A stretch of 64,000 nt of DNA from Parvularcula marina (GTDB lineage: Bacteria; Pseudomonadota; Alphaproteobacteria; Caulobacterales; Parvularculaceae): positions 186,001-250,000 of the forward strand of contig NZ_QUQO01000002.1 in NCBI RefSeq assembly GCF_003399445.1, in the 5' to 3' direction. Under the pieces are notes generated by a model. It searched no databases. It saw only the letters and a list, made by a program, of their open reading frames with translations, and was not told the DNA's origin. Shown one piece after another: positions 1 to 64,000 of the stretch. Both the position numbers and the translations under genes were made by a program. Numbering within the stretch: the first letter of the stretch is position 1; each line of letters opens with the position of its first letter.

Positions 1-2
1 GC

Positions 3-746
3 CTAGCCTTTTCCGTGAAGACCACATTCGGACTTGTCGAGACCGCGCCAGCGGCCCGCACGGGCGTCTTCTCCGGCTTTCACCTTGGAGGTGCAGGGAT
101 AGCAGCCAATGGAGCCATAGCCCTTGGAGAGAAGCGGATGGACAGGGAGTTCGTGTTCGATCTGATAGGCGCGGATCGTGCCGGCGTCCCAATTGGCGAG
201 CGGATTGATTTTGAGCCGGCCATCGTCTCGCTCAACGATCGACATCACGGAGCGGATGTCAGACTGATAACGCTTACGGCCATTAAACCAACTGTCGAAC
301 GGCGACAGGGCGCGTTTGAGGACGTCCGTCTTGCGAATGCGGCAGCATTGGTCGGGGTTCGTTGCACTGAGGGTGCCCAGCGGGTCGAACTCTGCGAGAT
401 CGGATTTGCGCGGGTAGCTCGAGCGAATGTCCTCGAGACCTAGAACATGCTGGAGCTGATTGCGGTATTGCAGCGTTTCCCCGAACAGCTTGCCGGTATC
501 GAGCATAACGATGGGCAGTGCAGGCTCGACCTGCGCGATCATGTGCAGAAGAACGGCTGACTCAGCGCCAAAGGAAGAAACGGCAGCACAATGGCCAAAC
601 AGGGCCTGACGGCGCGCCAGCGCATCCTCGATGATCTCCTGCGGCGTCAGGGTCTCGTAAAGGTCATTGAGGTCGGAAATCTCGCGCAAAAGGGCGCGTT
701 CAGAGGCGCCGGGGAGAATGCTGTCTCGATTGCGGAGATCTACCAT
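3..746 (-). CDS. cysH: Phosphoadenylyl/adenylyl-sulfate reductase
   Basis: Thioredoxin-dependent reduction of activated sulfate (APS or PAPS) to sulfite in cytoplasmic sulfate assimilation. The 247-residue protein has the PP-loop-like SSFGAESAVLLH near residue 58 and the C-terminal KSECGLHGKG with the catalytic cysteine. A CC pair (DQCCRIRK) and a CxxC pair (GCYPCTSK) are the four ligands of the 4Fe-4S cluster, which points to the APS-preferring bacterial type rather than the cluster-free E. coli PAPS type. The stop codon lies 3 bases from the window edge, so the gene is complete, but its downstream neighbours cannot be seen. Start is the ATG at 744-746. Family assignment is firm; the APS preference is inferred from the cysteine pattern. 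Confidence 0.93.
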   Translation of the reverse strand: MVDLRNRDSILPGASERALLREISDLNDLYETLTPQEIIEDALARRQALFGHCAAVSSFGAESAVLLHMIAQVEPALPIVMLDTGKLFGETLQYRNQLQHVLGLEDIRSSYPRKSDLAEFDPLGTLSATNPDQCCRIRKTDVLKRALSPFDSWFNGRKRYQSDIRSVMSIVERDDGRLKINPLANWDAGTIRAYQIEHELPVHPLLSKGYGSIGCYPCTSKVKAGEDARAGRWRGLDKSECGLHGKG

Positions 747-787
747 AGTCTTTGCGTAAGTCGCCGTCGGGCGTTGGTCAATAATGT

Positions 788-801
788 TGCCATATGTGGC
801 A
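788..801. promoter_or_regulatory. Small palindrome upstream of cysH
   Basis: TGCCATATGTGGCA has perfect 5-bp arms around TATG, 42 bases upstream of the cysH start and between cysH and the preceding ABC gene. It could be an operator for cysH, but no regulator is identified and short palindromes also arise by chance. Confidence 0.25.
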
Positions 802-817
802 GATGCTCATGGCGAAA

Positions 818-1588
818 TCAGGGCGCAGCGGCGGCTGCCGCCTTGTCAGCCACCAGCTTGTCCTGAAACTCAAAGGCTTCTTCCAGTTCTCCACAAAAAA
901 GGATCTGGCCTTTGTCCATGACCGCGCCCTTGTTCGACATCCGCCTATGCAGGTCTCGCGAGTGGGTCGCGAAGACGAAAATCCGGGAATCCTGAATGAT
1001 CTGGCGCAGGCGGCGGGCAGCCTTGTCGCGGAACTCTAGATCGCCTGTGCCAAGCCATTCATCGAGCAGGATGACTTCGGGCTGGAAGGCTGTTGAGACG
1101 GCGAAGCTGAGCCGCATGCGCATACCGCTGGAATAGGTCTTGATCGGCAGGTCGAGATAGTCGCCGAGTTCTGTGAATTCGGCGACGTCAGGCGTGATCT
1201 CGTTGATCGCGTCATCGCGGAAGCCCATCAGCCGCCCCCGGATCCGGATATTCTCCATGCCGGTCGCTTCATTATCGAGGCCAAGCTGGATCGAGGTGAG
1301 AGGAGAGATGCGCCCTTCAACGGTCACACTACCGGCATTGGGCGGCAGGATGCCTGCCATCGTCTTGAGAAGCGTCGTTTTGCCCGCCCCATTATGGCCG
1401 AGCAGGCCCAGACGGTCGCCGTCTTTGAGCTCTAGCGAGATGTGGCGAAGCGCCTGAATGGTGACTTCTTTTTCCGCTGAAATCAGCCCGCCGAGCAGGG
1501 TCGACTTGGTCGTCGCCATCAACCCTTTGCGGTGGAAATGCGGGACCGGATAGCCGACCGAGACATTCTTGAGAGAAACGCGCGCCAT
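818..1588 (-). CDS. Polysaccharide-export ABC transporter ATP-binding protein (Wzt/KpsT type)
   Basis: Nucleotide-binding subunit that powers export of a lipid-linked or capsular polysaccharide across the inner membrane. It shows a Walker A motif GHNGAGKTT (about residue 64), the ABC signature YSSGMRMRL, Walker B VILLDEWLG and the H-loop FATHS, in 256 residues, and it has no C-terminal sugar-binding extension, so it is the KpsT/short Wzt form. It starts 3 bases after the stop of the permease gene and is clearly co-transcribed with it. The C-terminus is an alanine run. The exported polymer cannot be told from sequence, but sugar-modifying genes sit just upstream on the other strand. Confidence 0.9.
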   Translation of the reverse strand: MARVSLKNVSVGYPVPHFHRKGLMATTKSTLLGGLISAEKEVTIQALRHISLELKDGDRLGLLGHNGAGKTTLLKTMAGILPPNAGSVTVEGRISPLTSIQLGLDNEATGMENIRIRGRLMGFRDDAINEITPDVAEFTELGDYLDLPIKTYSSGMRMRLSFAVSTAFQPEVILLDEWLGTGDLEFRDKAARRLRQIIQDSRIFVFATHSRDLHRRMSNKGAVMDKGQILFCGELEEAFEFQDKLVADKAAAAAAP

Positions 1589-1591
1589 TCG

Positions 1592-2416
1592 TCAGCACCA
1601 ATAGGGAAGGCGGTGGGAAAACCGGCCGTAAACGAGCAGTCCAGCGACCATCGACAGAATGGCAATCGCGCCGGTGACGATAAAATGCAGGGCGATATCA
1701 TCGCCGCCTAATAGCGGTCCACGGACAGTCTGGATCATGTGATAGAGCGGATTGAAATCAACGACCCAGCTGTATGGCCCCAGCCGGTCAGCCGTCCAGA
1801 AAATGGGGGTGACGAAGAAGGCAAAGCCGAACATCGCGCCGACCATCTGACCAAAATCACGGAACCGCGCATTGATAACCCCAAGCGCGAGGCTGGACCA
1901 AAAGCCGATCCACGTCAGAAGTGCAAAGCCGATGATCGCCAGGGCCGATAAAGGTGTGAACGGGACGCCAAAGATCATCATTACACCGAAGAGCACAATG
2001 AAGCGGAAGCAGACCTGTAGCAATTGCAGGACGGTCAGACGCATCGGGAACATGCTCAAGGGAAGGGGATATTCCTTGAAGATGTGCGAATTGGAGTTGA
2101 AGACCGCCGTTCCTGACGTCGCGAAGGAACTCATATAGGTCCAGACGACCAGCGCGATGGTCACATAGGGCAGATGGTTTTTGACATCGATGCTGAAGAG
2201 CTGGGAGTAGAGAAGTCCCAGTCCCGTGGCCGTCAAAGCTGTTGTCAGAGAAATCCAGAACGGGCCGATCAATGCGCCGCGATACTGGTTGAGAAAATAG
2301 CGAAAAGCCATGCTCGACCAGAGCCGCCAGCGGCCAAGCCCGGATTTGATATCTGCGACCGTCCGGCCCCAGTTCGAGTTGCCGGCTTCGTAGTGATAAT
2401 AATCTGGGGACGCCAT
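1592..2416 (-). CDS. Polysaccharide-export ABC transporter permease (Wzm/KpsM type)
   Basis: Membrane subunit of an ABC-2 exporter, partner of the ATPase that follows. In 274 residues there is a cytoplasmic N-terminus of about 35 residues, then about six hydrophobic segments, the first around ALIGPFWISLTTALTATGLG, ending with a short tail. The GPFW motif early in the first helix and the overall length match the KpsM/Wzm family. The gene leads a two-gene operon divergent from the FkbM methyltransferase, with about 140 bases of shared promoter space between them. Confidence 0.88.
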   Translation of the reverse strand: MASPDYYHYEAGNSNWGRTVADIKSGLGRWRLWSSMAFRYFLNQYRGALIGPFWISLTTALTATGLGLLYSQLFSIDVKNHLPYVTIALVVWTYMSSFATSGTAVFNSNSHIFKEYPLPLSMFPMRLTVLQLLQVCFRFIVLFGVMMIFGVPFTPLSALAIIGFALLTWIGFWSSLALGVINARFRDFGQMVGAMFGFAFFVTPIFWTADRLGPYSWVVDFNPLYHMIQTVRGPLLGGDDIALHFIVTGAIAILSMVAGLLVYGRFSHRLPYWC

Positions 2417-2557
2417 AAGTCCGGTCGTTCTTTCTCGTCAGTCAGGCACTGACATGCCGTCCTTCCATGAAGCGGCGCGAGCTAGCAAGGCACAACCCCT
2501 TGTGGCAAGGGCGGGTTTTCGTACATGTGCGCATAATATCCTTGTGGGAGAGTGGTT

Positions 2558-3223
2558 TTGACCGAACGGCCGACGCGAGATTTCGACGCGTTTTTTACTC
2601 ATCTGAAGTCACTCGGTTTCGCTCCCAAGACCTGTATCGATGTCGGTGCGGCAAAAGGCACCTTGAGCATTTATCAAGCGTTCCCCGAAGCGCAGCACGT
2701 CGTTTATGAGCCTTTGCCGGATTTCCACGCCGAGCTGGCAAAGACCATGAAGCCGTACCGGCATGTGATTCGGACCTGCGCCTTGATGGAAGAGAAGGCG
2801 ACAAAGACGCTTCTGCGGCATCAGGATCTGTTTGGTTCATCCATGATGCATCGACGGAAAGACGATGATCAGCGGGTCGTCGAGGTTGAGGTGACAACGC
2901 TCGACGATGAAATGGCCGAATTGTCCTGCGAGAAGCCGATCCTTTTGAAAACCGATTGTCAGGGCGCCGACCTGCTGGTGCTCAAAGGGGGCAAGGAGAC
3001 GCTCAAGGATGTCGATGTGGCGATCGTTGAAGCGTCTTTTTTCCCCTTCTGGGGACCGCATCACCCGATTTTCTATGAGATCATCACCTTCATGAAGGAG
3101 GCCGGGTTTGTCGTTTACGACCTTCTCGATGGACTCTACCGGCCGAGCGACAATGCGCTGGGGCAGGTGGATATCGCCTTCGTGAAGGAAAAAGGCGCGC
3201 TGCGCAGGTCGCACGCCTGGTAG
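2558..3223 (+). CDS. FkbM-family SAM-dependent methyltransferase
   Basis: Likely O-methylates a sugar or other small substrate of the surface polysaccharide. The SAM-binding glycine loop is CIDVGAAKGT (residues about 26-35) and the FkbM hallmark KTDCQGADLLVLKGG lies near residue 132. The start is a choice between GTG at 2552 and TTG at 2558: the ribosome-binding site GGGAG ends at 2550, only 1 base before the GTG but 7 bases before the TTG, so TTG is preferred and gives 221 residues. The gene is divergent from the ABC exporter and precedes a glycosyltransferase, which supports a role in polysaccharide decoration. The substrate is unknown. Confidence 0.85.
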   Translation: MTERPTRDFDAFFTHLKSLGFAPKTCIDVGAAKGTLSIYQAFPEAQHVVYEPLPDFHAELAKTMKPYRHVIRTCALMEEKATKTLLRHQDLFGSSMMHRRKDDDQRVVEVEVTTLDDEMAELSCEKPILLKTDCQGADLLVLKGGKETLKDVDVAIVEASFFPFWGPHHPIFYEIITFMKEAGFVVYDLLDGLYRPSDNALGQVDIAFVKEKGALRRSHAW

Positions 3224-3326
3224 GTGATACCTCGCGAGTGAACCGCAAACGGCAATCGCTTTTCCAGATCAATACGCTAACGTGCAACAAGACGCGCGAT
3301 AAGCGTCAGGCTATCCGAGACCTCCT

Positions 3327-4112
3327 ATGATGCCGCCGCTGACATTCTCCATCACGATTCCGGCGGGGCCTGACTTTGACCCTCGGTTGGGGGAGTGCCT
3401 TGCGTCACTTGATGCGCAAGATGAGGCGACCGCTGTGGCGCTCTGTGATTGCAGTGATGCGCAAGAGGTCCATCAGCTCGCAGAGGACTATCAGAATATC
3501 ATCACCTATCGACGGCATGGCCCAGATGACGGGCAGGCTGCCGCGATCAAGGAAGGCTGGGCTGCGGCCCCGGGAGATATCCTTGGCTGGCTCAATGTCG
3601 ATGACCGCCTGACCGATGGCGCGCTTCGCAAAGTAGCTTCGTTTTTCCGCGCTCATCCTGACATCGATGTGGCGTACGGGCAGAGCCTGATCGTCACGGA
3701 TGATGCTGAGCCATTCCTTCATCCGGAAGTCTCGGCGCCGTCTGAAAGTCTCTATTATTCGAACAATATTTCTCAGCCGTCCTGCTTTGTGCGGCGGTCA
3801 GCCATCGAGGCGATCGGCGGGATCGACCCGACACTTCATTTCGTCATGGACTGGGATCTATGGGTTCGGCTGCGGGAGAACGGCGCAAAATTCCACTACA
3901 CCCCGGACGTCCTATCGGAGGTTTATTTTGGGGAGGGGACCAAGACCGGCACGCTGGGCCGGGCGCGCCTGCGCGAAATCTGGCGCGTCCTTCGCAGGAA
4001 TTGCGGACGGGTGAGGTCGCTCAAATCAGTAACCGGCTTTGCGCTCGCGCATCACGGCATTTACCGGCGGGCTGGCGAAACGGCGAATAGCCCCCTATCT
4101 CAAGCATCATGA
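3327..4112 (+). CDS. Family 2 glycosyltransferase
   Basis: GT-A-fold transferase that adds a sugar from a nucleotide donor. It has the family's GPDDGQAAAIKEG segment (residues about 65-77), the metal-binding NVDD at 90-93 in place of the usual xDD/DXD, and the acceptor-side DWDLWVRL motif around residue 175. There is no transmembrane segment in 261 residues, so it is a soluble or peripheral enzyme. It lies 103 bases after the FkbM gene and its stop overlaps the ATG of the next small gene (ATGA). Two consecutive ATG codons at 3327 and 3330 could both start it. Role in the same polysaccharide pathway is inferred from position. Confidence 0.85.
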   Translation: MMPPLTFSITIPAGPDFDPRLGECLASLDAQDEATAVALCDCSDAQEVHQLAEDYQNIITYRRHGPDDGQAAAIKEGWAAAPGDILGWLNVDDRLTDGALRKVASFFRAHPDIDVAYGQSLIVTDDAEPFLHPEVSAPSESLYYSNNISQPSCFVRRSAIEAIGGIDPTLHFVMDWDLWVRLRENGAKFHYTPDVLSEVYFGEGTKTGTLGRARLREIWRVLRRNCGRVRSLKSVTGFALAHHGIYRRAGETANSPLSQAS

Positions 4113-4336
4113 GCAATGATCGTAAAAACCAGCCGGGCTCACCGGACTTCGACACCGATGAGGCCATTCGCCGTCTGATCCGGCAAACCGTCGGCGCGAT
4201 GGGTGAGACGGCCCCCGAAGCCTTGCCGCATCTTGTACGTGAAAGGCTCAAGGGACAGATCGCGGGCAATGCCGATCTCGACAAGCTGCTGCGCGACGTC
4301 CTCAAGGAACGTGGGGAAGGCCCCGGACGAGGTTAA
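4109..4336 (+). CDS. Small hypothetical protein, 75 aa
   Basis: Not recognised. The ATG overlaps the stop of the glycosyltransferase by four bases, an arrangement typical of translational coupling, and this is the main evidence that it is real. The protein is highly charged, has no membrane segment and looks helical (residues about 17-66), with repeated RLIRQ, LVRERLKG and LRDVLKER segments. It ends with a short Gly/Arg tail. It could be a small accessory subunit of the glycosyltransferase, but nothing in the sequence shows this. Confidence 0.55.
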   Translation: MSNDRKNQPGSPDFDTDEAIRRLIRQTVGAMGETAPEALPHLVRERLKGQIAGNADLDKLLRDVLKERGEGPGRG

Positions 4337-4484
4337 CCCGTTCGGTCAATTCACATTTTCCCTGACATTTGAGTCATTTGACGCGCACGCCACAAAAGTG
4401 TTTTCTGCCCGCCTGAGTTGGTCCGCTTATTGCCTGACATCAGGCACGTGATCAGCTGACTTGGTGGGACTGGGCAGGGATAGA

Positions 4485-6098
4485 GTGACTGCAAGGAATA
4501 CGGGACTGCTTCCCGTCGCAATTCTATCATTGATTGTAGGCGCCTTCGCCATTGGGGTCGTGCTGCTCGAATCGGGCCGCCGCGCACCGCAGGCAGAGGC
4601 TGATACGAGCTATGCCGAGCTCCGGTTTCCCGTTTCTGTAAGTACAAGAGCTGACCGGCCTCGTCCGCAAAGTGCACGTATTGTGATCGGCGGATCGGAA
4701 GAGCAGGTCGCTGTCCTCGCGTCCGCGGCTCCTGACCAGATGAAGCTCGTTCCGCGTCTGAAGCCCCGCCGACGCCCTGAAGGCGTGCCGATCGTCAGCA
4801 CCATCGATCCTGCCGCCGTTTATCTCGCCGATGCAGCCCCGGTCGCCATTGCGCCTGCCGATGATTTTACCGGCGGCCGTGAGAGCCTCTTTGCTGCCTA
4901 TGCCCAGGCGCAGGCCGAGAGCCGGGCCGAGCGCGCCTATATGACGGTCGTCCTCAATCGCGGTGAAAATCTCAGCCAGACCCTGCTGGCCCTTGGCGCA
5001 GGCGAGATCGAAACCGAAGCCATGCTCACGGCGGCCGGTGCGGTGACGGACGTCAAGAAAATCGAATCCGGGACTGCCATCGACTATGCCTTCGAGCCAG
5101 TCCGCCGCGACAATGATGGCGGCGACATGACGGCAGAAGGACTTCAGTCCTACGACCTTGCCCTGATGCGTCTGCGCTTCCGGCCCGATGACCGCCATAT
5201 CGTCACTGCTTGGCGCAATCGTGACGGTCAGTATACGGCCCGCATTGAAGAGCTGCAGATCCAGAAGCGCTATGCCGCTGTTGCGGGCGTGATCAATCAC
5301 TCACTCTTTATGGCGGGCAGCCGATCCGAAGTGCCCCCCGAAATCATGCAGCGCTTTGCGAACCTCTTCCTCTATGACATCGACTTTGCGCGTGACATCT
5401 TTGCCGGTGACCGTTTTGAGGCTGTCTACGAAGTCCTCTACGACGAAGAAGGCGAGTATGTCGGCTCAGGCGATATCGTCTTTGCGGCGATGACCTGGCG
5501 CGGGAAGACGCGGGCACGGAATTACTACCGCTTTGACGAGGCCGAAGGGATGGAAATCCCGTTCTTTGATGCTTCCGGTGAAAGCGCGACCCGTATGCTG
5601 ATGAAAACGCCGATTGAAGGCGCGCGGGTGACCTCGGGCTTTGGTCGTCGCAAGCATCCGATCCTTGGCTATACCAAGGCGCATAAAGGCGTTGATTTCG
5701 GCGCGCCGCGCGGCACACCGATCATGGCTGCAGGGGACGGCAAGATCGTCCGGGCTGCTCCGACCGGCACCTTTGGTAATTATATCAAGATCGAGCATGC
5801 CAGCGGCTTTGAGACGGCCTATGCCCACCTCAATGGCTTCGCCAAGGGCATCAAGGCCGGCACGCGCGTCCGTCAGGGCGACATCATCGGCTATGTCGGC
5901 ACGACAGGCCGGTCGACCGGTCCGCACCTTCATTATGAAGTGCTCAAATCAGGTGTAGTGCAGAACCCGATGACCCTCGATGTCGCCAATGGTCGTGTCC
6001 TTGATGGCGATCTGCTTGCGAGTTTCGAGGATCGGCGCCTCTTCGTCGATACGCTTCGGGTGCATCCCTACACGATTGCCTCGGCAACCAATCAGTAA
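4485..6098 (+). CDS. M23 (LytM) peptidoglycan endopeptidase
   Basis: Envelope metallopeptidase that cleaves peptidoglycan cross-links, of the MepM/ShyA type. An N-terminal anchor (GLLPVAILSLIVGAFAIGVV) is followed by a proline/arginine-rich linker, an OapA/LysM-like region beginning MTVVLNRGENLSQTLLALGA, and a C-terminal M23 domain. The zinc ligands are visible as HKGVDFGAP (H and D) and the HLH of GPHLHYEV. The open frame could begin at TTG 4461, but GTG 4485 is preceded by AGGGA four bases away and puts the charged TARN directly before the hydrophobic anchor, so it is taken as the start (537 residues). Nothing suggests a degenerate LytM domain, so it is probably catalytic. Confidence 0.87.
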   Translation: MTARNTGLLPVAILSLIVGAFAIGVVLLESGRRAPQAEADTSYAELRFPVSVSTRADRPRPQSARIVIGGSEEQVAVLASAAPDQMKLVPRLKPRRRPEGVPIVSTIDPAAVYLADAAPVAIAPADDFTGGRESLFAAYAQAQAESRAERAYMTVVLNRGENLSQTLLALGAGEIETEAMLTAAGAVTDVKKIESGTAIDYAFEPVRRDNDGGDMTAEGLQSYDLALMRLRFRPDDRHIVTAWRNRDGQYTARIEELQIQKRYAAVAGVINHSLFMAGSRSEVPPEIMQRFANLFLYDIDFARDIFAGDRFEAVYEVLYDEEGEYVGSGDIVFAAMTWRGKTRARNYYRFDEAEGMEIPFFDASGESATRMLMKTPIEGARVTSGFGRRKHPILGYTKAHKGVDFGAPRGTPIMAAGDGKIVRAAPTGTFGNYIKIEHASGFETAYAHLNGFAKGIKAGTRVRQGDIIGYVGTTGRSTGPHLHYEVLKSGVVQNPMTLDVANGRVLDGDLLASFEDRRLFVDTLRVHPYTIASATNQ

Positions 6099-6131
6099 GC
6101 ATTTTACCAACAGTTTGGCCTTTTCCCCGAT

Positions 6132-6166
6132 TGCCTGTTCGAGAGAACAGGCAGAAAGAACAGGCA
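6132..6166 (+). promoter_or_regulatory. Hairpin over the chpT translation start
   Basis: A perfect 9-bp stem, TGCCTGTTC (6132-6140) and GAACAGGCA (6145-6153) with a GAGA tetraloop, stands just upstream of chpT. The nonamer GAACAGGCA occurs again at 6158-6166, where its last base is the A of the chpT ATG. The left arm can therefore pair with either copy; the second pairing would bury the AGAAA-rich ribosome-binding region and the start codon. Confidence 0.5.
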
Positions 6167-6792
6167 TGACTGATACGGACAAGATTGTTCAGATTTCCTC
6201 GCTCATGGCGTCACGCCTTTGCCATGACCTTGTGAACCCCGTTGGGGCCCTCAATACGGGCCTCGAAGTCCTCTGCGAGGGCGAAGATCCCGAAATGCAG
6301 GAGCATGCCCTCAACCTGATCAAGGAAAGCACATCGAAGTCGATTGCCGTCCTGACGTTGGCGCGGCTGGCCTACGGCTCATCCGGCGGTTTTTCCGGTG
6401 ACCTCGATATGCGGGAAGCGGAAACGGCGGCGCAAGCATTCTATGCCCATTCCAAGGCGGAGCTTGACTGGCGCTTGGGTGAAGCGAGCCTGCCGAAATG
6501 GCAGGGTCGGGTGCTCCTCAACATGCTGATTGCCATTGAGCGCTGCGTGCCGCGCCCCGGCAGTATCGTACAGGTTGAGAAGGCGGGCGGGCTGATCGTC
6601 ACCGCGACGGGCCCCAAGGTGAAGTTTAGCGACGAGATGGCACGCGCCTTTGACGGCGATGATGCGGACATCCAGCCCAAGGATATGCCGGCTTGCCTTG
6701 CGGCGCTTATTGCCCGGACAGGTGGGGCGCATATCACGACGGATTTCGCGCTCGATGAGCGCCTGGTCCTGCGGCTCGATCTGGCTTGCTAA
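6166..6792 (+). CDS. chpT: Histidine phosphotransferase ChpT
   Basis: Cytoplasmic phosphotransfer protein of the alphaproteobacterial cell-cycle relay, passing phosphate from the hybrid kinase CckA to CtrA and CpdR. The N-terminal helix carries SRLCHDLVNPVGALNTGLEV with the phosphorylatable His at residue 20, and the remainder is the pseudo-histidine-kinase fold that lacks the ATP-binding N and G boxes. The length is 208 residues from the ATG at 6166; the frame is open for 186 bases further upstream, but that part overlaps the end of the M23 gene and adds nothing family-like. A hairpin covers the start codon. A single-domain receiver gene follows 79 bases downstream. Confidence 0.88.
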   Translation: MTDTDKIVQISSLMASRLCHDLVNPVGALNTGLEVLCEGEDPEMQEHALNLIKESTSKSIAVLTLARLAYGSSGGFSGDLDMREAETAAQAFYAHSKAELDWRLGEASLPKWQGRVLLNMLIAIERCVPRPGSIVQVEKAGGLIVTATGPKVKFSDEMARAFDGDDADIQPKDMPACLAALIARTGGAHITTDFALDERLVLRLDLAC

Positions 6793-6871
6793 GAAACGCA
6801 GAATTTTAACTAAGCTGCGCTAACTCTTTGGTCGTTTCTGTCCGGGATATCATTCCGGCCGCAACACAAGC

Positions 6872-7279
6872 GTGGAGTCTGCGTCGAAAATGGGATGTCT
6901 CGTCATTGAGGATTCGAGCAATGTCAGGGCGGTCATGTGCCGCCTACTGGCATCGTGCGGATGCGAGACGGAGGAGGCGGATGGCCCGGCGGGGGCGATC
7001 GGGCTCCTTAAAGACCATCCTTACGACGCGTTGTTCCTCGATTGGGACCTGCCGGATTTCGGCGCACTCGATATCTTGCGTGAGGTGAACAGGCTTGATG
7101 CGCGTCCGCATGTCATTCTGTGTGTCACGCATAATGATCCGCGTGAATTGGCGCTGGCCAATGCGGCAGGTGCCAAGCACATCCTCATGAAGCCGTATGA
7201 TGAGGACATGGTCGCAGAAGTGCTGGCATCAATTGGTGAGGAAACTCACATCGAGCAGCAGCAGCCGAAAACGGCTTGA
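6872..7279 (+). CDS. Single-domain response regulator
   Basis: Receiver-only protein of 135 residues. It has the acidic pair ED at 13-14, phospho-acceptor Asp57 in LFLDWDLP, and the lysine of LMKPYD; there is no output domain. A position directly after chpT makes it a natural candidate target or competitor for phosphate in the ChpT relay, in the manner of CpdR or DivK, but this is inference. Start is GTG 6872; an in-frame ATG at 6890 would remove six residues and still leave the complete receiver. The C-terminus is a short Gln-rich tail. Its stop is 2 bases from that of the convergent pncC. Confidence 0.85.
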   Translation: MESASKMGCLVIEDSSNVRAVMCRLLASCGCETEEADGPAGAIGLLKDHPYDALFLDWDLPDFGALDILREVNRLDARPHVILCVTHNDPRELALANAAGAKHILMKPYDEDMVAEVLASIGEETHIEQQQPKTA

Positions 7280-7281
7280 AG

Positions 7282-7773
7282 TCAGGCGCTCAAGCCAGCA
7301 GCAAGATAACGAAGCGCGGCCTTGACCGTCTGTGAGCGGATATATTCCCTAGAGCCTGCCGCGAATAGATGCCGGTGAAAACTGGTTCGATCCCCGTTCG
7401 CAATCCCGATGTAAACGAGCCCCACAGGTTTCTCCGGGGTACCGCCGCCGGGACCGGCAATGCCCGTGACAGAGATCGCGATATCCGCGTTTGCGGCGGC
7501 TCTTGCGCCTTTCACCATGGCAAGCGCGACAGGGGCGCTGACGGCGCCATGTGCCAGCAACGCGGTATGGGGAACGCCCAGCATCGTCTCCTTGGCTTCA
7601 TTGGCGTAGGTGACAAAGCCGTGGGTGAAGACATCTGACGCCCCCGGAATATCGGTGAGCGCAGCAGCGATCAGCCCGCCGGTGCAGGATTCGGCTGTCG
7701 CGATGCGTTTCCCGGCTGTCGCAGCGCGGGTAATGACCTTTTCGGCGAGTTGATAGGTCTGATGATCCGTCAC
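7282..7773 (-). CDS. pncC: Nicotinamide-nucleotide amidohydrolase (CinA C-terminal family)
   Basis: Deamidates nicotinamide mononucleotide to nicotinate mononucleotide for NAD recycling, in the cytoplasm. The stand-alone 163-residue form shows the family's ATAESCTGGLIAAALTDIPG near residue 25 and the SVTGIAGPGGGTPEKPVG loop near residue 100. No N-terminal CinA molybdopterin-like domain is fused. Its start codon overlaps the ispDF stop by four bases, so the two are translationally coupled, an arrangement often seen in alphaproteobacteria. Confidence 0.9.
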   Translation of the reverse strand: MTDHQTYQLAEKVITRAATAGKRIATAESCTGGLIAAALTDIPGASDVFTHGFVTYANEAKETMLGVPHTALLAHGAVSAPVALAMVKGARAAANADIAISVTGIAGPGGGTPEKPVGLVYIGIANGDRTSFHRHLFAAGSREYIRSQTVKAALRYLAAGLSA

Positions 7774-8927
7774 AGGATGACCGTCACCGCAGCCTGACAG
7801 GCGATGCCTTCCTTGCGGCCGGTAAAGCCCAAGCCTTCGGTGGTTGTGGCCTTGATCGAAATGCGAGCCTCATCAAGCCCAAGCATGCCCGCGATCTTTT
7901 CGCGCATAGCCGCCCGGTGCGGGCCGACCTTCGGGGCTTCGGCAATGAGGGTGAGGTCGATATTGCCGATCTCGCCGCCGCGATCGGAGATCAGCTTTGC
8001 GGCATGTTCGACAAATAGGTGAGAGGCCGCGCCGCGCCATTTTTCGTCAGAGGGCGGAAAATGGGTACCGATATCGCCTTCGCCAATGGCGCCGAGAAGC
8101 GCATCGGTGAGGGCATGAAGCGCCACATCGGCATCGGAATGGCCTTTGAGTTTTTGTGTATGCGGGATTTCAACCCCGCCAAGTGTGACGGCGTCACCAT
8201 CCTCAAAGGCGTGGACGTCAAAGCCTTGCCCGATATGGGTCCGCCTCGTGCCGGCGATCAGTTTCTCGGCCACGTCGAAATCTTCCTTATAAGTCAGTTT
8301 AATATTGGTCGGCAGGTCAGGGACAATGGCGACATGGATGCCGCGCGCCTCAAGCAAGGCGGCATCATCGGTGGCCGTACCCGGTTCTGCGTCTTCATGC
8401 AGGTTGTGAATGACTTCATAGCGGAAACCTTGGGGCGTCTGTGCCCGCCACAGCCCCTCACGTGGTACCGTTTCCTCAATCCCCATCGCGCGGTTCGCCC
8501 GTTTGAGCGTGTCGGAAACGGGCAGGGCGGCGATCGCGCCATCTGCCTGATGTAGGGCCTCAATCACGCCGGTAATCGTCTCATGACTGATGAATGGGCG
8601 AGCGCCATCATGGATAAGGACCATTTGCGGCGAGTGACCTGTGAGCGCGCGAAGTCCGTTACGCACGGATGCCTGACGGTTCTCGCCCCCAATGGCTGGG
8701 TCAAGCATTTTGCTCAGACCTCTGACGGAATTCTCATAGAGCTCGCCATCTTCATCACCGATGACACACAGGACGGCGTCGATCCGAGGGTGTGTGGAAA
8801 ACGCTGTTGCAGTGCGGCGTAAAACGGGCGCGTCGCCAAGCGGCATATATTGTTTGGGCAGCCCGGTACGGGCGCGGCTGCCTTTCCCGCCTGCGACGAT
8901 AACTGCAATTATTTCAGGGTTCGACAT
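7770..8927 (-). CDS. ispDF: Bifunctional IspD/IspF isoprenoid enzyme
   Basis: Catalyses two non-consecutive steps of the MEP isoprenoid pathway: CTP-dependent formation of CDP-methylerythritol (IspD half, residues about 1-225) and cyclisation to MEcPP (IspF half, about 230-385). The IspD nucleotide-binding VAGGKGSRARTGLPKQY is near the N-terminus; IspF metal ligands appear in GFDVHAFEDGD and HSDADVALHALTDALLG. The fusion is common in alphaproteobacteria. The open frame extends to 8984, but the ATG at 8925-8927 gives a normal N-terminus (MSNPEIIAVIVAGG) and is preferred, 385 residues. Confidence 0.94.
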   Translation of the reverse strand: MSNPEIIAVIVAGGKGSRARTGLPKQYMPLGDAPVLRRTATAFSTHPRIDAVLCVIGDEDGELYENSVRGLSKMLDPAIGGENRQASVRNGLRALTGHSPQMVLIHDGARPFISHETITGVIEALHQADGAIAALPVSDTLKRANRAMGIEETVPREGLWRAQTPQGFRYEVIHNLHEDAEPGTATDDAALLEARGIHVAIVPDLPTNIKLTYKEDFDVAEKLIAGTRRTHIGQGFDVHAFEDGDAVTLGGVEIPHTQKLKGHSDADVALHALTDALLGAIGEGDIGTHFPPSDEKWRGAASHLFVEHAAKLISDRGGEIGNIDLTLIAEAPKVGPHRAAMREKIAGMLGLDEARISIKATTTEGLGFTGRKEGIACQAAVTVIL

Positions 8928-9053
8928 AAGTTCCGTCTTGCCAGCACTTGAAACATCTTTGAGAGTAATTGCCTGAGAGTGCAACTTTTGAGTTAGATTA
9001 TCACTTATGGATTCGTCCGCTTGGAAACTTAAAATTTGAAGGAGTTTTCCGTC

Positions 9054-9596
9054 ATGTCAGGAGTACAAGATATTCAAAATGCGGATATCCCCCTGGACAA
9101 GGACCGGTTCACTCGATCGCTCTTACGTCATCTCACAGGCGCATTGGAAGATATAATTGGTCTACCGGAAGCGGCTGGTTTTGTTTCAATTGTTGGTGAC
9201 ACGATGGGGGAAGAAATTGGCACATCCTACCGTCAGTCATTGCAAGTTGAGAACTTGAATAAGGAACAGGTTGCGGCCTGTCTTGTCGATCTAAAGAGGC
9301 GGATCGGAGGCGAATTCTACATCATCGAGGAAAGTGACGAGGAGATCGTCTTCGGCAATAATGCTTGTCCATTTGGACAATATGTCGAGGGCAGGCCATC
9401 CTTATGCATGATGACGTCAAACGTCTTTGGACGGATTGCAGCCGATAATCTGGGCTATGCAAATGTCAGAATTGACGAGGCAATTGCGAATGGTGATAGG
9501 GGGTGCCGTGTCGTTATCAGATTGAAGCCTGATGAGAGGCCTCAGAGTACAAGCCGTGAATATTTTGCAGTAGAGGCAAGTCATGACCAGCATTGA
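9054..9596 (+). CDS. MetOD1 (metanogen output domain 1)-like sensor protein
   Basis: A 180-residue protein whose C-terminal half has the conserved pattern NACPFG, then [20 protein letters not shown], then [11 protein letters not shown]. The three cysteines and this spacing match proteins annotated with 'metanogen output domain 1', a fold related to V4R-type small-molecule sensors. A strong AAGGAG lies 9 bases before the ATG at 9054. The gene overlaps the following histidine kinase gene by 14 bases, so it is presumably a sensory or output partner of that kinase. Ligand and activity are unknown; the cysteines could hold a metal or a redox signal. Confidence 0.7.
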
Positions 9597-10635
9597 GTCA
9601 GTGCTCGAACTTTGCCCGGAGCCGTGCATCGTCCTCGACGGTGAGGCCAAAATCGTCCACGCAAATTCGAAGGCGCGTTGTTATTTGGAGACGGATGATT
9701 GCGCTGGACGAAAGCTCGTCGAGTTTCTTCATGACAATGAGCCTGACGTAATAGAGGACATTGTCTCCAAGGCTTCTGGTTCAACTATGCCTCGACCTGC
9801 AAAGCTGAAACTGGGGCCGGACATTAGCGATCATGCTGTCGTGATTGCACAGCGGCTTTTGCCTGCCGAGCCACTACGGATCGGTGTCAGATTTCCGGAT
9901 CTGCGACAGGGGCGTTTCAAGGCGCTAACCAAGAAAGTTGATGCGCTAAATGCGGAAGTCAGAGAGCGGCATCGTTTGCAGCACCGCTTGGAAATTTCCC
10001 TTCAGCAGAACATTCTCCTGATGCGTGAGTTGCAGCATCGCGTGAAAAACAACATCCACGTCATCATCTCGCTCCTTGAGCAACAGGCTCGGCGAAGCGA
10101 GGATCAGGTCTTTCATGACCTCGTCGACACGGCGACACGTCGCCTTCTTGCGATGTCACGGATCCATGAGCTGATGTATCGGCGCGGAGAGATGTCACAA
10201 CTCGATGGTCATGATCTCATCCTTTCGCTGCTAGAATCATTGAAGAGTGCGACGGATAGCTCGGTCAGTTTCGTAGAAAAAATTGAGGCGGGGTGGTCAC
10301 TGACAAATGATCAGGCAGGGCCGGTTGCCTTGATCATCAATGAGCTCATTACGAATGCAGTACAGCATGCAACTTCGGATAAAGGGCTCCAAATTATTGT
10401 TGAGGCTGGCCTGGAAGATTCGAAAATAGTTCTCTCTGTAAAAGACAATGGACCCGGTTTCCAACTTGAGGAACGCTCCTCAGAGAGTCTCGGTTTAACG
10501 ATGGTGAAAGGCTTATGCGCTCAGCTAGCGGCATCTTTCAACGTTGAGAGTGTGAACGGCGCACAATGTAGTGTACGGTTCAAGCACATCGCCGAGTTGG
10601 AGTGTCCGAATGGAGAGTCTGAGTACATCGCCTGA
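9583..10635 (+). CDS. PAS-containing HisKA_2/HWE-type sensor histidine kinase
   Basis: Soluble histidine kinase of 350 residues with no membrane segment. A PAS-like sensor occupies roughly residues 1-105, followed by a coiled coil and the dimerisation/phosphoacceptor helix [18 protein letters not shown] with His152. The ATPase part has an N box ([11 protein letters not shown], Asn253) and the DNGPG G1 box near residue 288. This type is common in alphaproteobacterial stress and light signalling. It overlaps the upstream MetOD1-like gene by 14 bases and the downstream receiver gene by 26 bases, forming a compact cassette. The signal sensed is unknown. Confidence 0.88.
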
Positions 10636-11041
10636 AAAGAGCCGTCCGCCAGTGACTTCCACTGCTGGGGACAAGCTCAAGGTTGTTGTTGTTGAGGACG
10701 ATTTCCTGGTTTCTCTCTCCGTTAGCGAGGCGATCGAACTTGCTGGAATGGAAGTTGTGGCGACAGCAGCCACAGCAGGTCAGGCAGTGGCACTTTGCGA
10801 GACGGAGCGGCCTGATCTTGTGACCATCGATCTCAATCTGTGTGGTGATCTTGTCGGTATCGAAGTTGCCGAAGTGCTACGTGAACAGCTTGATGTCCCG
10901 ATCATCTTCGTGACGGCATTCAACTCACCGGAAATACGTGAGGCTGGTGATAAGTCCTCGCCCCTGTGCTGGATCGAAAAGCCCTTCACTCCTCGCGTCA
11001 TGGCTGAGCGTTTGAAGGCCGTCACCTCATCGCTGCACTAA
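10610..11041 (+). CDS. Response regulator, receiver only
   Basis: Receiver-domain protein of 143 residues, the probable partner of the overlapping HisKA_2 kinase. It has the acidic pair ED at residues 29-30, phospho-acceptor Asp74 in LVTIDLNLCG, a Thr in FVTAF and the lysine of IEKPFTP. No DNA-binding or enzymatic output domain follows. The open frame starts earlier (10571), but the ATG at 10610 has GGAG seven bases upstream and is preferred. The first 20 residues are a Ser/Pro-rich tail. Confidence 0.85.
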   Translation: MESLSTSPEKSRPPVTSTAGDKLKVVVVEDDFLVSLSVSEAIELAGMEVVATAATAGQAVALCETERPDLVTIDLNLCGDLVGIEVAEVLREQLDVPIIFVTAFNSPEIREAGDKSSPLCWIEKPFTPRVMAERLKAVTSSLH

Positions 11042-11042
11042 G

Positions 11043-11816
11043 TTAGCCAACAAAGGCTTTCTCAACGACGAACTGAGCCGGCTGCGCATTCGAGCCTTCG
11101 GTGAGGCCAGCTTGTTCGGTCAGGGCCTTGGTGTCAGCGATCATCTCCATCGAGCCGCAAATCATCACCCGGTCCGTTTCGGGATTGAGCGGCGGCACGC
11201 CCAAGACTTCAAACAGCTTGCCGCTTTCGATCAGCGTTGTGATGCGCCCTTCGAGCGGATGCTTCTCCCGCGTGCAGGAAGAGACATATTTGAGCTGCGC
11301 GGGCGCAACGTCGCCGACCAGCGGGTCATCCTTCAGGCTGTCGACGATCTCACCTGAATAGGCGAGCTCATCAACGAGACGGCAGGTATGGGTGACGATG
11401 ACTTCCTCGAACTTCTCGTAGGTCTCTGGCTCGCGGACAAGGCTTGCAAAAGGAGCAAAGCCGGTGCCGGTCGAGAACATGTAGAGCCGCTTGCCGGGAG
11501 TGAGGGCGTCGAGCACCAGCGTACCGGTCGGCTTCTTGCCGACGATGATCTCATCGCCGACTTCGATTTTCTGGAGCCGTGAGGTGAGGGGGCCGTCCTC
11601 GACCTTAATCGAGAAAAACTCGATTTCCTCGTCCCAGGCGGGGCTCGCGACAGAATAGGCCCGCAGGATCGGTTTGCCGTTATCACCGGGCAGGCCGATC
11701 ATCACGAATTCGCCTGAGCGAAAGCGGAAGGCCGGATCACGGGTCGTGCGGAAGCGGAACAGTCGGTCGGTATAATGCTGGACGAGCGTGACTTTTTCCG
11801 TGGTGAAGGCAGCCAT
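11043..11816 (-). CDS. fpr: Ferredoxin--NADP reductase
   Basis: FAD-dependent transfer of electrons between NADPH and ferredoxin or flavodoxin in the cytoplasm. In 257 residues, FAD binding is seen in RAYSVASP (about residue 52), NADP binding in FSTGTGFAPFASL (about 114) and the CGSMEMI segment (about 221). The C-terminal FVVEKAFVG matches bacterial subclass I Fpr, which ends in VEKAF. It ends 1 base from the stop of the convergent response regulator. Redox partners could include the FdxA ferredoxin encoded near 21.3 kb. Confidence 0.92.
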   Translation of the reverse strand: MAAFTTEKVTLVQHYTDRLFRFRTTRDPAFRFRSGEFVMIGLPGDNGKPILRAYSVASPAWDEEIEFFSIKVEDGPLTSRLQKIEVGDEIIVGKKPTGTLVLDALTPGKRLYMFSTGTGFAPFASLVREPETYEKFEEVIVTHTCRLVDELAYSGEIVDSLKDDPLVGDVAPAQLKYVSSCTREKHPLEGRITTLIESGKLFEVLGVPPLNPETDRVMICGSMEMIADTKALTEQAGLTEGSNAQPAQFVVEKAFVG

Positions 11817-11998
11817 GAGAATTCCTTAAAAGGCGGTCGGACGAGCGAAAGCGCGCATATGGGTGCTGTCACATATGAATGGCAACCCAACCCTTTCTCG
11901 ATAGGACGTGAGAAATGCTATGCATTCACGTGAATCAATGGGGTTTTCATGTGCGGCCAGCAACATTATATCGCACCTGCACAACAACGGGCAGGCCA

Positions 11999-12355
11999 AT
12001 GCTCCTCAAAATGCTCAAATCAAAGATCCACGGGGCGACCCTGACGATGACCGACCTTCATTATGAGGGTTCGATCGCGATCGACGAGGATCTGCTCGAT
12101 GCGGCGGGGATCCTGCCTTACGAGCATGTGGACATCTGGAACGTCACCAATGGCAATCGGCTCGCGACCTATGCGCTGCCCGCCGAGCGCGGCTCACGGC
12201 AGTTCATGCTCAACGGGGCGGCGGCACGCCTTGCCCATGCCGGGGACAAGGTGATCATCTCGGCTTTTGGTCAGGTGCCCGCAGAAGAAGCCCGGAACTA
12301 CAAGCCGACCGTCGTCCTCATGAATGACGACAACTCGATCCAGCGGATCATCTAA
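11999..12355 (+). CDS. panD: Aspartate 1-decarboxylase
   Basis: Pyruvoyl-dependent decarboxylation of aspartate to beta-alanine for pantothenate and coenzyme A. The self-cleavage site is DLHYEGS with Gly24-Ser25, exactly as in E. coli, and the conserved [14 protein letters not shown] and AERGSR follow. The open frame extends back to 11915, but the ATG at 11999 aligns with the E. coli N-terminus and puts the processing site at the standard position (118 residues). It precedes the M28 peptidase gene by 75 bases on the same strand. Confidence 0.94.
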
Positions 12356-12430
12356 GCGGCCAGACGCCATCTTGCCAAATGCCCTCCGAACGATGTTAAT
12401 GCATCGAAATTCGGTAAAGGGCTTACTCTC

Positions 12431-14050
12431 ATGACCAATCTTCGCCGCCTTGTCCTTGGCTCGGCCGCAATTGCTTTCCTTGCCTCCTGTGCTGCAACGG
12501 CGCCGGACGCGGATGCTCCTAAAGGGGCGAAATACGACACAAGCTGGCCTGACGGCGCTGCAGCTTCGGCGGAGCGGTTCCGGAACGATCTGACGACATT
12601 GGCGGGCGACGAATATGAGGGCCGAGAGGCGGGCACGCCAGGCTATGACAAGGCCGTCGATTATGTGGTCGCTGCCTACAAGGAGATCGGCCTCAAGCCC
12701 GCGGGCGACAATGGCTACCTCCAGCAAGTGCCGCTGCGTAAAGAGAAGACGGTCGTTGAGGCGTCAGTCGTCGAGCTGGCCGGCGCGGACATGCAGATCT
12801 TCGATGATTTCTACGTTGGGGCCTCGACCTATCATGAGAGCTTTGATGTGACGGCGGATGTCGTCTTCATGGGTTATGGTCTTGATGCGCCGATGTTTGG
12901 TCAGACCGCGTATGACAAGATCGACGTGACGGGAAAAATCGTTGCCGTCCTCAGCGGTGTGCCGGATGATCTGCCCTCTGAGGAAAATGCCCACTTCAAC
13001 CGTGCTTCCACCAAGCGGGAAGCAGCTGCCGCGCATGGCGCGGTTGGTTTCGTGACGCTCAACCCGACGGGCGGCTTCAGCGGCTCGCGCCTTGAGCGCG
13101 CGGCGGCACGGGCAAGTGAGGTTGTGGTTCATCCGGACGGCAAGGATAAAGAGATCGCAGCGGCGGCCTATCTGACCGAAACGGGCACGGCCAAGCTGGC
13201 ACTTGCCGCCGGGATGAGTGCGGATGATTTTAACGACGGCATGGCGCCGAAAGAGCTGGGTGTCAGTCTGCGCATTGCCGGCGCCAGTGAATGGGAAGAT
13301 TATGAATCACCCAACGTCATTGGCGTCATTGAGGGCTCTGACCCTGACCTGAAAGGCGAATATGTCGTCCTGACGGCTCACCTTGATCACATTGGCAAGC
13401 TGCGCGTCATTGAAGAAGATCCGGACAAGGACATCATCAATAATGGCGCCATGGACAATGCGTCCGGCATCTCGACGCTGCTCGAGGAAGCCCGCAAGTT
13501 CAAAAATGGCGAGCGGCCGCGCCGGTCGATCCTTTTCGTTGCGCTGACGGCTGAGGAGAAAGGTCTTCTGGGATCGGAATATAATGCCCAGAACCCGACA
13601 GTGCCGGCAGAATCCATGATTGCCAATGTCAATCTCGACATGCCGATCCTGCTGCATGATTTTACTGACGTGATCGCGTTTGGTGCACAGCATTCCAGTA
13701 TCAAGGAAACGGCGGAGGCTGCTGCCGGTACGCTCGGGGTAACCTTGTCGCCTGACCCCGTGCCTGAAATGGTCCTCTTTGTACGGTCGGATCATTATAA
13801 CTACGTCAAAGTGGGCATCCCTTCGATCTTCATGGTGCTCGGCTTTGAAAATGGTGGTGAAGAGGCTTTCCGCGGTTTCCTTTCGACCAATTATCACCGA
13901 CCCGGTGATGAAGCGTCTCAGGATATTCGCTATGACCAGGCGGCACGCTTCGCCGAAATCAACTACCGGATCGCGAAAGCCATCGCGAATGCGGACGAAC
14001 GCCCGACTTGGAATGAAGGCGATTTCTTCGGCGACTATTTCGGGAAGTAA
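12431..14050 (+). CDS. Lipoprotein M28-family metallopeptidase
   Basis: Probable zinc aminopeptidase anchored in the outer membrane or periplasmic face. Signal peptide with lipobox LASC (Cys21). A PA-like domain (about residues 130-300) precedes the M28 catalytic domain. Zinc ligands and catalytic residues are in TAHLDHIG, GAMDNASG, TAEEKGLLGS, NVNLDMP and SDHYNY. The length of 539 residues fits the PA-containing M28 group. A strong intrinsic terminator follows the stop by 8 bases, so this gene ends its transcription unit. The peptide substrate is not known. Confidence 0.9.
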   Translation: MTNLRRLVLGSAAIAFLASCAATAPDADAPKGAKYDTSWPDGAAASAERFRNDLTTLAGDEYEGREAGTPGYDKAVDYVVAAYKEIGLKPAGDNGYLQQVPLRKEKTVVEASVVELAGADMQIFDDFYVGASTYHESFDVTADVVFMGYGLDAPMFGQTAYDKIDVTGKIVAVLSGVPDDLPSEENAHFNRASTKREAAAAHGAVGFVTLNPTGGFSGSRLERAAARASEVVVHPDGKDKEIAAAAYLTETGTAKLALAAGMSADDFNDGMAPKELGVSLRIAGASEWEDYESPNVIGVIEGSDPDLKGEYVVLTAHLDHIGKLRVIEEDPDKDIINNGAMDNASGISTLLEEARKFKNGERPRRSILFVALTAEEKGLLGSEYNAQNPTVPAESMIANVNLDMPILLHDFTDVIAFGAQHSSIKETAEAAAGTLGVTLSPDPVPEMVLFVRSDHYNYVKVGIPSIFMVLGFENGGEEAFRGFLSTNYHRPGDEASQDIRYDQAARFAEINYRIAKAIANADERPTWNEGDFFGDYFGK

Positions 14051-14057
14051 GGCAGGC

Positions 14058-14085
14058 GCCCGGCGAGACGCCGGGCACCTTTTTT
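14058..14085 (+). terminator. Intrinsic terminator after M28 peptidase
   Basis: Perfect 8-bp stem GCCCGGCG / CGCCGGGC with an AGA loop, followed within three bases by a run of six T. Confidence 0.9.
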
Positions 14086-14145
14086 CGGGCTGGCTGATGG
14101 CTCGGCGTTCTTGACCTGTTCTCCGGTTCGGCCGACAATCAGCGC

Positions 14146-17996
<3,851 letters not shown>

Positions 17997-19814
17997 TCAG
18001 AGCGCGGCAGTCCGGGCTTTCAGCCAGTCCTTGACCTCACCATCAAGCTCGGGGCCGACCTTGGCCCAGACCTCTGCGTGATAGTCGTCGACCCATTTGC
18101 GTTCGTCTTCGGTCAGCATGTCCGCGACGATCAGTTCGCGTTCGAGCGGTGCAAGGGTGATGGTCTCAAAGGACATCATCTCGCGTTCGCCGCCGGGGAC
18201 CGGTTGCGGCTGGGTGACGATGATGAGGTTTTCAATCCGTATGCCGAATTCACCCGCCTTGTAGAAACCGGGCTCATTCGAGCAGATCATGCCGGGCTCT
18301 AGCGCCTGCGCGATCGGATGTTTCGAGATCTTCTGCGGGCCTTCATGGACACCCAGATAGCTGCCGACGCCGTGGCCTGTGCCGTGATCATAGTCGAGGC
18401 CCGCTTCCCAGAGCGGGCGGCGGGCGAAGGCATCGAGCGCGTGGCCGGACGTGCCCTTGGGGAATTTCGCTGTGGCGAGCGCGATATGACCCTGCAGAAC
18501 CAGCGTGTAGCAGCGGCGCATCTCCTCGGTCGGTGCGCCAATTGCCATGGTCCGGGTGATGTCCGTCGTGCCGTCCTCATACTGACCACCAGAATCGATC
18601 AGGAACAGGGTGCCCGGCTTGATCTTCTGATCGGAGCGGGTCGAGACGCGGTAATGCGGCAGGGCACCGTGATTGGCAGAGCCTGAAATCGTATCAAAGC
18701 TGATATCTTTGAGGACGCCGGTTGCGATACGTAAGGATTCAAGTTTCTGGGCGGCGGCGATTTCTGTGAGTTCGCTCTTGGGGGCTTCCTCGGCCAGCCA
18801 GTGCAAGAAGCGGGTGATGACCGCGCCGTCGCGGATATGAGCCGCGCGCGCGCCATCAAGTTCGGCGTCGTTCTTCAGGGCACGGGGGAGGGAGCAGGGG
18901 TCTGCCATCTCCTCAATGCCGGCGCCCGCAGCCTCAAGGGCCTGCGTGAAGGCAAGCGGGGTGATGGCAGGGTCCACGGCAACCTTGACGCCGGCTTTGC
19001 CCAGATCGGCAAGGGCGGACATCACTTCCGTCTCGGCACGGATGGTCACTTCATTGCCAAGATGAGCGGGCAGGCCGTCGGTCACCTTGTCGGGATGGAT
19101 GAAAAGCTCGGCGCTACCATCAACGCGCAGGATCGCGCGACCAAGCGGCAGGGGGCTGGCGTGGACGTCGCCGCCACGGATGTTGAAGAGCCAGGCCAGC
19201 GAATGCGGTGCGGTCAAGAGCGCAGCGCCGACCTTGGCGGATTTAAGATCTTCGGCCAGACGGTGGCGTTTGGATTCGCTTCCCTCACCTGAAAAGCTGT
19301 CTGGGTGCGGAAGGATCGGCGCGCAGGGCTCTTCAGGCTGGTCTTCCCATGCGACATCTATCGGGTTGGTCTCCAATGCCTTCAGGGTAAAGCCAGACTT
19401 CGCGGCCATCCTTACATAGGGTGCAAGACCGGCTTTCGAGTAAAGGAACGGGTCATAGCCGATGACCGCGCCCTCGGCAGTGTTCGTGGCGAGCCACTCG
19501 GCGGGATCGACATCGGCGGTATTGTGAAGCTCGAAATATTCCTGATCGACCTGTTCGCGCAATTGCAACGTGTACCGCCCATCAGAGAAGACGGCGGCCT
19601 TGTCCTTCAAGACGATGGCCATTCCGGCGGACCCGGAAAAGCCCGACACCCACATCAGCCGCTCGGCATTGTCAGGCAGATATTCGTTCAGATAGGCATC
19701 ATCATGCGGGATGAGCAGGCCATCAAGGCCCTGGTCGGCCAGAGCGGCCCGCAATGGGGGGACATGCGCCGCGGCAAAGCCGATATCGGATGCGGGCTCG
19801 AATGTCTGAAACAT
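17997..19814 (-). CDS. pepP: M24-family Xaa-Pro aminopeptidase
   Basis: Cytoplasmic metallopeptidase that removes N-terminal residues before proline. The 605-residue form has two creatinase-like N-terminal domains followed by the pita-bread catalytic domain. Metal ligands are visible in IDSGGQYEDGTTDITRT (two Asp), GTGHGVGSYLGVHEGP (His) and SNEPGFY plus IRIENL (two Glu). The long C-terminal extension after the catalytic core matches the eukaryote-like APP1 group found in alphaproteobacteria. The gene symbol is functional rather than an exact orthologue call. Confidence 0.88.
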   Translation of the reverse strand: MFQTFEPASDIGFAAAHVPPLRAALADQGLDGLLIPHDDAYLNEYLPDNAERLMWVSGFSGSAGMAIVLKDKAAVFSDGRYTLQLREQVDQEYFELHNTADVDPAEWLATNTAEGAVIGYDPFLYSKAGLAPYVRMAAKSGFTLKALETNPIDVAWEDQPEEPCAPILPHPDSFSGEGSESKRHRLAEDLKSAKVGAALLTAPHSLAWLFNIRGGDVHASPLPLGRAILRVDGSAELFIHPDKVTDGLPAHLGNEVTIRAETEVMSALADLGKAGVKVAVDPAITPLAFTQALEAAGAGIEEMADPCSLPRALKNDAELDGARAAHIRDGAVITRFLHWLAEEAPKSELTEIAAAQKLESLRIATGVLKDISFDTISGSANHGALPHYRVSTRSDQKIKPGTLFLIDSGGQYEDGTTDITRTMAIGAPTEEMRRCYTLVLQGHIALATAKFPKGTSGHALDAFARRPLWEAGLDYDHGTGHGVGSYLGVHEGPQKISKHPIAQALEPGMICSNEPGFYKAGEFGIRIENLIIVTQPQPVPGGEREMMSFETITLAPLERELIVADMLTEDERKWVDDYHAEVWAKVGPELDGEVKDWLKARTAAL

Positions 19815-19871
19815 GGGAAATCTCCTTACGCGTCACCTGCGCGACGCCTAGCTGACGCCGCCTGAAAATAA

Positions 19872-19907
19872 AAACGCCGCCCTCAGTCTCATGACCGGGC
19901 GGCGTTT
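19872..19907 (-). terminator. Terminator of carD
   Basis: Perfect 11-bp inverted repeat AAACGCCGCCC / GGGCGGCGTTT around a 14-base loop, located 23 bases beyond the carD stop. Read on the minus strand, the stem is followed by TTTTTATTTT. Confidence 0.88.
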
Positions 19908-19929
19908 CCAATGACTAAAAAGCAGGGCC

Positions 19930-20979
19930 TTAGCTGGCGTCGACTTTTTCTTTCTTCGCAAGGTGCTCGTGAATTTCCTCGATCGCTTTTTCGAGGGTCT
20001 TCTTGCGCACAGCGGCCACTTCGCGGCCGAATCGCTCGCGCGCCTGCTCGAAGAGCTGGCGTTCAGAATAGCTCTGCTCGGGTTGGTCGTCGGCGCGATA
20101 AAGGTCACGAACGACTTCAGCGACAGAGATCAGGTCGCCAGAATTGATCTTGGCTTCATATTCCTGCGCGCGGCGCGACCACATGGTCCGCTTGATGCGG
20201 GCCTTGCCTTCGAGCAGTTCAAGGGCGCCATCGATCTGTTCGGCCGTCGAGAGGTTCCGCATGCCGGACGCTGCGGCCTTCACCACAGGAACGCGAAGCT
20301 TCATTTTCTCGTGCTCGAAATCGATCACGAAAAGCTCGACCTCGATATCAGCGATCGACTGCTTCTCGACCGAGTCGATATAGCCAACGCCGTGAGCCGG
20401 ATAGATGATCTGGGTGTTGACCTTGAAGGTCTGATTCTTGTCCCGCCGAGCTTCGGCGCGTTTGGCCACGCGAAGGGCCGGGCGCATCGGGGCGGGGGCA
20501 ATTTTCGGCTTATCGTCGTCGCCTGCTGACTCAGGGGCGGCTTTCGAATTTGCTTTAGCTGCTGGTAACTTAGCGGCTGATTTCACAGACTTTTTCTCAC
20601 TCTGCTTGACGGTTTTGGGAGATGAGGACGCGTTGGCGGTACCTTTGCCAGACGTCGTTTTCCGCGCCGTTTTGGCGGCGGATTTCGGAGCAGCGGCCTT
20701 TTTGGTCGTCTTGGCCGCAGCGGGTTTCTTCGGCGCTGCTTTTTTGGCAGTCGTCGATTTTGTGGGGGAATCGGATTTCTTCACTGCCGCTTTCTTGGCG
20801 GGTTCGGCTTTTTTGGCCGTTGTTGTTTTCTTCGCGGTGGTCTTACGAGCCGTCGTCGGGCTCTTGCGTGCCGTACTGGTCGACTTACGGGCGGTGGTTT
20901 TCCGTGTGGCGGTGCCCGAAGCCGTTTTGGCTGTCTTCTTGGTCGTTGTCGTTTTCTTTGAAGAGGTGGCTTTGCTCAT
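19930..20979 (-). CDS. CarD/CdnL-type RNA polymerase-binding regulator with histone-H1-like N-terminal tail
   Basis: The C-terminal half (from about residue 182) is a CarD domain: a Tudor-like RNA-polymerase-binding part with IIYPAHGVGYIDSVEKQ, then a helical DNA-binding part ending in the KKTLEKAIEEIHEHLAKKE helix. CarD proteins stabilise open promoter complexes, notably at rRNA and growth genes. The first 150 or so residues are very different: almost only Lys, Ala, Thr, Ser and Pro with KKTTT, TARKS and AKKAAPKKP repeats, about a quarter lysine, like histone H1 tails. The start is ATG 20979 with GGAAGGA seven bases upstream; a TTG two codons earlier is less likely. It sits downstream of fdxA, a conserved neighbour in this class, but each has its own terminator. 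Confidence 0.9.
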   Translation of the reverse strand: MSKATSSKKTTTTKKTAKTASGTATRKTTARKSTSTARKSPTTARKTTAKKTTTAKKAEPAKKAAVKKSDSPTKSTTAKKAAPKKPAAAKTTKKAAAPKSAAKTARKTTSGKGTANASSSPKTVKQSEKKSVKSAAKLPAAKANSKAAPESAGDDDKPKIAPAPMRPALRVAKRAEARRDKNQTFKVNTQIIYPAHGVGYIDSVEKQSIADIEVELFVIDFEHEKMKLRVPVVKAAASGMRNLSTAEQIDGALELLEGKARIKRTMWSRRAQEYEAKINSGDLISVAEVVRDLYRADDQPEQSYSERQLFEQARERFGREVAAVRKKTLEKAIEEIHEHLAKKEKVDAS

Positions 20980-21041
20980 CGCCAATCCTTCCGCGTAGCC
21001 TCATCCAGACCGCAGACACATGTCAGCGGCATGAGAGAAAT

Positions 21042-21066
21042 AAAAAGACCGCCGGACCGGCGGCCT
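21042..21066 (-). terminator. Terminator of fdxA
   Basis: GC-rich inverted repeat CCGCCGG / CCGGCGG (49-55 and 57-63 of this kilobase) followed on the minus strand by TCTTTTTATTT. It separates fdxA from carD. Confidence 0.75.
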
Positions 21067-21208
21067 CCGATCTGTTAAAAATGGGGCTTCTGCCCCGACT
21101 TATTGGGGCCTCGCCCCAGCATTCACCTACATATAGCACAAAATTGCACAGGATTCCAGCGCCGGGCATCAGCGACCGGAATGCAGGGGGCTTCAGGGTC
21201 GGCGAGGC

Positions 21209-21547
21209 TTATTCGTCGCCAGTGCCAGGTGCCTCGGACAGTTTGTCGAGCTTGCCGTCTACTTCGGCATAATTATCCGCGTCAGGCAAGGCAGGTTTGG
21301 CCCGCGTTATATTCGGCCACATCTCGGAAAGGCGAGCATTCAGCTCGGTCCACTTGCCGTCAGGATCTTCGGTATCAGGCTTGATGGCGTCGACCGGGCA
21401 TTCGGGCTCACAGACACCGCAATCGATGCACTCATCCGGCTTGATGGCGAGGAAATTCTCCCCTTCGTAGAAACAGTCGACAGGGCAGACTTCGACACAG
21501 TCGGTGTATTTGCAAAGGATGCAGGCGTCGGTGACGACATAGGTCAT
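21209..21547 (-). CDS. fdxA: Seven-iron ferredoxin FdxA
   Basis: Low-potential electron carrier with one 3Fe-4S and one 4Fe-4S cluster. The N-terminal motif [17 protein letters not shown] and the second motif [15 protein letters not shown] are both complete. The frame is open to 21649, but ATG 21547 gives the usual start [10 protein letters not shown] and 112 residues. The acidic C-terminal tail is typical. The gene is divergent from sdhE and lies upstream of carD, as in many alphaproteobacteria. Confidence 0.95.
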
Positions 21548-21659
21548 CTGGCGGTCACTCTTTCGTTGCGAACGGGCAGGCCGGGAATCCCCGCCTATAT
21601 GGATAAACTGCAAAAAGGCAACAAGTGCAGCATTGCTGACGCTATCCACAACCGGGCTA

Positions 21660-21956
21660 ATGCCCTACGACACATTCATGACACTCTCGCCTATCCGCCG
21701 CCGTCTTCTCTACCGGGCCATGCACCGGGGGTTTAAGGAAGCTGATCTCGTCATCGGGAATTTTGCCAAGCGGCATCTCGAAGATATGACGAGTGCGGAA
21801 GTCGATGAATTTTCCTCCTTACTCGAAGTGCCGGATCAGGAGCTTTACGCCTGGATCATCGGGCGTGAGGATGTGCCGGACAATTACAACGGGCCGGTTT
21901 TTCGCAAGATGCGTGACTTCGAGGTTGCGACATTATTGCTCAGCGGTTCAGCCTGA
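21660..21956 (+). CDS. sdhE: FAD assembly factor SdhE
   Basis: Small chaperone that promotes covalent flavinylation of succinate dehydrogenase. The family's hallmark [21 protein letters not shown] is followed by acidic helices and [14 protein letters not shown]. Starts possible at ATG 21660 (98 residues) or ATG 21678 (92 residues, closer to the family average); neither has a clear ribosome-binding site. It lies not far from mfd, as commonly found in this class, but here the two are separated by carbonic anhydrase and SulP genes. Confidence 0.9.
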
Positions 21957-22030
21957 AATCTTTCTCAGAGAGTCTTGAAATTTTTGTCGCAGACGGCAAA
22001 TTGCCGCTGTCGCGAAGGCTTTAGACGTCT

Positions 22031-22148
22031 CGTGACCCGGCATGTCGGGCGACCATCACGGTACGGCGGGCGTCATGACCGGTTCGACTCGAAAGAGTTG
22101 CGGCCGCCCGCAACGAACCGCTCGGGGAGGGGAAACCCTCCGTTGAGC
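22031..22148 (+). ncRNA. Candidate structured RNA between sdhE and carbonic anhydrase
   Basis: The 320-base gap holds no credible gene but has a dense set of complementary arms. Stem 1: CGTGA (22031-22035) with TCACG (22056-22060), enclosing CCCG/CGGG. Element 2: CGGTTCG (22080-22086) with CGAACCG (22114-22120), enclosing two adjacent hairpins, CTC-GAAA-GAG (22088-22097) and TTGCGG-CCGC-CCGCAA (22098-22113), which makes a compact three-way junction with almost no unpaired bases. Stem 3: GGAGGG-GAAA-CCCTCC (22126-22141) inside GCTC/GAGC. Two loops are GAAA tetraloops. It matches no RNA family that I recognise. It may be an independent sRNA or the leader of the carbonic anhydrase operon; the strand shown assumes the latter orientation. 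Confidence 0.55.
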
Positions 22149-22276
22149 CTTTCGTGCGGTGACTGGCGGCGTTTTCCTTCTTAAAGGGCAGCGATCTGTC
22201 AAAGTGGGTGACTTTATGTCATTCTGCTATGCTGATGCGGAGGGTCACCGAGCCCCAACGTAAAGAAGGTCGCAAC

Positions 22277-22945
22277 ATGCCGCGATTTGCTGCCGGGGTT
22301 GTTAAGTTTCAGTCCGAAGTCTTCCCCGAGAAAAAAGAGCTGTTCGAAAAACTGAGCCACGGCCAGTCGCCCGAGGCCCTGTTCATCACCTGTTCGGATT
22401 CCCGTATCGAAACGGCGATGATCACCCAGACAGACCCTGGTGAGCTCTTCATCTGCCGGAATGCCGGCAACATCGTGCCGCCGCATACGGAACATACAGG
22501 CGGGATGACCGCGAGTATCGAATTCGCTGTTTCTGCGCTTAATATTCCGCACATCGTCATCTGTGGGCATACAGAATGCGGGGCCATGAAAGGCGCGATG
22601 AACCCGGAGGGGCTCGATTCGCTTCCCCATGTCCGCCAGTGGCTTGGCTATTCCAAAGCCGCAGTTGACATCGTCAATCATCTTGCACCGGATGCGGATG
22701 ATGAGACACGGATGAAAATGCTGCTCGAACAGAATGTCGTTTTGCAGCTCCAGCACCTCAAAACTCACCCGGCAGTCGCGGTACGTCTCGCCAAGGGCGA
22801 CCTTGCGCTGCATGGCTGGGTCTATGACATCAAGAGTGGCGAAGTCGTCGCTTATGATGAAGCGAGCGGCAAATTTGAGCCGGTTGCGGAGCGTTACGCA
22901 GCGGAAGTGGCAAAGCATCTGGGGCATTCCGGCTGCGCGGCCTGA
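22277..22945 (+). CDS. Beta-class carbonic anhydrase
   Basis: Interconverts CO2 and bicarbonate with a zinc ion held by Cys of TCSDSRIE and by His and Cys of GHTECGAMKG; the Asp-Arg dyad of SDSR is intact. The length of 222 residues is typical. The open frame begins at 22208, but ATG 22277 follows AAAGAAGGT and begins the family-like N-terminus. It is followed 27 bases later by a SulP transporter, a recurrent pairing in which hydration and bicarbonate transport are linked. A structured RNA candidate lies upstream. Confidence 0.93.
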   Translation: MPRFAAGVVKFQSEVFPEKKELFEKLSHGQSPEALFITCSDSRIETAMITQTDPGELFICRNAGNIVPPHTEHTGGMTASIEFAVSALNIPHIVICGHTECGAMKGAMNPEGLDSLPHVRQWLGYSKAAVDIVNHLAPDADDETRMKMLLEQNVVLQLQHLKTHPAVAVRLAKGDLALHGWVYDIKSGEVVAYDEASGKFEPVAERYAAEVAKHLGHSGCAA

Positions 22946-22972
22946 CCTGAACCCTCTTCAAGGAGAATTCAT

Positions 22973-24664
22973 ATGTCCTCTACCCAAGAGGTAAAGGCGC
23001 GTGCGCCTTATTTCGACTTTTCACATCTGCGCGGCGATTTGTTCGGTGGCCTGACGGCTGGTATCGTTGCACTGCCGCTGGCGCTTGCTTTCGGTGAAGC
23101 CTCTGGTGCTGGGCCTGTTGCCGGGCTCTGGGGCGCAATGATCACCGGCTTCTTTGCTGCTCTGTTTGGCGGCACAAATACACAAATCACTGGGCCAACG
23201 GGTCCGATGGTTGTTGTCTTTGCCGGTGTGTTTGCGAGCCTGTCCGGCAATCTGTCACTGGTTTTTGCGGCGGTCGTTCTCGCCGGAATCATTCAGATCC
23301 TGTTCGGGGTCTTCCGCTTGGGCCAGTATATCCGGCTTGTGCCGTACCCGGTCATTTCCGGTTTCATGACAGGCATCGGCGTGATCATCATCCTGCTTCA
23401 GGCGTCACGCCTGTTTGGGCATGAACCTGAAGGCGGCGGGACCATCCCGGCCCTGACAGCCATCCCGGGGGCCATGGCCGATCCAAATGTTGCGGCACTG
23501 GCGCTTGGTCTTCTGACGGTCGCGATTGTGTTCCTGTGGCCCAAGAAGATCGGCCGTTTCCTGCCGGCACCGCTCGCAGCGCTGATCATTGGGACATGTC
23601 TTGCCTCATTTGGCGGGCTGAATGTACCGATCCTTGGGGATGGGCTGAAGACGGGTCTGCCGAGCTTCATCATGCCGTCCTTCTCCACCGACACGGCGTT
23701 CATCGTCTTTGAAGCGGCGGTGATCCTCGCGGCACTCGGCGCGATCGACAGTCTGCTGACATCTCTTGTTGCCGACAACATGACGCGCGATCGTCATGAG
23801 TCTAACCGGGAGCTGATCGGTCAGGGCATCGGGAACACCGTGGCGGGCTTTTTTGGCGCCATCCCGGGCGCCGGTGCCACCATGCGGACCGTGGTCAATA
23901 TCAAGACCGGTGGCCGGACAAGGATATCCGGTATGGTCCATGGCCTGATCCTCCTGGCGATTGTCGCCATGCCTTTCATGGCGCCGCTTGCCAAAGCCAT
24001 TCCGCATACGGTGCTGGCAGGTATCCTCATCAAGGTTGGTTGGGATATTGTGGATGTCAGCTATCTGCGCCGGGCGCACAAAGGCCCCCGCTGGGACCTG
24101 ATCCTGATGGCACTCGTTCTTGTTGTGACGGTCTTTGTTGACCTCATCACGGCAGTCGGGATTGGCGTCTTCCTCGCAGGTCTTGCCTATGTGAAGTCGA
24201 TTGCGGACCAGCAATTGAGCGCTATCGACAATGAAGAGGTGCTTGCCCTGACCGCTGACGAGAAGGCCATTCTTGATCAAGCAAATGGGCGGATCAGCCT
24301 GTTCGAGTTCTCAGGCCCATTGAGCTTTGGGGCGGCAGCTGACCTTGCTCACCGGGTGCGTGAACGGGCCGGTAAGAAGGCAGCGATCATTCTCGACTTC
24401 TCCCGTATCCCGCATCTTGATTTGTCAGCGGTGCGGGCGGTCGAAACTGTTGCCACTGATGCGCATGATGAGGGCAAGCTTCTGTTCGTGTGCGGTATGA
24501 ATAAGGCTGTGGCTGATGTACTCGCTGGTCTTAACGCCGATACCCACATCGATGAGGCGAGAAGCTATCCGACGCGTATCGAGGCCCTGCGGGCTGCGTG
24601 GGGGGCTGTCGCCCCTGCTGCGGATGAACCCTTGCTGGCTGATGGTGCGCTTCCGGCCACCTGA
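22973..24664 (+). CDS. SulP-family anion transporter with STAS domain
   Basis: Inner-membrane anion permease of 563 residues. The transmembrane part, beginning near residue 25 (GGLTAGIVALPLALAFGEASG) and including the family motif GGTNTQITGPTGPM, covers roughly residues 20-405. A STAS regulatory domain follows (about 435-535, LSFGAAADLAHRV and ILDFSRIPHLD). The neighbouring carbonic anhydrase suggests bicarbonate, as in BicA-like systems, rather than sulfate, but substrate cannot be read from sequence. Good ribosome-binding site AAGGAG before ATG 22973. Confidence 0.9.
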   Translation: MSSTQEVKARAPYFDFSHLRGDLFGGLTAGIVALPLALAFGEASGAGPVAGLWGAMITGFFAALFGGTNTQITGPTGPMVVVFAGVFASLSGNLSLVFAAVVLAGIIQILFGVFRLGQYIRLVPYPVISGFMTGIGVIIILLQASRLFGHEPEGGGTIPALTAIPGAMADPNVAALALGLLTVAIVFLWPKKIGRFLPAPLAALIIGTCLASFGGLNVPILGDGLKTGLPSFIMPSFSTDTAFIVFEAAVILAALGAIDSLLTSLVADNMTRDRHESNRELIGQGIGNTVAGFFGAIPGAGATMRTVVNIKTGGRTRISGMVHGLILLAIVAMPFMAPLAKAIPHTVLAGILIKVGWDIVDVSYLRRAHKGPRWDLILMALVLVVTVFVDLITAVGIGVFLAGLAYVKSIADQQLSAIDNEEVLALTADEKAILDQANGRISLFEFSGPLSFGAAADLAHRVRERAGKKAAIILDFSRIPHLDLSAVRAVETVATDAHDEGKLLFVCGMNKAVADVLAGLNADTHIDEARSYPTRIEALRAAWGAVAPAADEPLLADGALPAT

Positions 24665-24739
24665 CGAGAATAACAAAGGGCGGGGGAAACCTTGCCCTTT
24701 GTCTCCTGGGCGACTAGCTCGACCCTCCATTTGAATTCC

Positions 24740-24772
24740 GCGCGGAAGTGAAAGCTCGCTTCCGCGCTTTTT
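24740..24772 (+). terminator. Terminator before mfd
   Basis: Inverted repeat GCGCGGAAG / CTTCCGCGC with a 10-base loop followed by TTTTT. A second repeat, ACAAAGGGC / GCCCTTTGT at 24673-24702, lies just after the SulP stop but has no T run. Together they close the carbonic anhydrase-SulP unit. Confidence 0.85.
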
Positions 24773-24791
24773 CGCGTTGAAGGTTCCCGTC

Positions 24792-27700
24792 ATGGTGATG
24801 CAATCGGCAACAGCCCAGATCTCAGCGAAAGCCGCCTGGGAAGGGCTCGACAGTCTCACCGTTCACGGCGCGCCTGAAGGCGCCGATGCACTAGCTGTCG
24901 CTGAAGCTGCCACCGCGCGGGGCGGGTTGATCCTGCATATTGCGCGCGATGCCAGCCGCGCCGCGGCGATGGCTGCGGCGCTCCAGTTTTTCGCGCCCTC
25001 CGTGCCCGTCATCCGGTTCCCCGCGTGGGATTGCTTGCCTTACGACCGGTTGTCGCCGTCGCCGGAAGTCGTGGCCGCGCGGATGGCGGCACTCTCGGCG
25101 CTGGCCGCGCATGACGGCAAGACGCCCCTCATCCTCGTGACAGTCATCAACGCCGTCACCCAGCGCACGCCGTCACGGAAGCTGGTCGAGGCGTCGAGTT
25201 TTGCCGCCCGTCCCAGCGCCAGCGTCGATATGGACGAGCTGACCGGTTTTCTTGCCGCCAATGGGTATGCGCGGGCATCGACTGTGCGCGAGCCGGGTGA
25301 GTTTGCGGTGCGCGGGGGGCTGATCGATCTTTTCCCGCCGGGCGACGATGAGCCGCTGCGGCTCGATTTCTTCGGCGATACGCTGGAGACGATCCGCGCC
25401 TTTGATCCTGTCACCCAGATGACGACCCGTCAGCGGGCGGATATTCATCTGTCAGCTGCTTCCGAAGTCCTTCTGACAGAAGACAGTATTTCCCGCTTTC
25501 GCGCGGGCTATCTCAAGCTCTTCGGCGCGCCGGGCGATGATCCGGTTTACGAGGCGGTTTCCGCCGGGCGCCGTCAGGCGGGGATGGAGCACTGGCTACC
25601 GCTTTTCTATGAAGAGACCGGCACGCTGTTTGATTATCTCGATGGTGACCCGCTTCTCTTCATTGATCACCTTGCCGATGATGCGGCGAAGGAACGCTTT
25701 GATCAGATAAAGGATTATTACGAGACACGGGCCGATGACATGGCCATGCGTGAAGAAGGCGGCGCGATGGAAAGCGTGCCTTATCGTCCATTGTCGCCGG
25801 AAAAACTCTATCTGAAGCCGGAGGAATGGTCGGCCCGGCTTGAGACCCAGGTGCTGCGGCGGTTGTCGCCTTTCTCGGCGCCTGAAGGCAAGCGCGCCTT
25901 TGATTTTCATGCGCGTCAGTCCCGCAGCTTTGCCGCCGAACGCGCATCGGGGCAAAATGTCTTTAATGCGGTTGCTGATCACCTTGCCGCGAAACGCAAG
26001 GAAAAGCTGACCATTGTCGCAGGCTGGACCCAGGGTTCGGCGGACCGGCTGAAATCCGTTCTGACGGATCATGATGTGCAGGGGCTCATCTCCAAATCGT
26101 CCTGGACGGATATCGACCGGGGGCAGACGGATTATATCCCTGTCGTCACGCTCGGCCTCGAAAACGGGTTCGAGACGGATGATCTTTGCATCGTCGCCGA
26201 GCAGGATATCCTTGGCGACCGGCTGGTGCGGCGGAGCAAGGCCAAAAGGGCCGAGAACTTCCTGACCGAAGCTTCGACCCTGTCGGTCGGTGACCTCGTT
26301 GTGCATGTCGATCACGGGGTGGGCCGCTATGACGGACTGGAGACGCTGGAGGTCGGCGGGGCGCCGCATGACTGCCTCCTTCTGACCTATCACAAGGGCG
26401 ACAAGCTTTACCTGCCTGTCGAGAATATCGAACTTCTCAGCCGGTTCGGTTCTGACGACCCAAGCCATGCCCTTGACCGCCTTGGCGGTGGATCGTGGCA
26501 GGGCCGCAAGGCCAAGATGCGCGAACGCATCCGTATGATGGCCGAGCAGTTGATCGCGATTGCCGCCAAGCGGGCGACGCGAAAAGCCGAGGTCATGAAC
26601 CCGCCACATGGCGCCTATGATGAATTCTGCGCGCGTTTTCCGTATACGGAGACGGATGACCAGCTCGCGGCCATTGACGATGTCATCACCGATCTTGGCG
26701 CGGGCAAGCCGATGGACCGGCTGGTCTGCGGCGATGTCGGTTTCGGCAAGACCGAAGTGGCGCTGCGGGCGGCCTTCGTTGCGGCCATGACCGGACGGCA
26801 GGTCGCGCTCGTCGCACCGACGACCCTGCTGGTGCGTCAGCATTACCGCAATTTCGTCGAACGCTTTGCCGGCTTCCCGGTCAATGTCCGACAATTGTCC
26901 CGCTTTGTCTCCTCCAAGGAAGCTTCCGCCACGCGCGCCGGGGTGCGGGATGGATCCGTCGATATCGTCATCGGCACCCATGCGCTGCTCGCAAAAACCG
27001 TCGGCTTCCGCGACCTTGGCCTCTTGATCATTGATGAGGAGCAGCATTTCGGGGTGAAGCATAAGGAGCGCCTCAAGGAATATCGGGGCGACACGCATGT
27101 TCTGACCCTGACGGCGACGCCCATTCCGCGTACGTTGCAACTCTCCATGGCGGGCATCCGGGATCTCTCAATTATCGCAACACCGCCGGTCGACAGGCTG
27201 GCTGTGCGCACGACGATCGGGCCCTTCGACGCAGTCGTTGCGCGCGAGACCTTGCTGCGCGAGCATTACAGGGGCGGGCAGAGTTTTTATGTCGTCCCGA
27301 GGGTGGCCGATCTTGATTCCGTCGCTGAGTTCCTGACCGCGCAGGTGCCGGAAGTGAAATTCCGTATCGGACACGGACAAATGGCGGGCGGTGAGCTCGA
27401 AGACATCATGAACGGCTTTTATGACGGCAAGTTCGATGTGCTGCTGGCAACGACGATCATCGAAAGCGGGATCGATGTGCCAACGGCGAACACGCTGATC
27501 GTGCATCGGGCGGATATGTTTGGCCTTGGCCAGCTCTATCAGATCCGCGGGCGCGTCGGTCGGTCCAAACAGCGGGCCTATGCTTACCTCACGACAAGTC
27601 CACGCAAGAAGATGACGGCGGGTGCCGAGAAGCGCCTCAAAGTGCTGCAGTCTCTCGACACGCTAGGGGCGGGCTTTACCCTTGCCAGCCATGATCTTGA

Positions 27701-28292
27701 TATCCGCGGCGCCGGTAACCTTCTGGGTGAAGAGCAATCAGGTACCGTCAAAGATGTCGGCGTCGAGCTCTATCAGCATATGCTGGAGGAGGCCGTCGCA
27801 TCAATGAAGGAAGGCGGGGCGGAGACCGAAGAGACCTGGTCGCCGCAGATCAATATCGGCACGGCCGTACTGATCCCCGATTTCTATGTTGCGGATCTTG
27901 ATGTGCGTATGTCGCTCTACCGGCGCCTGTCGGACCTTCAGACGCCGGAAGAAATCGAAGGGTTTGGTGCGGAACTGATCGACCGGTTTGGCCCGCTCCC
28001 CTCAGAAGTCGACCAACTATTGCAGATTGTCTCGATCAAATCGCTCTGTCGCCGCGCGCATGTTGCCAAGATCGATGCCGGGGCGAAGGGTGCTGTCGTG
28101 ACCTTCCGGGAGAACCAGTTCCCGAATCCTGTCGGGCTCGTTCAGTATCTCGGCACGACACCGCTCGATATGAAATTGCGGCCTGACCAGAAGCTCGTCT
28201 TCAAGCAGGTCTGGCCGAATGAAGATCATCGCCTGAAAGGGTGCCGCCGCGTGCTGACGATTTTGGCAGAGATTGCAGAGGCCGCTGGCTGA
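24792..28292 (+). CDS. mfd: Transcription-repair coupling factor Mfd
   Basis: ATP-dependent translocase that removes RNA polymerase stalled at DNA lesions and recruits UvrA. Domain order is standard: UvrB-like N-terminal region, polymerase-interaction domain (VGDLVVHVDHGVGRYDGL, about residue 500), helicase domains with Walker A GDVGFGKTEVALR and DEEQ box IIDEEQHFG, the TRG region (RGRVGRSKQRAYAY), and a C-terminal UvrA-binding domain. Length 1166 residues. The frame opens at TTG 24777, but GAAGG lies 8 bases before ATG 24792, which is preferred. It is convergent with the following gene, stops abutting. Confidence 0.96.
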   Translation: MVMQSATAQISAKAAWEGLDSLTVHGAPEGADALAVAEAATARGGLILHIARDASRAAAMAAALQFFAPSVPVIRFPAWDCLPYDRLSPSPEVVAARMAALSALAAHDGKTPLILVTVINAVTQRTPSRKLVEASSFAARPSASVDMDELTGFLAANGYARASTVREPGEFAVRGGLIDLFPPGDDEPLRLDFFGDTLETIRAFDPVTQMTTRQRADIHLSAASEVLLTEDSISRFRAGYLKLFGAPGDDPVYEAVSAGRRQAGMEHWLPLFYEETGTLFDYLDGDPLLFIDHLADDAAKERFDQIKDYYETRADDMAMREEGGAMESVPYRPLSPEKLYLKPEEWSARLETQVLRRLSPFSAPEGKRAFDFHARQSRSFAAERASGQNVFNAVADHLAAKRKEKLTIVAGWTQGSADRLKSVLTDHDVQGLISKSSWTDIDRGQTDYIPVVTLGLENGFETDDLCIVAEQDILGDRLVRRSKAKRAENFLTEASTLSVGDLVVHVDHGVGRYDGLETLEVGGAPHDCLLLTYHKGDKLYLPVENIELLSRFGSDDPSHALDRLGGGSWQGRKAKMRERIRMMAEQLIAIAAKRATRKAEVMNPPHGAYDEFCARFPYTETDDQLAAIDDVITDLGAGKPMDRLVCGDVGFGKTEVALRAAFVAAMTGRQVALVAPTTLLVRQHYRNFVERFAGFPVNVRQLSRFVSSKEASATRAGVRDGSVDIVIGTHALLAKTVGFRDLGLLIIDEEQHFGVKHKERLKEYRGDTHVLTLTATPIPRTLQLSMAGIRDLSIIATPPVDRLAVRTTIGPFDAVVARETLLREHYRGGQSFYVVPRVADLDSVAEFLTAQVPEVKFRIGHGQMAGGELEDIMNGFYDGKFDVLLATTIIESGIDVPTANTLIVHRADMFGLGQLYQIRGRVGRSKQRAYAYLTTSPRKKMTAGAEKRLKVLQSLDTLGAGFTLASHDLDIRGAGNLLGEEQSGTVKDVGVELYQHMLEEAVASMKEGGAETEETWSPQINIGTAVLIPDFYVADLDVRMSLYRRLSDLQTPEEIEGFGAELIDRFGPLPSEVDQLLQIVSIKSLCRRAHVAKIDAGAKGAVVTFRENQFPNPVGLVQYLGTTPLDMKLRPDQKLVFKQVWPNEDHRLKGCRRVLTILAEIAEAAG

Positions 28293-29579
28293 TTACGCCA
28301 GCAGGACGTCAGCGGGCTTGCTCGCCTGTAGGCCTTTGAGCGCACGGCGGATCAGGTCGCGCGGCTGCATGCCGGGACCCGCCTGAACGATATGCGTCTT
28401 GGCTGAGAAGGTGATCGGCGCGGTCTGGGTACCGAATTTGAGATCCTGCACAAGTGTCGAGATCATCCGCATGGTGCGTTTCGCATGATGCAGATCGGCC
28501 CCGGCCATGCTGATCAAGAGGGTGTCGGGAGCAGCACGGGTCACAAGGTCGGCCGGCTGGCAGCCGAGGGCGACATAGATCGCAGGCTCGGTGAAGATTT
28601 GCGGATGTGTTTCACCTGAATGCGGCGTCAGACGCAGCGAGCCGAGACAGAAAGTCATGTCCGACCGGCAGCGTAAAGCGAGGGCCGAATCGAAGAATTT
28701 CGGCGAGCAGAGCCGGCTCGATTCGCCGTGATCGGTGAAAGAGAGATGCTTGAGCAGGTTCTCGGAGCTGACCTTGGCATCGCGGGCACGGCGGCGCTGG
28801 GTCGCAATAGCAGACGCCAGCGCAGGCTCAGATGTCGAGACGACAGCATCGGCCCCCATGCGGGTCCAGTAATCGCGGTGCCGATCGTTGGGCTTTTCCT
28901 CGAACACGACCACGGGCGTCCCGCTCATCATGCTGTGACGGCGCAGGAGTTTTATGAGAGCTGCCGACTGACGGCGGTTCTGCGGCGGCAAGATGAAGAT
29001 GCGGTCGGCGACGCCATGCTCCAGAGCGGAGAGGGCCTGCTGCCGGGACATCGCTGTGTTGAGCGATGTGTGAAGCGAAAGCTCCGAGGACAGATCAAGC
29101 GCACGAGGGCCGGGCGGTGCAATCAGGAGCGCGCTCGCCTCGGGGCTTGCGTGATGGGTTGGCAGGGCGCCCAGCCCGGTGGCGGAGATCGCCTGCAGGC
29201 GGATGGCCGCTTCGCTGGCGCGGTCGGTATCAAGCGTGCGGTGCGCAATCTCGGCCAGCAGCGCGCGTTCATTCGCGGCACTGATGATCACAGTCTCATT
29301 CTTGGCGAGCTGTTTGACCTGCGGCAGGTCGAGCTGGCTCGGCAGGACGAGGAAGAGAAGAGGCTTGTCGAGACTGATCTCGCGGAGCTGCGAGGCGACG
29401 CTGTTGATCTCCGTCGGTACCCTCGAGGTGAGGTCCGCGATCACGACGTCTGCCGTGATGCTGGTCGCGGTCGGATCAATCCCCTGTTCAAGGAGCAGAC
29501 GCTCAAGATTGCGGCCTGCGCCCTTGTCCTGATGCAGGGCGATCCGGATCGACCGGCGGGGTTTGTCATTCAGCGTCAT
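28293..29579 (-). CDS. Degenerate receiver/GGDEF-like protein (PleD-like scaffold?)
   Basis: Not firmly identified. The 428-residue protein looks like two receiver-type folds followed by a degenerate nucleotide-cyclase-like region. The first part (SIRIALHQDKGAGRNLERLL, DVVIADLTS) and second part (ALLIAPPGPRA, DRIFILPPQNRRQSAALIKLL, GTPVVVFEEKPNDRHRDYWTRMG) show receiver-like alternation without clear phosphorylation sites. A KHLSFTDHGESSRLCSPKFFDSAL segment near residue 280 resembles the start of a GGDEF domain (LTGLxNRRxF), but no GG[DE]EF active site is present. It is probably a non-catalytic regulatory protein. Start ATG 29579 is 7 bases after the upstream VanY-type gene; the frame is open to 29615. 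Confidence 0.6.
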   Translation of the reverse strand: MTLNDKPRRSIRIALHQDKGAGRNLERLLLEQGIDPTATSITADVVIADLTSRVPTEINSVASQLREISLDKPLLFLVLPSQLDLPQVKQLAKNETVIISAANERALLAEIAHRTLDTDRASEAAIRLQAISATGLGALPTHHASPEASALLIAPPGPRALDLSSELSLHTSLNTAMSRQQALSALEHGVADRIFILPPQNRRQSAALIKLLRRHSMMSGTPVVVFEEKPNDRHRDYWTRMGADAVVSTSEPALASAIATQRRRARDAKVSSENLLKHLSFTDHGESSRLCSPKFFDSALALRCRSDMTFCLGSLRLTPHSGETHPQIFTEPAIYVALGCQPADLVTRAAPDTLLISMAGADLHHAKRTMRMISTLVQDLKFGTQTAPITFSAKTHIVQAGPGMQPRDLIRRALKGLQASKPADVLLA

Positions 29580-29586
29580 TATCGGA

Positions 29587-31266
29587 TCAGCCTGTCTCGT
29601 CCGTGCCCGTCGCATCGCTGGCGATGGCCGTATCAGGCATCACGCTGGCAAGGCAGACATCATCTTCCCCGGCATTCAGGAACAGGCCGGAGAGGGCGCG
29701 TTCTTCATAGCAGGGAAGGGCGGCGAGGAATTCCTGCGGATGACCAAGCGGGCCGATCTCACGATAGAGAAGCGCCGTTTGCGGACCGACAAAGCGCCAG
29801 TGCCACGGCTCGAAACCGTCCTCAGCATCAAGATAAGTATTATCGCGCGGATAAGAGAGAATGAAGCCATAGCGGAAGGCCTGCGCTTCGAAGCAGGCAA
29901 AAGACCGGTCGGTCGAACGCATTAGGCGGCCATTCACATCGATATCCGCGGCCAGCCCCAACTGGTGCTCGGACGTGCCGGGCTTGGTGACCTTGCCGCC
30001 ATGATCGGTGCGCTCATAGAGGATCGATTGCGTCTGGTATGATCTGTAACCGGAACGCAAGGACAGGCGCTCTTCCTCGGTAATGCATTCGCCGACGAGA
30101 TCGGCCAGCATTTTCGGCATGGTCGTTTCCGCATCAAGCATTGCTGTGCGGATTTTCATCTCGTCGATCACCGGATTTTTCGAAGTCGGGATTGAGAAGA
30201 TTGAAGCCTGGACAAGATCCGGCGGCACATACGTCGAAGGCAGTGGGAATTCAGCCGAGACCGGGCGGTTAATGTCCGCAGTCCGGTCACGGTCGCGGTT
30301 GGCGGCGTAACGGCGCGCACCGAAAGCATCGCGGAACAGGTTGCGCATGTGCCGGTTGAGAGCTTCGGCTTCGGTGATGCGTCCCTGACGGCGGTAAACA
30401 TCCGCCAGCAGACGGATATAGAGGCTGAGCTCCGGGTTATTTGAGCCGCGCGCACGTTCCTGCGCGTGAAAGGCGGTGAGATAGACATCCTCGGCATCGC
30501 TGAGGCGGCCGATGCGCTCATAGACCGGGCCGAGAAGAAGTGCCGTGTGCACCGTATCTTCGTGATCGGCGGTCAGGATTTCAAGGCGGGTCCTGTAGGC
30601 GGCGGCCAGAAGCCCGGCGGCGGCATAACCACCATCTTCGAGACCGGCATAAAAGCCGCCAAGCTGGGTCAGCCGTTCAGCGGCGGCGAGCCGGTCGGGC
30701 TCCGGCCCGGTGATGACTTCGCGGGTCGGCACGGGCACAAGCTGATCCGTGAACAGATCAAGCGGCTCGAGCGCATAGCCGAGATAGACAGCTTCAATGC
30801 CTTCGGCTTCCGGGTTCGGTTCAGCGGCAAGGTCGCCAGCGGCATCGACGAATTCAGCGACGAGGATTGCGGCCTCGACCGGCTGTTCGACCTCAAGGTA
30901 GAGCATCGCGATACGATGCTTGAGCGCCATGCGCTCAGGCTCGGTCATCTGCGAGCCGAGCGGCGAATCAAGAACGATGCGGTAAAGCTCAATCGCGCGG
31001 TCGGGGTCGCCAGCAATGTCATGGGCCTTGGCAACGGCATACTGCATCTGCTGCAGTTCCTTGCCGTTGAGCCCGTCCTCGACTTTCAGGCTTATGGCCT
31101 TGTCGCCATGCCCGACGGCGCGGCCCACGGCATTACCGTTCGACAGGGCGTCAAAACGGCTCCACGCACTGTCCGCGTCAAGCGTAACCATGCCCCAGAA
31201 GGATGCCGCGTAAGCTGCGGCTGCAACCCCAAATAGGGCGGCGAGTGTAGTGGGTGCGCGCACCAT
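29587..31266 (-). CDS. TPR-containing VanY/M15 D-alanyl-D-alanine carboxypeptidase
   Basis: Envelope peptidase trimming peptidoglycan stem peptides. An N-terminal membrane anchor or signal (TTLAALFGVAAAAYAASFWG) is followed by a helical repeat region of about residues 55-330 with tetratricopeptide-like pairs (ALKHRIAMLYLEVEQ; LSLYIRLLADVYRRQGRITEAEAL). The C-terminal M15B domain starts at SGYRSYQTQ (residue 405); zinc ligands His434 and Asp441 are in SEHQLGLAADID and His489 in EPWHWRFVG with catalytic Glu486. The repeat-peptidase fusion of 559 residues is longer than simple VanY proteins. Transcribed with the following gene. Confidence 0.82.
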   Translation of the reverse strand: MVRAPTTLAALFGVAAAAYAASFWGMVTLDADSAWSRFDALSNGNAVGRAVGHGDKAISLKVEDGLNGKELQQMQYAVAKAHDIAGDPDRAIELYRIVLDSPLGSQMTEPERMALKHRIAMLYLEVEQPVEAAILVAEFVDAAGDLAAEPNPEAEGIEAVYLGYALEPLDLFTDQLVPVPTREVITGPEPDRLAAAERLTQLGGFYAGLEDGGYAAAGLLAAAYRTRLEILTADHEDTVHTALLLGPVYERIGRLSDAEDVYLTAFHAQERARGSNNPELSLYIRLLADVYRRQGRITEAEALNRHMRNLFRDAFGARRYAANRDRDRTADINRPVSAEFPLPSTYVPPDLVQASIFSIPTSKNPVIDEMKIRTAMLDAETTMPKMLADLVGECITEEERLSLRSGYRSYQTQSILYERTDHGGKVTKPGTSEHQLGLAADIDVNGRLMRSTDRSFACFEAQAFRYGFILSYPRDNTYLDAEDGFEPWHWRFVGPQTALLYREIGPLGHPQEFLAALPCYEERALSGLFLNAGEDDVCLASVMPDTAIASDATGTDETG

Positions 31267-31410
31267 GCCCGTTAACTCTGCTCCCCCAGCCTGACCATAC
31301 CTGCCACAAAGCTGCAGGCCCCTGTTGGACCCGCCACGCCATCAATTGTTGAGCGTATCGACTCCGCCTCTAAAGAGCAATTCGGATGCCGCGGGAAATA
31401 GGTCACAGAC

Positions 31411-32160
31411 ATGGAGAAAGAGACGCAGAAGGTTAAGCTGACGGGACGCCGGCGCCTCTATCTGATGCGTCACGGCCATGTGGATTACTTTGCGCCGGGA
31501 TTAACCGATTTCCGGACGGTGCCGCTGACCGAGACGGGCCGGGCCCAGGCGGAGGCCGCCGGCGAGGCGCTGGCTGATATCGCCTTCGAAAGGGTCTTTA
31601 CGAGCGGGCTGCCGCGGACGCGGGAAACGGCCGAACTGGTGCTCGGGGCCAATCGTCAGTCCGTGCCGGACATGGTTGATCGGCCTGATTTCGAGGAGCT
31701 GAGGGGCGGCAAGGTCGTCGTGCCGACCCGGGAGGAACTCGCCGCCCGGCTTGCCTTCAGTTTCGATGACGCGACGGGGGAAGGCGCAAGTTTTTTGCCC
31801 GGCGGAGAGCTTTTCGCCGATGCCTATGCCCGTATCAGGCGAGGAATCGAGGAGCTGATCGCGCAATATGCGTGGAAGTCCGCTCTGCTTGTGGCCCATG
31901 ACGGGACCAATAGGATTCTTCTTGGACATGCCTGCGGGGCCGGGCTCGCCGGGATTCCCCATTTCGAGCAGGATCTTGCTTGCGTGAATGTGCTCGATTT
32001 CGATGTCGTGCAGGACGAGGAGGGGAGCCTTAAAATCATCCGCATGGTGATCAAGGCAGTCAATCTGACGGCCTATGATGTGGTGAAAGCTGGCCTGCCG
32101 AAGACCAGTCTTGAGCACTTGTTTGACATCGATTTCGGCGGTGCCCGGCCAGTTGAGTGA
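31411..32160 (+). CDS. Histidine phosphatase (phosphoglycerate mutase-like) superfamily protein
   Basis: Phosphatase of the branch with catalytic His in YLMRHGHV (residue about 20); partner residues are in TSGLPRTRETAEL and in VAHDGTNRILL, where the second His of the HxG/HxH motif is conserved. The length of 249 residues and lack of a signal peptide suggest a cytoplasmic small-molecule phosphatase. The substrate cannot be assigned. It is divergent from the VanY-type gene, with about 140 bases of shared upstream DNA. Confidence 0.85.
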   Translation: MEKETQKVKLTGRRRLYLMRHGHVDYFAPGLTDFRTVPLTETGRAQAEAAGEALADIAFERVFTSGLPRTRETAELVLGANRQSVPDMVDRPDFEELRGGKVVVPTREELAARLAFSFDDATGEGASFLPGGELFADAYARIRRGIEELIAQYAWKSALLVAHDGTNRILLGHACGAGLAGIPHFEQDLACVNVLDFDVVQDEEGSLKIIRMVIKAVNLTAYDVVKAGLPKTSLEHLFDIDFGGARPVE

Positions 32161-32249
32161 ATGCAGCCGGACTCTGCAGAAAGCCCGATTGTCGCTTCCT
32201 TACCTGTGTGATAGCATCACGTCAGGTATGGACTGGGAGACGAGTTGCC

Positions 32250-33122
32250 ATGGCTTATGGTGAGAAAAAAGCACCAAAATCCCTTGAAGAATATGGACTT
32301 GCGGACAAGCTGGGACTGGGGCTCGCATCTGCTGTCGGGATTGCGGTCGCAACCATTGCAGACCTGCTTCAGGCAGATGATGCGTCCTCTCTCTTCCTTT
32401 TTAACAAATGGGTCGCGTCCCTGACGGACACGCTCGGGATCGGGGCGCTGCCGCTCTACGCGGTTGTCCTTCTCCTGATGGCGATCGGCGGCACCTCCAT
32501 CATGTATTTCCAGCCGGTGACGATGCGCGGTGCTTTTGCAACCGGCTTTGCCTCGCTTGCCGTGCTGATGAACCTTGCACCGTCCGATCTAGGGGCGCCG
32601 CTGCCAGGGACCATGGATGACATGGACGAGGCTGGGTTCGATCAGCCTCTCCCGCCGTCGGATGATCTTTCCTTCGATGAGGATGTGTCTTTCACACCCT
32701 CGACGGCGCCTGCGCTTCTGGTGCCCATTGCGATGGCGGCACAGTCGAGTGCTGTTGATGGCTACAGCATCCGCATCAAGATCACTTTCCCGGACGGTCT
32801 CGATAAAGATGTCCGCCAGATGATCAACAGCGGGGGCTTACGCGGACGACTTCACAACGAAGGTAATGGCGCGACCTATAACCTCTTCCGCTCGGGCGGC
32901 GGTGATGTCGATTTCCGCAATAACACGCTTTACGTCGCGACTCGCCTGCCGGGGACGGCGCCGACAACAACGCTGGTCGCGCGGATTGAGGCGGAAGGCT
33001 ACCGGATCGCCGAAGAGCGTTTTGACGCCAAGAAGGGCCCCAATCCGATCTGGCAGATCAATATGGATCCGGGCGGCGGCCCGCTCTTCTTACAGCGACT
33101 GAACCGGCCCTACCGGTTCTAG
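32250..33122 (+). CDS. Hypothetical membrane protein with C-terminal beta-rich domain
   Basis: Not recognised. Residues 1-18 are charged; three hydrophobic stretches follow (about 19-38, 60-86 and 90-108), then an acidic Pro/Asp linker, another short hydrophobic stretch (LLVPIAMAAQSS), and a C-terminal globular domain from about residue 170 (YSIRIKITFPDGLDKDVRQM) rich in beta-strand patterns. The open frame starts at 32157, but ATG 32250 with GGGAG ten bases upstream begins a better N-terminus (290 residues). A terminator follows. The domain order suggests an inner-membrane protein presenting a soluble domain on one side. Confidence 0.65.
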   Translation: MAYGEKKAPKSLEEYGLADKLGLGLASAVGIAVATIADLLQADDASSLFLFNKWVASLTDTLGIGALPLYAVVLLLMAIGGTSIMYFQPVTMRGAFATGFASLAVLMNLAPSDLGAPLPGTMDDMDEAGFDQPLPPSDDLSFDEDVSFTPSTAPALLVPIAMAAQSSAVDGYSIRIKITFPDGLDKDVRQMINSGGLRGRLHNEGNGATYNLFRSGGGDVDFRNNTLYVATRLPGTAPTTTLVARIEAEGYRIAEERFDAKKGPNPIWQINMDPGGGPLFLQRLNRPYRF

Positions 33123-33148
33123 GCCAACCCTAGAGACATGAAAGACGG

Positions 33149-33175
33149 AACGGCCCCCATGCGGGGCCGTTTTTC
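33149..33175 (+). terminator. Intrinsic terminator before rpsD
   Basis: Perfect 9-bp stem AACGGCCCC / GGGGCCGTT with a 5-base loop and a T run (TTTTT from 33170). Confidence 0.9.
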
Positions 33176-33312
33176 TGGAAGGGGCGGGCTTTACAGGGCG
33201 GCTTTCCGCCCCTATCACCCGCCGCTTCATGACGGGTGGCGCGGAACCGCCGTTGTAATCGCGGGCCGGATAGGCCGGACCGCCGGACCGCGCTGGAATA
33301 AAGAGAACTGAC

Positions 33313-33930
33313 ATGTCTAAGCGCCAGGGCGCCAAGTACAAGATCGACCGCCGGGTCGGTGAGAACATCTGGGGCCGCCCCAAATCTCCTTTCAACCGCC
33401 GCGAATACAAGCCGGGCATGCATGGCCAGCGCCGTGCAGGCAAGCTTTCCGACTTCGGCCAGCAGCTCATGGCGAAGCAAAAGCTCAAAGGCTATTACGG
33501 CAACGTCTCCGAGAAGCAGTTCCGCAAGATCTACGAAGAAGCGGCTCGCCGGAAAGGCAATACCGCCGAGAACATGATCGGCCTGCTTGAATGCCGTCTC
33601 GACGCGGTCGTCTATCGCGCGAAATTCGTGCCGACCGTCTTTGCGGCCCGCCAGTTCGTCAACCACGGCCATGTCATGGTCAATGGTGTGCGCACGAACA
33701 TTCCGTCCTATCGCCTGCGCGTTGGTGACGTTGTCGAGATCCGCGAGAAGTCCAAGAACATGGCGCTCGTTCTCGAAGCTCTCCAGCTGCCGGAACGCGA
33801 TATTCCGGATTATGTCGATGTCGATCCGAAGAAAATGACGGCGTCGCTGATCCGCGTGCCGGAATTCTCCGATGTTCCTTATGCGGCGAACATGGAACCG
33901 AACCTCGTCGTCGAATATTACGCATCGTAA
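33313..33930 (+). CDS. rpsD: 30S ribosomal protein S4
   Basis: Primary 16S-rRNA-binding protein of the small subunit that nucleates assembly. The 205-residue sequence begins [20 protein letters not shown], lacks the N-terminal zinc cysteines (the C-minus form typical of alphaproteobacteria), and has the S4 RNA-binding domain [19 protein letters not shown]. It stands alone here, flanked by terminators on both sides, so it forms its own transcription unit, as usual in this class. The 137-base leader has GC-rich arms but no arrangement I can identify as an autoregulatory site. Confidence 0.97.
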
Positions 33931-33979
33931 GCGAGGTGGGGCGGAACGACGTTTCCGCTACCCATTCAAAAGAATTATG

Positions 33980-34011
33980 GAGCGCCGCCGCAAGCGGCGC
34001 TCTTTCTTTTT
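33980..34011 (+). terminator. Terminator of rpsD
   Basis: Perfect 9-bp stem GAGCGCCGC / GCGGCGCTC with a CGCAA loop followed by TTTCTTTTT. Confidence 0.93.
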
Positions 34012-34091
34012 GGCCCCTGTCAAAGGCGGTCGAGAAGAGCTTTCAGGATTTTCTCAGCCACGGAGGGCGGGGGCCTGACTTCAGGGCGCCG

Positions 34092-34898
34092 ATGGGGGAG
34101 GCGGCATTGGTTCCGCCCGATTCTGTCAGTTGGCGGATATTCCGAAACCCCATTTCGCTTTTCATCGGCGGCGTGACGGCCGTCATCCTCGAGCTTGCCG
34201 AGCCGCGTGTTCGCCACGGCGTCTGGACATTTTCCGATTTCAGGCGAGATCCGAAAGCCCGGCTGCAGCGGACTGGCCTTGCCGCCATGGTCACTGTCTA
34301 TGCGGCGAAAAGCGTGGCGGCGGGGATGATTGAGAGGATCGTCCGGCGTCACGATGCGGTCGAGGGGATCGCGGAAGATGGTCGGGCCTACCGGGCCAAT
34401 GACACCGAGCTTCTCGACTGGGTGCAGGCAACGGCCATGTTCGGTTTCGTCGAGGCCTATTCGCAATTTGTCCGCCCACTGCCTGAACAAGAGAAGGACG
34501 CCGCTTATCTCGAAGCCACCCCGGCGGGGGATCTTTACGGTGCGACAGGTACGCCGCGGACAAATGAGGCGATGACAGCATGCATTGATGCGTGGGAAGA
34601 ACAGCTGTCCTCGTCACCTGTGATCGATGAATTCCTGAGCCTGATGCAGAAGTCACCCCTCCTGCCGTGGCCTGCAAAGCCGCTGCAGAAAGTGCTGATC
34701 CGGGCGGCAATTGGGCTTGTGCCCCAATCTGTCCGTGAACGTCTTGGTCTGGATGGAGATGAGCTCAGTCCGCGTGAACTGCGGTTGGTCAGGCTCACTG
34801 CGCGGACCGTTGAGAAGCTCACCGTCAAGGGTAGCCCGCCGGTCGAGGCCTGCCTGCGACTCGGTCTGCCTGAAGACTATCTGACCCCGCGCCGTTGA
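34092..34898 (+). CDS. MpaB/rubber-oxygenase-like (DUF2236) protein
   Basis: Member of the family defined by the b-type heme rubber oxygenase Lcp and fungal MpaB. The family signature is IERIVRRHDAVEGIAEDGRAY followed by LLDWVQATAMFGFVEAYSQF. The basic and His residues of this stretch correspond to the heme-pocket segment in characterised members, but heme binding is not shown here. The frame is open upstream to 33936, but this would run through the rpsD terminator, and ATG 34092 gives the usual length (268 residues). The actual substrate is unknown; most bacterial members are uncharacterised. Confidence 0.78.
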   Translation: MGEAALVPPDSVSWRIFRNPISLFIGGVTAVILELAEPRVRHGVWTFSDFRRDPKARLQRTGLAAMVTVYAAKSVAAGMIERIVRRHDAVEGIAEDGRAYRANDTELLDWVQATAMFGFVEAYSQFVRPLPEQEKDAAYLEATPAGDLYGATGTPRTNEAMTACIDAWEEQLSSSPVIDEFLSLMQKSPLLPWPAKPLQKVLIRAAIGLVPQSVRERLGLDGDELSPRELRLVRLTARTVEKLTVKGSPPVEACLRLGLPEDYLTPRR

Positions 34899-35078
34899 GG
34901 CGGGACTTGAAAATGCATCCCTTCCGGCATAACTTCTGAGCCGTGCCGGATGAACCAAATGCTCCGGCCCCTGATGTGAGTTTTTATGTCTGAGATTGTG
35001 CTCCGCTGATCCGTGAAACTCGCCCTCGCGTTCCTATGCGCGGGTGGCCCGGTATTGCGACAAACTCAGGTCAAATCA

Positions 35079-35339
35079 TTGAATATCTCGAAGAAGGAGC
35101 AGCGCACGCTGCATGTCCTCGCTCGTGGCGGCGTGATCGTCGTTGAAAAAGACGAGCGCGGAAAAATCATTGCCGTCAATTGTGTGAGCCCGGAAGGCTG
35201 GAGCCTTGCCGACTGCACATTGGGCATTTTTAGAAGACTGAAACGCCGGGGGCTCATCGCCTCATCCGGCGGCAGGCCCTATCAGATTACCTATGCGGGG
35301 CGGATCGCGGTTCGTCCGCAACTGGATAATCGGGCCTGA
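35079..35339 (+). CDS. YjhX-family (UPF0386) protein
   Basis: Matches E. coli YjhX almost end to end: NISKKEQRTLHVLARGG, DERGKIIAVNCVSPEGW, LADCTLGIFRRLKRRGLIAS and a C-terminal RPQLDNRA. YjhX is reported as the toxin of the YjhX-YjhQ pair, but no YjhQ-like acetyltransferase lies next to this gene, so a toxin role is uncertain. The best start is TTG 35079, which gives 86 residues like the family; the frame is open to GTG 35013, but those extra residues have no counterpart. A terminator follows within 5 bases. Confidence 0.78.
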   Translation: MNISKKEQRTLHVLARGGVIVVEKDERGKIIAVNCVSPEGWSLADCTLGIFRRLKRRGLIASSGGRPYQITYAGRIAVRPQLDNRA

Positions 35340-35343
35340 AATG

Positions 35344-35369
35344 AAAAGGGCGGCTCTTCGGGGCCGCCC
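35344..35369 (-). terminator. Shared terminator between yjhX-like gene and grxD
   Basis: GGGCGGC / GCCGCCC stem with an 8-base loop between two convergent genes. On the minus strand it is followed by TTTTCATTT, which suits grxD; on the plus strand the tail is weaker. Confidence 0.75.
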
Positions 35370-35375
35370 TGATCC

Positions 35376-35711
35376 TTATGCGTCGGCTTTCAGGACGCCT
35401 TTTTCTTCAAGGAAGGGGCGCAGCTCACCCTGCTCGAACATTTCCCGGACGATGTCGCAGCCGCCGACAAATTCGCCCTTCACATAGAGCTGAGGGATCG
35501 TCGGCCAGTCGGAGAAAACCTTCACGCCCTCACGGATATCCATGTCCTCAAGCACATTCATCGAGGAATATTCGGCGCCGAGATAGTCGAGGATCTGGAC
35601 GACGGCGCTAGAGAATCCGCATTGCGGGAATTGTGGCGTGCCTTTCATGAACAGCATGATGTCGTTCTGATCGACAGCGGATTTGATGGTTTCCTGTGCA
35701 GACTCTGCCAT
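35376..35711 (-). CDS. grxD: Monothiol glutaredoxin
   Basis: Iron-sulfur cluster carrier of the CGFS class. The active site is PQCGFSSAV (residue about 30), with WPTIPQLY and GGCDIVREM glutathione-binding segments; the length is 111 residues from ATG 35711, preceded by AGGAG at seven bases. The frame is open to 35732, but nothing supports the longer form. A bolA gene, the usual neighbour, is not present. serB lies upstream on the same strand. Confidence 0.93.
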   Translation of the reverse strand: MAESAQETIKSAVDQNDIMLFMKGTPQFPQCGFSSAVVQILDYLGAEYSSMNVLEDMDIREGVKVFSDWPTIPQLYVKGEFVGGCDIVREMFEQGELRPFLEEKGVLKADA

Positions 35712-35756
35712 GGGGCAACTCCTTTGGGGCAAAGGTATGATTGGGCCTTGCCGTCT

Positions 35757-36620
35757 TCAAGCAATGAATTCTTCTGCGCGAATGCCCTGGAAATAGAGCG
35801 CAGCGTGCAGACCGGTGTGATTGATCGCGGCGTCCGCCGCAGCGGCGGTCACGGGCTTTGCCTTATAGGCGATGCCGAGGCCAGAGGCTTCGATCATGCC
35901 AAGGTCGTTGGCGCCATCGCCCAAGGCCATGGTCTCGGCATGCGAGAGGCCGAGCGCGGTCACTTCCCGGTTCAGAATATCAGCCTTGGCTTCGCGGCCG
36001 AGGATCGGGCGCAAAACCCGGCCGGTCAGCCGGTCGCCTGAGATCTCAAGAAGGTTGGCGTGATGGGCCTGAAACCCGCAGAGGCGGGCAATCTCCCGAA
36101 CGAAAATTTCAAATCCGCCCGAGACGAGGACGGTCTTGGCGCCGCGCGCATTCATGCTGGCGATCAGAGTTCGGGCGCCGGGTGACAGGGTCAGGCGCTC
36201 GCGGAGCACATCCTCACAGGCGGTTACAGGTAGTCCCTCCAGACGAGCGACCCGTTCATTGAGGGCGGCTTCGAAATCGAGCTCTCCGCGCATGGCGCGT
36301 TCGGTGACGGCGGCGACTTCCGCGCCGACGCCGGCAAGGTCGGCCAGCTCATCAAGGCATTCCTGCTCGATGATGGTCGAATCCATATCGGCCTGCAGGA
36401 ATTTCTTCTCGCGCACATCCGCTTCGTCATGGATCGCAAAGTCAAAGCCGTGCTCGGTAGCGAGCTGTGCGACTTCATCCCAGACCGGGGCTTCGGCGAA
36501 TCGGATATCCGCCGCATCAGGCCCAAGCTCATAGACGGAATGCCCGCCGAGCTGTGTGAACGCGGCGATCTGCGGTGTCGTGAGGTCTCGTGGCGAGACG
36601 ATGGTGAGAATATGCGGCAT
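35757..36620 (-). CDS. serB: Phosphoserine phosphatase
   Basis: Last step of serine biosynthesis. The HAD catalytic motif is QADMDSTIIEQECLDELA with nucleophile and acid Asp; motif II is VLVSGGFEIF and motifs III/IV include LGDGANDLGMI. An ACT-like N-terminal domain of about 75 residues precedes it, as in long bacterial SerB. Start is ATG 36620; the frame is open to 36734, but the longer form would overlap the divergent miaA start. Length 287 residues. Divergent from miaA with 19 bases between the start codons, so their promoters must overlap the coding ends. Confidence 0.93.
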   Translation of the reverse strand: MPHILTIVSPRDLTTPQIAAFTQLGGHSVYELGPDAADIRFAEAPVWDEVAQLATEHGFDFAIHDEADVREKKFLQADMDSTIIEQECLDELADLAGVGAEVAAVTERAMRGELDFEAALNERVARLEGLPVTACEDVLRERLTLSPGARTLIASMNARGAKTVLVSGGFEIFVREIARLCGFQAHHANLLEISGDRLTGRVLRPILGREAKADILNREVTALGLSHAETMALGDGANDLGMIEASGLGIAYKAKPVTAAAADAAINHTGLHAALYFQGIRAEEFIA

Positions 36621-36639
36621 GCGTGATAGGCGGTTGTGA

Positions 36640-37536
36640 ATGTCAGATGCGCTCGTCATTGCAGGCCCCACGGCCAGCGGCAAGTCCGCAGCCGCGCTTT
36701 CGCTCGCGGCACGCCTTGGCGGCGAGATCGTCAATGCCGATGCGATGCAGGTCTATGCCGATCTCCGTATCCTGACCGCTCGTCCGTCGTTCGCGGATGA
36801 GGCGGAGATGCCGCATCATCTTTATGGTGTTTCGCCGGGGGATGATCCGTGGTCGGCGGGACGGTTTGCGCGGGCGGCTGCCACGGAGATTGAGGAAATT
36901 ACCGCAAGAGGACGGCTGCCGATCATTGTGGGCGGGACGGGGCTTTGGCTCAAGGCCCTGACCGAAGGCCTCTCGCCCATGCCGGAAATTTCCGATGCCA
37001 TCATGGCGCGGGCCGCCGCACGGCTGGAGGAGGCCGGGATGGAAGGCTTCCGGGAGGAGCTTCTTACCCGTGACCTCCATATGGAATGGCTGGAGCCAAA
37101 TGACCGACAGCGGCATTTGCGGGCATGGGCGGTCCATGAGGCGACGGGCACGCCGTTATCTGAATGGCAGAAACGCCCACCTGAAAAAGTGACGTCTGCT
37201 GAGTTCAGGAAGGCCGCGCTCATCCCGCCGCGGGAGCTGTCGCATGAGGCTGTTCGCAGGCGGCTCGATGAGATGATCGAAGAGGGCGCACTGGCCGAGG
37301 TCGAGGCGCTGCTGGCGAAAGGCTACGCGGCGGAATTGCCCGTGATGAAAGCGGTCGGCGTGCCCGAATTTGCGCGGCATCTTGCCGGAGAGGCATCGCT
37401 AGAAGCGGCGATCGAGAAGGTCGTCATCGCCACGCGCCAGCTCGTCAAACGGCAATCGACTTGGCTGAATAACCAGTTTGCAGAATGGGAGAGGGCAGAG
37501 AGCCCGGACGGGCTCATCCGCCTGTTTATGGTCTAG
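36640..37536 (+). CDS. miaA: tRNA dimethylallyltransferase
   Basis: Transfers the dimethylallyl group to A37 of tRNAs reading UNN codons. The P-loop is GPTASGKSAA (residues 9-18), followed by NADAMQVYADLRILTARPS and the GGTGLWLKAL segment. Length 298 residues is normal. No hfq follows; instead the convergent phhA gene overlaps by four bases, so the two stop codons share the palindrome CTAG at 37533-37536. Confidence 0.94.
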   Translation: MSDALVIAGPTASGKSAAALSLAARLGGEIVNADAMQVYADLRILTARPSFADEAEMPHHLYGVSPGDDPWSAGRFARAAATEIEEITARGRLPIIVGGTGLWLKALTEGLSPMPEISDAIMARAAARLEEAGMEGFREELLTRDLHMEWLEPNDRQRHLRAWAVHEATGTPLSEWQKRPPEKVTSAEFRKAALIPPRELSHEAVRRRLDEMIEEGALAEVEALLAKGYAAELPVMKAVGVPEFARHLAGEASLEAAIEKVVIATRQLVKRQSTWLNNQFAEWERAESPDGLIRLFMV

Positions 37537-38402
37537 CTCGCGAAGCGCCCGCCTTTATTAGCGTAGGCTTGCGTACCTTGCGTGAAGACTTTGTCCGTCT
37601 CAAGAATGGTTTCCGGCGTGTAGTCAAAGCCGCCCGACAGGCGCTCATAAAGCGGGCCGAAATCCGTGTTCAGCGTTTTCTCGAGCAGATCCTCATAGGA
37701 ATCGATCACGAAATAGGTCTGCTGGAAGTCATCGATCCGGTAATCGGTGCGCATCAGCCGTTCAGTGTCATAGGCGATCCGGTTCGGATCCGGCGCATCG
37801 ATGGAGAACACCGATTCTGCCGGGGAGGAGACGATCCCGGCGCCATAGATGCGCATGCCCTCGGAGCTGTTGATCAGGCCAAATTCAACCGTGTACCAAT
37901 AAAGTGCCGCAAGGTTTTTGAGGCACCCCGTGCCGAGCGCCCGAAGGCCACCCTTGCCGTAAGCTTCCATGTAATCGGCAAAGACCGGATTGGCGAGCAT
38001 CGGCACATGGCCGAAGACATCATGGAAGACATCCGGTTCCTGAATATAATTGAGCTGGTCTGGCTGGCGGATGAAATTCCCCGCCGGGAAACGCCGATTG
38101 GCGAGGTGGTCGAAGAATACCTCATCGGGGACGAGGCCAGGCACGGCGACGACGCGCCAGCCGGTCAGCTTTTCCAGCTCATCCGACAGGCGGCCGAAAT
38201 GCGGGATCCCGCCCTTGTTGAGGTCGAGTGCCTTGAGGCCCTCAAGGAAGGCGGTATCGGCCCGCTTGGGTAGCACTTCCATCAGGCGGCGATAGAGGAT
38301 GTTCCAGGTATTGTGTTCCTGGGCGGTGTAATCCTCCCAGTCCTGCGGAATGGTATAGTCCGCCGACGGGGGCTGGCTGGCTCTGTGATAGCTGGCGGTC
38401 AC
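37533..38402 (-). CDS. phhA: Phenylalanine 4-hydroxylase
   Basis: Pterin- and iron-dependent hydroxylation of phenylalanine to tyrosine. Iron ligands are the two His of DVFHDVFGHVPML and Glu of WYTVEFGL; other family motifs are IPHFGRLSDEL and GWRVVAVPGLVP. Length 289 residues, catalytic domain only, without the ACT domain of the animal enzyme. The start is GTG 38402 with AAGGA eight bases upstream; the frame is open to 38435. Confidence 0.94.
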   Translation of the reverse strand: MTASYHRASQPPSADYTIPQDWEDYTAQEHNTWNILYRRLMEVLPKRADTAFLEGLKALDLNKGGIPHFGRLSDELEKLTGWRVVAVPGLVPDEVFFDHLANRRFPAGNFIRQPDQLNYIQEPDVFHDVFGHVPMLANPVFADYMEAYGKGGLRALGTGCLKNLAALYWYTVEFGLINSSEGMRIYGAGIVSSPAESVFSIDAPDPNRIAYDTERLMRTDYRIDDFQQTYFVIDSYEDLLEKTLNTDFGPLYERLSGGFDYTPETILETDKVFTQGTQAYANKGGRFAS

Positions 38403-38492
38403 GTGTCTGTTCCTTCTTGGCGGGCGTTGACGCAACGGCTTTCATATAGGGTGTTTCGGGCCGTCTCTCAAATGAACTGCCCTCAAACAAGA

Positions 38493-38531
38493 AGACGCCG
38501 CTTCGCCCGATTTCCGGGTAAAACGGCGTCT
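38493..38531 (-). terminator. Likely terminator of the PRC-barrel gene
   Basis: Outer stem AGACGCCG / CGGCGTCT encloses an inner CCCG-ATTTC-CGGG stem. On the minus strand it is followed by TCTTGTTT, a modest T-rich tail, 24 bases after the PRC-barrel stop. Confidence 0.55.
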
Positions 38532-38554
38532 AGCACGTCCCTATTCAGAAGTTC

Positions 38555-39508
38555 TTACTTCTTGGGTTTCTCTTTCTTGTCGTGGTCCTCTGACCAGTCA
38601 GCCTCTGCCAAGTCGTCCTTGGCATCGGGGCGATAGGTGAAGAGCGTCATGTTGTCATAGGTGCTCGGCGTGAGGTCGATTGTGACCCCGCCATCGCCTT
38701 GGGCAACGGTCAGACGGCTATAGTCGATCGCACGGCGGTCACCGCCGAAGCTGGCGATCAGGCCATCAGCCGCAATCAGATATTCGGCCTCACCATCCAT
38801 CGACAGGATAATGTCCGTAATCGTCACATCACGATCCGATTCGGCGAGGTTGCCCGACGCACCGATCAGTTCTGAAGCCAGACTCCAGTCATTGGCTTCG
38901 GTCTGCTTATACTCGGCAACGCCCTTGATCGACTCTTCCGTCATCGAGAGAGTGACAAGCGGATCGCGGTCAAAGTCATAGGTGATGTTGAGACGGTCAA
39001 AATCGACAGCGGCTTTCTGCCCGCCTAGGCCGAAAAATCCGCCGGAGAGAAGGATGGCTTCTTCGACCTGGTCGTCAGCGCCGATCACGAAGTCATCGAC
39101 ACGGGCAATCCGCTCGCCATTCACGCCAAAGACAGGCGCGCCAAGAATGTCGCGGGCGCTCATGTAATCGGCGGTCAGGTTGCTCAGAACCGAGAGAGCC
39201 TCGTTGGTTTCGGATTCGGCTTCCGCGAGTTCAGTCGGGTCTGCCACCGGCTCGTTAGTGTCAGGTTCCTTGACCTCAGCAACGGCCTGCGTTTCGACAT
39301 TGGTTTCTGTACGAACTTCCGTTTTTGCTTCCAGACTTTCTTCCTGAAGGTCTTCCGGCGTGTTCGGCGTGCTCATTTCCTCGATGGTTTCAGAGGCAGG
39401 CGGATTTTCCTCAATCGGCTGAGGATCGTCTTGCTGAAGTGAAGAAGCAGTCGCCACTGACAGTGCAAGTGCGACGGCAGACGCAGAAGAAAGCAACATT
39501 TTGGTCAT
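38555..39508 (-). CDS. Exported PRC-barrel domain protein
   Basis: A 317-residue secreted protein. A signal peptide (LLSSASAVALALSVATASS) is followed by an acidic Glu/Thr/Val low-complexity stretch to about residue 105 and two PRC-barrel-like domains: the first near LTADYMSARDILGAPVFGV with VDDFVIG, the second near SLASELIGASGNLAES with ITDIILSMDG. The C-terminus is acidic then lysine-rich. PRC barrels are general protein-binding or RNA-binding folds; in alphaproteobacteria exported ones are common and mostly uncharacterised. Function is not known. Confidence 0.78.
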   Translation of the reverse strand: MTKMLLSSASAVALALSVATASSLQQDDPQPIEENPPASETIEEMSTPNTPEDLQEESLEAKTEVRTETNVETQAVAEVKEPDTNEPVADPTELAEAESETNEALSVLSNLTADYMSARDILGAPVFGVNGERIARVDDFVIGADDQVEEAILLSGGFFGLGGQKAAVDFDRLNITYDFDRDPLVTLSMTEESIKGVAEYKQTEANDWSLASELIGASGNLAESDRDVTITDIILSMDGEAEYLIAADGLIASFGGDRRAIDYSRLTVAQGDGGVTIDLTPSTYDNMTLFTYRPDAKDDLAEADWSEDHDKKEKPKK

Positions 39509-39637
39509 GGGATACTCCTTGGGTTTTGCTGTTCACAATCTGGAAACGCCAAGGAGGACACGCCGTTCCGTATGCCCTGCACCTGTAGAGATGAAGGAGT
39601 CGTAAGGCGGGTTATGCAGGAAGGAGAGGCGGGCTTT

Positions 39638-41035
39638 TTAGCTCGCCTCGACCTGAAGGAATGCGGGGACGTGATCGCCGAAGCCGACGACCTGGCCGCC
39701 ATCATCATCCCTGTCACGGCGACCGCGTCCACCGCTGCTGCGGCGGCGCTCACCACGCTCACTCGACGAGGAGGAGGAAGAAGCGGCGCTTTTCTCGCCG
39801 CGGCGGCTTCTGGATTTGCCGCGATCCCCGCCGCGTGACGGGGCTTCGGCTTCGAGTTTCTCGAAGAAATCGCCCATATCGCGTTCTTCGATCTCTTCAA
39901 TCCCGGTCACGCGCAGGACAGCCGCATAGGCTTTGGAATCCTCCGGCGTCACCAGCATGACCGCGTGACCTTTACGTCCGGCGCGGCCCGTCCGGCCGAT
40001 GCGGTGGACATAGTCATCCGCATTCACGGGCACGGAGAAATTGAAGACATGGCTGACGTCAGGAATGTCGAGACCGCGAGCTGCCACGTCGGAAGCGACA
40101 AGTAGTTTCAGCTCGCCATCACGGAACGCCTGCAGCGTTTCCATGCGGAAGCTCTGCGGCAGGTCGCCATGGATGGGGCGGGCGTTGAAGCCATGTTTCT
40201 GAAGAGATTTGGCGATGACATCGACATTTTTCTTCCGGTTACAGAAGATGATGCCGTTTTTCAGCTCGTCGCCACATTCCTCGATCAATTGACGAAGTGC
40301 GGCACGCTTTGACTTTTCGTCGGAGCGCGGCACGCGAATGATCTGTTGTGTGATGGTGGTCGCTGTCGTTGCCGGTTTGGCGACTTCGACAAGCGCCGGG
40401 GCGGATAGGAACTGATCCGTCAGGCGCTGGATCTCGGGCGGCATGGTGGCCGAGAAGAAGAGGGTCTGGCGCGTGAATGGCGTGAGTTTGAAGATCCGCT
40501 CAATGTCCGGGATGAAGCCCATATCGAGCATGCGATCAGCTTCGTCGACGACCATGACCTCAAGACCTGTCAGCAGCAGTTTGCCGCGTTCATGGTGATC
40601 GAGCAGGCGGCCGGGCGTTGCGATCAGCACGTCGACACCGCGGGTCAGCTTCATGTCCTGATCGGCAAAGGAGACCCCGCCGATAAGGAGCGCCATGGAG
40701 AGCTTGTGATTCTTGCCGTATTTCTCGAACTGCTCCGCGACCTGCGCGGCGAGTTCGCGCGTCGGGGCGAGAATCAGCGAGCGCGGCATCCGGGCGCGGG
40801 CGCGGCCTTTTGACAGACGGTGGATAACCGGCAGCACGAAGGAAGCGGTCTTGCCCGTGCCAGTCTGGGCAATGCCCAACACGTCACGGCCTTTCAGCGC
40901 TTCGGGGATCGCCGCGGCCTGGATCGGCGTCGGGGAGGTATAGCCGGCATCCTTGACGGCGCTCAGCAACGACGGTTCGAGGCCGAGATCATCAAAAGTT
41001 ACGGGCGTTTCGTCTTTTCCCTGGTCGGTATCCAT
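39638..41035 (-). CDS. rhlE: DEAD-box ATP-dependent RNA helicase (RhlE type)
   Basis: RNA unwinding in ribosome assembly or RNA decay. All motifs are seen: Q motif GYTSPTPIQ, Walker A AQTGTGKT, PTRELAAQ, VVDEADRML, SAT in FFSATMP, and HRIGRTGRAGRKG. A C-terminal tail of about 80 residues is Arg/Ser/Gly-rich (SRSRRGEKS, a run of serines, RGRRDRDD) as in RhlE proteins that use a basic RNA-binding tail. ATG 41035 is taken as start (465 residues); the frame is open to 41167. The symbol is by family resemblance. Confidence 0.9.
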   Translation of the reverse strand: MDTDQGKDETPVTFDDLGLEPSLLSAVKDAGYTSPTPIQAAAIPEALKGRDVLGIAQTGTGKTASFVLPVIHRLSKGRARARMPRSLILAPTRELAAQVAEQFEKYGKNHKLSMALLIGGVSFADQDMKLTRGVDVLIATPGRLLDHHERGKLLLTGLEVMVVDEADRMLDMGFIPDIERIFKLTPFTRQTLFFSATMPPEIQRLTDQFLSAPALVEVAKPATTATTITQQIIRVPRSDEKSKRAALRQLIEECGDELKNGIIFCNRKKNVDVIAKSLQKHGFNARPIHGDLPQSFRMETLQAFRDGELKLLVASDVAARGLDIPDVSHVFNFSVPVNADDYVHRIGRTGRAGRKGHAVMLVTPEDSKAYAAVLRVTGIEEIEERDMGDFFEKLEAEAPSRGGDRGKSRSRRGEKSAASSSSSSSERGERRRSSGGRGRRDRDDDGGQVVGFGDHVPAFLQVEAS

Positions 41036-41265
41036 AATGCCTTTGGGCGCTGCTTTCGTTACGGGCGGTCGGTTGCAAAAAACGGACCTCTTCTCGGCAT
41101 ATGAGGCAAGAATGAGGCAAAGAGCGGTGACGGTTGCCGGACAACCACGCCGGAAAACAGCGTACACTCACTTCGCGTCTAGGCAGGTGCCCTTGATCTG
41201 TAAAGGCGAGGCCCTAGTTTCACGGGGCCGCTACGGCGAAACGTTGCGAAAAGGCAACGTTATGA

Positions 41266-42210
41266 GTGGATATCTCCAAGGAGGCCCCCCTGACTGATTT
41301 TATTGCGCCCCGCGGCCCCGTGCCCGGAGAGGTTCCCGCGACGGATCACGCCGTGGTCCGATCCGGCCTGACACTTCGCTACCGGATCTGGGGAGACCGC
41401 CAGAAGCCGATGGTCCTGCTCCAGCACGGCGGGCGCGACCATGCGCGAAGCTGGGACTTTGTCGTAGCTGGCCTCGTCGATGACTATTGCGTCGTCACGC
41501 CGGACCTGCGCGGCCATGGCGACAGCGAGCATGTTCCGGGCGGCGGCTATGATTCGCTCGACTACATGACCGATTTTGCGGCCATTCTAGAGGATCTTGA
41601 AGGGCAAGGTATGGCGCCGCCATTCCGGATCATCGGGCATTCGCTCGGCGGGAATATTGCCAGCCATTATGCAGCGGCCTTTCCTGAACGGGTCAAGCTC
41701 TTGGTCAATATTGAAGGCGTTGGCACGCCGCCCGCACTCTATCATCAGATGACGGAGCAGCCAGCCGGTCAGCGCTGGCGCGAGGCGGCGGAAAAGCGTC
41801 TTGCCGAATCTCGTCGGGAACTGCGGATTTTCAAGACGCCTGAGCTCGCCGTGCGCCGCATGAAACAGCTTCACGCCCGCGTCCCAGAAGAGATTGTCGA
41901 GCATGTCGCGCTTCATGCCATCCGGCAGCGAGAGGGCGGCTTTTCATGGAAATATGACGGCATGCTTGGATTTTCGCGCCATCGTCCTCAGTCTCCGGAA
42001 GAATATATCGATCTATACCGCTCTGTGAGCTGTCCGGTCCTGATCCTCTATGGCACGAACAGTTTCACGACGCCGCCGGATCAGGATGGGCGTGGTCAGG
42101 TCTTCGCGCAGCAAAAACTGATTACTTATGAAGGTGCCGGTCATTGGCTCCATCATGAGCGGCTGGACGATTTCATGCGTGATATTAGAGCGTTTCTGTC
42201 GGTCTCATGA
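41266..42210 (+). CDS. Alpha/beta hydrolase with uncertain start codon
   Basis: Serine hydrolase: oxyanion-loop HGG in LLQHGGRDHA, nucleophile elbow GHSLGGN (Ser about residue 126), and a C-terminal His in EGAGHWLHHE. Length is 314 residues from GTG 41266. However a strong AAGGAGG at 41278-41284 lies inside this reading and stands five bases before CTG 41290, followed by ACTGATTTT, which gives the natural N-terminus (M)TDFIAPRG. No ATG or GTG fits that site, so translation may begin at the rare CTG. Substrate is unknown. Its last bases overlap the convergent XRE gene by six. Confidence 0.8.
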   Translation: MDISKEAPLTDFIAPRGPVPGEVPATDHAVVRSGLTLRYRIWGDRQKPMVLLQHGGRDHARSWDFVVAGLVDDYCVVTPDLRGHGDSEHVPGGGYDSLDYMTDFAAILEDLEGQGMAPPFRIIGHSLGGNIASHYAAAFPERVKLLVNIEGVGTPPALYHQMTEQPAGQRWREAAEKRLAESRRELRIFKTPELAVRRMKQLHARVPEEIVEHVALHAIRQREGGFSWKYDGMLGFSRHRPQSPEEYIDLYRSVSCPVLILYGTNSFTTPPDQDGRGQVFAQQKLITYEGAGHWLHHERLDDFMRDIRAFLSVS

Positions 42211-42399
42211 CCCGGGCTTGAAAACAGCCTCCACGCTCAGCCCAAAGCTTTCCGCGATTTTGAAGGCGAGCATTAAGGAGGGGTCATGCTTACCGCGTTC
42301 AATCGCGTTGACGGCCTGGCGAGACACGCCAAGCCGTTCGCCGAATTCGGCCTGGCTCCAGCCTTTGCTGGTTCTCAGTTCTTTGACGCGGTTCTGCAA
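42205..42399 (-). CDS. Small XRE-family HTH regulator
   Basis: A 64-residue DNA-binding protein that is almost only a helix-turn-helix: KGWSQAEFGERLGVSRQAVNAIERG, then DPSLMLAFKIAESFGLSVEAVF. It matches the small Cro/CI-like (YozG-type) regulators often encoded next to a short membrane protein, as here, where the partner ends 6 bases upstream. Start is TTG at 42399 with GAGG five bases before. It may act on the repeat-bearing promoter at 43721-43766. Confidence 0.85.
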   Translation of the reverse strand: MQNRVKELRTSKGWSQAEFGERLGVSRQAVNAIERGKHDPSLMLAFKIAESFGLSVEAVFKPGS

Positions 42400-42405
42400 A
42401 AGACC

Positions 42406-42795
42406 TCAAACGTAACGTAGGCGAACGAATGGCAGGGAAATACCGGCCGTGCCAATCAGGGAAGGGAATACCCAGATCAGAGATATTTCCGGCAGGGACA
42501 CGGCGCCTTCGACAAAGCCATAGGTGAAGCAGGCGAGCCCGACAATGATGAGAGAGACGAGGCATGCTTCGGTGATGATCCTTTGCTGGACCTCATCAAT
42601 CCGGCGGACATACCGAATGATCACAAAGACCATAGCGATGGCAGGAAGGACCGGGATGAGGGAGAGCGCAATTCTGGCGCTCGCGCTCATATTCTCTGAG
42701 TCGATGAGATTGATGCCGACGACGCTCGCGACATAGACCACCATGACGATGGTCATGTGGAGTGTGTACTGTCTGATGGCTGTCTTCATCGTCAT
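42406..42795 (-). CDS. Four-helix membrane protein, partner of XRE regulator
   Basis: Not assigned a function. 129 residues with four hydrophobic stretches: MTIVMVVYVASVVGINLI, ALSLIPVLPAIAMVFVIIRY, ACLVSLIIVGLACFTYGFV and LIWVFPSLIGTAGISLPF. Proteins of this size next to a small YozG-like regulator are widespread. It overlaps the stop of the upstream hydrolase gene by four bases and precedes the regulator by six, so the three genes form one transcription unit. Confidence 0.78.
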   Translation of the reverse strand: MTMKTAIRQYTLHMTIVMVVYVASVVGINLIDSENMSASARIALSLIPVLPAIAMVFVIIRYVRRIDEVQQRIITEACLVSLIIVGLACFTYGFVEGAVSLPEISLIWVFPSLIGTAGISLPFVRLRYV

Positions 42796-43700
42796 TCTCC
42801 CTTGTCGTTTTTGTTGAGGAATTGCTCGAGTTCTTCACGGAAGACGGCTGGCTGGTCCAGCATGATGAAATGACGCGCATTCTCAACTATGCGCAACTCG
42901 ACCTGTTCGAGGAAAGTGTACTGCTCCTCATATCGCGCCAGCAGAAGATCCCGGGAAAATCCGGTCATGGGATCAAATGGAACGAGGACGGTGATGGAGG
43001 CATCGATACCGCTCAGTTGAGGTGTGTAATCTGTGCTCATCAGCTCAATGAAGGCCGCTTTGGCGGCGCTAATATCAGCACGCGTTACATCTTCCATGAT
43101 GCGCGACTGATCTTCTGGTTTCATGGCCTGTCTCGGCAGGCCTTGCCGGGCGAGATCAAGATAAGACTCGTCAGAAAGGGCAGCCATTTGCGTTGTGAGG
43201 ACGGCGCGACTGGCGTCAACCTGTTCAGGCGTAATCGAGGGCTGGAAGAGGCGGGGGAGGAACGGCACGGAATCAATGACCATGACAGCTGACATCCGGT
43301 CTGATTTTGCCGCAACCAGAAGCGCCGTTAGACCACCCATGGAATGGCCAACGATTGCGGCATCCGATATATCCTCATCATTCAGATAACGGACGATGTC
43401 TGCGGCAAGACTGTCAATAAAGGGTGTCAGGGGCGCAGGCGCGGGCACACCGTCAAAACCGGCTGGCGTGATCAGATGAGCCTCCACGTAGAGTTTCTCC
43501 TGTGCAGCGGCAAAAACATCAGGCGATGACGTCAGGCCCGGGATAAAGATCACGGCTCGGCCGTTACCAGTCACTTCAACGACAAAGCGGTCGCCGCCCA
43601 TTTCATCAGCCGCATGGGCAAAGCTGAGCGATAACAGCGCGGCAAGCGCCAGCATGCTCTTCTTCAGTAAGGACAAGGGGTCAGAGAGTGGCCGGGACAT
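42792..43700 (-). CDS. Exported alpha/beta hydrolase
   Basis: Secreted or periplasmic serine hydrolase of 302 residues. A signal peptide (KKSMLALAALLSLSFAHAA) is followed by an alpha/beta fold with oxyanion FIPGLTSS, nucleophile elbow GHSMGG and C-terminal ENARHFIMLDQP carrying the catalytic His. Start is ATG 43700 with GGAGG six bases upstream; the frame is open to 43925. It is the first gene of the cassette with the four-helix protein and the XRE regulator. Substrate is unknown. Confidence 0.85.
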   Translation of the reverse strand: MSRPLSDPLSLLKKSMLALAALLSLSFAHAADEMGGDRFVVEVTGNGRAVIFIPGLTSSPDVFAAAQEKLYVEAHLITPAGFDGVPAPAPLTPFIDSLAADIVRYLNDEDISDAAIVGHSMGGLTALLVAAKSDRMSAVMVIDSVPFLPRLFQPSITPEQVDASRAVLTTQMAALSDESYLDLARQGLPRQAMKPEDQSRIMEDVTRADISAAKAAFIELMSTDYTPQLSGIDASITVLVPFDPMTGFSRDLLLARYEEQYTFLEQVELRIVENARHFIMLDQPAVFREELEQFLNKNDKGE

Positions 43701-43720
43701 ACATACCTCCAAAGCGAGGA

Positions 43721-43766
43721 GTGTCAGGTAAACCTTACATGTTGACGTGTCAAGTAAACCTGACAC
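43721..43766 (-). promoter_or_regulatory. Repeat-bearing promoter of the hydrolase/XRE cassette
   Basis: Two 14-bp direct repeats, GTGTCAGGTAAACC (43721-43734) and GTGTCAAGTAAACC (43747-43760), start 26 bases apart and differ at one base. The outer halves also form an inverted repeat, GTGTCAGGT and ACCTGACAC (43758-43766). A minus-strand -35 TTGACA (43748-43753) lies inside, with a weak -10 TACCTG 17 bases on. The layout suggests an operator, possibly for the cassette's own regulator. Confidence 0.7.
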
Positions 43767-43902
43767 TCGGCGTTCGCATCCCTGCGATCGCCTCCTTCTT
43801 TCCCCATTTGCAGCACGTGCCCCCCGAACTACCCGAGGAGCTTGCCCGTAAAGGGGGGAGGGGATAGGTCGGTCGGCAAAATCTAGACAGTGGAGAAGCG
43901 CC

Positions 43903-44928
43903 ATGACCGAAACCCGCCAGATCACGCTTGAGGACTATCCCGCCGGGATGCCGGCGCCCGAGCATTTCGGTCATCGCACCGTTGATCTTCCCGATCCGCA
44001 GGATGGTGAGGTTCTCATCCGTGTACTGTGGATGTCGGTTGACCCCTATATGCGCGGCAGGATGCGGCCCAATGTGAAAAGCTATATCCCGCCCTTCCAG
44101 AAAGGCGAACCGCTAGATGGCGGGGCCGTCGGGCAGGTCATCAAATCCAAGGATCCGAAATTCGCCGAAGGCGATTTCGTCGTCGGCTTCGCGGGCGGTT
44201 GGCGGGACCATCATGTCGGTCCGGCCTCTGCCTATACCAAGGTCGATCCGAACCTTGCGCCACTGTCGGCCTATCTGGGTGTGCTCGGCATGCCGGGCCT
44301 GACCGCCTGGGTCGGGCTTTCTCAGATCATCAAACCCAAAGAGGGGGAGGTGCTCTATGTCTCCGGTGCGGCCGGGGCGGTCGGCTCGCTCGCCTGCCAG
44401 CTCGGCAAGCATTACGGCATGACGGTCATGGGCTCGGCGGGCTCGGCCGAAAAGGTTGAATGGCTGGAGAAGGAAGCCGGGGTCGACAAGGCCTTTAACT
44501 ATAAAGAGCATGATGTCGTCAGCCTGACCAAGGCGATCTCGGAAATCGCGCCCAAGGGCGTCGACGGCTATTTCGAGAATGTCGGCGGCATGCAGCTCGA
44601 AGCGATTCTCAACACGGTCGCCTTTGGCGGGCGCATGGCGTTTTGCGGCATGATCTCCGGCTATAATAATGACAAGCCGGAGCCCGGCCCGAGCAATCTT
44701 ATCAACATTGTCGGCCGGGGCGTGATGATTCAGGGCTTTATCGTTTCGAATTACATGAATCTGGTGCCGCAATTCGCTGCCGAAGTGGCGCCGCTGCTCG
44801 CCGCTGGGAAAGTGAAGTTCGAGGAAACCATCTATGAGGGTCTGGATAAAGCGCCGGACGCTTTCATCGGGCTCTTCCGTGGCGAGAATTTTGGCAAGGC
44901 CGTGGTTAAAATCGCAGAACCTGCTTGA
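43903..44928 (+). CDS. Medium-chain NADP-dependent reductase (PTGR/CurA type)
   Basis: Zinc-free medium-chain dehydrogenase/reductase reducing the double bond of alpha,beta-unsaturated carbonyl compounds with NADPH. N-terminal motifs are VDPYMRGRM and the nucleotide-binding VSGAAGAVGSLACQLGK; further on come YFENVGG and NIVGRGVMIQGF, typical of the leukotriene B4 dehydrogenase subgroup. Length 341 residues. ATG 43903 is taken as start. Its 5' end overlaps the open frame of the opposite hydrolase but not its real coding part. Confidence 0.88.
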   Translation: MTETRQITLEDYPAGMPAPEHFGHRTVDLPDPQDGEVLIRVLWMSVDPYMRGRMRPNVKSYIPPFQKGEPLDGGAVGQVIKSKDPKFAEGDFVVGFAGGWRDHHVGPASAYTKVDPNLAPLSAYLGVLGMPGLTAWVGLSQIIKPKEGEVLYVSGAAGAVGSLACQLGKHYGMTVMGSAGSAEKVEWLEKEAGVDKAFNYKEHDVVSLTKAISEIAPKGVDGYFENVGGMQLEAILNTVAFGGRMAFCGMISGYNNDKPEPGPSNLINIVGRGVMIQGFIVSNYMNLVPQFAAEVAPLLAAGKVKFEETIYEGLDKAPDAFIGLFRGENFGKAVVKIAEPA

Positions 44929-44982
44929 CGGGTCCGCGGACGATCTCTACCAACCGGGTCTCGCGCTGATTTCAGCGCGGAC

Positions 44983-45059
44983 GCGGGTGTAGCTCAGTTG
45001 GTTAGAGTGCCGGCCTGTCACGCCGGAGGTCGCGGGTTCGAGCCCCGTCACTCGCGCCA
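44983..45059 (+). tRNA. tRNA-Asp (GTC)
   Basis: Full cloverleaf: acceptor GCGGGTG with CACTCGC (one G-U pair), D arm with AGTTGGTTAGA, anticodon stem CCGGC/GCCGG with anticodon GTC at 45017-45019, T arm GCGGG-TTCGAGC-CCCGT, discriminator G and encoded CCA. The 77-nt length is normal. Confidence 0.97.
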
Positions 45060-45090
45060 TTTCATACTATGAAATGGCGCCCGCCTTTTT
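45054..45090 (+). terminator. Terminator built on the 3' end of tRNA-Asp
   Basis: GCGCCATTTCAT (45054-45065) pairs perfectly with ATGAAATGGCGC (45069-45080) over a 3-base loop, followed by CCGCCTTTTT. The left arm includes the last six bases of the tRNA, so the terminator overlaps the mature tRNA. Confidence 0.85.
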
Positions 45091-45694
45091 CTCTCAGTCT
45101 GAATGTTCATTGTGTTGTGTCTGGCACAGCGCCGATGATGTCTCGTTTGCCGCTGCTCTGAGGCAGTGAGCGCGTGCCGATCCGCGTCAGGTCAGTGCCT
45201 TCAAACGTCAGTACAAAGAGAGAATGCTCGATTTAAACTGCTCTCCGAGCTAAATGCGAAGGGGCGCTCCCGGTATCGTCTCAGTCAGGATGATAAATCC
45301 GGCCGCACCATCTTAGAGAACTGTCTGGATCTGCTGCTTTGGCGATGCGTGGGCAGCTGAGCGCCATCGTCTGTTCATTTTCACTCGAGTGTGAAACCTG
45401 ACGAAAACGATCTGGTCATAAGCAGTGATGATCGCAAAGAATCAGACGCCTTGCCGCACCTGCAAATCCGCTTGGTTCCGAGCTACTGTAGGGCCTTTCA
45501 GCCAGTAATCATAAGCGGTTTGCTGCCTAAGAGGGCTCTCTAGCGATCACCGGCCTACGGTATGTTAGCGCTATCCTTGCATTGACAAGACATGCGCCAG
45601 GGCCGATCCACCATCAGAAAATCACGATCTACGGGATGGCTCATGCTGGAACATGCTTCCGGCCACCTCCCGCCAGCCAGAAAAGGGATAATTC
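45091..45694 (+). other. Gene-poor stretch before prp operon
   Basis: About 600 bases with no credible gene, unusual in this dense window, and AT-richer to the eye than its surroundings. A 64-codon frame at 45166-45360 has no recognisable motif. The right end holds a LacI-type operator-like palindrome and a TTGACA at 45582-45587. The position directly after a tRNA gene would fit an old integration site, but no integrase, att repeat or other mobile-element trace is visible. Confidence 0.5.
45563..45576. promoter_or_regulatory. LacI-type operator-like palindrome upstream of prp operon
   Basis: TGTTAGCGCTATCC, centred on the AGCGCT core typical of LacI-family operators. It lies 5 bases upstream of a TTGACA and 120 bases upstream of prpD. 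The first 13 bases are identical to the site at 56682 upstream of the GH3 fusion gene. Confidence 0.55.
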
Positions 45695-47236
45695 ATGCAA
45701 ATTGTCGATGTCCGCGCCCATCCGTCAAAGGACCAGCTGCCGCGTGAAGACCAGCTCGCCTGGAAAATGGCTGAAGTCGCTGCCGATTCGGTAGAGGTGG
45801 ATGCCGAGACGACGGACATGATCATCAACCGGATCATCGACAATGCTTCCGTTGCCATCGCTTCCCTCAATCGCGGCCCGATCAAGACAGCGCGAGCGCA
45901 GGCGAAAGCCCATCACCGTCATGGCGGCGCAACCCTTTTCGGGATGCCGGCCGATTTCGGCGTGGCGGCCGAATGGGCCGCATGGGCGAACGGCACGGCC
46001 GTGCGCGAGCTTGATTTCCACGATACTTTTCTGGCTGCGGATTATTCCCACCCGGGCGATAACATCCCGCCCGTTCTCGCGGTCGCCCAGCAGATGGGCA
46101 AGAATGGCCGCGACGTCATTCGCGGTATCGCGACCGGTTATGAGATCCAGGTGAATCTCGTGAAAGCGATCTGCCTTCATGAGCACAAGATCGACCACAT
46201 CGCCCATATCGGCCCGTCGGCGTCCGCCGCCATCGGCACGCTGCTCGGCCTCGACCGCGAAGTCATCTATCAGTCGATCCAGCAAGGCCTTCACTGCACG
46301 GTCACGACCCGTCAGTCCCGTAAAGGGGAAATCAGTACATGGAAGGCTTTTGCGCCCGCCTATGCCGGTAAGACAGCCATTGAGGCCGTTGACCGCTGCA
46401 TGCGGGGCGAGGGCGCGCCGTCGCCGATTTATGAAGGCGAGGATTCAGTCCTTTCCTTTATCCTCAATGGCCGGACTGCCCGCGATCAGGGCAAGTCGCC
46501 TTATGAGCCGACCTATCACGTGCCGCTGCCCGCACCGGGTGAGGCCAAGCGTGCGATCCTTGAGACCTACACCAAAGAGCACTCCGCGGAGTATCAGTCA
46601 CAGGCGCTGATCGACCTTGCCTTCCGCATGGGCCGCGACATCGAGGCCAAAGGCGGATTTGATGCGGTCAAGTCGATCGTTCTGCACACGTCTCACCATA
46701 CGCATTACGTCATCGGGACGGGCGCTGGCGATCCACAGAAAATGGATCCCAAAGCCTCTCGCGAAACGCTCGATCACTCGATCATGTATATTTTCGCGGT
46801 CGCCCTGCAGGATGGCGAATGGCACCATGTCCGCTCCTATGCACCCGAGCGCGCCCAGCGTGAGGACACGGTCCGCCTGTGGCACAAAATTTCGACGACC
46901 GAAGATCCCGAATGGACGCGTCGCTATCACTCGCATGACCCGAACGAAAAAGCCTTCGGCGCACGCGTTGTTGTCACAATGGAAGACGGTACCGTCATCG
47001 AGGATGAGCTTGGTATCGCCAATGCGCACCCCTTCGGCGCGCGGCCATTTGGGCGGGACGAGTATATCGGTAAGTTCCTGACCCTGACGGACGGCATACT
47101 TGCCAAGGAGGAAAGCGATCGCTTCCTCGATCTCGTCCAGCGTCTGCCGGAGCTCGAGCATCTGGATCTTCTGACCCTCAACCCGGTCGCCCCGGACGGC
47201 TATCTCGAAGAGAACGGCCTGAAAGGGATTTTCTAA
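45695..47236 (+). CDS. prpD: 2-Methylcitrate dehydratase (MmgE/PrpD family)
   Basis: Dehydrates 2-methylcitrate to 2-methylaconitate in the methylcitrate cycle for propionyl-CoA. Family features: [42 protein letters not shown], the active-site region near [17 protein letters not shown], and [20 protein letters not shown]. The length of 513 residues is normal. The assignment to PrpD rather than another MmgE-like enzyme rests on being first in an operon with prpB and prpC. Ribosome-binding site AAAAGGGA precedes ATG 45695. Confidence 0.92.
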
Positions 47237-47238
47237 AT

Positions 47239-47355
47239 ATGGGCGTTGTCCTGATCGTCGTGGTCCTTGTTGTGGCCGCGAAGATCGGGATCGGCCTTTT
47301 CATCTATTCCCGCATGAAGGCGAAAAGAATGAAGGGCAGCACGCGCGACAAATGA
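47239..47355 (+). CDS. 38-residue membrane peptide inside the prp operon
   Basis: ATG 47239 begins 2 bases after the prpD stop and encodes a 38-residue peptide ending at TGA 47353-47355. It has one hydrophobic helix (GVVLIVVVLVVAAKIGIGLFIY) and a basic tail (SRMKAKRMKGSTRDK). The clean membrane-plus-basic layout and tight spacing between prpD and prpB suggest a real small protein. It is too short for most gene callers. A possible ribosome-binding site AAAGGGA lies about 10 bases upstream, inside prpD. Function is unknown. Confidence 0.6.
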   Translation: MGVVLIVVVLVVAAKIGIGLFIYSRMKAKRMKGSTRDK

Positions 47356-47390
47356 ACGCCGATCCGGATGCAGGTTAAAGGATAAGAAGT

Positions 47391-48302
47391 ATGCTCTTTA
47401 CAAAGAAAACTCACGCAGAAAAACGCCAGGCCTTTCGCGATCTTCTCGATGACGGCAAACTGCATCAGTTCCCCGGGGCGTTCTCGCCTTTCGTAGCGCA
47501 GATGATCGAGCGCAAGGGCTATCCCGGCGTCTATATTGGCGGCGCGATGCTGACGGCGGATCTCTGCCTGCCCGACATCGGCATTGCGACCCTGTCGGAA
47601 TTTGCAGATCGCGGTGAGCAGATCGCGCGCGCAACCGACCTGCCAGCCTTTATCGATATCGATACAGGTTTCGGGGAGCCGATGAGTGCTGCCCGGGCCG
47701 TCCGTATGCTGGAGGAAAAGGGTCTGGCCGGTTGTCATATCGAAGATCAGGTCATGCCCAAGCGATGCGGGCATCTCGACGGTAAAGAAACCGTCGAAAC
47801 CGAAATCATGATCCAGCGGGTGCGTGCAGCGGCCGATGCAAAGCGTGACCCGAACTTTACGGTCATTGCCCGCTCTGATGCTCGCGCTATCGAAGGGCTC
47901 GATAAGGCAATCGACCGCATGAAAGCCTATGTCGATGCAGGGGCGGACATGATCTTCCCCGAAGCGATGAAGGATGAGAAGGAATTCGAGGCGGTACGTG
48001 CTGCGCTTGACGTGCCGATCCTCGCCAATATGACCGAATTCGGTAAAAGTCGTCTACTGACGAAACAGGAACTTACCGATCTCGGCTTCAACGTCGTCAT
48101 CTATCCGGTGACGACTTTCCGTCTGGCCATGGGAGAGGTCGAGCGCGGGCTCGATCATATTCTCGAGCATGGTGACCAGAATGGCATCTTGGACAAGATG
48201 CAGCACCGCAAGACGCTTTATGATTATCTGCGGTATGAAGACTATTCAAAGTTCGACCAGTCGATCTTCAATTTCGACGTGGGGGATACACCCACCAAAT
48301 AA
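47391..48302 (+). CDS. prpB: 2-Methylisocitrate lyase
   Basis: Cleaves 2-methylisocitrate into pyruvate and succinate. The isocitrate-lyase family signature is MPKRCGHLDGK with catalytic Cys, and magnesium ligands are in FIDIDTGFGEP and IEDQVMPK. Length 303 residues, close to E. coli PrpB. ATG 47391 is preceded by AAAGGATAAGAAG. It lies 35 bases after the small membrane peptide and 30 bases before the thiolase gene. Confidence 0.94.
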   Translation: MLFTKKTHAEKRQAFRDLLDDGKLHQFPGAFSPFVAQMIERKGYPGVYIGGAMLTADLCLPDIGIATLSEFADRGEQIARATDLPAFIDIDTGFGEPMSAARAVRMLEEKGLAGCHIEDQVMPKRCGHLDGKETVETEIMIQRVRAAADAKRDPNFTVIARSDARAIEGLDKAIDRMKAYVDAGADMIFPEAMKDEKEFEAVRAALDVPILANMTEFGKSRLLTKQELTDLGFNVVIYPVTTFRLAMGEVERGLDHILEHGDQNGILDKMQHRKTLYDYLRYEDYSKFDQSIFNFDVGDTPTK

Positions 48303-48332
48303 ATCCAGGGCAACCCTTGAAAGGAACTGAAT

Positions 48333-49535
48333 ATGGCTGAAAAAGCTATCAAAGACGTTGTTGTCCTGAGCGCGGTTCGCACCGCTGTCGGGCGTTTCGG
48401 TGGCTCCCTGAAGGATGTGCCGCTAGAAGAGCTTGGTGGCCTCTGCGTGCGTGAGGCGATCAGCCGAGCAGGAGTGCCGGCAGAAGGCATTGAGACGGCT
48501 GTTGTCGGCAATGTCCTCCGCACACAGTCGAAAGATGCCTATATCTCTCGCATGTGTGCGATTGAAGGCGGCATGTCGCATGACTCAACCGCTGTGACAG
48601 TGAACCGACTCTGCGGTTCCGGTCTCGAAGCCATCGTGCAGGCCAGCCAGCAGATTCAGCTCGGCGATGCCGAACTTGCCGTTGCTGGCGGCGTTGAATC
48701 GATGAGCCGCACAACCTATTCCGCCGCCGCGCCGCGCTTCGGTCAGAAGATGGGCCCGGTGACGATGGAAGACGACATGTTGGCAGCGCTGCATGATCCA
48801 TTCGGTGCGGGCCATATGGGTATGACGGCGGAGAATGTCGCGGAGCAGTTCTCGATCAGCCGCGAGACCCAGGACGAATTTGCCGAGGAAAGCCATCGCC
48901 GCGCGATCAATGCGATTGAGCAGGGCTATTTCAAAGAACAGATCGTTCCCGTCGAGCTGAAAAGCCGTAAGGGCACGACCCTTTTCGACACCGATGAACA
49001 TCCGCGTGCGGATGTCAGCATGGAAGGCCTCTCCGGCCTGCGCCCTGCCTTCAAGAAAGATGGCGGCACGGTGACGGCGGGTAACGCATCCGGTCTCAAT
49101 GACGGGGCGGCCATGCTGGTGCTCGCCTCGGCAGAGAAAGCCGAAGAGCTTGGTGTCAAACCGATGGCGCGTCTTGTCGGCTATGCGCGGGCAGGGGTTG
49201 ATCCCAGCATTATGGGCACAGGGCCGATCCCGGCTGTCCGGCGTGTGCTGGAACGGACGGGGCTTTCTGTTGCGGATCTCGATGTCATCGAATCAAACGA
49301 AGCCTTTGCAGCGCAGGCTTGTGCTGTCTCGAAGGAACTTGATCTGCCAGCGGAGAAAGTGAACCCCAATGGCGGCGCGGTTGCGCTGGGCCACCCTGTC
49401 GGGGCGACCGGTGCCATCGTCACCACCAAATGCCTTTATGAGTTGAAGCGCACCGGCGGGCGTTATGGCCTCGTCACGCTCTGCATCGGTGGCGGGCAGG
49501 GTATTGCGGCCATTTTTGAAAATCTGGACGCTTGA
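48333..49535 (+). CDS. Acetyl-CoA C-acetyltransferase (thiolase)
   Basis: Thiolase that condenses or cleaves acyl-CoA. The nucleophile Cys is in VNRLCGSGLEAIV (about residue 90), and the C-terminal catalytic His and Cys are in NGGAVALGHPVGATGA and CIGGGQG. Length 400 residues. Its place between prpB and prpC suggests a role in breaking down odd-chain or branched intermediates to propionyl-CoA, or in using acetoacetyl-type intermediates; the thiolase itself does not belong to the core methylcitrate cycle. Confidence 0.92.
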   Translation: MAEKAIKDVVVLSAVRTAVGRFGGSLKDVPLEELGGLCVREAISRAGVPAEGIETAVVGNVLRTQSKDAYISRMCAIEGGMSHDSTAVTVNRLCGSGLEAIVQASQQIQLGDAELAVAGGVESMSRTTYSAAAPRFGQKMGPVTMEDDMLAALHDPFGAGHMGMTAENVAEQFSISRETQDEFAEESHRRAINAIEQGYFKEQIVPVELKSRKGTTLFDTDEHPRADVSMEGLSGLRPAFKKDGGTVTAGNASGLNDGAAMLVLASAEKAEELGVKPMARLVGYARAGVDPSIMGTGPIPAVRRVLERTGLSVADLDVIESNEAFAAQACAVSKELDLPAEKVNPNGGAVALGHPVGATGAIVTTKCLYELKRTGGRYGLVTLCIGGGQGIAAIFENLDA

Positions 49536-49563
49536 TGATGACAACAGAACACGGAGGGAAGTG

Positions 49564-50697
49564 ATGAGCGAAGACGTCAAATATGGACTGGCCGGGGTAC
49601 TGGCGGATGATACCGCCGTCTCCAAGGTGATGCCCGAGACGAACTCCCTGACCTATCGCGGCTATGCGGTGCAGGATCTGGCAAAACATTGCCGGTTCGA
49701 GGAAGTCGCCTATCTCATCTGGAATGGGGAGCTTCCCAAAGCGGATGAGCTGGCGGCACTGAATGCCCGGGAAAAGTCCGAGCGTGGTCTTTCGGATGAT
49801 GCGCTGGCGGTCATGCGGCTTCTCAATACCGAAGCGCATCCCATGGATACGCTCCGCACGGTGGTCAGCTTCCTTGGTCAGGAAGATATGTCGACGGCAG
49901 ATTCTTCGCCTGAAGGGCTGATGGAAAAGGCCATCCGCCTTTACGCCCAGATCCCGCAGATCGTTGCGACCGACTATCGCCTGCGGAATGGCAAGGAGCC
50001 GATTGCGCCGACGGATGATCTCGGTTTCACCGAGAACTTCTTCCATATGTGCTTTGGTGAAGTGCCCGCACCGGAAGTCATCAAATGTTTCGACATCTCG
50101 ATGACGCTTTATGCGGAGCATTCCTTTAATGCCTCGACCTTCACGGCTCGGACGATTGCATCGTCGCTGTCCGATATCTACTCGGCGGTGACCGGCGCCA
50201 TCGGCTCTCTCAAGGGACCGCTGCATGGCGGGGCCAATGAGGCGGTCATGCATATGCTGAAGGAAGTCGGCTCGGCGGATGCTGCGCGCGACTGGATGCT
50301 GGATGCGCTGGCGACCAAGAAAAAAATCATGGGCTTTGGCCATCGCGTCTATCGCTCCGGTGACAGCCGCGTGCCGACCATGACCGATGCCTATGAGAAA
50401 ATGGTCGATGTCATCGACACGCCCGAGGCGCGGGAATACTGGAAGATGTCGAGCATTCTCGATGAGACCATGGTGTCTGAGAAAGGGATCTATCCTAATC
50501 TCGATTTCCCGGCTGGCCCTGCCTATTACCTGATGGGCTTTGACATTCCGATGTTCACGCCGATTTTCGTCATGTCACGGATTACCGGCTGGACGGCGCA
50601 TGTCATGGAACAGCTTGCTAATAACAAGCTGATCCGTCCGTTGTCGCATTATAATGGTGTGCCGCAGCGAGACGTCACACCGCTTGAGGATCGCTGA
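49564..50697 (+). CDS. prpC: 2-Methylcitrate synthase
   Basis: Condenses propionyl-CoA with oxaloacetate to give 2-methylcitrate. Citrate synthase fold with catalytic His motifs GPLHGGANEAVM and GFGHRVYRSGD and the C-terminal Asp/Arg region. The length of 377 residues is that of the short type II-like PrpC rather than a main citrate synthase. ATG 49564 has GGAGG six bases upstream; the frame is open to 49465. It is the last gene of the operon and ends at a terminator. Confidence 0.92.
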   Translation: MSEDVKYGLAGVLADDTAVSKVMPETNSLTYRGYAVQDLAKHCRFEEVAYLIWNGELPKADELAALNAREKSERGLSDDALAVMRLLNTEAHPMDTLRTVVSFLGQEDMSTADSSPEGLMEKAIRLYAQIPQIVATDYRLRNGKEPIAPTDDLGFTENFFHMCFGEVPAPEVIKCFDISMTLYAEHSFNASTFTARTIASSLSDIYSAVTGAIGSLKGPLHGGANEAVMHMLKEVGSADAARDWMLDALATKKKIMGFGHRVYRSGDSRVPTMTDAYEKMVDVIDTPEAREYWKMSSILDETMVSEKGIYPNLDFPAGPAYYLMGFDIPMFTPIFVMSRITGWTAHVMEQLANNKLIRPLSHYNGVPQRDVTPLEDR

Positions 50698-50702
50698 TCT
50701 GG

Positions 50703-50730
50703 AATGGCCGGTTTATCCGGCCATTTCTTT
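50703..50730 (+). terminator. Terminator of the prp operon
   Basis: Stem AATGGCCGG / CCGGCCATT with a TTTAT loop followed by TCTTTT. Its right arm runs into the last codons and stop of the convergent reductase gene. Confidence 0.88.
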
Positions 50731-51939
50731 TAGCTCGACATTTATATTGCGGAGCTGATCATGTGCCGGGCTTGCCCCTTGCATGATCAGCAGACGTCCT
50801 TGCGCATAATCCGCTGGACGGTTGACGCAATCAAGAGCAATGACCCGGCCTTTCTTCAGATAGACAACGGAGAAACTGCGGTCTTTGGGGTGGCCCCGGA
50901 CGACCATATCGTCATGCCCGAGTGACAGGCCGATAGTCTGAAGATGCAGGTCATACTGGTCGGACCAGAACCAGGGGATCGCTTCATAGCTGGCGGGTTT
51001 GCCAAGGATTGTCTTGGCAACGACCCGGGCTTGATCATTCGCGTTCTGAACGGATTCAAGCCGAACCCATGCGCCATCCGCGAATTTGTTCTGATGCAGG
51101 GCGCAATCCCCGATCGCGAAAACATCCGGCAGGGAAGTGCGGCAATGCGCATCGACGCGGACACCATTGCCGCCCGTGGCGCCAACTTCCAAGAGGGGCG
51201 CAACCACCGGATCAATCCCGATACCGACGATCACCATGTCGCAAGGCAGGGTCTCGCCGCTCTCCAACGTCACGCCCGTGACCTTCTGGCCGGTGATCTT
51301 AAATGAGCTGAGCTTCGCATTGAGACGCATATCAACGCCCTGAGCTGTGTGCTCTGCCTCATAGTAACGCGAGAGCGGTTCACCAGCGACGCGGGCCATG
51401 ACCCGCTCCATCGCCTCGATGACGGCCACTTCCTTGCCGAATTTCCGCATCACGGCGGCCGCCTCAAGACCGATATAGCCGCCGCCGATGACCGCGACGC
51501 GGTTGGTCTGGGGCAGGCTGGCCATCAGCGGATCAACGTCCGACCGGTACCTGATGACATGCATGTTTTGCGGATCATGACCGGGGACTTCGAGACGTCT
51601 CGGCGTGCCGCCCGTGGCCCAGATAAGCTGTCCGTAGCCATATGACTTGCCATCTGCGGTCGTCACGCGATGCGCGCCGGGATCAACCGCCGTGACCTCG
51701 TGATCGAGAAGAAGCGTGATGTCCTGCTCTGCCCAGAAGCTTTCGGGCCGGATCAAGATGCGGTCGAAATCCTTCTCTCCCGCAAGGTAGTCCTTGGACA
51801 GCGGAGGGCGCTCATAGGGTGCGAACGATTCCGCGCTGATAAGGCCGATGCTGCCCGTAAACTTGCCCTGGCGGAGGGTGATGGCGGCTTGCGCGCCGGC
51901 ATGACCGCCGCCGACGATCAGGATGTCAAAGTCACTCAT
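50713..51939 (-). CDS. FAD-dependent ferredoxin/rubredoxin reductase-like protein
   Basis: NADH-dependent flavoprotein of the putidaredoxin-reductase type that feeds electrons to a ferredoxin. FAD motifs LIVGGGHAGAQAA (residues 6-18) and the second FAD segment FAIGDCA (about residue 274) flank the NAD motif VIGGGYIGLEAAA. Length 408 residues. Such reductases usually serve a ferredoxin-dependent oxygenase or P450; none is adjacent here. It is on the same strand, 49 bases after the gluconate symporter gene, and may share its transcript. Confidence 0.87.
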   Translation of the reverse strand: MSDFDILIVGGGHAGAQAAITLRQGKFTGSIGLISAESFAPYERPPLSKDYLAGEKDFDRILIRPESFWAEQDITLLLDHEVTAVDPGAHRVTTADGKSYGYGQLIWATGGTPRRLEVPGHDPQNMHVIRYRSDVDPLMASLPQTNRVAVIGGGYIGLEAAAVMRKFGKEVAVIEAMERVMARVAGEPLSRYYEAEHTAQGVDMRLNAKLSSFKITGQKVTGVTLESGETLPCDMVIVGIGIDPVVAPLLEVGATGGNGVRVDAHCRTSLPDVFAIGDCALHQNKFADGAWVRLESVQNANDQARVVAKTILGKPASYEAIPWFWSDQYDLHLQTIGLSLGHDDMVVRGHPKDRSFSVVYLKKGRVIALDCVNRPADYAQGRLLIMQGASPAHDQLRNINVELKEMAG

Positions 51940-51988
51940 GCCGCTTAATCACATGCCTGTGCCGCGATTTCCAGCCCTCGGGCGCCTG

Positions 51989-53350
51989 TCAGAAGACGAG
52001 CGAGAGAAGGCACGCCATGCCGAAGCCGACCAGCCCGATGATCGTCGTCATCACCGTCCAGCTTTTGAGTGTCTGCGCCTCGCTCAGCCCCAGATAACGG
52101 CTGACCAGCCAGAAGCCTGAATCATTGACATGCGAGGTCATGCTGGCGCCCGAGGCGATCGCGATGACGAGGAGGCCGAGCGTGGGGCCTGTCACGCCTG
52201 CCAGCTCTGCAACCGGCGCGCAGAGGCCAGCGCCGGTGATCATCGCGACAGTGGCGGAGCCTTGCGAGACACGGACGATAAAGGCGGCAAGGAAACCGAA
52301 GAGCAGAAGCGGCATGTCATTGGCGAGCAATGTCTCGGCGAGGAGGGTACCGGTGCCGGAATCGACAAGGATCTGTTTGAAGGCGCCGCCAGCCCCGGTG
52401 ACGAGAACGACGAGCCCTGCAGGCTCCAGCGCGCGGGCGCAGGCTTCGCGCAAATTCTCTGCGGGTAGGCCATGGCGCAAGCCGAGCAGCCACCAGGCAA
52501 GAAGGCACGCAATCAGAAGCGCCGTGAACGGATGGCCGACAAATCCGATAGTGCTCATGGCTTGTGGCGGGATCCAGTCAGGGGAGACAGCTTTCGTGAC
52601 GGTCGCGATCAGGATGAGGGTGACCGGCGCAATGATGATGAACATCGCCTCGCTGAACCCGGCCGGATTCGACGGGCGGGCAATCTCATCGGCGGGGGTT
52701 AGGTCGGGTGGGGTAATATTCTGTAGGCTGCGCAGTTTTACGAGCTGGCTTGCCAGCATGGGGCCTGCGATGAAAGCGGCGGGGAGCCCGGTGATGATCC
52801 CGAACAGGATGATCCAGCCAAGATCGGCGGAGAGGATTTCCGCAACCGCAATGGGGCCGGGCGTGGGCGGCACAAAGGAATGGGTGACGACCATCCCGGC
52901 GGTGAGCGGAATGGCAAAGGCAATGATCGACTTTCCAGTGCGCTCGCTGAGACCCAGTAAAAGCGGCAGGAGAATGATCAGCGCGACATCGAAAAAGACA
53001 GGGATGGAGACGAGAAAACCGATCAGGGTAAGGGCCGTGGGCGCGCGGTCCGGCCCGAACTTTTTCAGCAGCGAGTTAGAGATGGCTTCGACGCCGCCTG
53101 AGGCTTCGAGGAGGGCGCCCATCATCGCGCCAAGGCCTACGACGACGGCGACAAAGCCGAGCGTGCCGCCCATCCCGTTGCGGACGGCTTCGATGACAGC
53201 GGACGGATCCATGCCAACCGTCAGGCCAAAGACGATACTGATCAGGATCAGCGACAGGAAAGCCGGCAGCCGGACTTTCAGGACCAGAAAGAGTAGCGCG
53301 AGGATGGCCCCCGCCGTCGCAAATAGCGGAAGGAGGGGCATGTCGCTCAC
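51989..53350 (-). CDS. gntP: Gluconate:H+ symporter (GntP family)
   Basis: Inner-membrane uptake of gluconate or a related sugar acid. 453 residues with about 12 to 14 hydrophobic segments and the family features GMGGTLGFVAVVVGLGAMMG and FVPPTPGPIAVAEILSADLG. Its ATG overlaps the stop of the GH3/SMP-30 fusion by four bases, so it is translated in step with that enzyme. The neighbouring lactonase domain produces sugar acids, which supports an aldonate substrate; the exact one is not known. Confidence 0.9.
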   Translation of the reverse strand: MSDMPLLPLFATAGAILALLFLVLKVRLPAFLSLILISIVFGLTVGMDPSAVIEAVRNGMGGTLGFVAVVVGLGAMMGALLEASGGVEAISNSLLKKFGPDRAPTALTLIGFLVSIPVFFDVALIILLPLLLGLSERTGKSIIAFAIPLTAGMVVTHSFVPPTPGPIAVAEILSADLGWIILFGIITGLPAAFIAGPMLASQLVKLRSLQNITPPDLTPADEIARPSNPAGFSEAMFIIIAPVTLILIATVTKAVSPDWIPPQAMSTIGFVGHPFTALLIACLLAWWLLGLRHGLPAENLREACARALEPAGLVVLVTGAGGAFKQILVDSGTGTLLAETLLANDMPLLLFGFLAAFIVRVSQGSATVAMITGAGLCAPVAELAGVTGPTLGLLVIAIASGASMTSHVNDSGFWLVSRYLGLSEAQTLKSWTVMTTIIGLVGFGMACLLSLVF

Positions 53351-56300
53351 TCCTTCCCGTCGAGATGAACGCGGGCGAGGAAGGCGCCTGAGGTGATGAA
53401 GAGAGTGCGGCCCCCTTCGGCGAGCGTCACATTCGCGGCCAGCGTGCCGGTGCGGATGAGGGCCAGAAGATCACCTTCAGGACTGAGGAGATGGATGCCG
53501 CCGGGCCCGGCAAGATAGACATTGCCGACCGCATCAATCGCCATCCCGTCCGGCAATCCCTGCTCGCCGCGTTCGATGAAGGGCATGGCATCATGGAAGA
53601 CACGGCGGTTCGTCGCCGACCCATCACCCTGGACGTCATAAGCATAAAGCTTGGCGGCGTCCGGGTCGGAGACAGCGACGTAAAGCGTCTTGCCGTCCGG
53701 GGAGAGGCCGACCCCGTTCGGCTTGGTCAGCTCATCATCGATAAGAGTGACGCTACCATCCGGGGCCAGACGATAGACACCGTTCCACGGCATTTCCTTG
53801 GCGGGGGAGTCCTCGATCCCGGCCAGCCCATAAGGCGGGTCGGTGAAATAAAGCGCCCCGTCGCTCGCGCGGACGAGGTCATTGGGGCTGGAGAATTTCT
53901 TGCCGTCATATTCGGTGGCAAGGAATGTCTTCTCCATCGTGTTGAGGTCGAGCCGGGCCACCGCGCGGTTGCCGTGATCGCCCATCAGAATGGCATCGGG
54001 GCCGTCAGCGATCAGGCCATTGGCGCCGGGTTCACGGAAGATGTCTGTCGGCGGCCCCGCATAGCCGGAGGGTTCGAGAGCAGTGCGGAGACCACCTTCT
54101 TCGCTCCAGCCATACATCGTGTTACCCGGAACGTCCGTGAAGAGAACTTCCCGGCGCTCCTCCATCCAGACCGGACCCTCTGACCAGCCGAAAAGGTCCG
54201 GGGTCAGGCGTTCGATGGTGGCATTGGGGGCGATCAGGGCATCCGCCCGGCGGCTGAACCGTTCAATCCGTCCGATGGATCGTGGCAGCGTTTCCTCTGA
54301 CGCACCTTCAACACTGACCTTGGTTTCGATGGCGGCGGCAGGGCCATCAGCACTAACGCCTTCCTCGATCATGAAGCTGCCGCTGGTCCTGATATCGGCG
54401 GAAGAACTGCCGATCATGTAATTGATCGCACCCGCATCGACCTGCCATTCGCCGTCCGGTCCCCAATAGGCAAACTGCTCCGGGGTCAGCGTGAAGCTGA
54501 CAGATTTTGTCTCTCCCGGCGCGAGGGTCACCCGCACAAACCCGCGCAGCTCTGCCTGTGGCCGAGCGACGTCAGCGAGCGGGTCGCGGGTATAGAGCTG
54601 GACGACTTCGTCGGCGGCCATGGTGCCGTCATTGGTGACATCGACAGAAAGGGTGAGTGTTTCACCTTCGCCCATGCTGTCCCGATCCATTGCCGCATCG
54701 CCATAAGAGAAAACGACATAGGAAAGACCGTGTCCGAACGGATAAAGCGGCGTGATGTCGATATCCATGTAACGGGCGGTGTCTTTGGTGACATCCGGGT
54801 CAGCGGGACGGCCTGTCGGATGGTGGCCCATATAATAAGGGGACTGACCGGTCCGGCGCGGGAAGGAGGCGGGCAGTTTGCCACCGGGTGAGGCCTTGCC
54901 GAAAACGATATCCGCAACGGCGGGGCCGGTCTCGACGCCCAGCATCCATGTTTCAAGGATGGCGTCTGCTTCTTCGCTCAGCATGCTGATGTCGAGCGGA
55001 CGGCCATTCATCAAGAGCACCGCGACCGGCGTATCCGTTTCCAGAACGACTTCGGCGAGCGCGGCTTGAGGGGCGGGGAGGCCGATATCCGAACGGGAGC
55101 GGGCTTCGCCGGAGAGGTCGTAATCTTCGCCGATGACAAGCAGGACGAGGTCGGCCTTTTTCGCGGCATTCACTGCCCGGCGCAGCTCGGAACGGGCTGG
55201 CATGTCCTTGGTGTCCGCGCCTGCGACATAATCGAGGCGCGCACCTTCGGGGAGCGCTGCCTCAAGACCTTCGAGAATGGTGCTGACATTTTCAGCCTGC
55301 CCCTGCGCCCGCCAGGAGCCGAGCGGGGAGGAGGCGTCATCTGCCAGAGCACCGATGACGGCGATGCGTTTTACGTCCTCTGTGACCGGCAGGGCGCCGT
55401 CATTTTTCAGGAGCACCATGGATTTGCGGGCTGCTTCGCGGGCCAGCACGCGGTGGGCTTCTGAGAGGATGACTTCGGCTTCCCGTTCCGTATCGTGATA
55501 GGCATACGGATCATCGAAGAGCCCCAGCCGGTCCTTGGTGAGCAGGATGCGCGTGACCGACAGGTCTAGCGCCTTCATCAGCTCGGGGTCCGATTTCACC
55601 CTGTCCACCATCTCGCCGACATAGATGCCGCTGGTCATTTCCATATCGACCCCGGCGGCAAGGGCGAGAGCGCCAGCATCAGCCGGTGTTCCCGCGACAC
55701 CGTGGTTCATCAGCTCCATGACGGAATTCCAGTCACTGACCACCATGCCGTCAAAACCCCAGAGGTCGCGGAGGATACCGGTGAGGAGGCGTTTGTTCGC
55801 TGTGGTCGGCACGCCCGCAATATCGTTGAAGGCGACCATATAGGTCGCGGTACCTGCATCGGCGGCGGCCTTGAAGGGCGGCAGGTAGATCTCGCGAAGC
55901 GCGCGCTCGGAGATCTCGGCGGTGTCATAGTCGCGGCCGCCCTGGCCTGCGCCATAGGCACCGAGATGTTTGGCGGTGGCGAGAATTGTGTCGCCTGCGG
56001 AGAGATCATCGCCCTGATAGCCGCGCACCTGTGCGGCGGCCATCACCGCACCGAGATAGGGTTCTTCACCGGCGCCTTCGACGATCCGTCCCCAACGCGC
56101 ATCGCGGGCGATGTCGACCATGGGCGCGAAGGTCCAGTGAAGACCAGCGGCGGAAGCTTCGCTGCCCGCGGCGCGGGCGGTCGCCTCGACAAGCGCAGGA
56201 TCAAAGCTGGAGGCAAGGGCCAGCGGTACGGGGAAGATGGTCTTGTAGCCATGCACCACATCCATCGCGAAGAGGAGGGGGATGCCGGTCCGGCTTTCCT

Positions 56301-56631
56301 CGACCGCGACACGCTGGAGATTTTCGAGCGGCTCTGCGCCCGCGACATGGAGGTATGAGCCGACAAGGCCGGACCGTACCCGGTCGAGTTCGGCATCATT
56401 GAGGCGTGAGTTGAGGTTCTTCGACCGCCCACCCGGCATCTGGTGGAGCTGGCCCAGCTTTTCCTCAACGGTCAGGCGCTCAAGGATATAGGCCCGCCGT
56501 TCGGCACCGGTGAGGCCAGCCTCGGTCGCTTCGCCCGCAAGCGTCTGCGGCGCATCCTGCGCAATTGCGCTGCCGCCCATGGCTGAAATCGCAAGAAGGG
56601 CTGCCCCCCAAATGGCTTTGGTGACCATCAT
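53347..56631 (-). CDS. Exported GH3 beta-glucosidase fused to SMP-30/gluconolactonase domain
   Basis: An unusual two-enzyme protein of 1094 residues. A signal peptide ends near GGSAIAQD. GH3 N-terminal barrel covers about 45-390 with nucleophile Asp300 in MVVSDWNSV and the conserved KHLGAYG and RWGRIVEGAGEEP; the GH3 C-terminal domain and an FnIII-like domain (VQLYTRDPLADVARPQ) run to about 740. A six-bladed SMP-30/gluconolactonase domain then follows from about 800, at bases 53350 to about 54240. Its four metal ligands are intact: Glu818 (GWSEGPVW), Asn917 (SSPNDL), Asn972 (KPNGVG) and Asp1028 (LPDGMA). The protein probably releases glucose from beta-glucosides and opens a sugar lactone in the periplasm, feeding the coupled gluconate symporter. 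Confidence 0.93.
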   Translation of the reverse strand: MMVTKAIWGAALLAISAMGGSAIAQDAPQTLAGEATEAGLTGAERRAYILERLTVEEKLGQLHQMPGGRSKNLNSRLNDAELDRVRSGLVGSYLHVAGAEPLENLQRVAVEESRTGIPLLFAMDVVHGYKTIFPVPLALASSFDPALVEATARAAGSEASAAGLHWTFAPMVDIARDARWGRIVEGAGEEPYLGAVMAAAQVRGYQGDDLSAGDTILATAKHLGAYGAGQGGRDYDTAEISERALREIYLPPFKAAADAGTATYMVAFNDIAGVPTTANKRLLTGILRDLWGFDGMVVSDWNSVMELMNHGVAGTPADAGALALAAGVDMEMTSGIYVGEMVDRVKSDPELMKALDLSVTRILLTKDRLGLFDDPYAYHDTEREAEVILSEAHRVLAREAARKSMVLLKNDGALPVTEDVKRIAVIGALADDASSPLGSWRAQGQAENVSTILEGLEAALPEGARLDYVAGADTKDMPARSELRRAVNAAKKADLVLLVIGEDYDLSGEARSRSDIGLPAPQAALAEVVLETDTPVAVLLMNGRPLDISMLSEEADAILETWMLGVETGPAVADIVFGKASPGGKLPASFPRRTGQSPYYMGHHPTGRPADPDVTKDTARYMDIDITPLYPFGHGLSYVVFSYGDAAMDRDSMGEGETLTLSVDVTNDGTMAADEVVQLYTRDPLADVARPQAELRGFVRVTLAPGETKSVSFTLTPEQFAYWGPDGEWQVDAGAINYMIGSSSADIRTSGSFMIEEGVSADGPAAAIETKVSVEGASEETLPRSIGRIERFSRRADALIAPNATIERLTPDLFGWSEGPVWMEERREVLFTDVPGNTMYGWSEEGGLRTALEPSGYAGPPTDIFREPGANGLIADGPDAILMGDHGNRAVARLDLNTMEKTFLATEYDGKKFSSPNDLVRASDGALYFTDPPYGLAGIEDSPAKEMPWNGVYRLAPDGSVTLIDDELTKPNGVGLSPDGKTLYVAVSDPDAAKLYAYDVQGDGSATNRRVFHDAMPFIERGEQGLPDGMAIDAVGNVYLAGPGGIHLLSPEGDLLALIRTGTLAANVTLAEGGRTLFITSGAFLARVHLDGKE

Positions 56632-56681
56632 CTACTCTCCCTATGTGCCGCCCGAATCTGTCGTCCGGCTGGTCATTTAGC

Positions 56682-56695
56682 TGTTAGCGCTATCA
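56682..56695. promoter_or_regulatory. LacI-type operator-like palindrome upstream of GH3 fusion
   Basis: TGTTAGCGCTATCA, a near-perfect palindrome (one mismatched pair) with the AGCGCT centre common in LacI-family sugar operators. It lies 51 bases upstream of the fusion gene. The same 13-base core occurs at 45563 upstream of the prp operon. No LacI-family gene is present in the window. Confidence 0.65.
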
Positions 56696-56727
56696 CGGTC
56701 TGCCGAGGTCGGCAAATCTTCGTGAGG

Positions 56728-57618
56728 TCAGGGCATGGGCCCGCCGCGATAGGCCTCGACGATGTCATACCATTCCCGCCGTGTGAGAGTCGGGAGGGGC
56801 TCCCGGCCCAGCGCGGCGATGCGTTCCGCATTCTGTGTACCGATGATCGGGATGACGGGCCCTGGGCACATGCTGAGGAAGGAGAGGGCGATCGACGCCT
56901 CATCTGTCACTTTCTCCTTGGCAAGGCGCGCAACGGTTTCGCGGACACTCGCATCCGTCGCGGTCCCGTCATGGGAGAAGAGCCGACCGCCGCCGAGCGG
57001 TGACCATGCCATGAAAAGCGCGCCATTCTCTTCGCACCATGAGAGGACACCGTCCTCGATGGGATCCTGACAGAGAACCGAGAATTCATTCTGGACGGAG
57101 ATGATCGGGGCTTTCATGTGGGCGGCCAGAGCCCGAATCTGGTCGGCCCTGAAATTCGAGACACCGATATAGCGGGTCTTGCCCGAGGCAACGAAGCTAT
57201 CAAGCGTTTCGGCAAGCTCCGCCATGGGGGTCAGGAGATCCGGCCGGTGGAGCTGATAAAGGTCCACCTGATCAACTTTCAGCCGCTCTAGTGATCTGTC
57301 GAAGGCAGCCGTCAGATAGTCCCGGCTCGAATCATAGGGCGCGCCGAGCCAGATGCCGCCCTTGGTCGCGAGGACCATGCGCCCGCGCAGACCGCTATCC
57401 GCCTCCAGCACTTCGCCAAGAAGAGCTTCGGCGGAACCGAATCCTTCATCCGTGTCCGCCCCATAAATATCGGCGGTGTCGATCAACGTCATGCCGGCAT
57501 CAAGCGCGGTCACGATCTTCTCGTGCGCCGTATCGACATCGGTTGCGGCAAACCGCCAGCAGCCATAGGCGAGCCGGCCAATATCGGGACCATTCGGGGT
57601 AAGGGGCAGCGTATCCAT
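56728..57618 (-). CDS. Aldo/keto reductase
   Basis: NADPH-dependent carbonyl reductase with a TIM-barrel fold. The catalytic tetrad is visible: Asp and Tyr in LIDTADIYGADTD, Lys in LATKGG and His in YQLHRPD. Length 296 residues from ATG 57618; the frame is open to 57678. It resembles the YdhF-like and sugar-aldehyde reductase group. It lies upstream of the GH3 fusion gene on the same strand, but the operator-like site between them suggests separate control. Substrate is unknown. Confidence 0.87.
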   Translation of the reverse strand: MDTLPLTPNGPDIGRLAYGCWRFAATDVDTAHEKIVTALDAGMTLIDTADIYGADTDEGFGSAEALLGEVLEADSGLRGRMVLATKGGIWLGAPYDSSRDYLTAAFDRSLERLKVDQVDLYQLHRPDLLTPMAELAETLDSFVASGKTRYIGVSNFRADQIRALAAHMKAPIISVQNEFSVLCQDPIEDGVLSWCEENGALFMAWSPLGGGRLFSHDGTATDASVRETVARLAKEKVTDEASIALSFLSMCPGPVIPIIGTQNAERIAALGREPLPTLTRREWYDIVEAYRGGPMP

Positions 57619-57753
57619 GGCGTGCCTTGTGGCAGATGCCGCGAGACCTGAACAAGCAGTTCGGCACATTGCCCTCATGGTCAGAGCAGCCTAGACAGTG
57701 GAGAGATTGATAAGGGCTCCGCCAAGAGCCCGCCACGCGGGAGGATGACTGCC

Positions 57754-58971
57754 ATGGAATTCGCGCTTTCAGACAAGGCTCAGGATTATTACGACCGGAT
57801 GACGGCCTTCCTCGAAGAGGAAATCCTGCCCGCCGAGGCGGCCTATCACGCGGAGCTGACCGGGGGCGGGGACTGGACCAAATGGCGCCAGCCTGAGACC
57901 ATAGAGCGGCTGAAAGTCGAGGCCCGCAAGCGCGGCCTGTGGAACATGTTCCTTCCCGACCCTGAGCATGGGGCCGGTCTCTCCGTCACCGAATATGCCT
58001 CGATTGCCGAGGTGACCGGGCGGTCCTTCATCGCGCCAGAGGCAGTCAATTGTAACGCGCCGGACACCGGCAATATGGAAGTCCTCCATATGTTCGGGTC
58101 CGAAGAGCAGAAGGCTGAATGGATGCTGCCGCTGCTCGAGGGGAAAATCCGCTCGGGCTTCTGCATGACCGAGCCGGGGGTAGCCTCATCCGATGCGACC
58201 AATATGGCGGCGACCGCGCGCATCGAGGGCAATGAGGTTGTCCTTAATGGCCGCAAATGGTGGACGACGGGGCTCGGCCATCCGAATTGCCGTATCCTGA
58301 TCTTCATGGCGGTCACGAACCCAGAGGCTGACTCGCATGGCCGTCACTCCATGGTGCTTTGCCCGATTGATGCGCCGGGCGTACAGATCGAGCGCATGCT
58401 GACGGTCTTTAATGACTATGACGAGCCCTTCGGTCATGGCGAAGTTTCTTTCAACGATGTGCGTCTGCCCGCCAGCAATGTGATTGCCGGGCCGGGGCGG
58501 GGATTTGAAATCGCGCAAGGCCGGCTTGGGCCGGGCCGCATCCATCACTGCATGCGGTCCATCGGGGCGGCGGAACGCGCGCTGCAGCTTCTCTGCAAAC
58601 GGGCGCTGGAACGCGAAGCCTTTGGCAAGCCGCTGGCGAAACTCGGCGGCAATGCGGAGAAAATCGCGGAAGTCCGTATGGCGATCGAACAGGCGCGGCT
58701 CCTCACCATGAAGGCGGCATGGCTGATTGATACCCATGGGGTGCGCGGCGCGCTGAGTGAGATTTCCCAGATCAAAGTGATCGCGCCGCGGGTCATGGAA
58801 ATGGCCGCCGACCTTGCCATTCAGGTGCATGGCGGTGCCGGGGTGAGCGCGGATTTCCCGCTGACCCAGATCTATGCCGGGGCCCGCTGCCTGCGCATTG
58901 CGGATGGGCCGGATGAGGTGCACCGCATGGTCGTGGCCAAGCATGAAATCAAACGCCAGCTTCAGGGCTGA
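57754..58971 (+). CDS. Acyl-CoA dehydrogenase (ACAD10/11-like)
   Basis: Flavin-dependent dehydrogenase acting on an acyl-CoA. FAD-binding motif FCMTEPGVASSDATNM, RKWWTTGLGH and the C-terminal YAGARCLRIADGPDEVHRMV are seen; the ADGPDEVH end differs from the common YEGTNEI and matches the ACAD10/11 group. Length 405 residues. ATG 57754 is chosen because GGGAGG lies 9 bases upstream, whereas ATG 57745 abuts it. It is followed 11 bases later by an APH-type kinase, the other half of the vertebrate ACAD10/11 fusion. Confidence 0.9.
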   Translation: MEFALSDKAQDYYDRMTAFLEEEILPAEAAYHAELTGGGDWTKWRQPETIERLKVEARKRGLWNMFLPDPEHGAGLSVTEYASIAEVTGRSFIAPEAVNCNAPDTGNMEVLHMFGSEEQKAEWMLPLLEGKIRSGFCMTEPGVASSDATNMAATARIEGNEVVLNGRKWWTTGLGHPNCRILIFMAVTNPEADSHGRHSMVLCPIDAPGVQIERMLTVFNDYDEPFGHGEVSFNDVRLPASNVIAGPGRGFEIAQGRLGPGRIHHCMRSIGAAERALQLLCKRALEREAFGKPLAKLGGNAEKIAEVRMAIEQARLLTMKAAWLIDTHGVRGALSEISQIKVIAPRVMEMAADLAIQVHGGAGVSADFPLTQIYAGARCLRIADGPDEVHRMVVAKHEIKRQLQG

Positions 58972-58982
58972 AGGGGGCTGTC

Positions 58983-60050
58983 ATGGTGCTGACCGACCAG
59001 CCAGGCGACGTCCGGGAGGATGACCGTCTCGACCTTGATGCGTTAAAAGCTTTCCTGCAGCAGAATGATCTGGCGGGCGCTGACGATCTTCTGACCATCA
59101 AGCAGTATCCGGGCGGGGCCTCGAACCTCACCTATCTCCTGGTGACGCCCGATAGGGACATGGTGGTTCGCTGTCCACCCAAAGGGCGCAAGGCAAAATC
59201 CGCGCACGACATGGTCCGCGAGGCAAAGATCATGCGCGGACTCAAACCGCATTTTGAGACCGTGCCTGAGATCTACGCGATCTGTGAGGCCGACAATGTT
59301 CTTGGGCATCCCTTTTATGTGATGGAGCATCTCGAAGGTATTATTCTGCGTCAGGATATTCCCGAGGAACTGTCTTTGAATGAAGGAGATGTCGCGCAGC
59401 TCTGCGGAAATGTCCTTGACCGGTTTGTCGATTTGCACGGTGTCGATGTCGAGGCGGCTGGTCTTGACTGGATGGGGAAGGGCGAGGGCTACACCGCCCG
59501 GCAGATTTCCGGCTGGACCAAACGCTGGCGCGATGCCCTGACCGATGATGTCGATCCGGGCGAAGATGTCATTGCCTGGCTGGAGGCGAATACACCTGAA
59601 GGCGATACTGGCATCTGCGTCATTCACAATGACTATCGGTTCGACAATGTCGTTCTTGATAAGGACGATCCGATGAAAGTCATCGGCGTTCTCGACTGGG
59701 AAATGGCAACGCTGGGCGATCCGCTGATGGATCTGGGTGCGACGCTCGCTTATTGGGTCGAGGCCGGAGACGATCAGGTTTACCAGATGATGCGGCGCCA
59801 GCCGACCCATGTGCCAGGCATGCTAACCCGCGATGAGCTTGTCGCGCGTTATGCGGAGAAAAGCGGTCGCACCATCCCCGATTTCACTTTTTACGAGGTC
59901 TACGGCCTGTTCCGACTTGCCGGGATCATCCAGCAGATCTGGTGGCGCTACCGGGCCGGGCAGACAACCAATCCGGCATTCAAGACATTCGGGACGGCGG
60001 CGAATTACCTGATCTCACGCAGTCGGCGCATTCTGGAAGCAAAGGGCTAG
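58983..60050 (+). CDS. APH-family kinase, ACAD10/11-type partner
   Basis: Aminoglycoside-phosphotransferase-fold kinase. The catalytic loop is [19 protein letters not shown] with Asp and Asn, and the metal-binding [16 protein letters not shown] follows; the ATP-binding part includes [10 protein letters not shown]. Length 355 residues. In vertebrates this domain is fused to the dehydrogenase; in the Pseudomonas levulinate pathway a related pair (LvaA and LvaC) phosphorylates and then removes the 4-hydroxyl of short acyl-CoAs. Here the two are adjacent genes. A comparable 4-hydroxyacyl-CoA role is inferred. The stop is 2 bases from the next ATG. Confidence 0.88.
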
Positions 60051-60052
60051 AC

Positions 60053-60958
60053 ATGGAAATCTTACACACACCGGACGAGCGGTTCGAAAACCTGCCGGAT
60101 TATCCGTTTGCCCCTCATTATGCTGAGATCAGTGACGGCTTGCGGGTTCATTATGTCGATGAAGGGCCAAAGGATGGGCCGGTCGTCCTCCTGATGCATG
60201 GCCAGCCATCATGGTCCTATCTCTACCGATTCATGATCCCGCTGCTCGTCGAAAAGGGCGCGCGGGTGCTGGCTCCTGATCTTATCGGGTTCGGGAAATC
60301 CGATAAGCCGGGGGACCGGAACGACTATACGTATGAGCGGCATATCGGCTGGATGACCGAATGGCTCCATGCTCTCGATCTCAAGGAAATCTCCCTTTTC
60401 TGTCAGGACTGGGGTGGACTGATCGGCTTGCGGATGGTCGCTGCCGAGCCGGATCGCTTCGCCAGTGTCACAGCGTCGAATACCGGCTTGCCGATCGGGC
60501 AGGGGCAGGCATCAGAGGCGTTCTTGAATTGGCTGGAATACAGCCAGACCGTGCCGGTCCTGCCGATTGGCGGCATTCTGCAGCAGGCGACCGTCCGGGA
60601 GCTGACGGACGCGGAAGTGGCCGCCTATGACGCACCGTTCCCGGATGAAAGCTACAAGGCCGGCGCACGCGCCTTCCCGGCGCTGGTGCCGATCACCGAA
60701 AGCCATGCCTCTGCAGCTGAGAACAGGGAAGCATGGGGCCGCCTCATGGCGTTCGAGAAGCCCTTCATCACGGCCTTCAGTGACAAGGATCCGATCACCA
60801 AGGGCGGGGAGAAGCCCTTCCGGGAGCGGGTGCCGGGGGCGAAGGGCCAGACCCATCATGACGTCACGGACGGCGCCCATTTCGTACAGGAAGACCGGCC
60901 AGCAGCGCTGGTCGAGGCGATACTGGATGCGATGAAAGCCGCAGGAAAGCTGGGCTGA
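60053..60958 (+). CDS. Haloalkane dehalogenase-like alpha/beta hydrolase
   Basis: Alpha/beta hydrolase of 301 residues with dehalogenase hallmarks: oxyanion [14 protein letters not shown], nucleophile Asp in [13 protein letters not shown] instead of Ser, and the catalytic His in [11 protein letters not shown]. The N-terminus ([17 protein letters not shown]) matches the DhlA/DmbA group. An Asp nucleophile excludes ordinary esterase action, but epoxide hydrolases share it. It begins 2 bases after the APH kinase gene and belongs to that operon. The natural substrate is not known. Confidence 0.85.
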
Positions 60959-60983
60959 GGCAGGTCGGCTGATCTGAAAAACC

Positions 60984-61028
60984 TTGACATGCTTCTATAT
61001 TTCCATAAATGGGGAAATATAGAAGCAT
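60984..61028 (+). promoter_or_regulatory. Perfect 16-bp inverted repeat over aquaporin promoter
   Basis: ATGCTTCTATATTTCC (60989-61004) and GGAAATATAGAAGCAT (61013-61028) are exact reverse complements separated by 8 bases. A -35 TTGACA (60984-60989) overlaps the left arm and a weak -10 TAAATG (61006-61011) lies in the spacer. This is the layout of a repressor operator, and the TATATTTC/GAAATATA core resembles sites of ArsR-family regulators. Confidence 0.8.
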
Positions 61029-61039
61029 GAAGCCTTCAG

Positions 61040-61822
61040 ATGCCCGACATGACCTCAAACACGACTGACGATTTTGATGCGACGGCGCCTGTTTCGCCCG
61101 AGCAATTCGATCTTGCCCGCAAGGCCGTTGCCGAGTTTCTCGGGACAGCGCTGCTCCTCGCTATCGTCGTCGGCTCCGGGATCATGGGCGATGTCATGGC
61201 GGGCGGTGCAGATGGACTGGCGCTGCTTGCTAATACGCTGGCGACGGGTGCGGGGCTCATGGTCCTGATCCTGATTTTCGGGCCAATATCCGGCGCGCAT
61301 TTCAACCCGGCGGTCACGCTTGTCTTCGCGGTCAGGGGCGACCTTCCGTGGAAATCGGCGGGCGTGTTCCTGCTGGCACAGCTCGCAGGTGGCATGGCTG
61401 GTGTCTGGGCCGCGCATCTGATGTTCGACATGCCGGTGCTGCAGGTCTCGCTGACCGACCGGACAGGCCCCAGCCTCATCTTCTCAGAAGGCATTGCGAC
61501 CTTTGGGTTGATCGCAACCATTCTTGGCTGTGTCCGTTTCCGGCCCGATGCGACGCCTTTTGCGGTCGGGCTCTATATCACGGCGGCGTACTGGTTCACC
61601 GCATCGACATCCTTTGCTAATCCGGCGGTCACCCTGGCGCGGGCTTTCTCCGATACATTTGCGGGGATCGCACCGGCGGCTGTGCCGGGCTTCGTCCTTG
61701 CCCAGATTTTCGGGGCACTTCTCGCGGTGACATTGTTCGACTGGCTGCTGCGGGTGAAAAATCCTTGCTGCGCGTCTCTCTATACGCGCCGTCAGACACG
61801 CGAGCTGCATCCCGCCGAATAG
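61040..61822 (+). CDS. Aquaporin (MIP family, AqpS-like)
   Basis: Channel for water or small neutral solutes. Six transmembrane helices and both half-helix loops are seen: first NPA in GAHFNPAVTLVF and second in SFANPAVTLARAF. Length 260 residues. The sequence style (AAHLMFDMP, ASTSFANPAVTLARAFSDTFAG) is that of the AqpS group, which is found in arsenic operons of rhizobia and moves arsenite. No arsR, arsC or arsH gene lies nearby, so the link rests on resemblance and on the upstream operator. Confidence 0.87.
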   Translation: MPDMTSNTTDDFDATAPVSPEQFDLARKAVAEFLGTALLLAIVVGSGIMGDVMAGGADGLALLANTLATGAGLMVLILIFGPISGAHFNPAVTLVFAVRGDLPWKSAGVFLLAQLAGGMAGVWAAHLMFDMPVLQVSLTDRTGPSLIFSEGIATFGLIATILGCVRFRPDATPFAVGLYITAAYWFTASTSFANPAVTLARAFSDTFAGIAPAAVPGFVLAQIFGALLAVTLFDWLLRVKNPCCASLYTRRQTRELHPAE

Positions 61823-61867
61823 GCGCGACTGCCGATTGACTCGGCGCGGCTGGCGCCGCACATCTTC

Positions 61868-62036
61868 GATCAGATGGTTCTTCCCTAACAGGAAGCGAAG
61901 AGGGAACCCGGTGTAATTCCGGGGCTGTACCCGCAACTGTGAACCGGGAGCCAACGGCCAATCATGCCACTGCGCGACAGCGCGGGAAGGCGGCCCGAGG
62001 CGTTTGATCGGTGAAGTCAGGAGACCTGCCATCGCG
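61868..62036 (+). ncRNA. Cobalamin (adenosylcobalamin) riboswitch
   Basis: Conserved elements in order: P1 arm GATGG with CCATC (61873-61877 and 62029-62033), AGAGGGAACCCGGTG, CCGGGGCTGTACCCGCAACTG, GCCACTG, GGGAAGGCGG, and the B12 box GAAGTCAGGAGACCTGCC. It precedes a BtuB-type receptor by about 160 bases and would switch it off when cobalamin is abundant. The stretch from 62037 to 62198 is the expression platform. Confidence 0.95.
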
Positions 62037-62198
62037 TCGTTCGCCCGGGGAGCGGGATCACTCCGGCAGGGCAGGAACGTTTGTTTCCTCCGTAACGGCA
62101 TCATTTGCCCATCGTCGTGTCGGCTCAAACCGGCGGGGCTGATATGTCGTTTTGGCCTTTCCCGTTCGGCGGCGGTAAGGGGTTAAGAGGAAGTCCTC

Positions 62199-64000
62199 GT
62201 GAAAAACCTGTTATCAACCAGTGTCGTTCTGGCCCTTCTCTGGACAAGCGTCTCTGCAGAAGAGGCGGATACGGATGTTATTACTGTCTCCGGTCTTCGG
62301 GCCCAATCGCCAGCCGATGTGACGGCAAGCATCAGCGTGCTCGATGAAGAGCAGTTGCGCCTGCGCGATGCGCCGTTCCTGGCCGATAGCCTGCGGGCCG
62401 TGCCGGGGCTTGGCGTGTCCCGTTCCGGTGCGGCGGGGGGGCTCACCCAGATCCGCCTGCGCGGGGCGGAAGCAAACCACACGCTCGTGCTCCTCGATGG
62501 GATCGAAATTTCCGACCCCGTCACGGGCGAGACCGATTTCGGTCTGTGGTCGGGGCTCGATCTTTCGCGGATTGAAATCGCCCGCGGGGAGCAATCCGCC
62601 CTCTATGGGTCGGATTCGATCGGCGGCGTGATCGCACTGTTCTCGGGCAGCGAAGACGGCCTTAGGGCCGCCGTTGAAGCCGGCTCCCGCCAGACGGCGC
62701 GCGGCATGATCTCGGCGAGCCACAACGCAGGGCGAGGCTATGTCGGGGCCAGCCTGACAGGCTTCACAACAGAAGGCGTTGATACATCCGGCTCGACCGG
62801 CGAGGAGGATGGCAGTGACAGCTTTGCCGGCCTCATCCGTGCCGGGATCGAATTCGGTGAGGGATGGTCCGGCAATCTGCTCCTGCGCGCCGCCAGCTCG
62901 ACTGTCGAAAATGACAGCGATACGGATTTCGATGGTCTCCTTGAAGACACGCTTGATGAAACGGAAACCGACCAATTGACATTTGGCGGCCGTGTCGGCG
63001 GTGATCTCATCGGCCTCAATCACCAGTTCCGCGTGGGATATACGGAAATCGTCCGCGAGAACACGGATAATGGTGTCTATACAGATGAGACGACAGGCGA
63101 GCGGACCAAACTCTCTTATTCACCGTCAAAAGAATGGCGGTCAGGAGATGTGACGCACCGCCTCACCGGTCTCATCGATCATGAGGCTGAGGATTACGAA
63201 CGCAAGGATACCGATATCGCCTTTGGCGATCCCAATCAGCGTCAGGAGTTCACAAGCCTCGGCGTGGCGGGCGAGTATCTGCTGACCGCCGGGCGGCTGA
63301 CGCTTAATGCGTCGGCACGTCATGACGATAATGATGGCCAGTTTGAAGACGCGACGACGTGGCGGCTCGGCGCGGCATGGCGAACGGATCGTCTGGGGCG
63401 CTTCCGGGTCAGTGCTGGTGAGGGCATCAAAAACCCAACCTTCACGGAGCTTTTCGGTTTTTATCCCGGCAGCTTTGTTGGCAATCCGGATCTGAAACCA
63501 GAGCAATCCTTCAGCTATGAGCTTGGCTGGGACCAGGACTTTGCGAGGGGCTCGATGTCAGCAGTCTATTTTGCTGCTGAGCTCGAGGATGAGATCTATA
63601 CGGCCTTTAATCCTGATTTCACCTCAACGGCTATCAACCGTGTAGGGAAGAGTGAGAGAAGCGGGATTGAACTGTCCGGCCAATACGCCGTGAGCGATGC
63701 GGTTGCGATCTATCTCTCCGGCACGACAACGCAGTCGGAAAGCGATGACGGCGAGGATGAAATCAGGGTGCCTAACTGGACGGCCAGCTTTGGCGCGTCA
63801 TGGGAAAGCCCATCAAAGCCGGGCTTTGTCGTGACGGGCGCGCTTGATGCGGTCGGAGAGCAGGATGATTTCGATTTCGGTAGCTTCCCCTCCCGCCGCG
63901 TGACGCTTGATTCTTACGTGCTGGCATCCGCGACCTTACGCTATCCGTTGACGGATCATCTGTCCTTCACCTTGCGTGGAGACAATCTCTTTGATGAAGA
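62199..64000 (+). CDS. btuB: TonB-dependent vitamin B12 receptor BtuB (3' end beyond window)
   Basis: Outer-membrane receptor for cobalamin. A signal peptide (NLLSTSVVLALLWTSVSA) is followed by a TonB-box-like DVITVSG and the plug domain (DSLRAVPGLGVSRS, QIRLRGAEANHTLVLLDGIE, GEQSALYGSDSIGGVI), then the beta-barrel up to the edge at 64000. The last visible segment (FTLRGDNLFDE) is close to the usual C-terminal end, so only a few dozen residues are probably missing. The start GTG 62199 has GAGG eight bases upstream. Control by the upstream cobalamin riboswitch gives strong support for the B12 role. Confidence 0.93.
   Translation, partial: MKNLLSTSVVLALLWTSVSAEEADTDVITVSGLRAQSPADVTASISVLDEEQLRLRDAPFLADSLRAVPGLGVSRSGAAGGLTQIRLRGAEANHTLVLLDGIEISDPVTGETDFGLWSGLDLSRIEIARGEQSALYGSDSIGGVIALFSGSEDGLRAAVEAGSRQTARGMISASHNAGRGYVGASLTGFTTEGVDTSGSTGEEDGSDSFAGLIRAGIEFGEGWSGNLLLRAASSTVENDSDTDFDGLLEDTLDETETDQLTFGGRVGGDLIGLNHQFRVGYTEIVRENTDNGVYTDETTGERTKLSYSPSKEWRSGDVTHRLTGLIDHEAEDYERKDTDIAFGDPNQRQEFTSLGVAGEYLLTAGRLTLNASARHDDNDGQFEDATTWRLGAAWRTDRLGRFRVSAGEGIKNPTFTELFGFYPGSFVGNPDLKPEQSFSYELGWDQDFARGSMSAVYFAAELEDEIYTAFNPDFTSTAINRVGKSERSGIELSGQYAVSDAVAIYLSGTTTQSESDDGEDEIRVPNWTASFGASWESPSKPGFVVTGALDAVGEQDDFDFGSFPSRRVTLDSYVLASATLRYPLTDHLSFTLRGDNLFDE

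Follow-up and report, generated by a model that had tools for sequence, protein, structure and literature searches.

A natural GH3–SMP-30 lactonase fusion overlapping gntP in Parvularcula marina and a proposed periplasmic route from beta-glucosides to aldonates

In Zymomonas mobilis, gluconolactone is formed by the periplasmic glucose-fructose oxidoreductase (GFOR) and opened by a lactonase, and the resulting gluconate is taken up; known GFOR relatives keep NADP bound, and gluconolactone is a known beta-glucosidase inhibitor. Caulobacter crescentus CC1224-CC1225 is described as a putative operon for a gluconolactonase and an aldose-aldose oxidoreductase (AAOR) (PMC4628093), and the Xanthomonas protein 3dr2 is listed as a Ca-binding gluconolactonase (PMC9795676). 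A natural enzyme fusion to an SMP-30/gluconolactonase (SGL) propeller is represented by Deinococcus DrSOD, described in the study that also assayed the XC5397 protein; the DrSOD SGL retains an intact Ca site and acts on 2-coumaranone, but does not efficiently hydrolyse gluconolactone (PMC12362111).

The system studied here shares with the Z. mobilis route a predicted lactonase, a gluconate-type uptake system and a predicted exported GFOR, the last matching Z. mobilis GFOR; it differs in that the lactonase is fused to a GH3 domain and the fusion gene overlaps gntP. It is likewise related to CC1224-CC1225, as the SGLs located beside AAOR relatives in loci L052 and L060 (the latter matching AAOR with 773 bits) are 52-53% identical to the SGL domain of the fusion; there, however, the SGL is a separate gene, and no GH3 or GntP match was found in the 20.9 kb around each of these SGLs. 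Compared with DrSOD, the partner of the SGL is a GH3 glycosidase-like enzyme instead of a Cu/Zn superoxide dismutase (PMC12362111).

The fusion gene and its neighbours

The window, a 64,000-nucleotide stretch of the P. marina genome, carries a GH3-SGL gene as a single uninterrupted frame at 53347-56631. The sequence-only reading had given the span 53347-56695; its fusion frame was borne out, and the start codon is found 64 bases downstream of the end it gave. The features are as follows, with the signal peptide and linker delimited by eye.

50713..51939, minus strand: FAD ferredoxin-reductase-like gene, following gntP after a gap of 49 bases
51989..53350, minus strand: GntP-family aldonate:H+ symporter (Pfam above cut-off; TIGR00791 408 bits, cut-off 292.75)
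53347..56631, minus strand: GH3 beta-glucosidase-like + SGL fusion, 1094 aa, ATG start
53386..54186, minus strand: SGL domain, residues 816-1082, with E818, N917, N972 and D1028 (Pfam 153.7 bits, cut-off 26.3)
54187..54399, minus strand: linker, residues 745-815, GH3 tail plus mature SGL start
54400..54609, minus strand: Fn3-like domain, residues 675-744 (Pfam 85.1 bits, cut-off 25)
54718..55419, minus strand: GH3 C-terminal domain, residues 405-638, with the probable acid/base E509 (Pfam 163.7 bits, cut-off 31)
55543..56472, minus strand: GH3 N-terminal domain, residues 54-363 (Pfam 219.6 bits, cut-off 27)
55732-55734, minus strand: codon of the nucleophile D300
56560..56631, minus strand: probable signal peptide of the Sec type (residues 1-24), with the predicted cleavage site after AIA
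56728..57678, minus strand: aldo/keto reductase (AKR) gene, 96 bases upstream of the fusion gene

Both GH3 domains scored above their curated cut-offs and carry the nucleophile Asp and the conserved Glu, and the SGL domain is full-length (positions 1-245 of the 246 in the Pfam profile) with its Glu, Asn, Asn and Asp all present. The entire GH3 half aligns with BglX-type beta-glucosidases (5xxl, 3u48, 6r5i), including the nucleophile and probable acid/base, but no SGL domain is present in those chains; the cut-off of the BglX equivalog NF011678 was narrowly missed (649.8 vs 666 bits). D300 aligns with the Asp that is replaced by Asn in PDB 5xxn (title: mutant D286N), and E509 is the probable acid/base judging by its aligned position. 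For the SGL half, the best solved match was the Xanthomonas gluconolactonase 3dr2 (139 bits), presumably the XC5397 protein, which is a stand-alone enzyme of 305 residues. The four residues that we take to be the metal and active-site residues align between the two proteins.

An AlphaFold2 model of the fusion gave a mean pLDDT of 79 and a pTM of 0.65. The SGL part was predicted well (block means 85-97 over residues 801-1090), and the GH3 part was patchy and poor around E509; the domain packing supports no claim. In a fold search, the 50 matches listed were all glycosidases aligned to the GH3 part.

The 4-base overlap of gntP with the fusion gene, noted in the sequence-only reading, was confirmed, and the GntP link was found in fused and split forms across 10 family genomes. 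Split GH3, SGL and GntP genes are adjacent in G010, G011, G057 and G017 (GntP truncated by the contig end in the last) and lie within ~10 kb in G020 and G043; no GntP match was found in the 20,927 bases examined around the fused gene of L049. The GntP score exceeds the TIGR00791 cut-off for gluconate:H+ symporters. The two outer genes of the same strand are possibly co-transcribed, the AKR gene with the fusion gene and the FAD-reductase gene with gntP. The AKR partnership is not conserved: among 93 loci searched with tblastn, a single one (L035) has a relative. For the FAD-reductase, a 55% relative follows SGL-GntP in one of the 93 loci, L047.

Recurrence of the fusion and conservation of catalytic residues

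The GH3-SGL protein is a natural fusion. The sequence-only reading had proposed that an assembly artefact would show itself in other strains by a stop or frameshift around base 54270; instead, stop-free fused frames were found in four further assemblies, G051, G055, G001 and L049 (Hyphomonadaceae UBA5336), with G055 and L048 (Parvularcula oceani JLT2013) counted as one. In six relatives, GH3 and SGL are two separate neighbouring genes, an arrangement that a misassembly or frameshift could have joined. By eye, however, the GH3 tail of each of the five fused proteins leads directly to the start of the mature SGL, and a signal-like start at the SGL part is absent from every one of them, including the linker (745-815) of the window's protein. 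The separate SGLs do possess such starts (lipoprotein-like in six of the seven printed and Sec-like in one, by eye), which argues for a natural fusion instead of a misjoin. Therefore, with recurrence in five assemblies and consistent loss of the start signal, an artefact was ruled out and retains a practically negligible probability.

D300, E818, N917, N972 and D1028 were all found where the sequence-only reading had placed them. D300 and E509 are conserved in 11/11 GH3-bearing rows of alignment A2 and 10/10 of A3, and the four SGL residues are conserved in 11/11 rows of A1, 10/10 SGL-bearing rows of A2 and 27/27 of A3, these alignments having rows in common.

Trees were built from 45 SGL rows and 18 GH3 rows, after removal of named loci with <48% SGL identity, matches of <290 residues and L048 (a duplicate of L036); clustering of the fused label was not shown on either (84 and 37 of 500 shuffles were as low). 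In a class-wide sample, the SGL was detected at E 1e-60 or better in 11 of 385 genomes, own genome included, and the long frame occurred only in the own genome among those 11; up to five candidates from each genome were scored. No relative of the fusion was found on viral contigs with one protein query. Plasmid records matching the fusion numbered 1102; in 59 of the best 60 of these, coverage of the protein does not exceed 69%, and the one record of the 1102 with at least 80% coverage is a Paraburkholderia plasmid on which GH3, SDR and SMP-30 are annotated as separate genes. No description of a GH3-lactonase fusion was found in the open-licence literature. A second kind of glycosidase joined to SGL, a GH10-SGL fusion, was observed in one Steroidobacter MAG.

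The oxidizing enzyme and the proposed route

The sequence-only reading held that, unless the natural substrate is already a cellobionolactone-type sugar, the lactone-making enzyme must come from elsewhere, and a GFOR-like candidate was indeed located on another contig of the own genome (C1:1183117-1184322, equal to L171:10063-11331; the fusion is on C2), hence outside the fusion operon. Its best match was Z. mobilis GFOR 1h6a (335 bits), followed by Caulobacter AAOR 5a02, and its start is twin-arginine-like by eye. This predicted exported GFOR/AAOR-like protein is a strong candidate for the missing oxidase. A membrane PQQ glucose dehydrogenase, which had also been suggested, was rejected as the own-genome oxidase, since only a 41-position, 24.9-bit TIGR03074 match was found. 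The fused genome G001 encodes a PQQ-domain dehydrogenase of 705 bits, below the 832.65 cut-off. GFOR is not the sole candidate, because matches to the GSDH family (two, the better at 422 bits) and to the GMC family (five) are also present in the own genome.

The genomic link between GFOR and the route genes was observed in relatives. The order GFOR-GH3-SGL...GntP occurs in two family genomes (L041 and L043), and GFOR-GH3-GntP-SGL in five Sphingomonas loci among the 80 named ones. GFOR (at least 40% identity) lies near SGL within the stretch examined in 17/80 named loci, and the window's AKR and FAD-reductase, used as controls, in 0/80. GFOR, GntP or a GH3 of at least 50% was near SGL in only 23/80 named loci, some of whose stretches were shortened by contig ends. 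Among 62 family genomes, SGL at 260 bits or more was present in 14, GFOR at 400 bits or more in 10, and both in 10, the own genome being one of these 10; at that GFOR threshold none was found in the operon genomes G001 and G057.

Based on these results, we favour, with moderate confidence, a beta-glucoside-to-aldonate route composed of the exported fusion, GFOR and GntP, with activities predicted from sequence. The fusion protein is probably exported, and its predicted GH3 half would release glucose in the periplasm by hydrolysis, with a beta-glucoside or a short oligosaccharide of a beta-glucan as substrate. The separate exported GFOR-type oxidoreductase would convert glucose to glucono-1,5-lactone, the predicted SGL half would open this lactone using a bound metal ion, and GntP would import the aldonate (gluconate) with a proton. 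Since relatives carry the parts as separate neighbours, some with a likely oxidase, the fusion is probably a compact version of the known type of glucose-to-gluconate route outside the inner membrane. Of the one-protein periplasmic route in the sequence-only reading, the fusion, residues, GntP link and external location of the oxidase held, but not the membrane PQQ dehydrogenase; its cellobionolactone-type natural substrate is not required, although it may still apply. Within a single polypeptide, the fusion would connect the breakdown of glycosides with sugar oxidation in the periplasm. With a likely oxidase named, the whole route becomes testable.

An intact SGL metal site is no proof of gluconolactonase activity, because the metal-intact SGL of DrSOD lacks efficient activity on gluconolactone (PMC12362111). 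By this analogy, the SGL half could be a structural or binding domain, or open a lactone unrelated to sugar oxidation. We regard this as very improbable, as the metal residues are invariant in the SGL rows examined, linkage with GFOR and GntP is recurrent, and the closest solved relative, 3dr2, is a gluconolactonase.

The tethering itself suggests a possible but doubtful further role, namely a self-protecting beta-glucosidase whose SGL would destroy gluconolactone where it is harmful to GH3. Hydrolysis and oxidation could then proceed together, and this would explain why GH3 and SGL, not GFOR and SGL, merged in several lineages. Lactones inhibit beta-glucosidases in biomass saccharification (PMC3268779), and a tethered lactonase relieving such inhibition would represent a natural design for that problem.

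Acid and substrate of the route

Gluconate kinase (TIGR01313, at least 100 bits) was found in 12 of the 62 family genomes, of which 11 are SGL genomes, and 10 of the 12 matches are above the curated cut-off. Its gene adjoins GntP in G057 and SGL in G020 and G043. In the own genome (99.54% complete, 35 contigs), by contrast, none was recognised: the strongest TIGR01313 match reached 23.5 bits, and the two FGGY kinases present were judged by eye, on sequence and gene neighbourhood, to be a xylulokinase and a glycerol kinase. Gluconate is therefore a tentative assignment for the acid.

The acid may differ from gluconate, because a pentonate-type dehydratase is encoded in the operons of two relatives. 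With the same architecture and a pentonate or galactonate-type acid, GH3 would free xylose or arabinose, the oxidoreductase would form a pentonolactone, SGL would open it and GntP would import the pentonate. The L041 cluster encodes a dehydratase with 5j83 and, closely behind, L-arabinonate dehydratase 9evv as best solved relatives, together with an FAA-hydrolase-family protein, and L043 has copies of the two (92% and 80% identical). The own genome contains a 58%-identical dehydratase clustered with a DGOK-family kinase, and the lack of a recognised gluconate kinase points the same way, as does the conversion of D-xylose into xylonate and xylitol by Caulobacter AAOR (PMC4628093). However, dihydroxyacid dehydratase 8ej0 is the best solved match of the own dehydratase, whose cluster lies on a different contig from the fusion and contains another transporter and a separate SGL. 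Moreover, the GH3 half resembles BglX (649.8 bits vs 473.6 for the xylosidase/arabinosidase model) and has beta-glucosidases as closest solved relatives, and gluconate kinase genes stand beside route genes in the three genomes named above. We thus judge this version rather unlikely. Oxidation might alternatively precede hydrolysis: a cellobiose-type disaccharide would be converted to its lactone, SGL would yield the aldobionic acid, and GH3 would cleave it into glucose and gluconate. Published studies report lactobionic acid made from lactose with Z. mobilis GFOR (PMC4565883), maltotriose in a Caulobacter AAOR crystal (PMC9795676) and cleavage of cellobionic acid by a beta-glucosidase (PMC3268779), but no sequence feature favours this order over hydrolysis first, and we consider it quite unlikely.

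For the glucan source under the favoured beta-glucoside route, GH16 was found in 6 of 10 operon genomes, with one own-genome match of 57.7 bits; this is compatible with laminarin-type substrates without proving them. PF10091, presumably the family of some beta-1,2-glucanases, was found in 0/10 operon genomes. Osmoregulated glucans are a further candidate substrate: MdoG and a glycosyltransferase are encoded at least 1.4 kb downstream of gntP in L038.

The fusion protein and its recurrence among relatives

The sequence-only reading had described a GH3 beta-glucosidase-like part fused to an SGL (SMP-30/gluconolactonase) domain and overlapping gntP by 4 bases, which was borne out by the reading frame, Pfam and TIGR00791.

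Window 53347-56631, minus strand: fusion gene, a single unbroken frame of 1094 residues

Behind a predicted Sec-like start, read by eye, the GH3 N, GH3 C, Fn3-like and full-length SGL domains were all well above the Pfam cut-offs, and gntP, the next gene after the fusion, exceeded that of TIGR00791. The residues named earlier proved correctly placed on the translated sequence: the nucleophile D300 aligned with the Asp read as Asn in the Bacteroides mutant 5xxn, titled D286N, and E818, N917, N972 and D1028 fell on the Glu, Asn, Asn and Asp motifs when aligned to the gluconolactonase structure 3dr2 and were invariant in three alignments with overlapping rows (11/11, 10/10 and 27/27 SGL rows).

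Among 62 same-family genomes, some incomplete, SGL relatives of at least 260 bits were found in 14, a set with a natural edge since the best match of the next genome drops to 100.5 bits. Four of the 14 carry the fused form, namely the window's own genome, G051, G055 (taken to be Parvularcula oceani JLT2013, listed in the same genus) and G001. Six carry separate GH3, SGL and GntP genes, which are adjacent in G010, G011, G057 and G017 (where the contig end cuts GntP), with an SGL-to-GntP spacing of 3.6 kb in G020 and 5.2 kb in G043. The remaining four (G053, G016, G052 and G054) have an SGL without a close GH3 relative alongside; two distant GH3 genes lie near it in G052, and it adjoins GntP in G054. 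A fifth fusion was found in Hyphomonadaceae UBA5336 (L049), with no GntP match in the examined stretch around the gene. By eye, six of the seven separate SGL proteins examined had lipoprotein-like starts and one a Sec-like start; none of the five fused proteins has such a start at its SGL part, the GH3 tail passing directly into the mature SGL start. The fused frame thus recurs in G051, G055, G001 and L049, and the GH3-SGL protein is a real fusion rather than an assembly artefact.

Trees of the SGL part (45 rows) and the GH3 part (18 rows) required the fused state to change 4 and 3 times, respectively, with minima of 3 and 2 imposed by well-supported branches. It has therefore switched at least twice, through fusion or fission, several separate fusions being one possible reading. 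G053, from the window's genus, has a separate SGL that begins like a lipoprotein and that the SGL tree places within the fused set. Neither GH3 nor GntP was matched beside it; nearby genes encode a pfkB kinase, a protein of the enolase superfamily and one of the UxaC family, and a GFOR gene (see below) lies ~10 kb away. A GH10 (xylanase-family) domain joined to the same kind of SGL in an uncultured Steroidobacter MAG (L059:7528-9447, 640 aa) is, by its predicted domains, a second glycosidase-lactonase fusion.

A candidate oxidising enzyme and the proposed route

The lactone-forming enzyme, which the sequence-only reading had left to be supplied from elsewhere, now has a candidate in a glucose-fructose-oxidoreductase-like protein (GFOR), with GSDH- and GMC-family alternatives remaining. 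The gene before GH3 in G020 encodes a Gfo/Idh/MocA protein that begins with a twin-arginine-like stretch and whose best solved matches were Zymomonas GFOR and then the Caulobacter aldose-aldose oxidoreductase (AAOR), and a 78-80% identical GFOR-like protein occupies the same place in G043. In the examined stretches around 80 named loci, the best of at least 587 confirmed through the SGL domain, GFOR (at least 40% identity) was found in 17, GntP in 12 and GH3 (at least 50% identity) in 9; at least one of them occurred in 23 loci and the full trio in 5, each from Sphingomonas, and two other window genes, used as controls, in 0/80. In locus L082 the genes run GFOR-GH3-GntP-SGL, overlapping by 4 bases at two of the junctions and separated by 13 bases at the third. 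GFOR of at least 400 bits was detected in 10/62 family genomes, all ten being SGL genomes (Fisher p 9e-9, a descriptive value because thresholds were chosen after the gaps had been seen and relatedness was uncontrolled), and was not found by this search in G001 and G057, where the operon is present. The own-genome copy lies on another contig, C1.

C1:1183117-1184322: GFOR-like gene, neighbouring a ROK kinase gene

The ROK kinase scored 249 bits to fructokinase ScrK, below the cut-off of 400. All five genomes tested had GSDH-family matches and three of the five had GMC-family matches, the own genome having two and five, respectively, so oxidases other than GFOR are possible.

The most economical reading of these genes is a route in which the GH3 part would release glucose, GFOR would oxidise it to gluconolactone, the SGL part would open the lactone and GntP would bring the acid into the cell. 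The component parts and the pathway are already known. Excerpts of PMC4628093 describe the Caulobacter SGL-AAOR pair CC1224-CC1225 as a putative operon, which resembles the present clusters in pairing SGL with a GFOR/AAOR-type gene, and L060 also carries an SGL-AAOR pair. Gluconolactone inhibits beta-glucosidases, and relief by lactonase has been proposed for cellulase systems (passages of PMC3268779); the fused lactonase may therefore protect its own glucosidase partner, and two crystal structures of GH3 relatives, 5xxm and 4zob, include gluconolactone according to their titles. The GH3-lactonase fusion, its recurrence and the GFOR tie were not found in the open-licence literature searched, a weak negative.

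Identity of the imported acid

The earlier observation was confirmed and its interpretation partly supported. Several results count against the proposed route, among them the operon genomes in which GFOR was not found, the other candidate oxidases, the fused gene of L049 with no GntP match nearby, and the gluconate kinase, which two family searches did not recognise in the own genome. Eight of the ten operon genomes, fused or split, have a gluconate kinase match of at least 100 bits (G055 scores 107 against a cut-off of 113.75), G001 being the other without. The G020 and G043 clusters also encode an FAA-hydrolase-family protein and a close relative of L-arabinonate dehydratase, which suggests that the imported acid may be a pentonate or another aldonate; the 58% own-genome relative of this dehydratase lies on another contig and is itself closest to dihydroxyacid dehydratase. 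As for lactone opening, a Deinococcus SGL that is also part of a fusion and keeps its metal site intact is reported in PMC12362111 not to be an efficient gluconolactonase.

Neighbouring and second sugar-acid genes

Another own-genome cluster (L170, C1:937001-957000) encodes a dehydratase of the IlvD/Edd family together with SDR-like, DGOK-family kinase, KDPG-aldolase-like and symporter-like proteins and another SGL with no evident signal, several labels being read from sequence. The dehydratase scored 831.7 bits against the L-arabinonate dehydratase model, under its cut-off of 882, and the cluster would form a second sugar-acid pathway, probably in the cytoplasm. In a Sphingomonadaceae MAG, a putative gluconate kinase gene (L123:6898-7518, by eye) lies between GntP and GH3-SGL. 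MmgE/PrpD-like, methylisocitrate-lyase-like, thiolase-like and citrate synthase genes stand in a row at window 45695-50697 (citrate synthase by Pfam, the others read from sequence), a layout like that of a 2-methylcitrate cycle cluster. FAD ferredoxin-reductase-like genes follow downstream of GntP in the window (50713-51939) and of SGL-GntP in G054 (L047:16267-17490).
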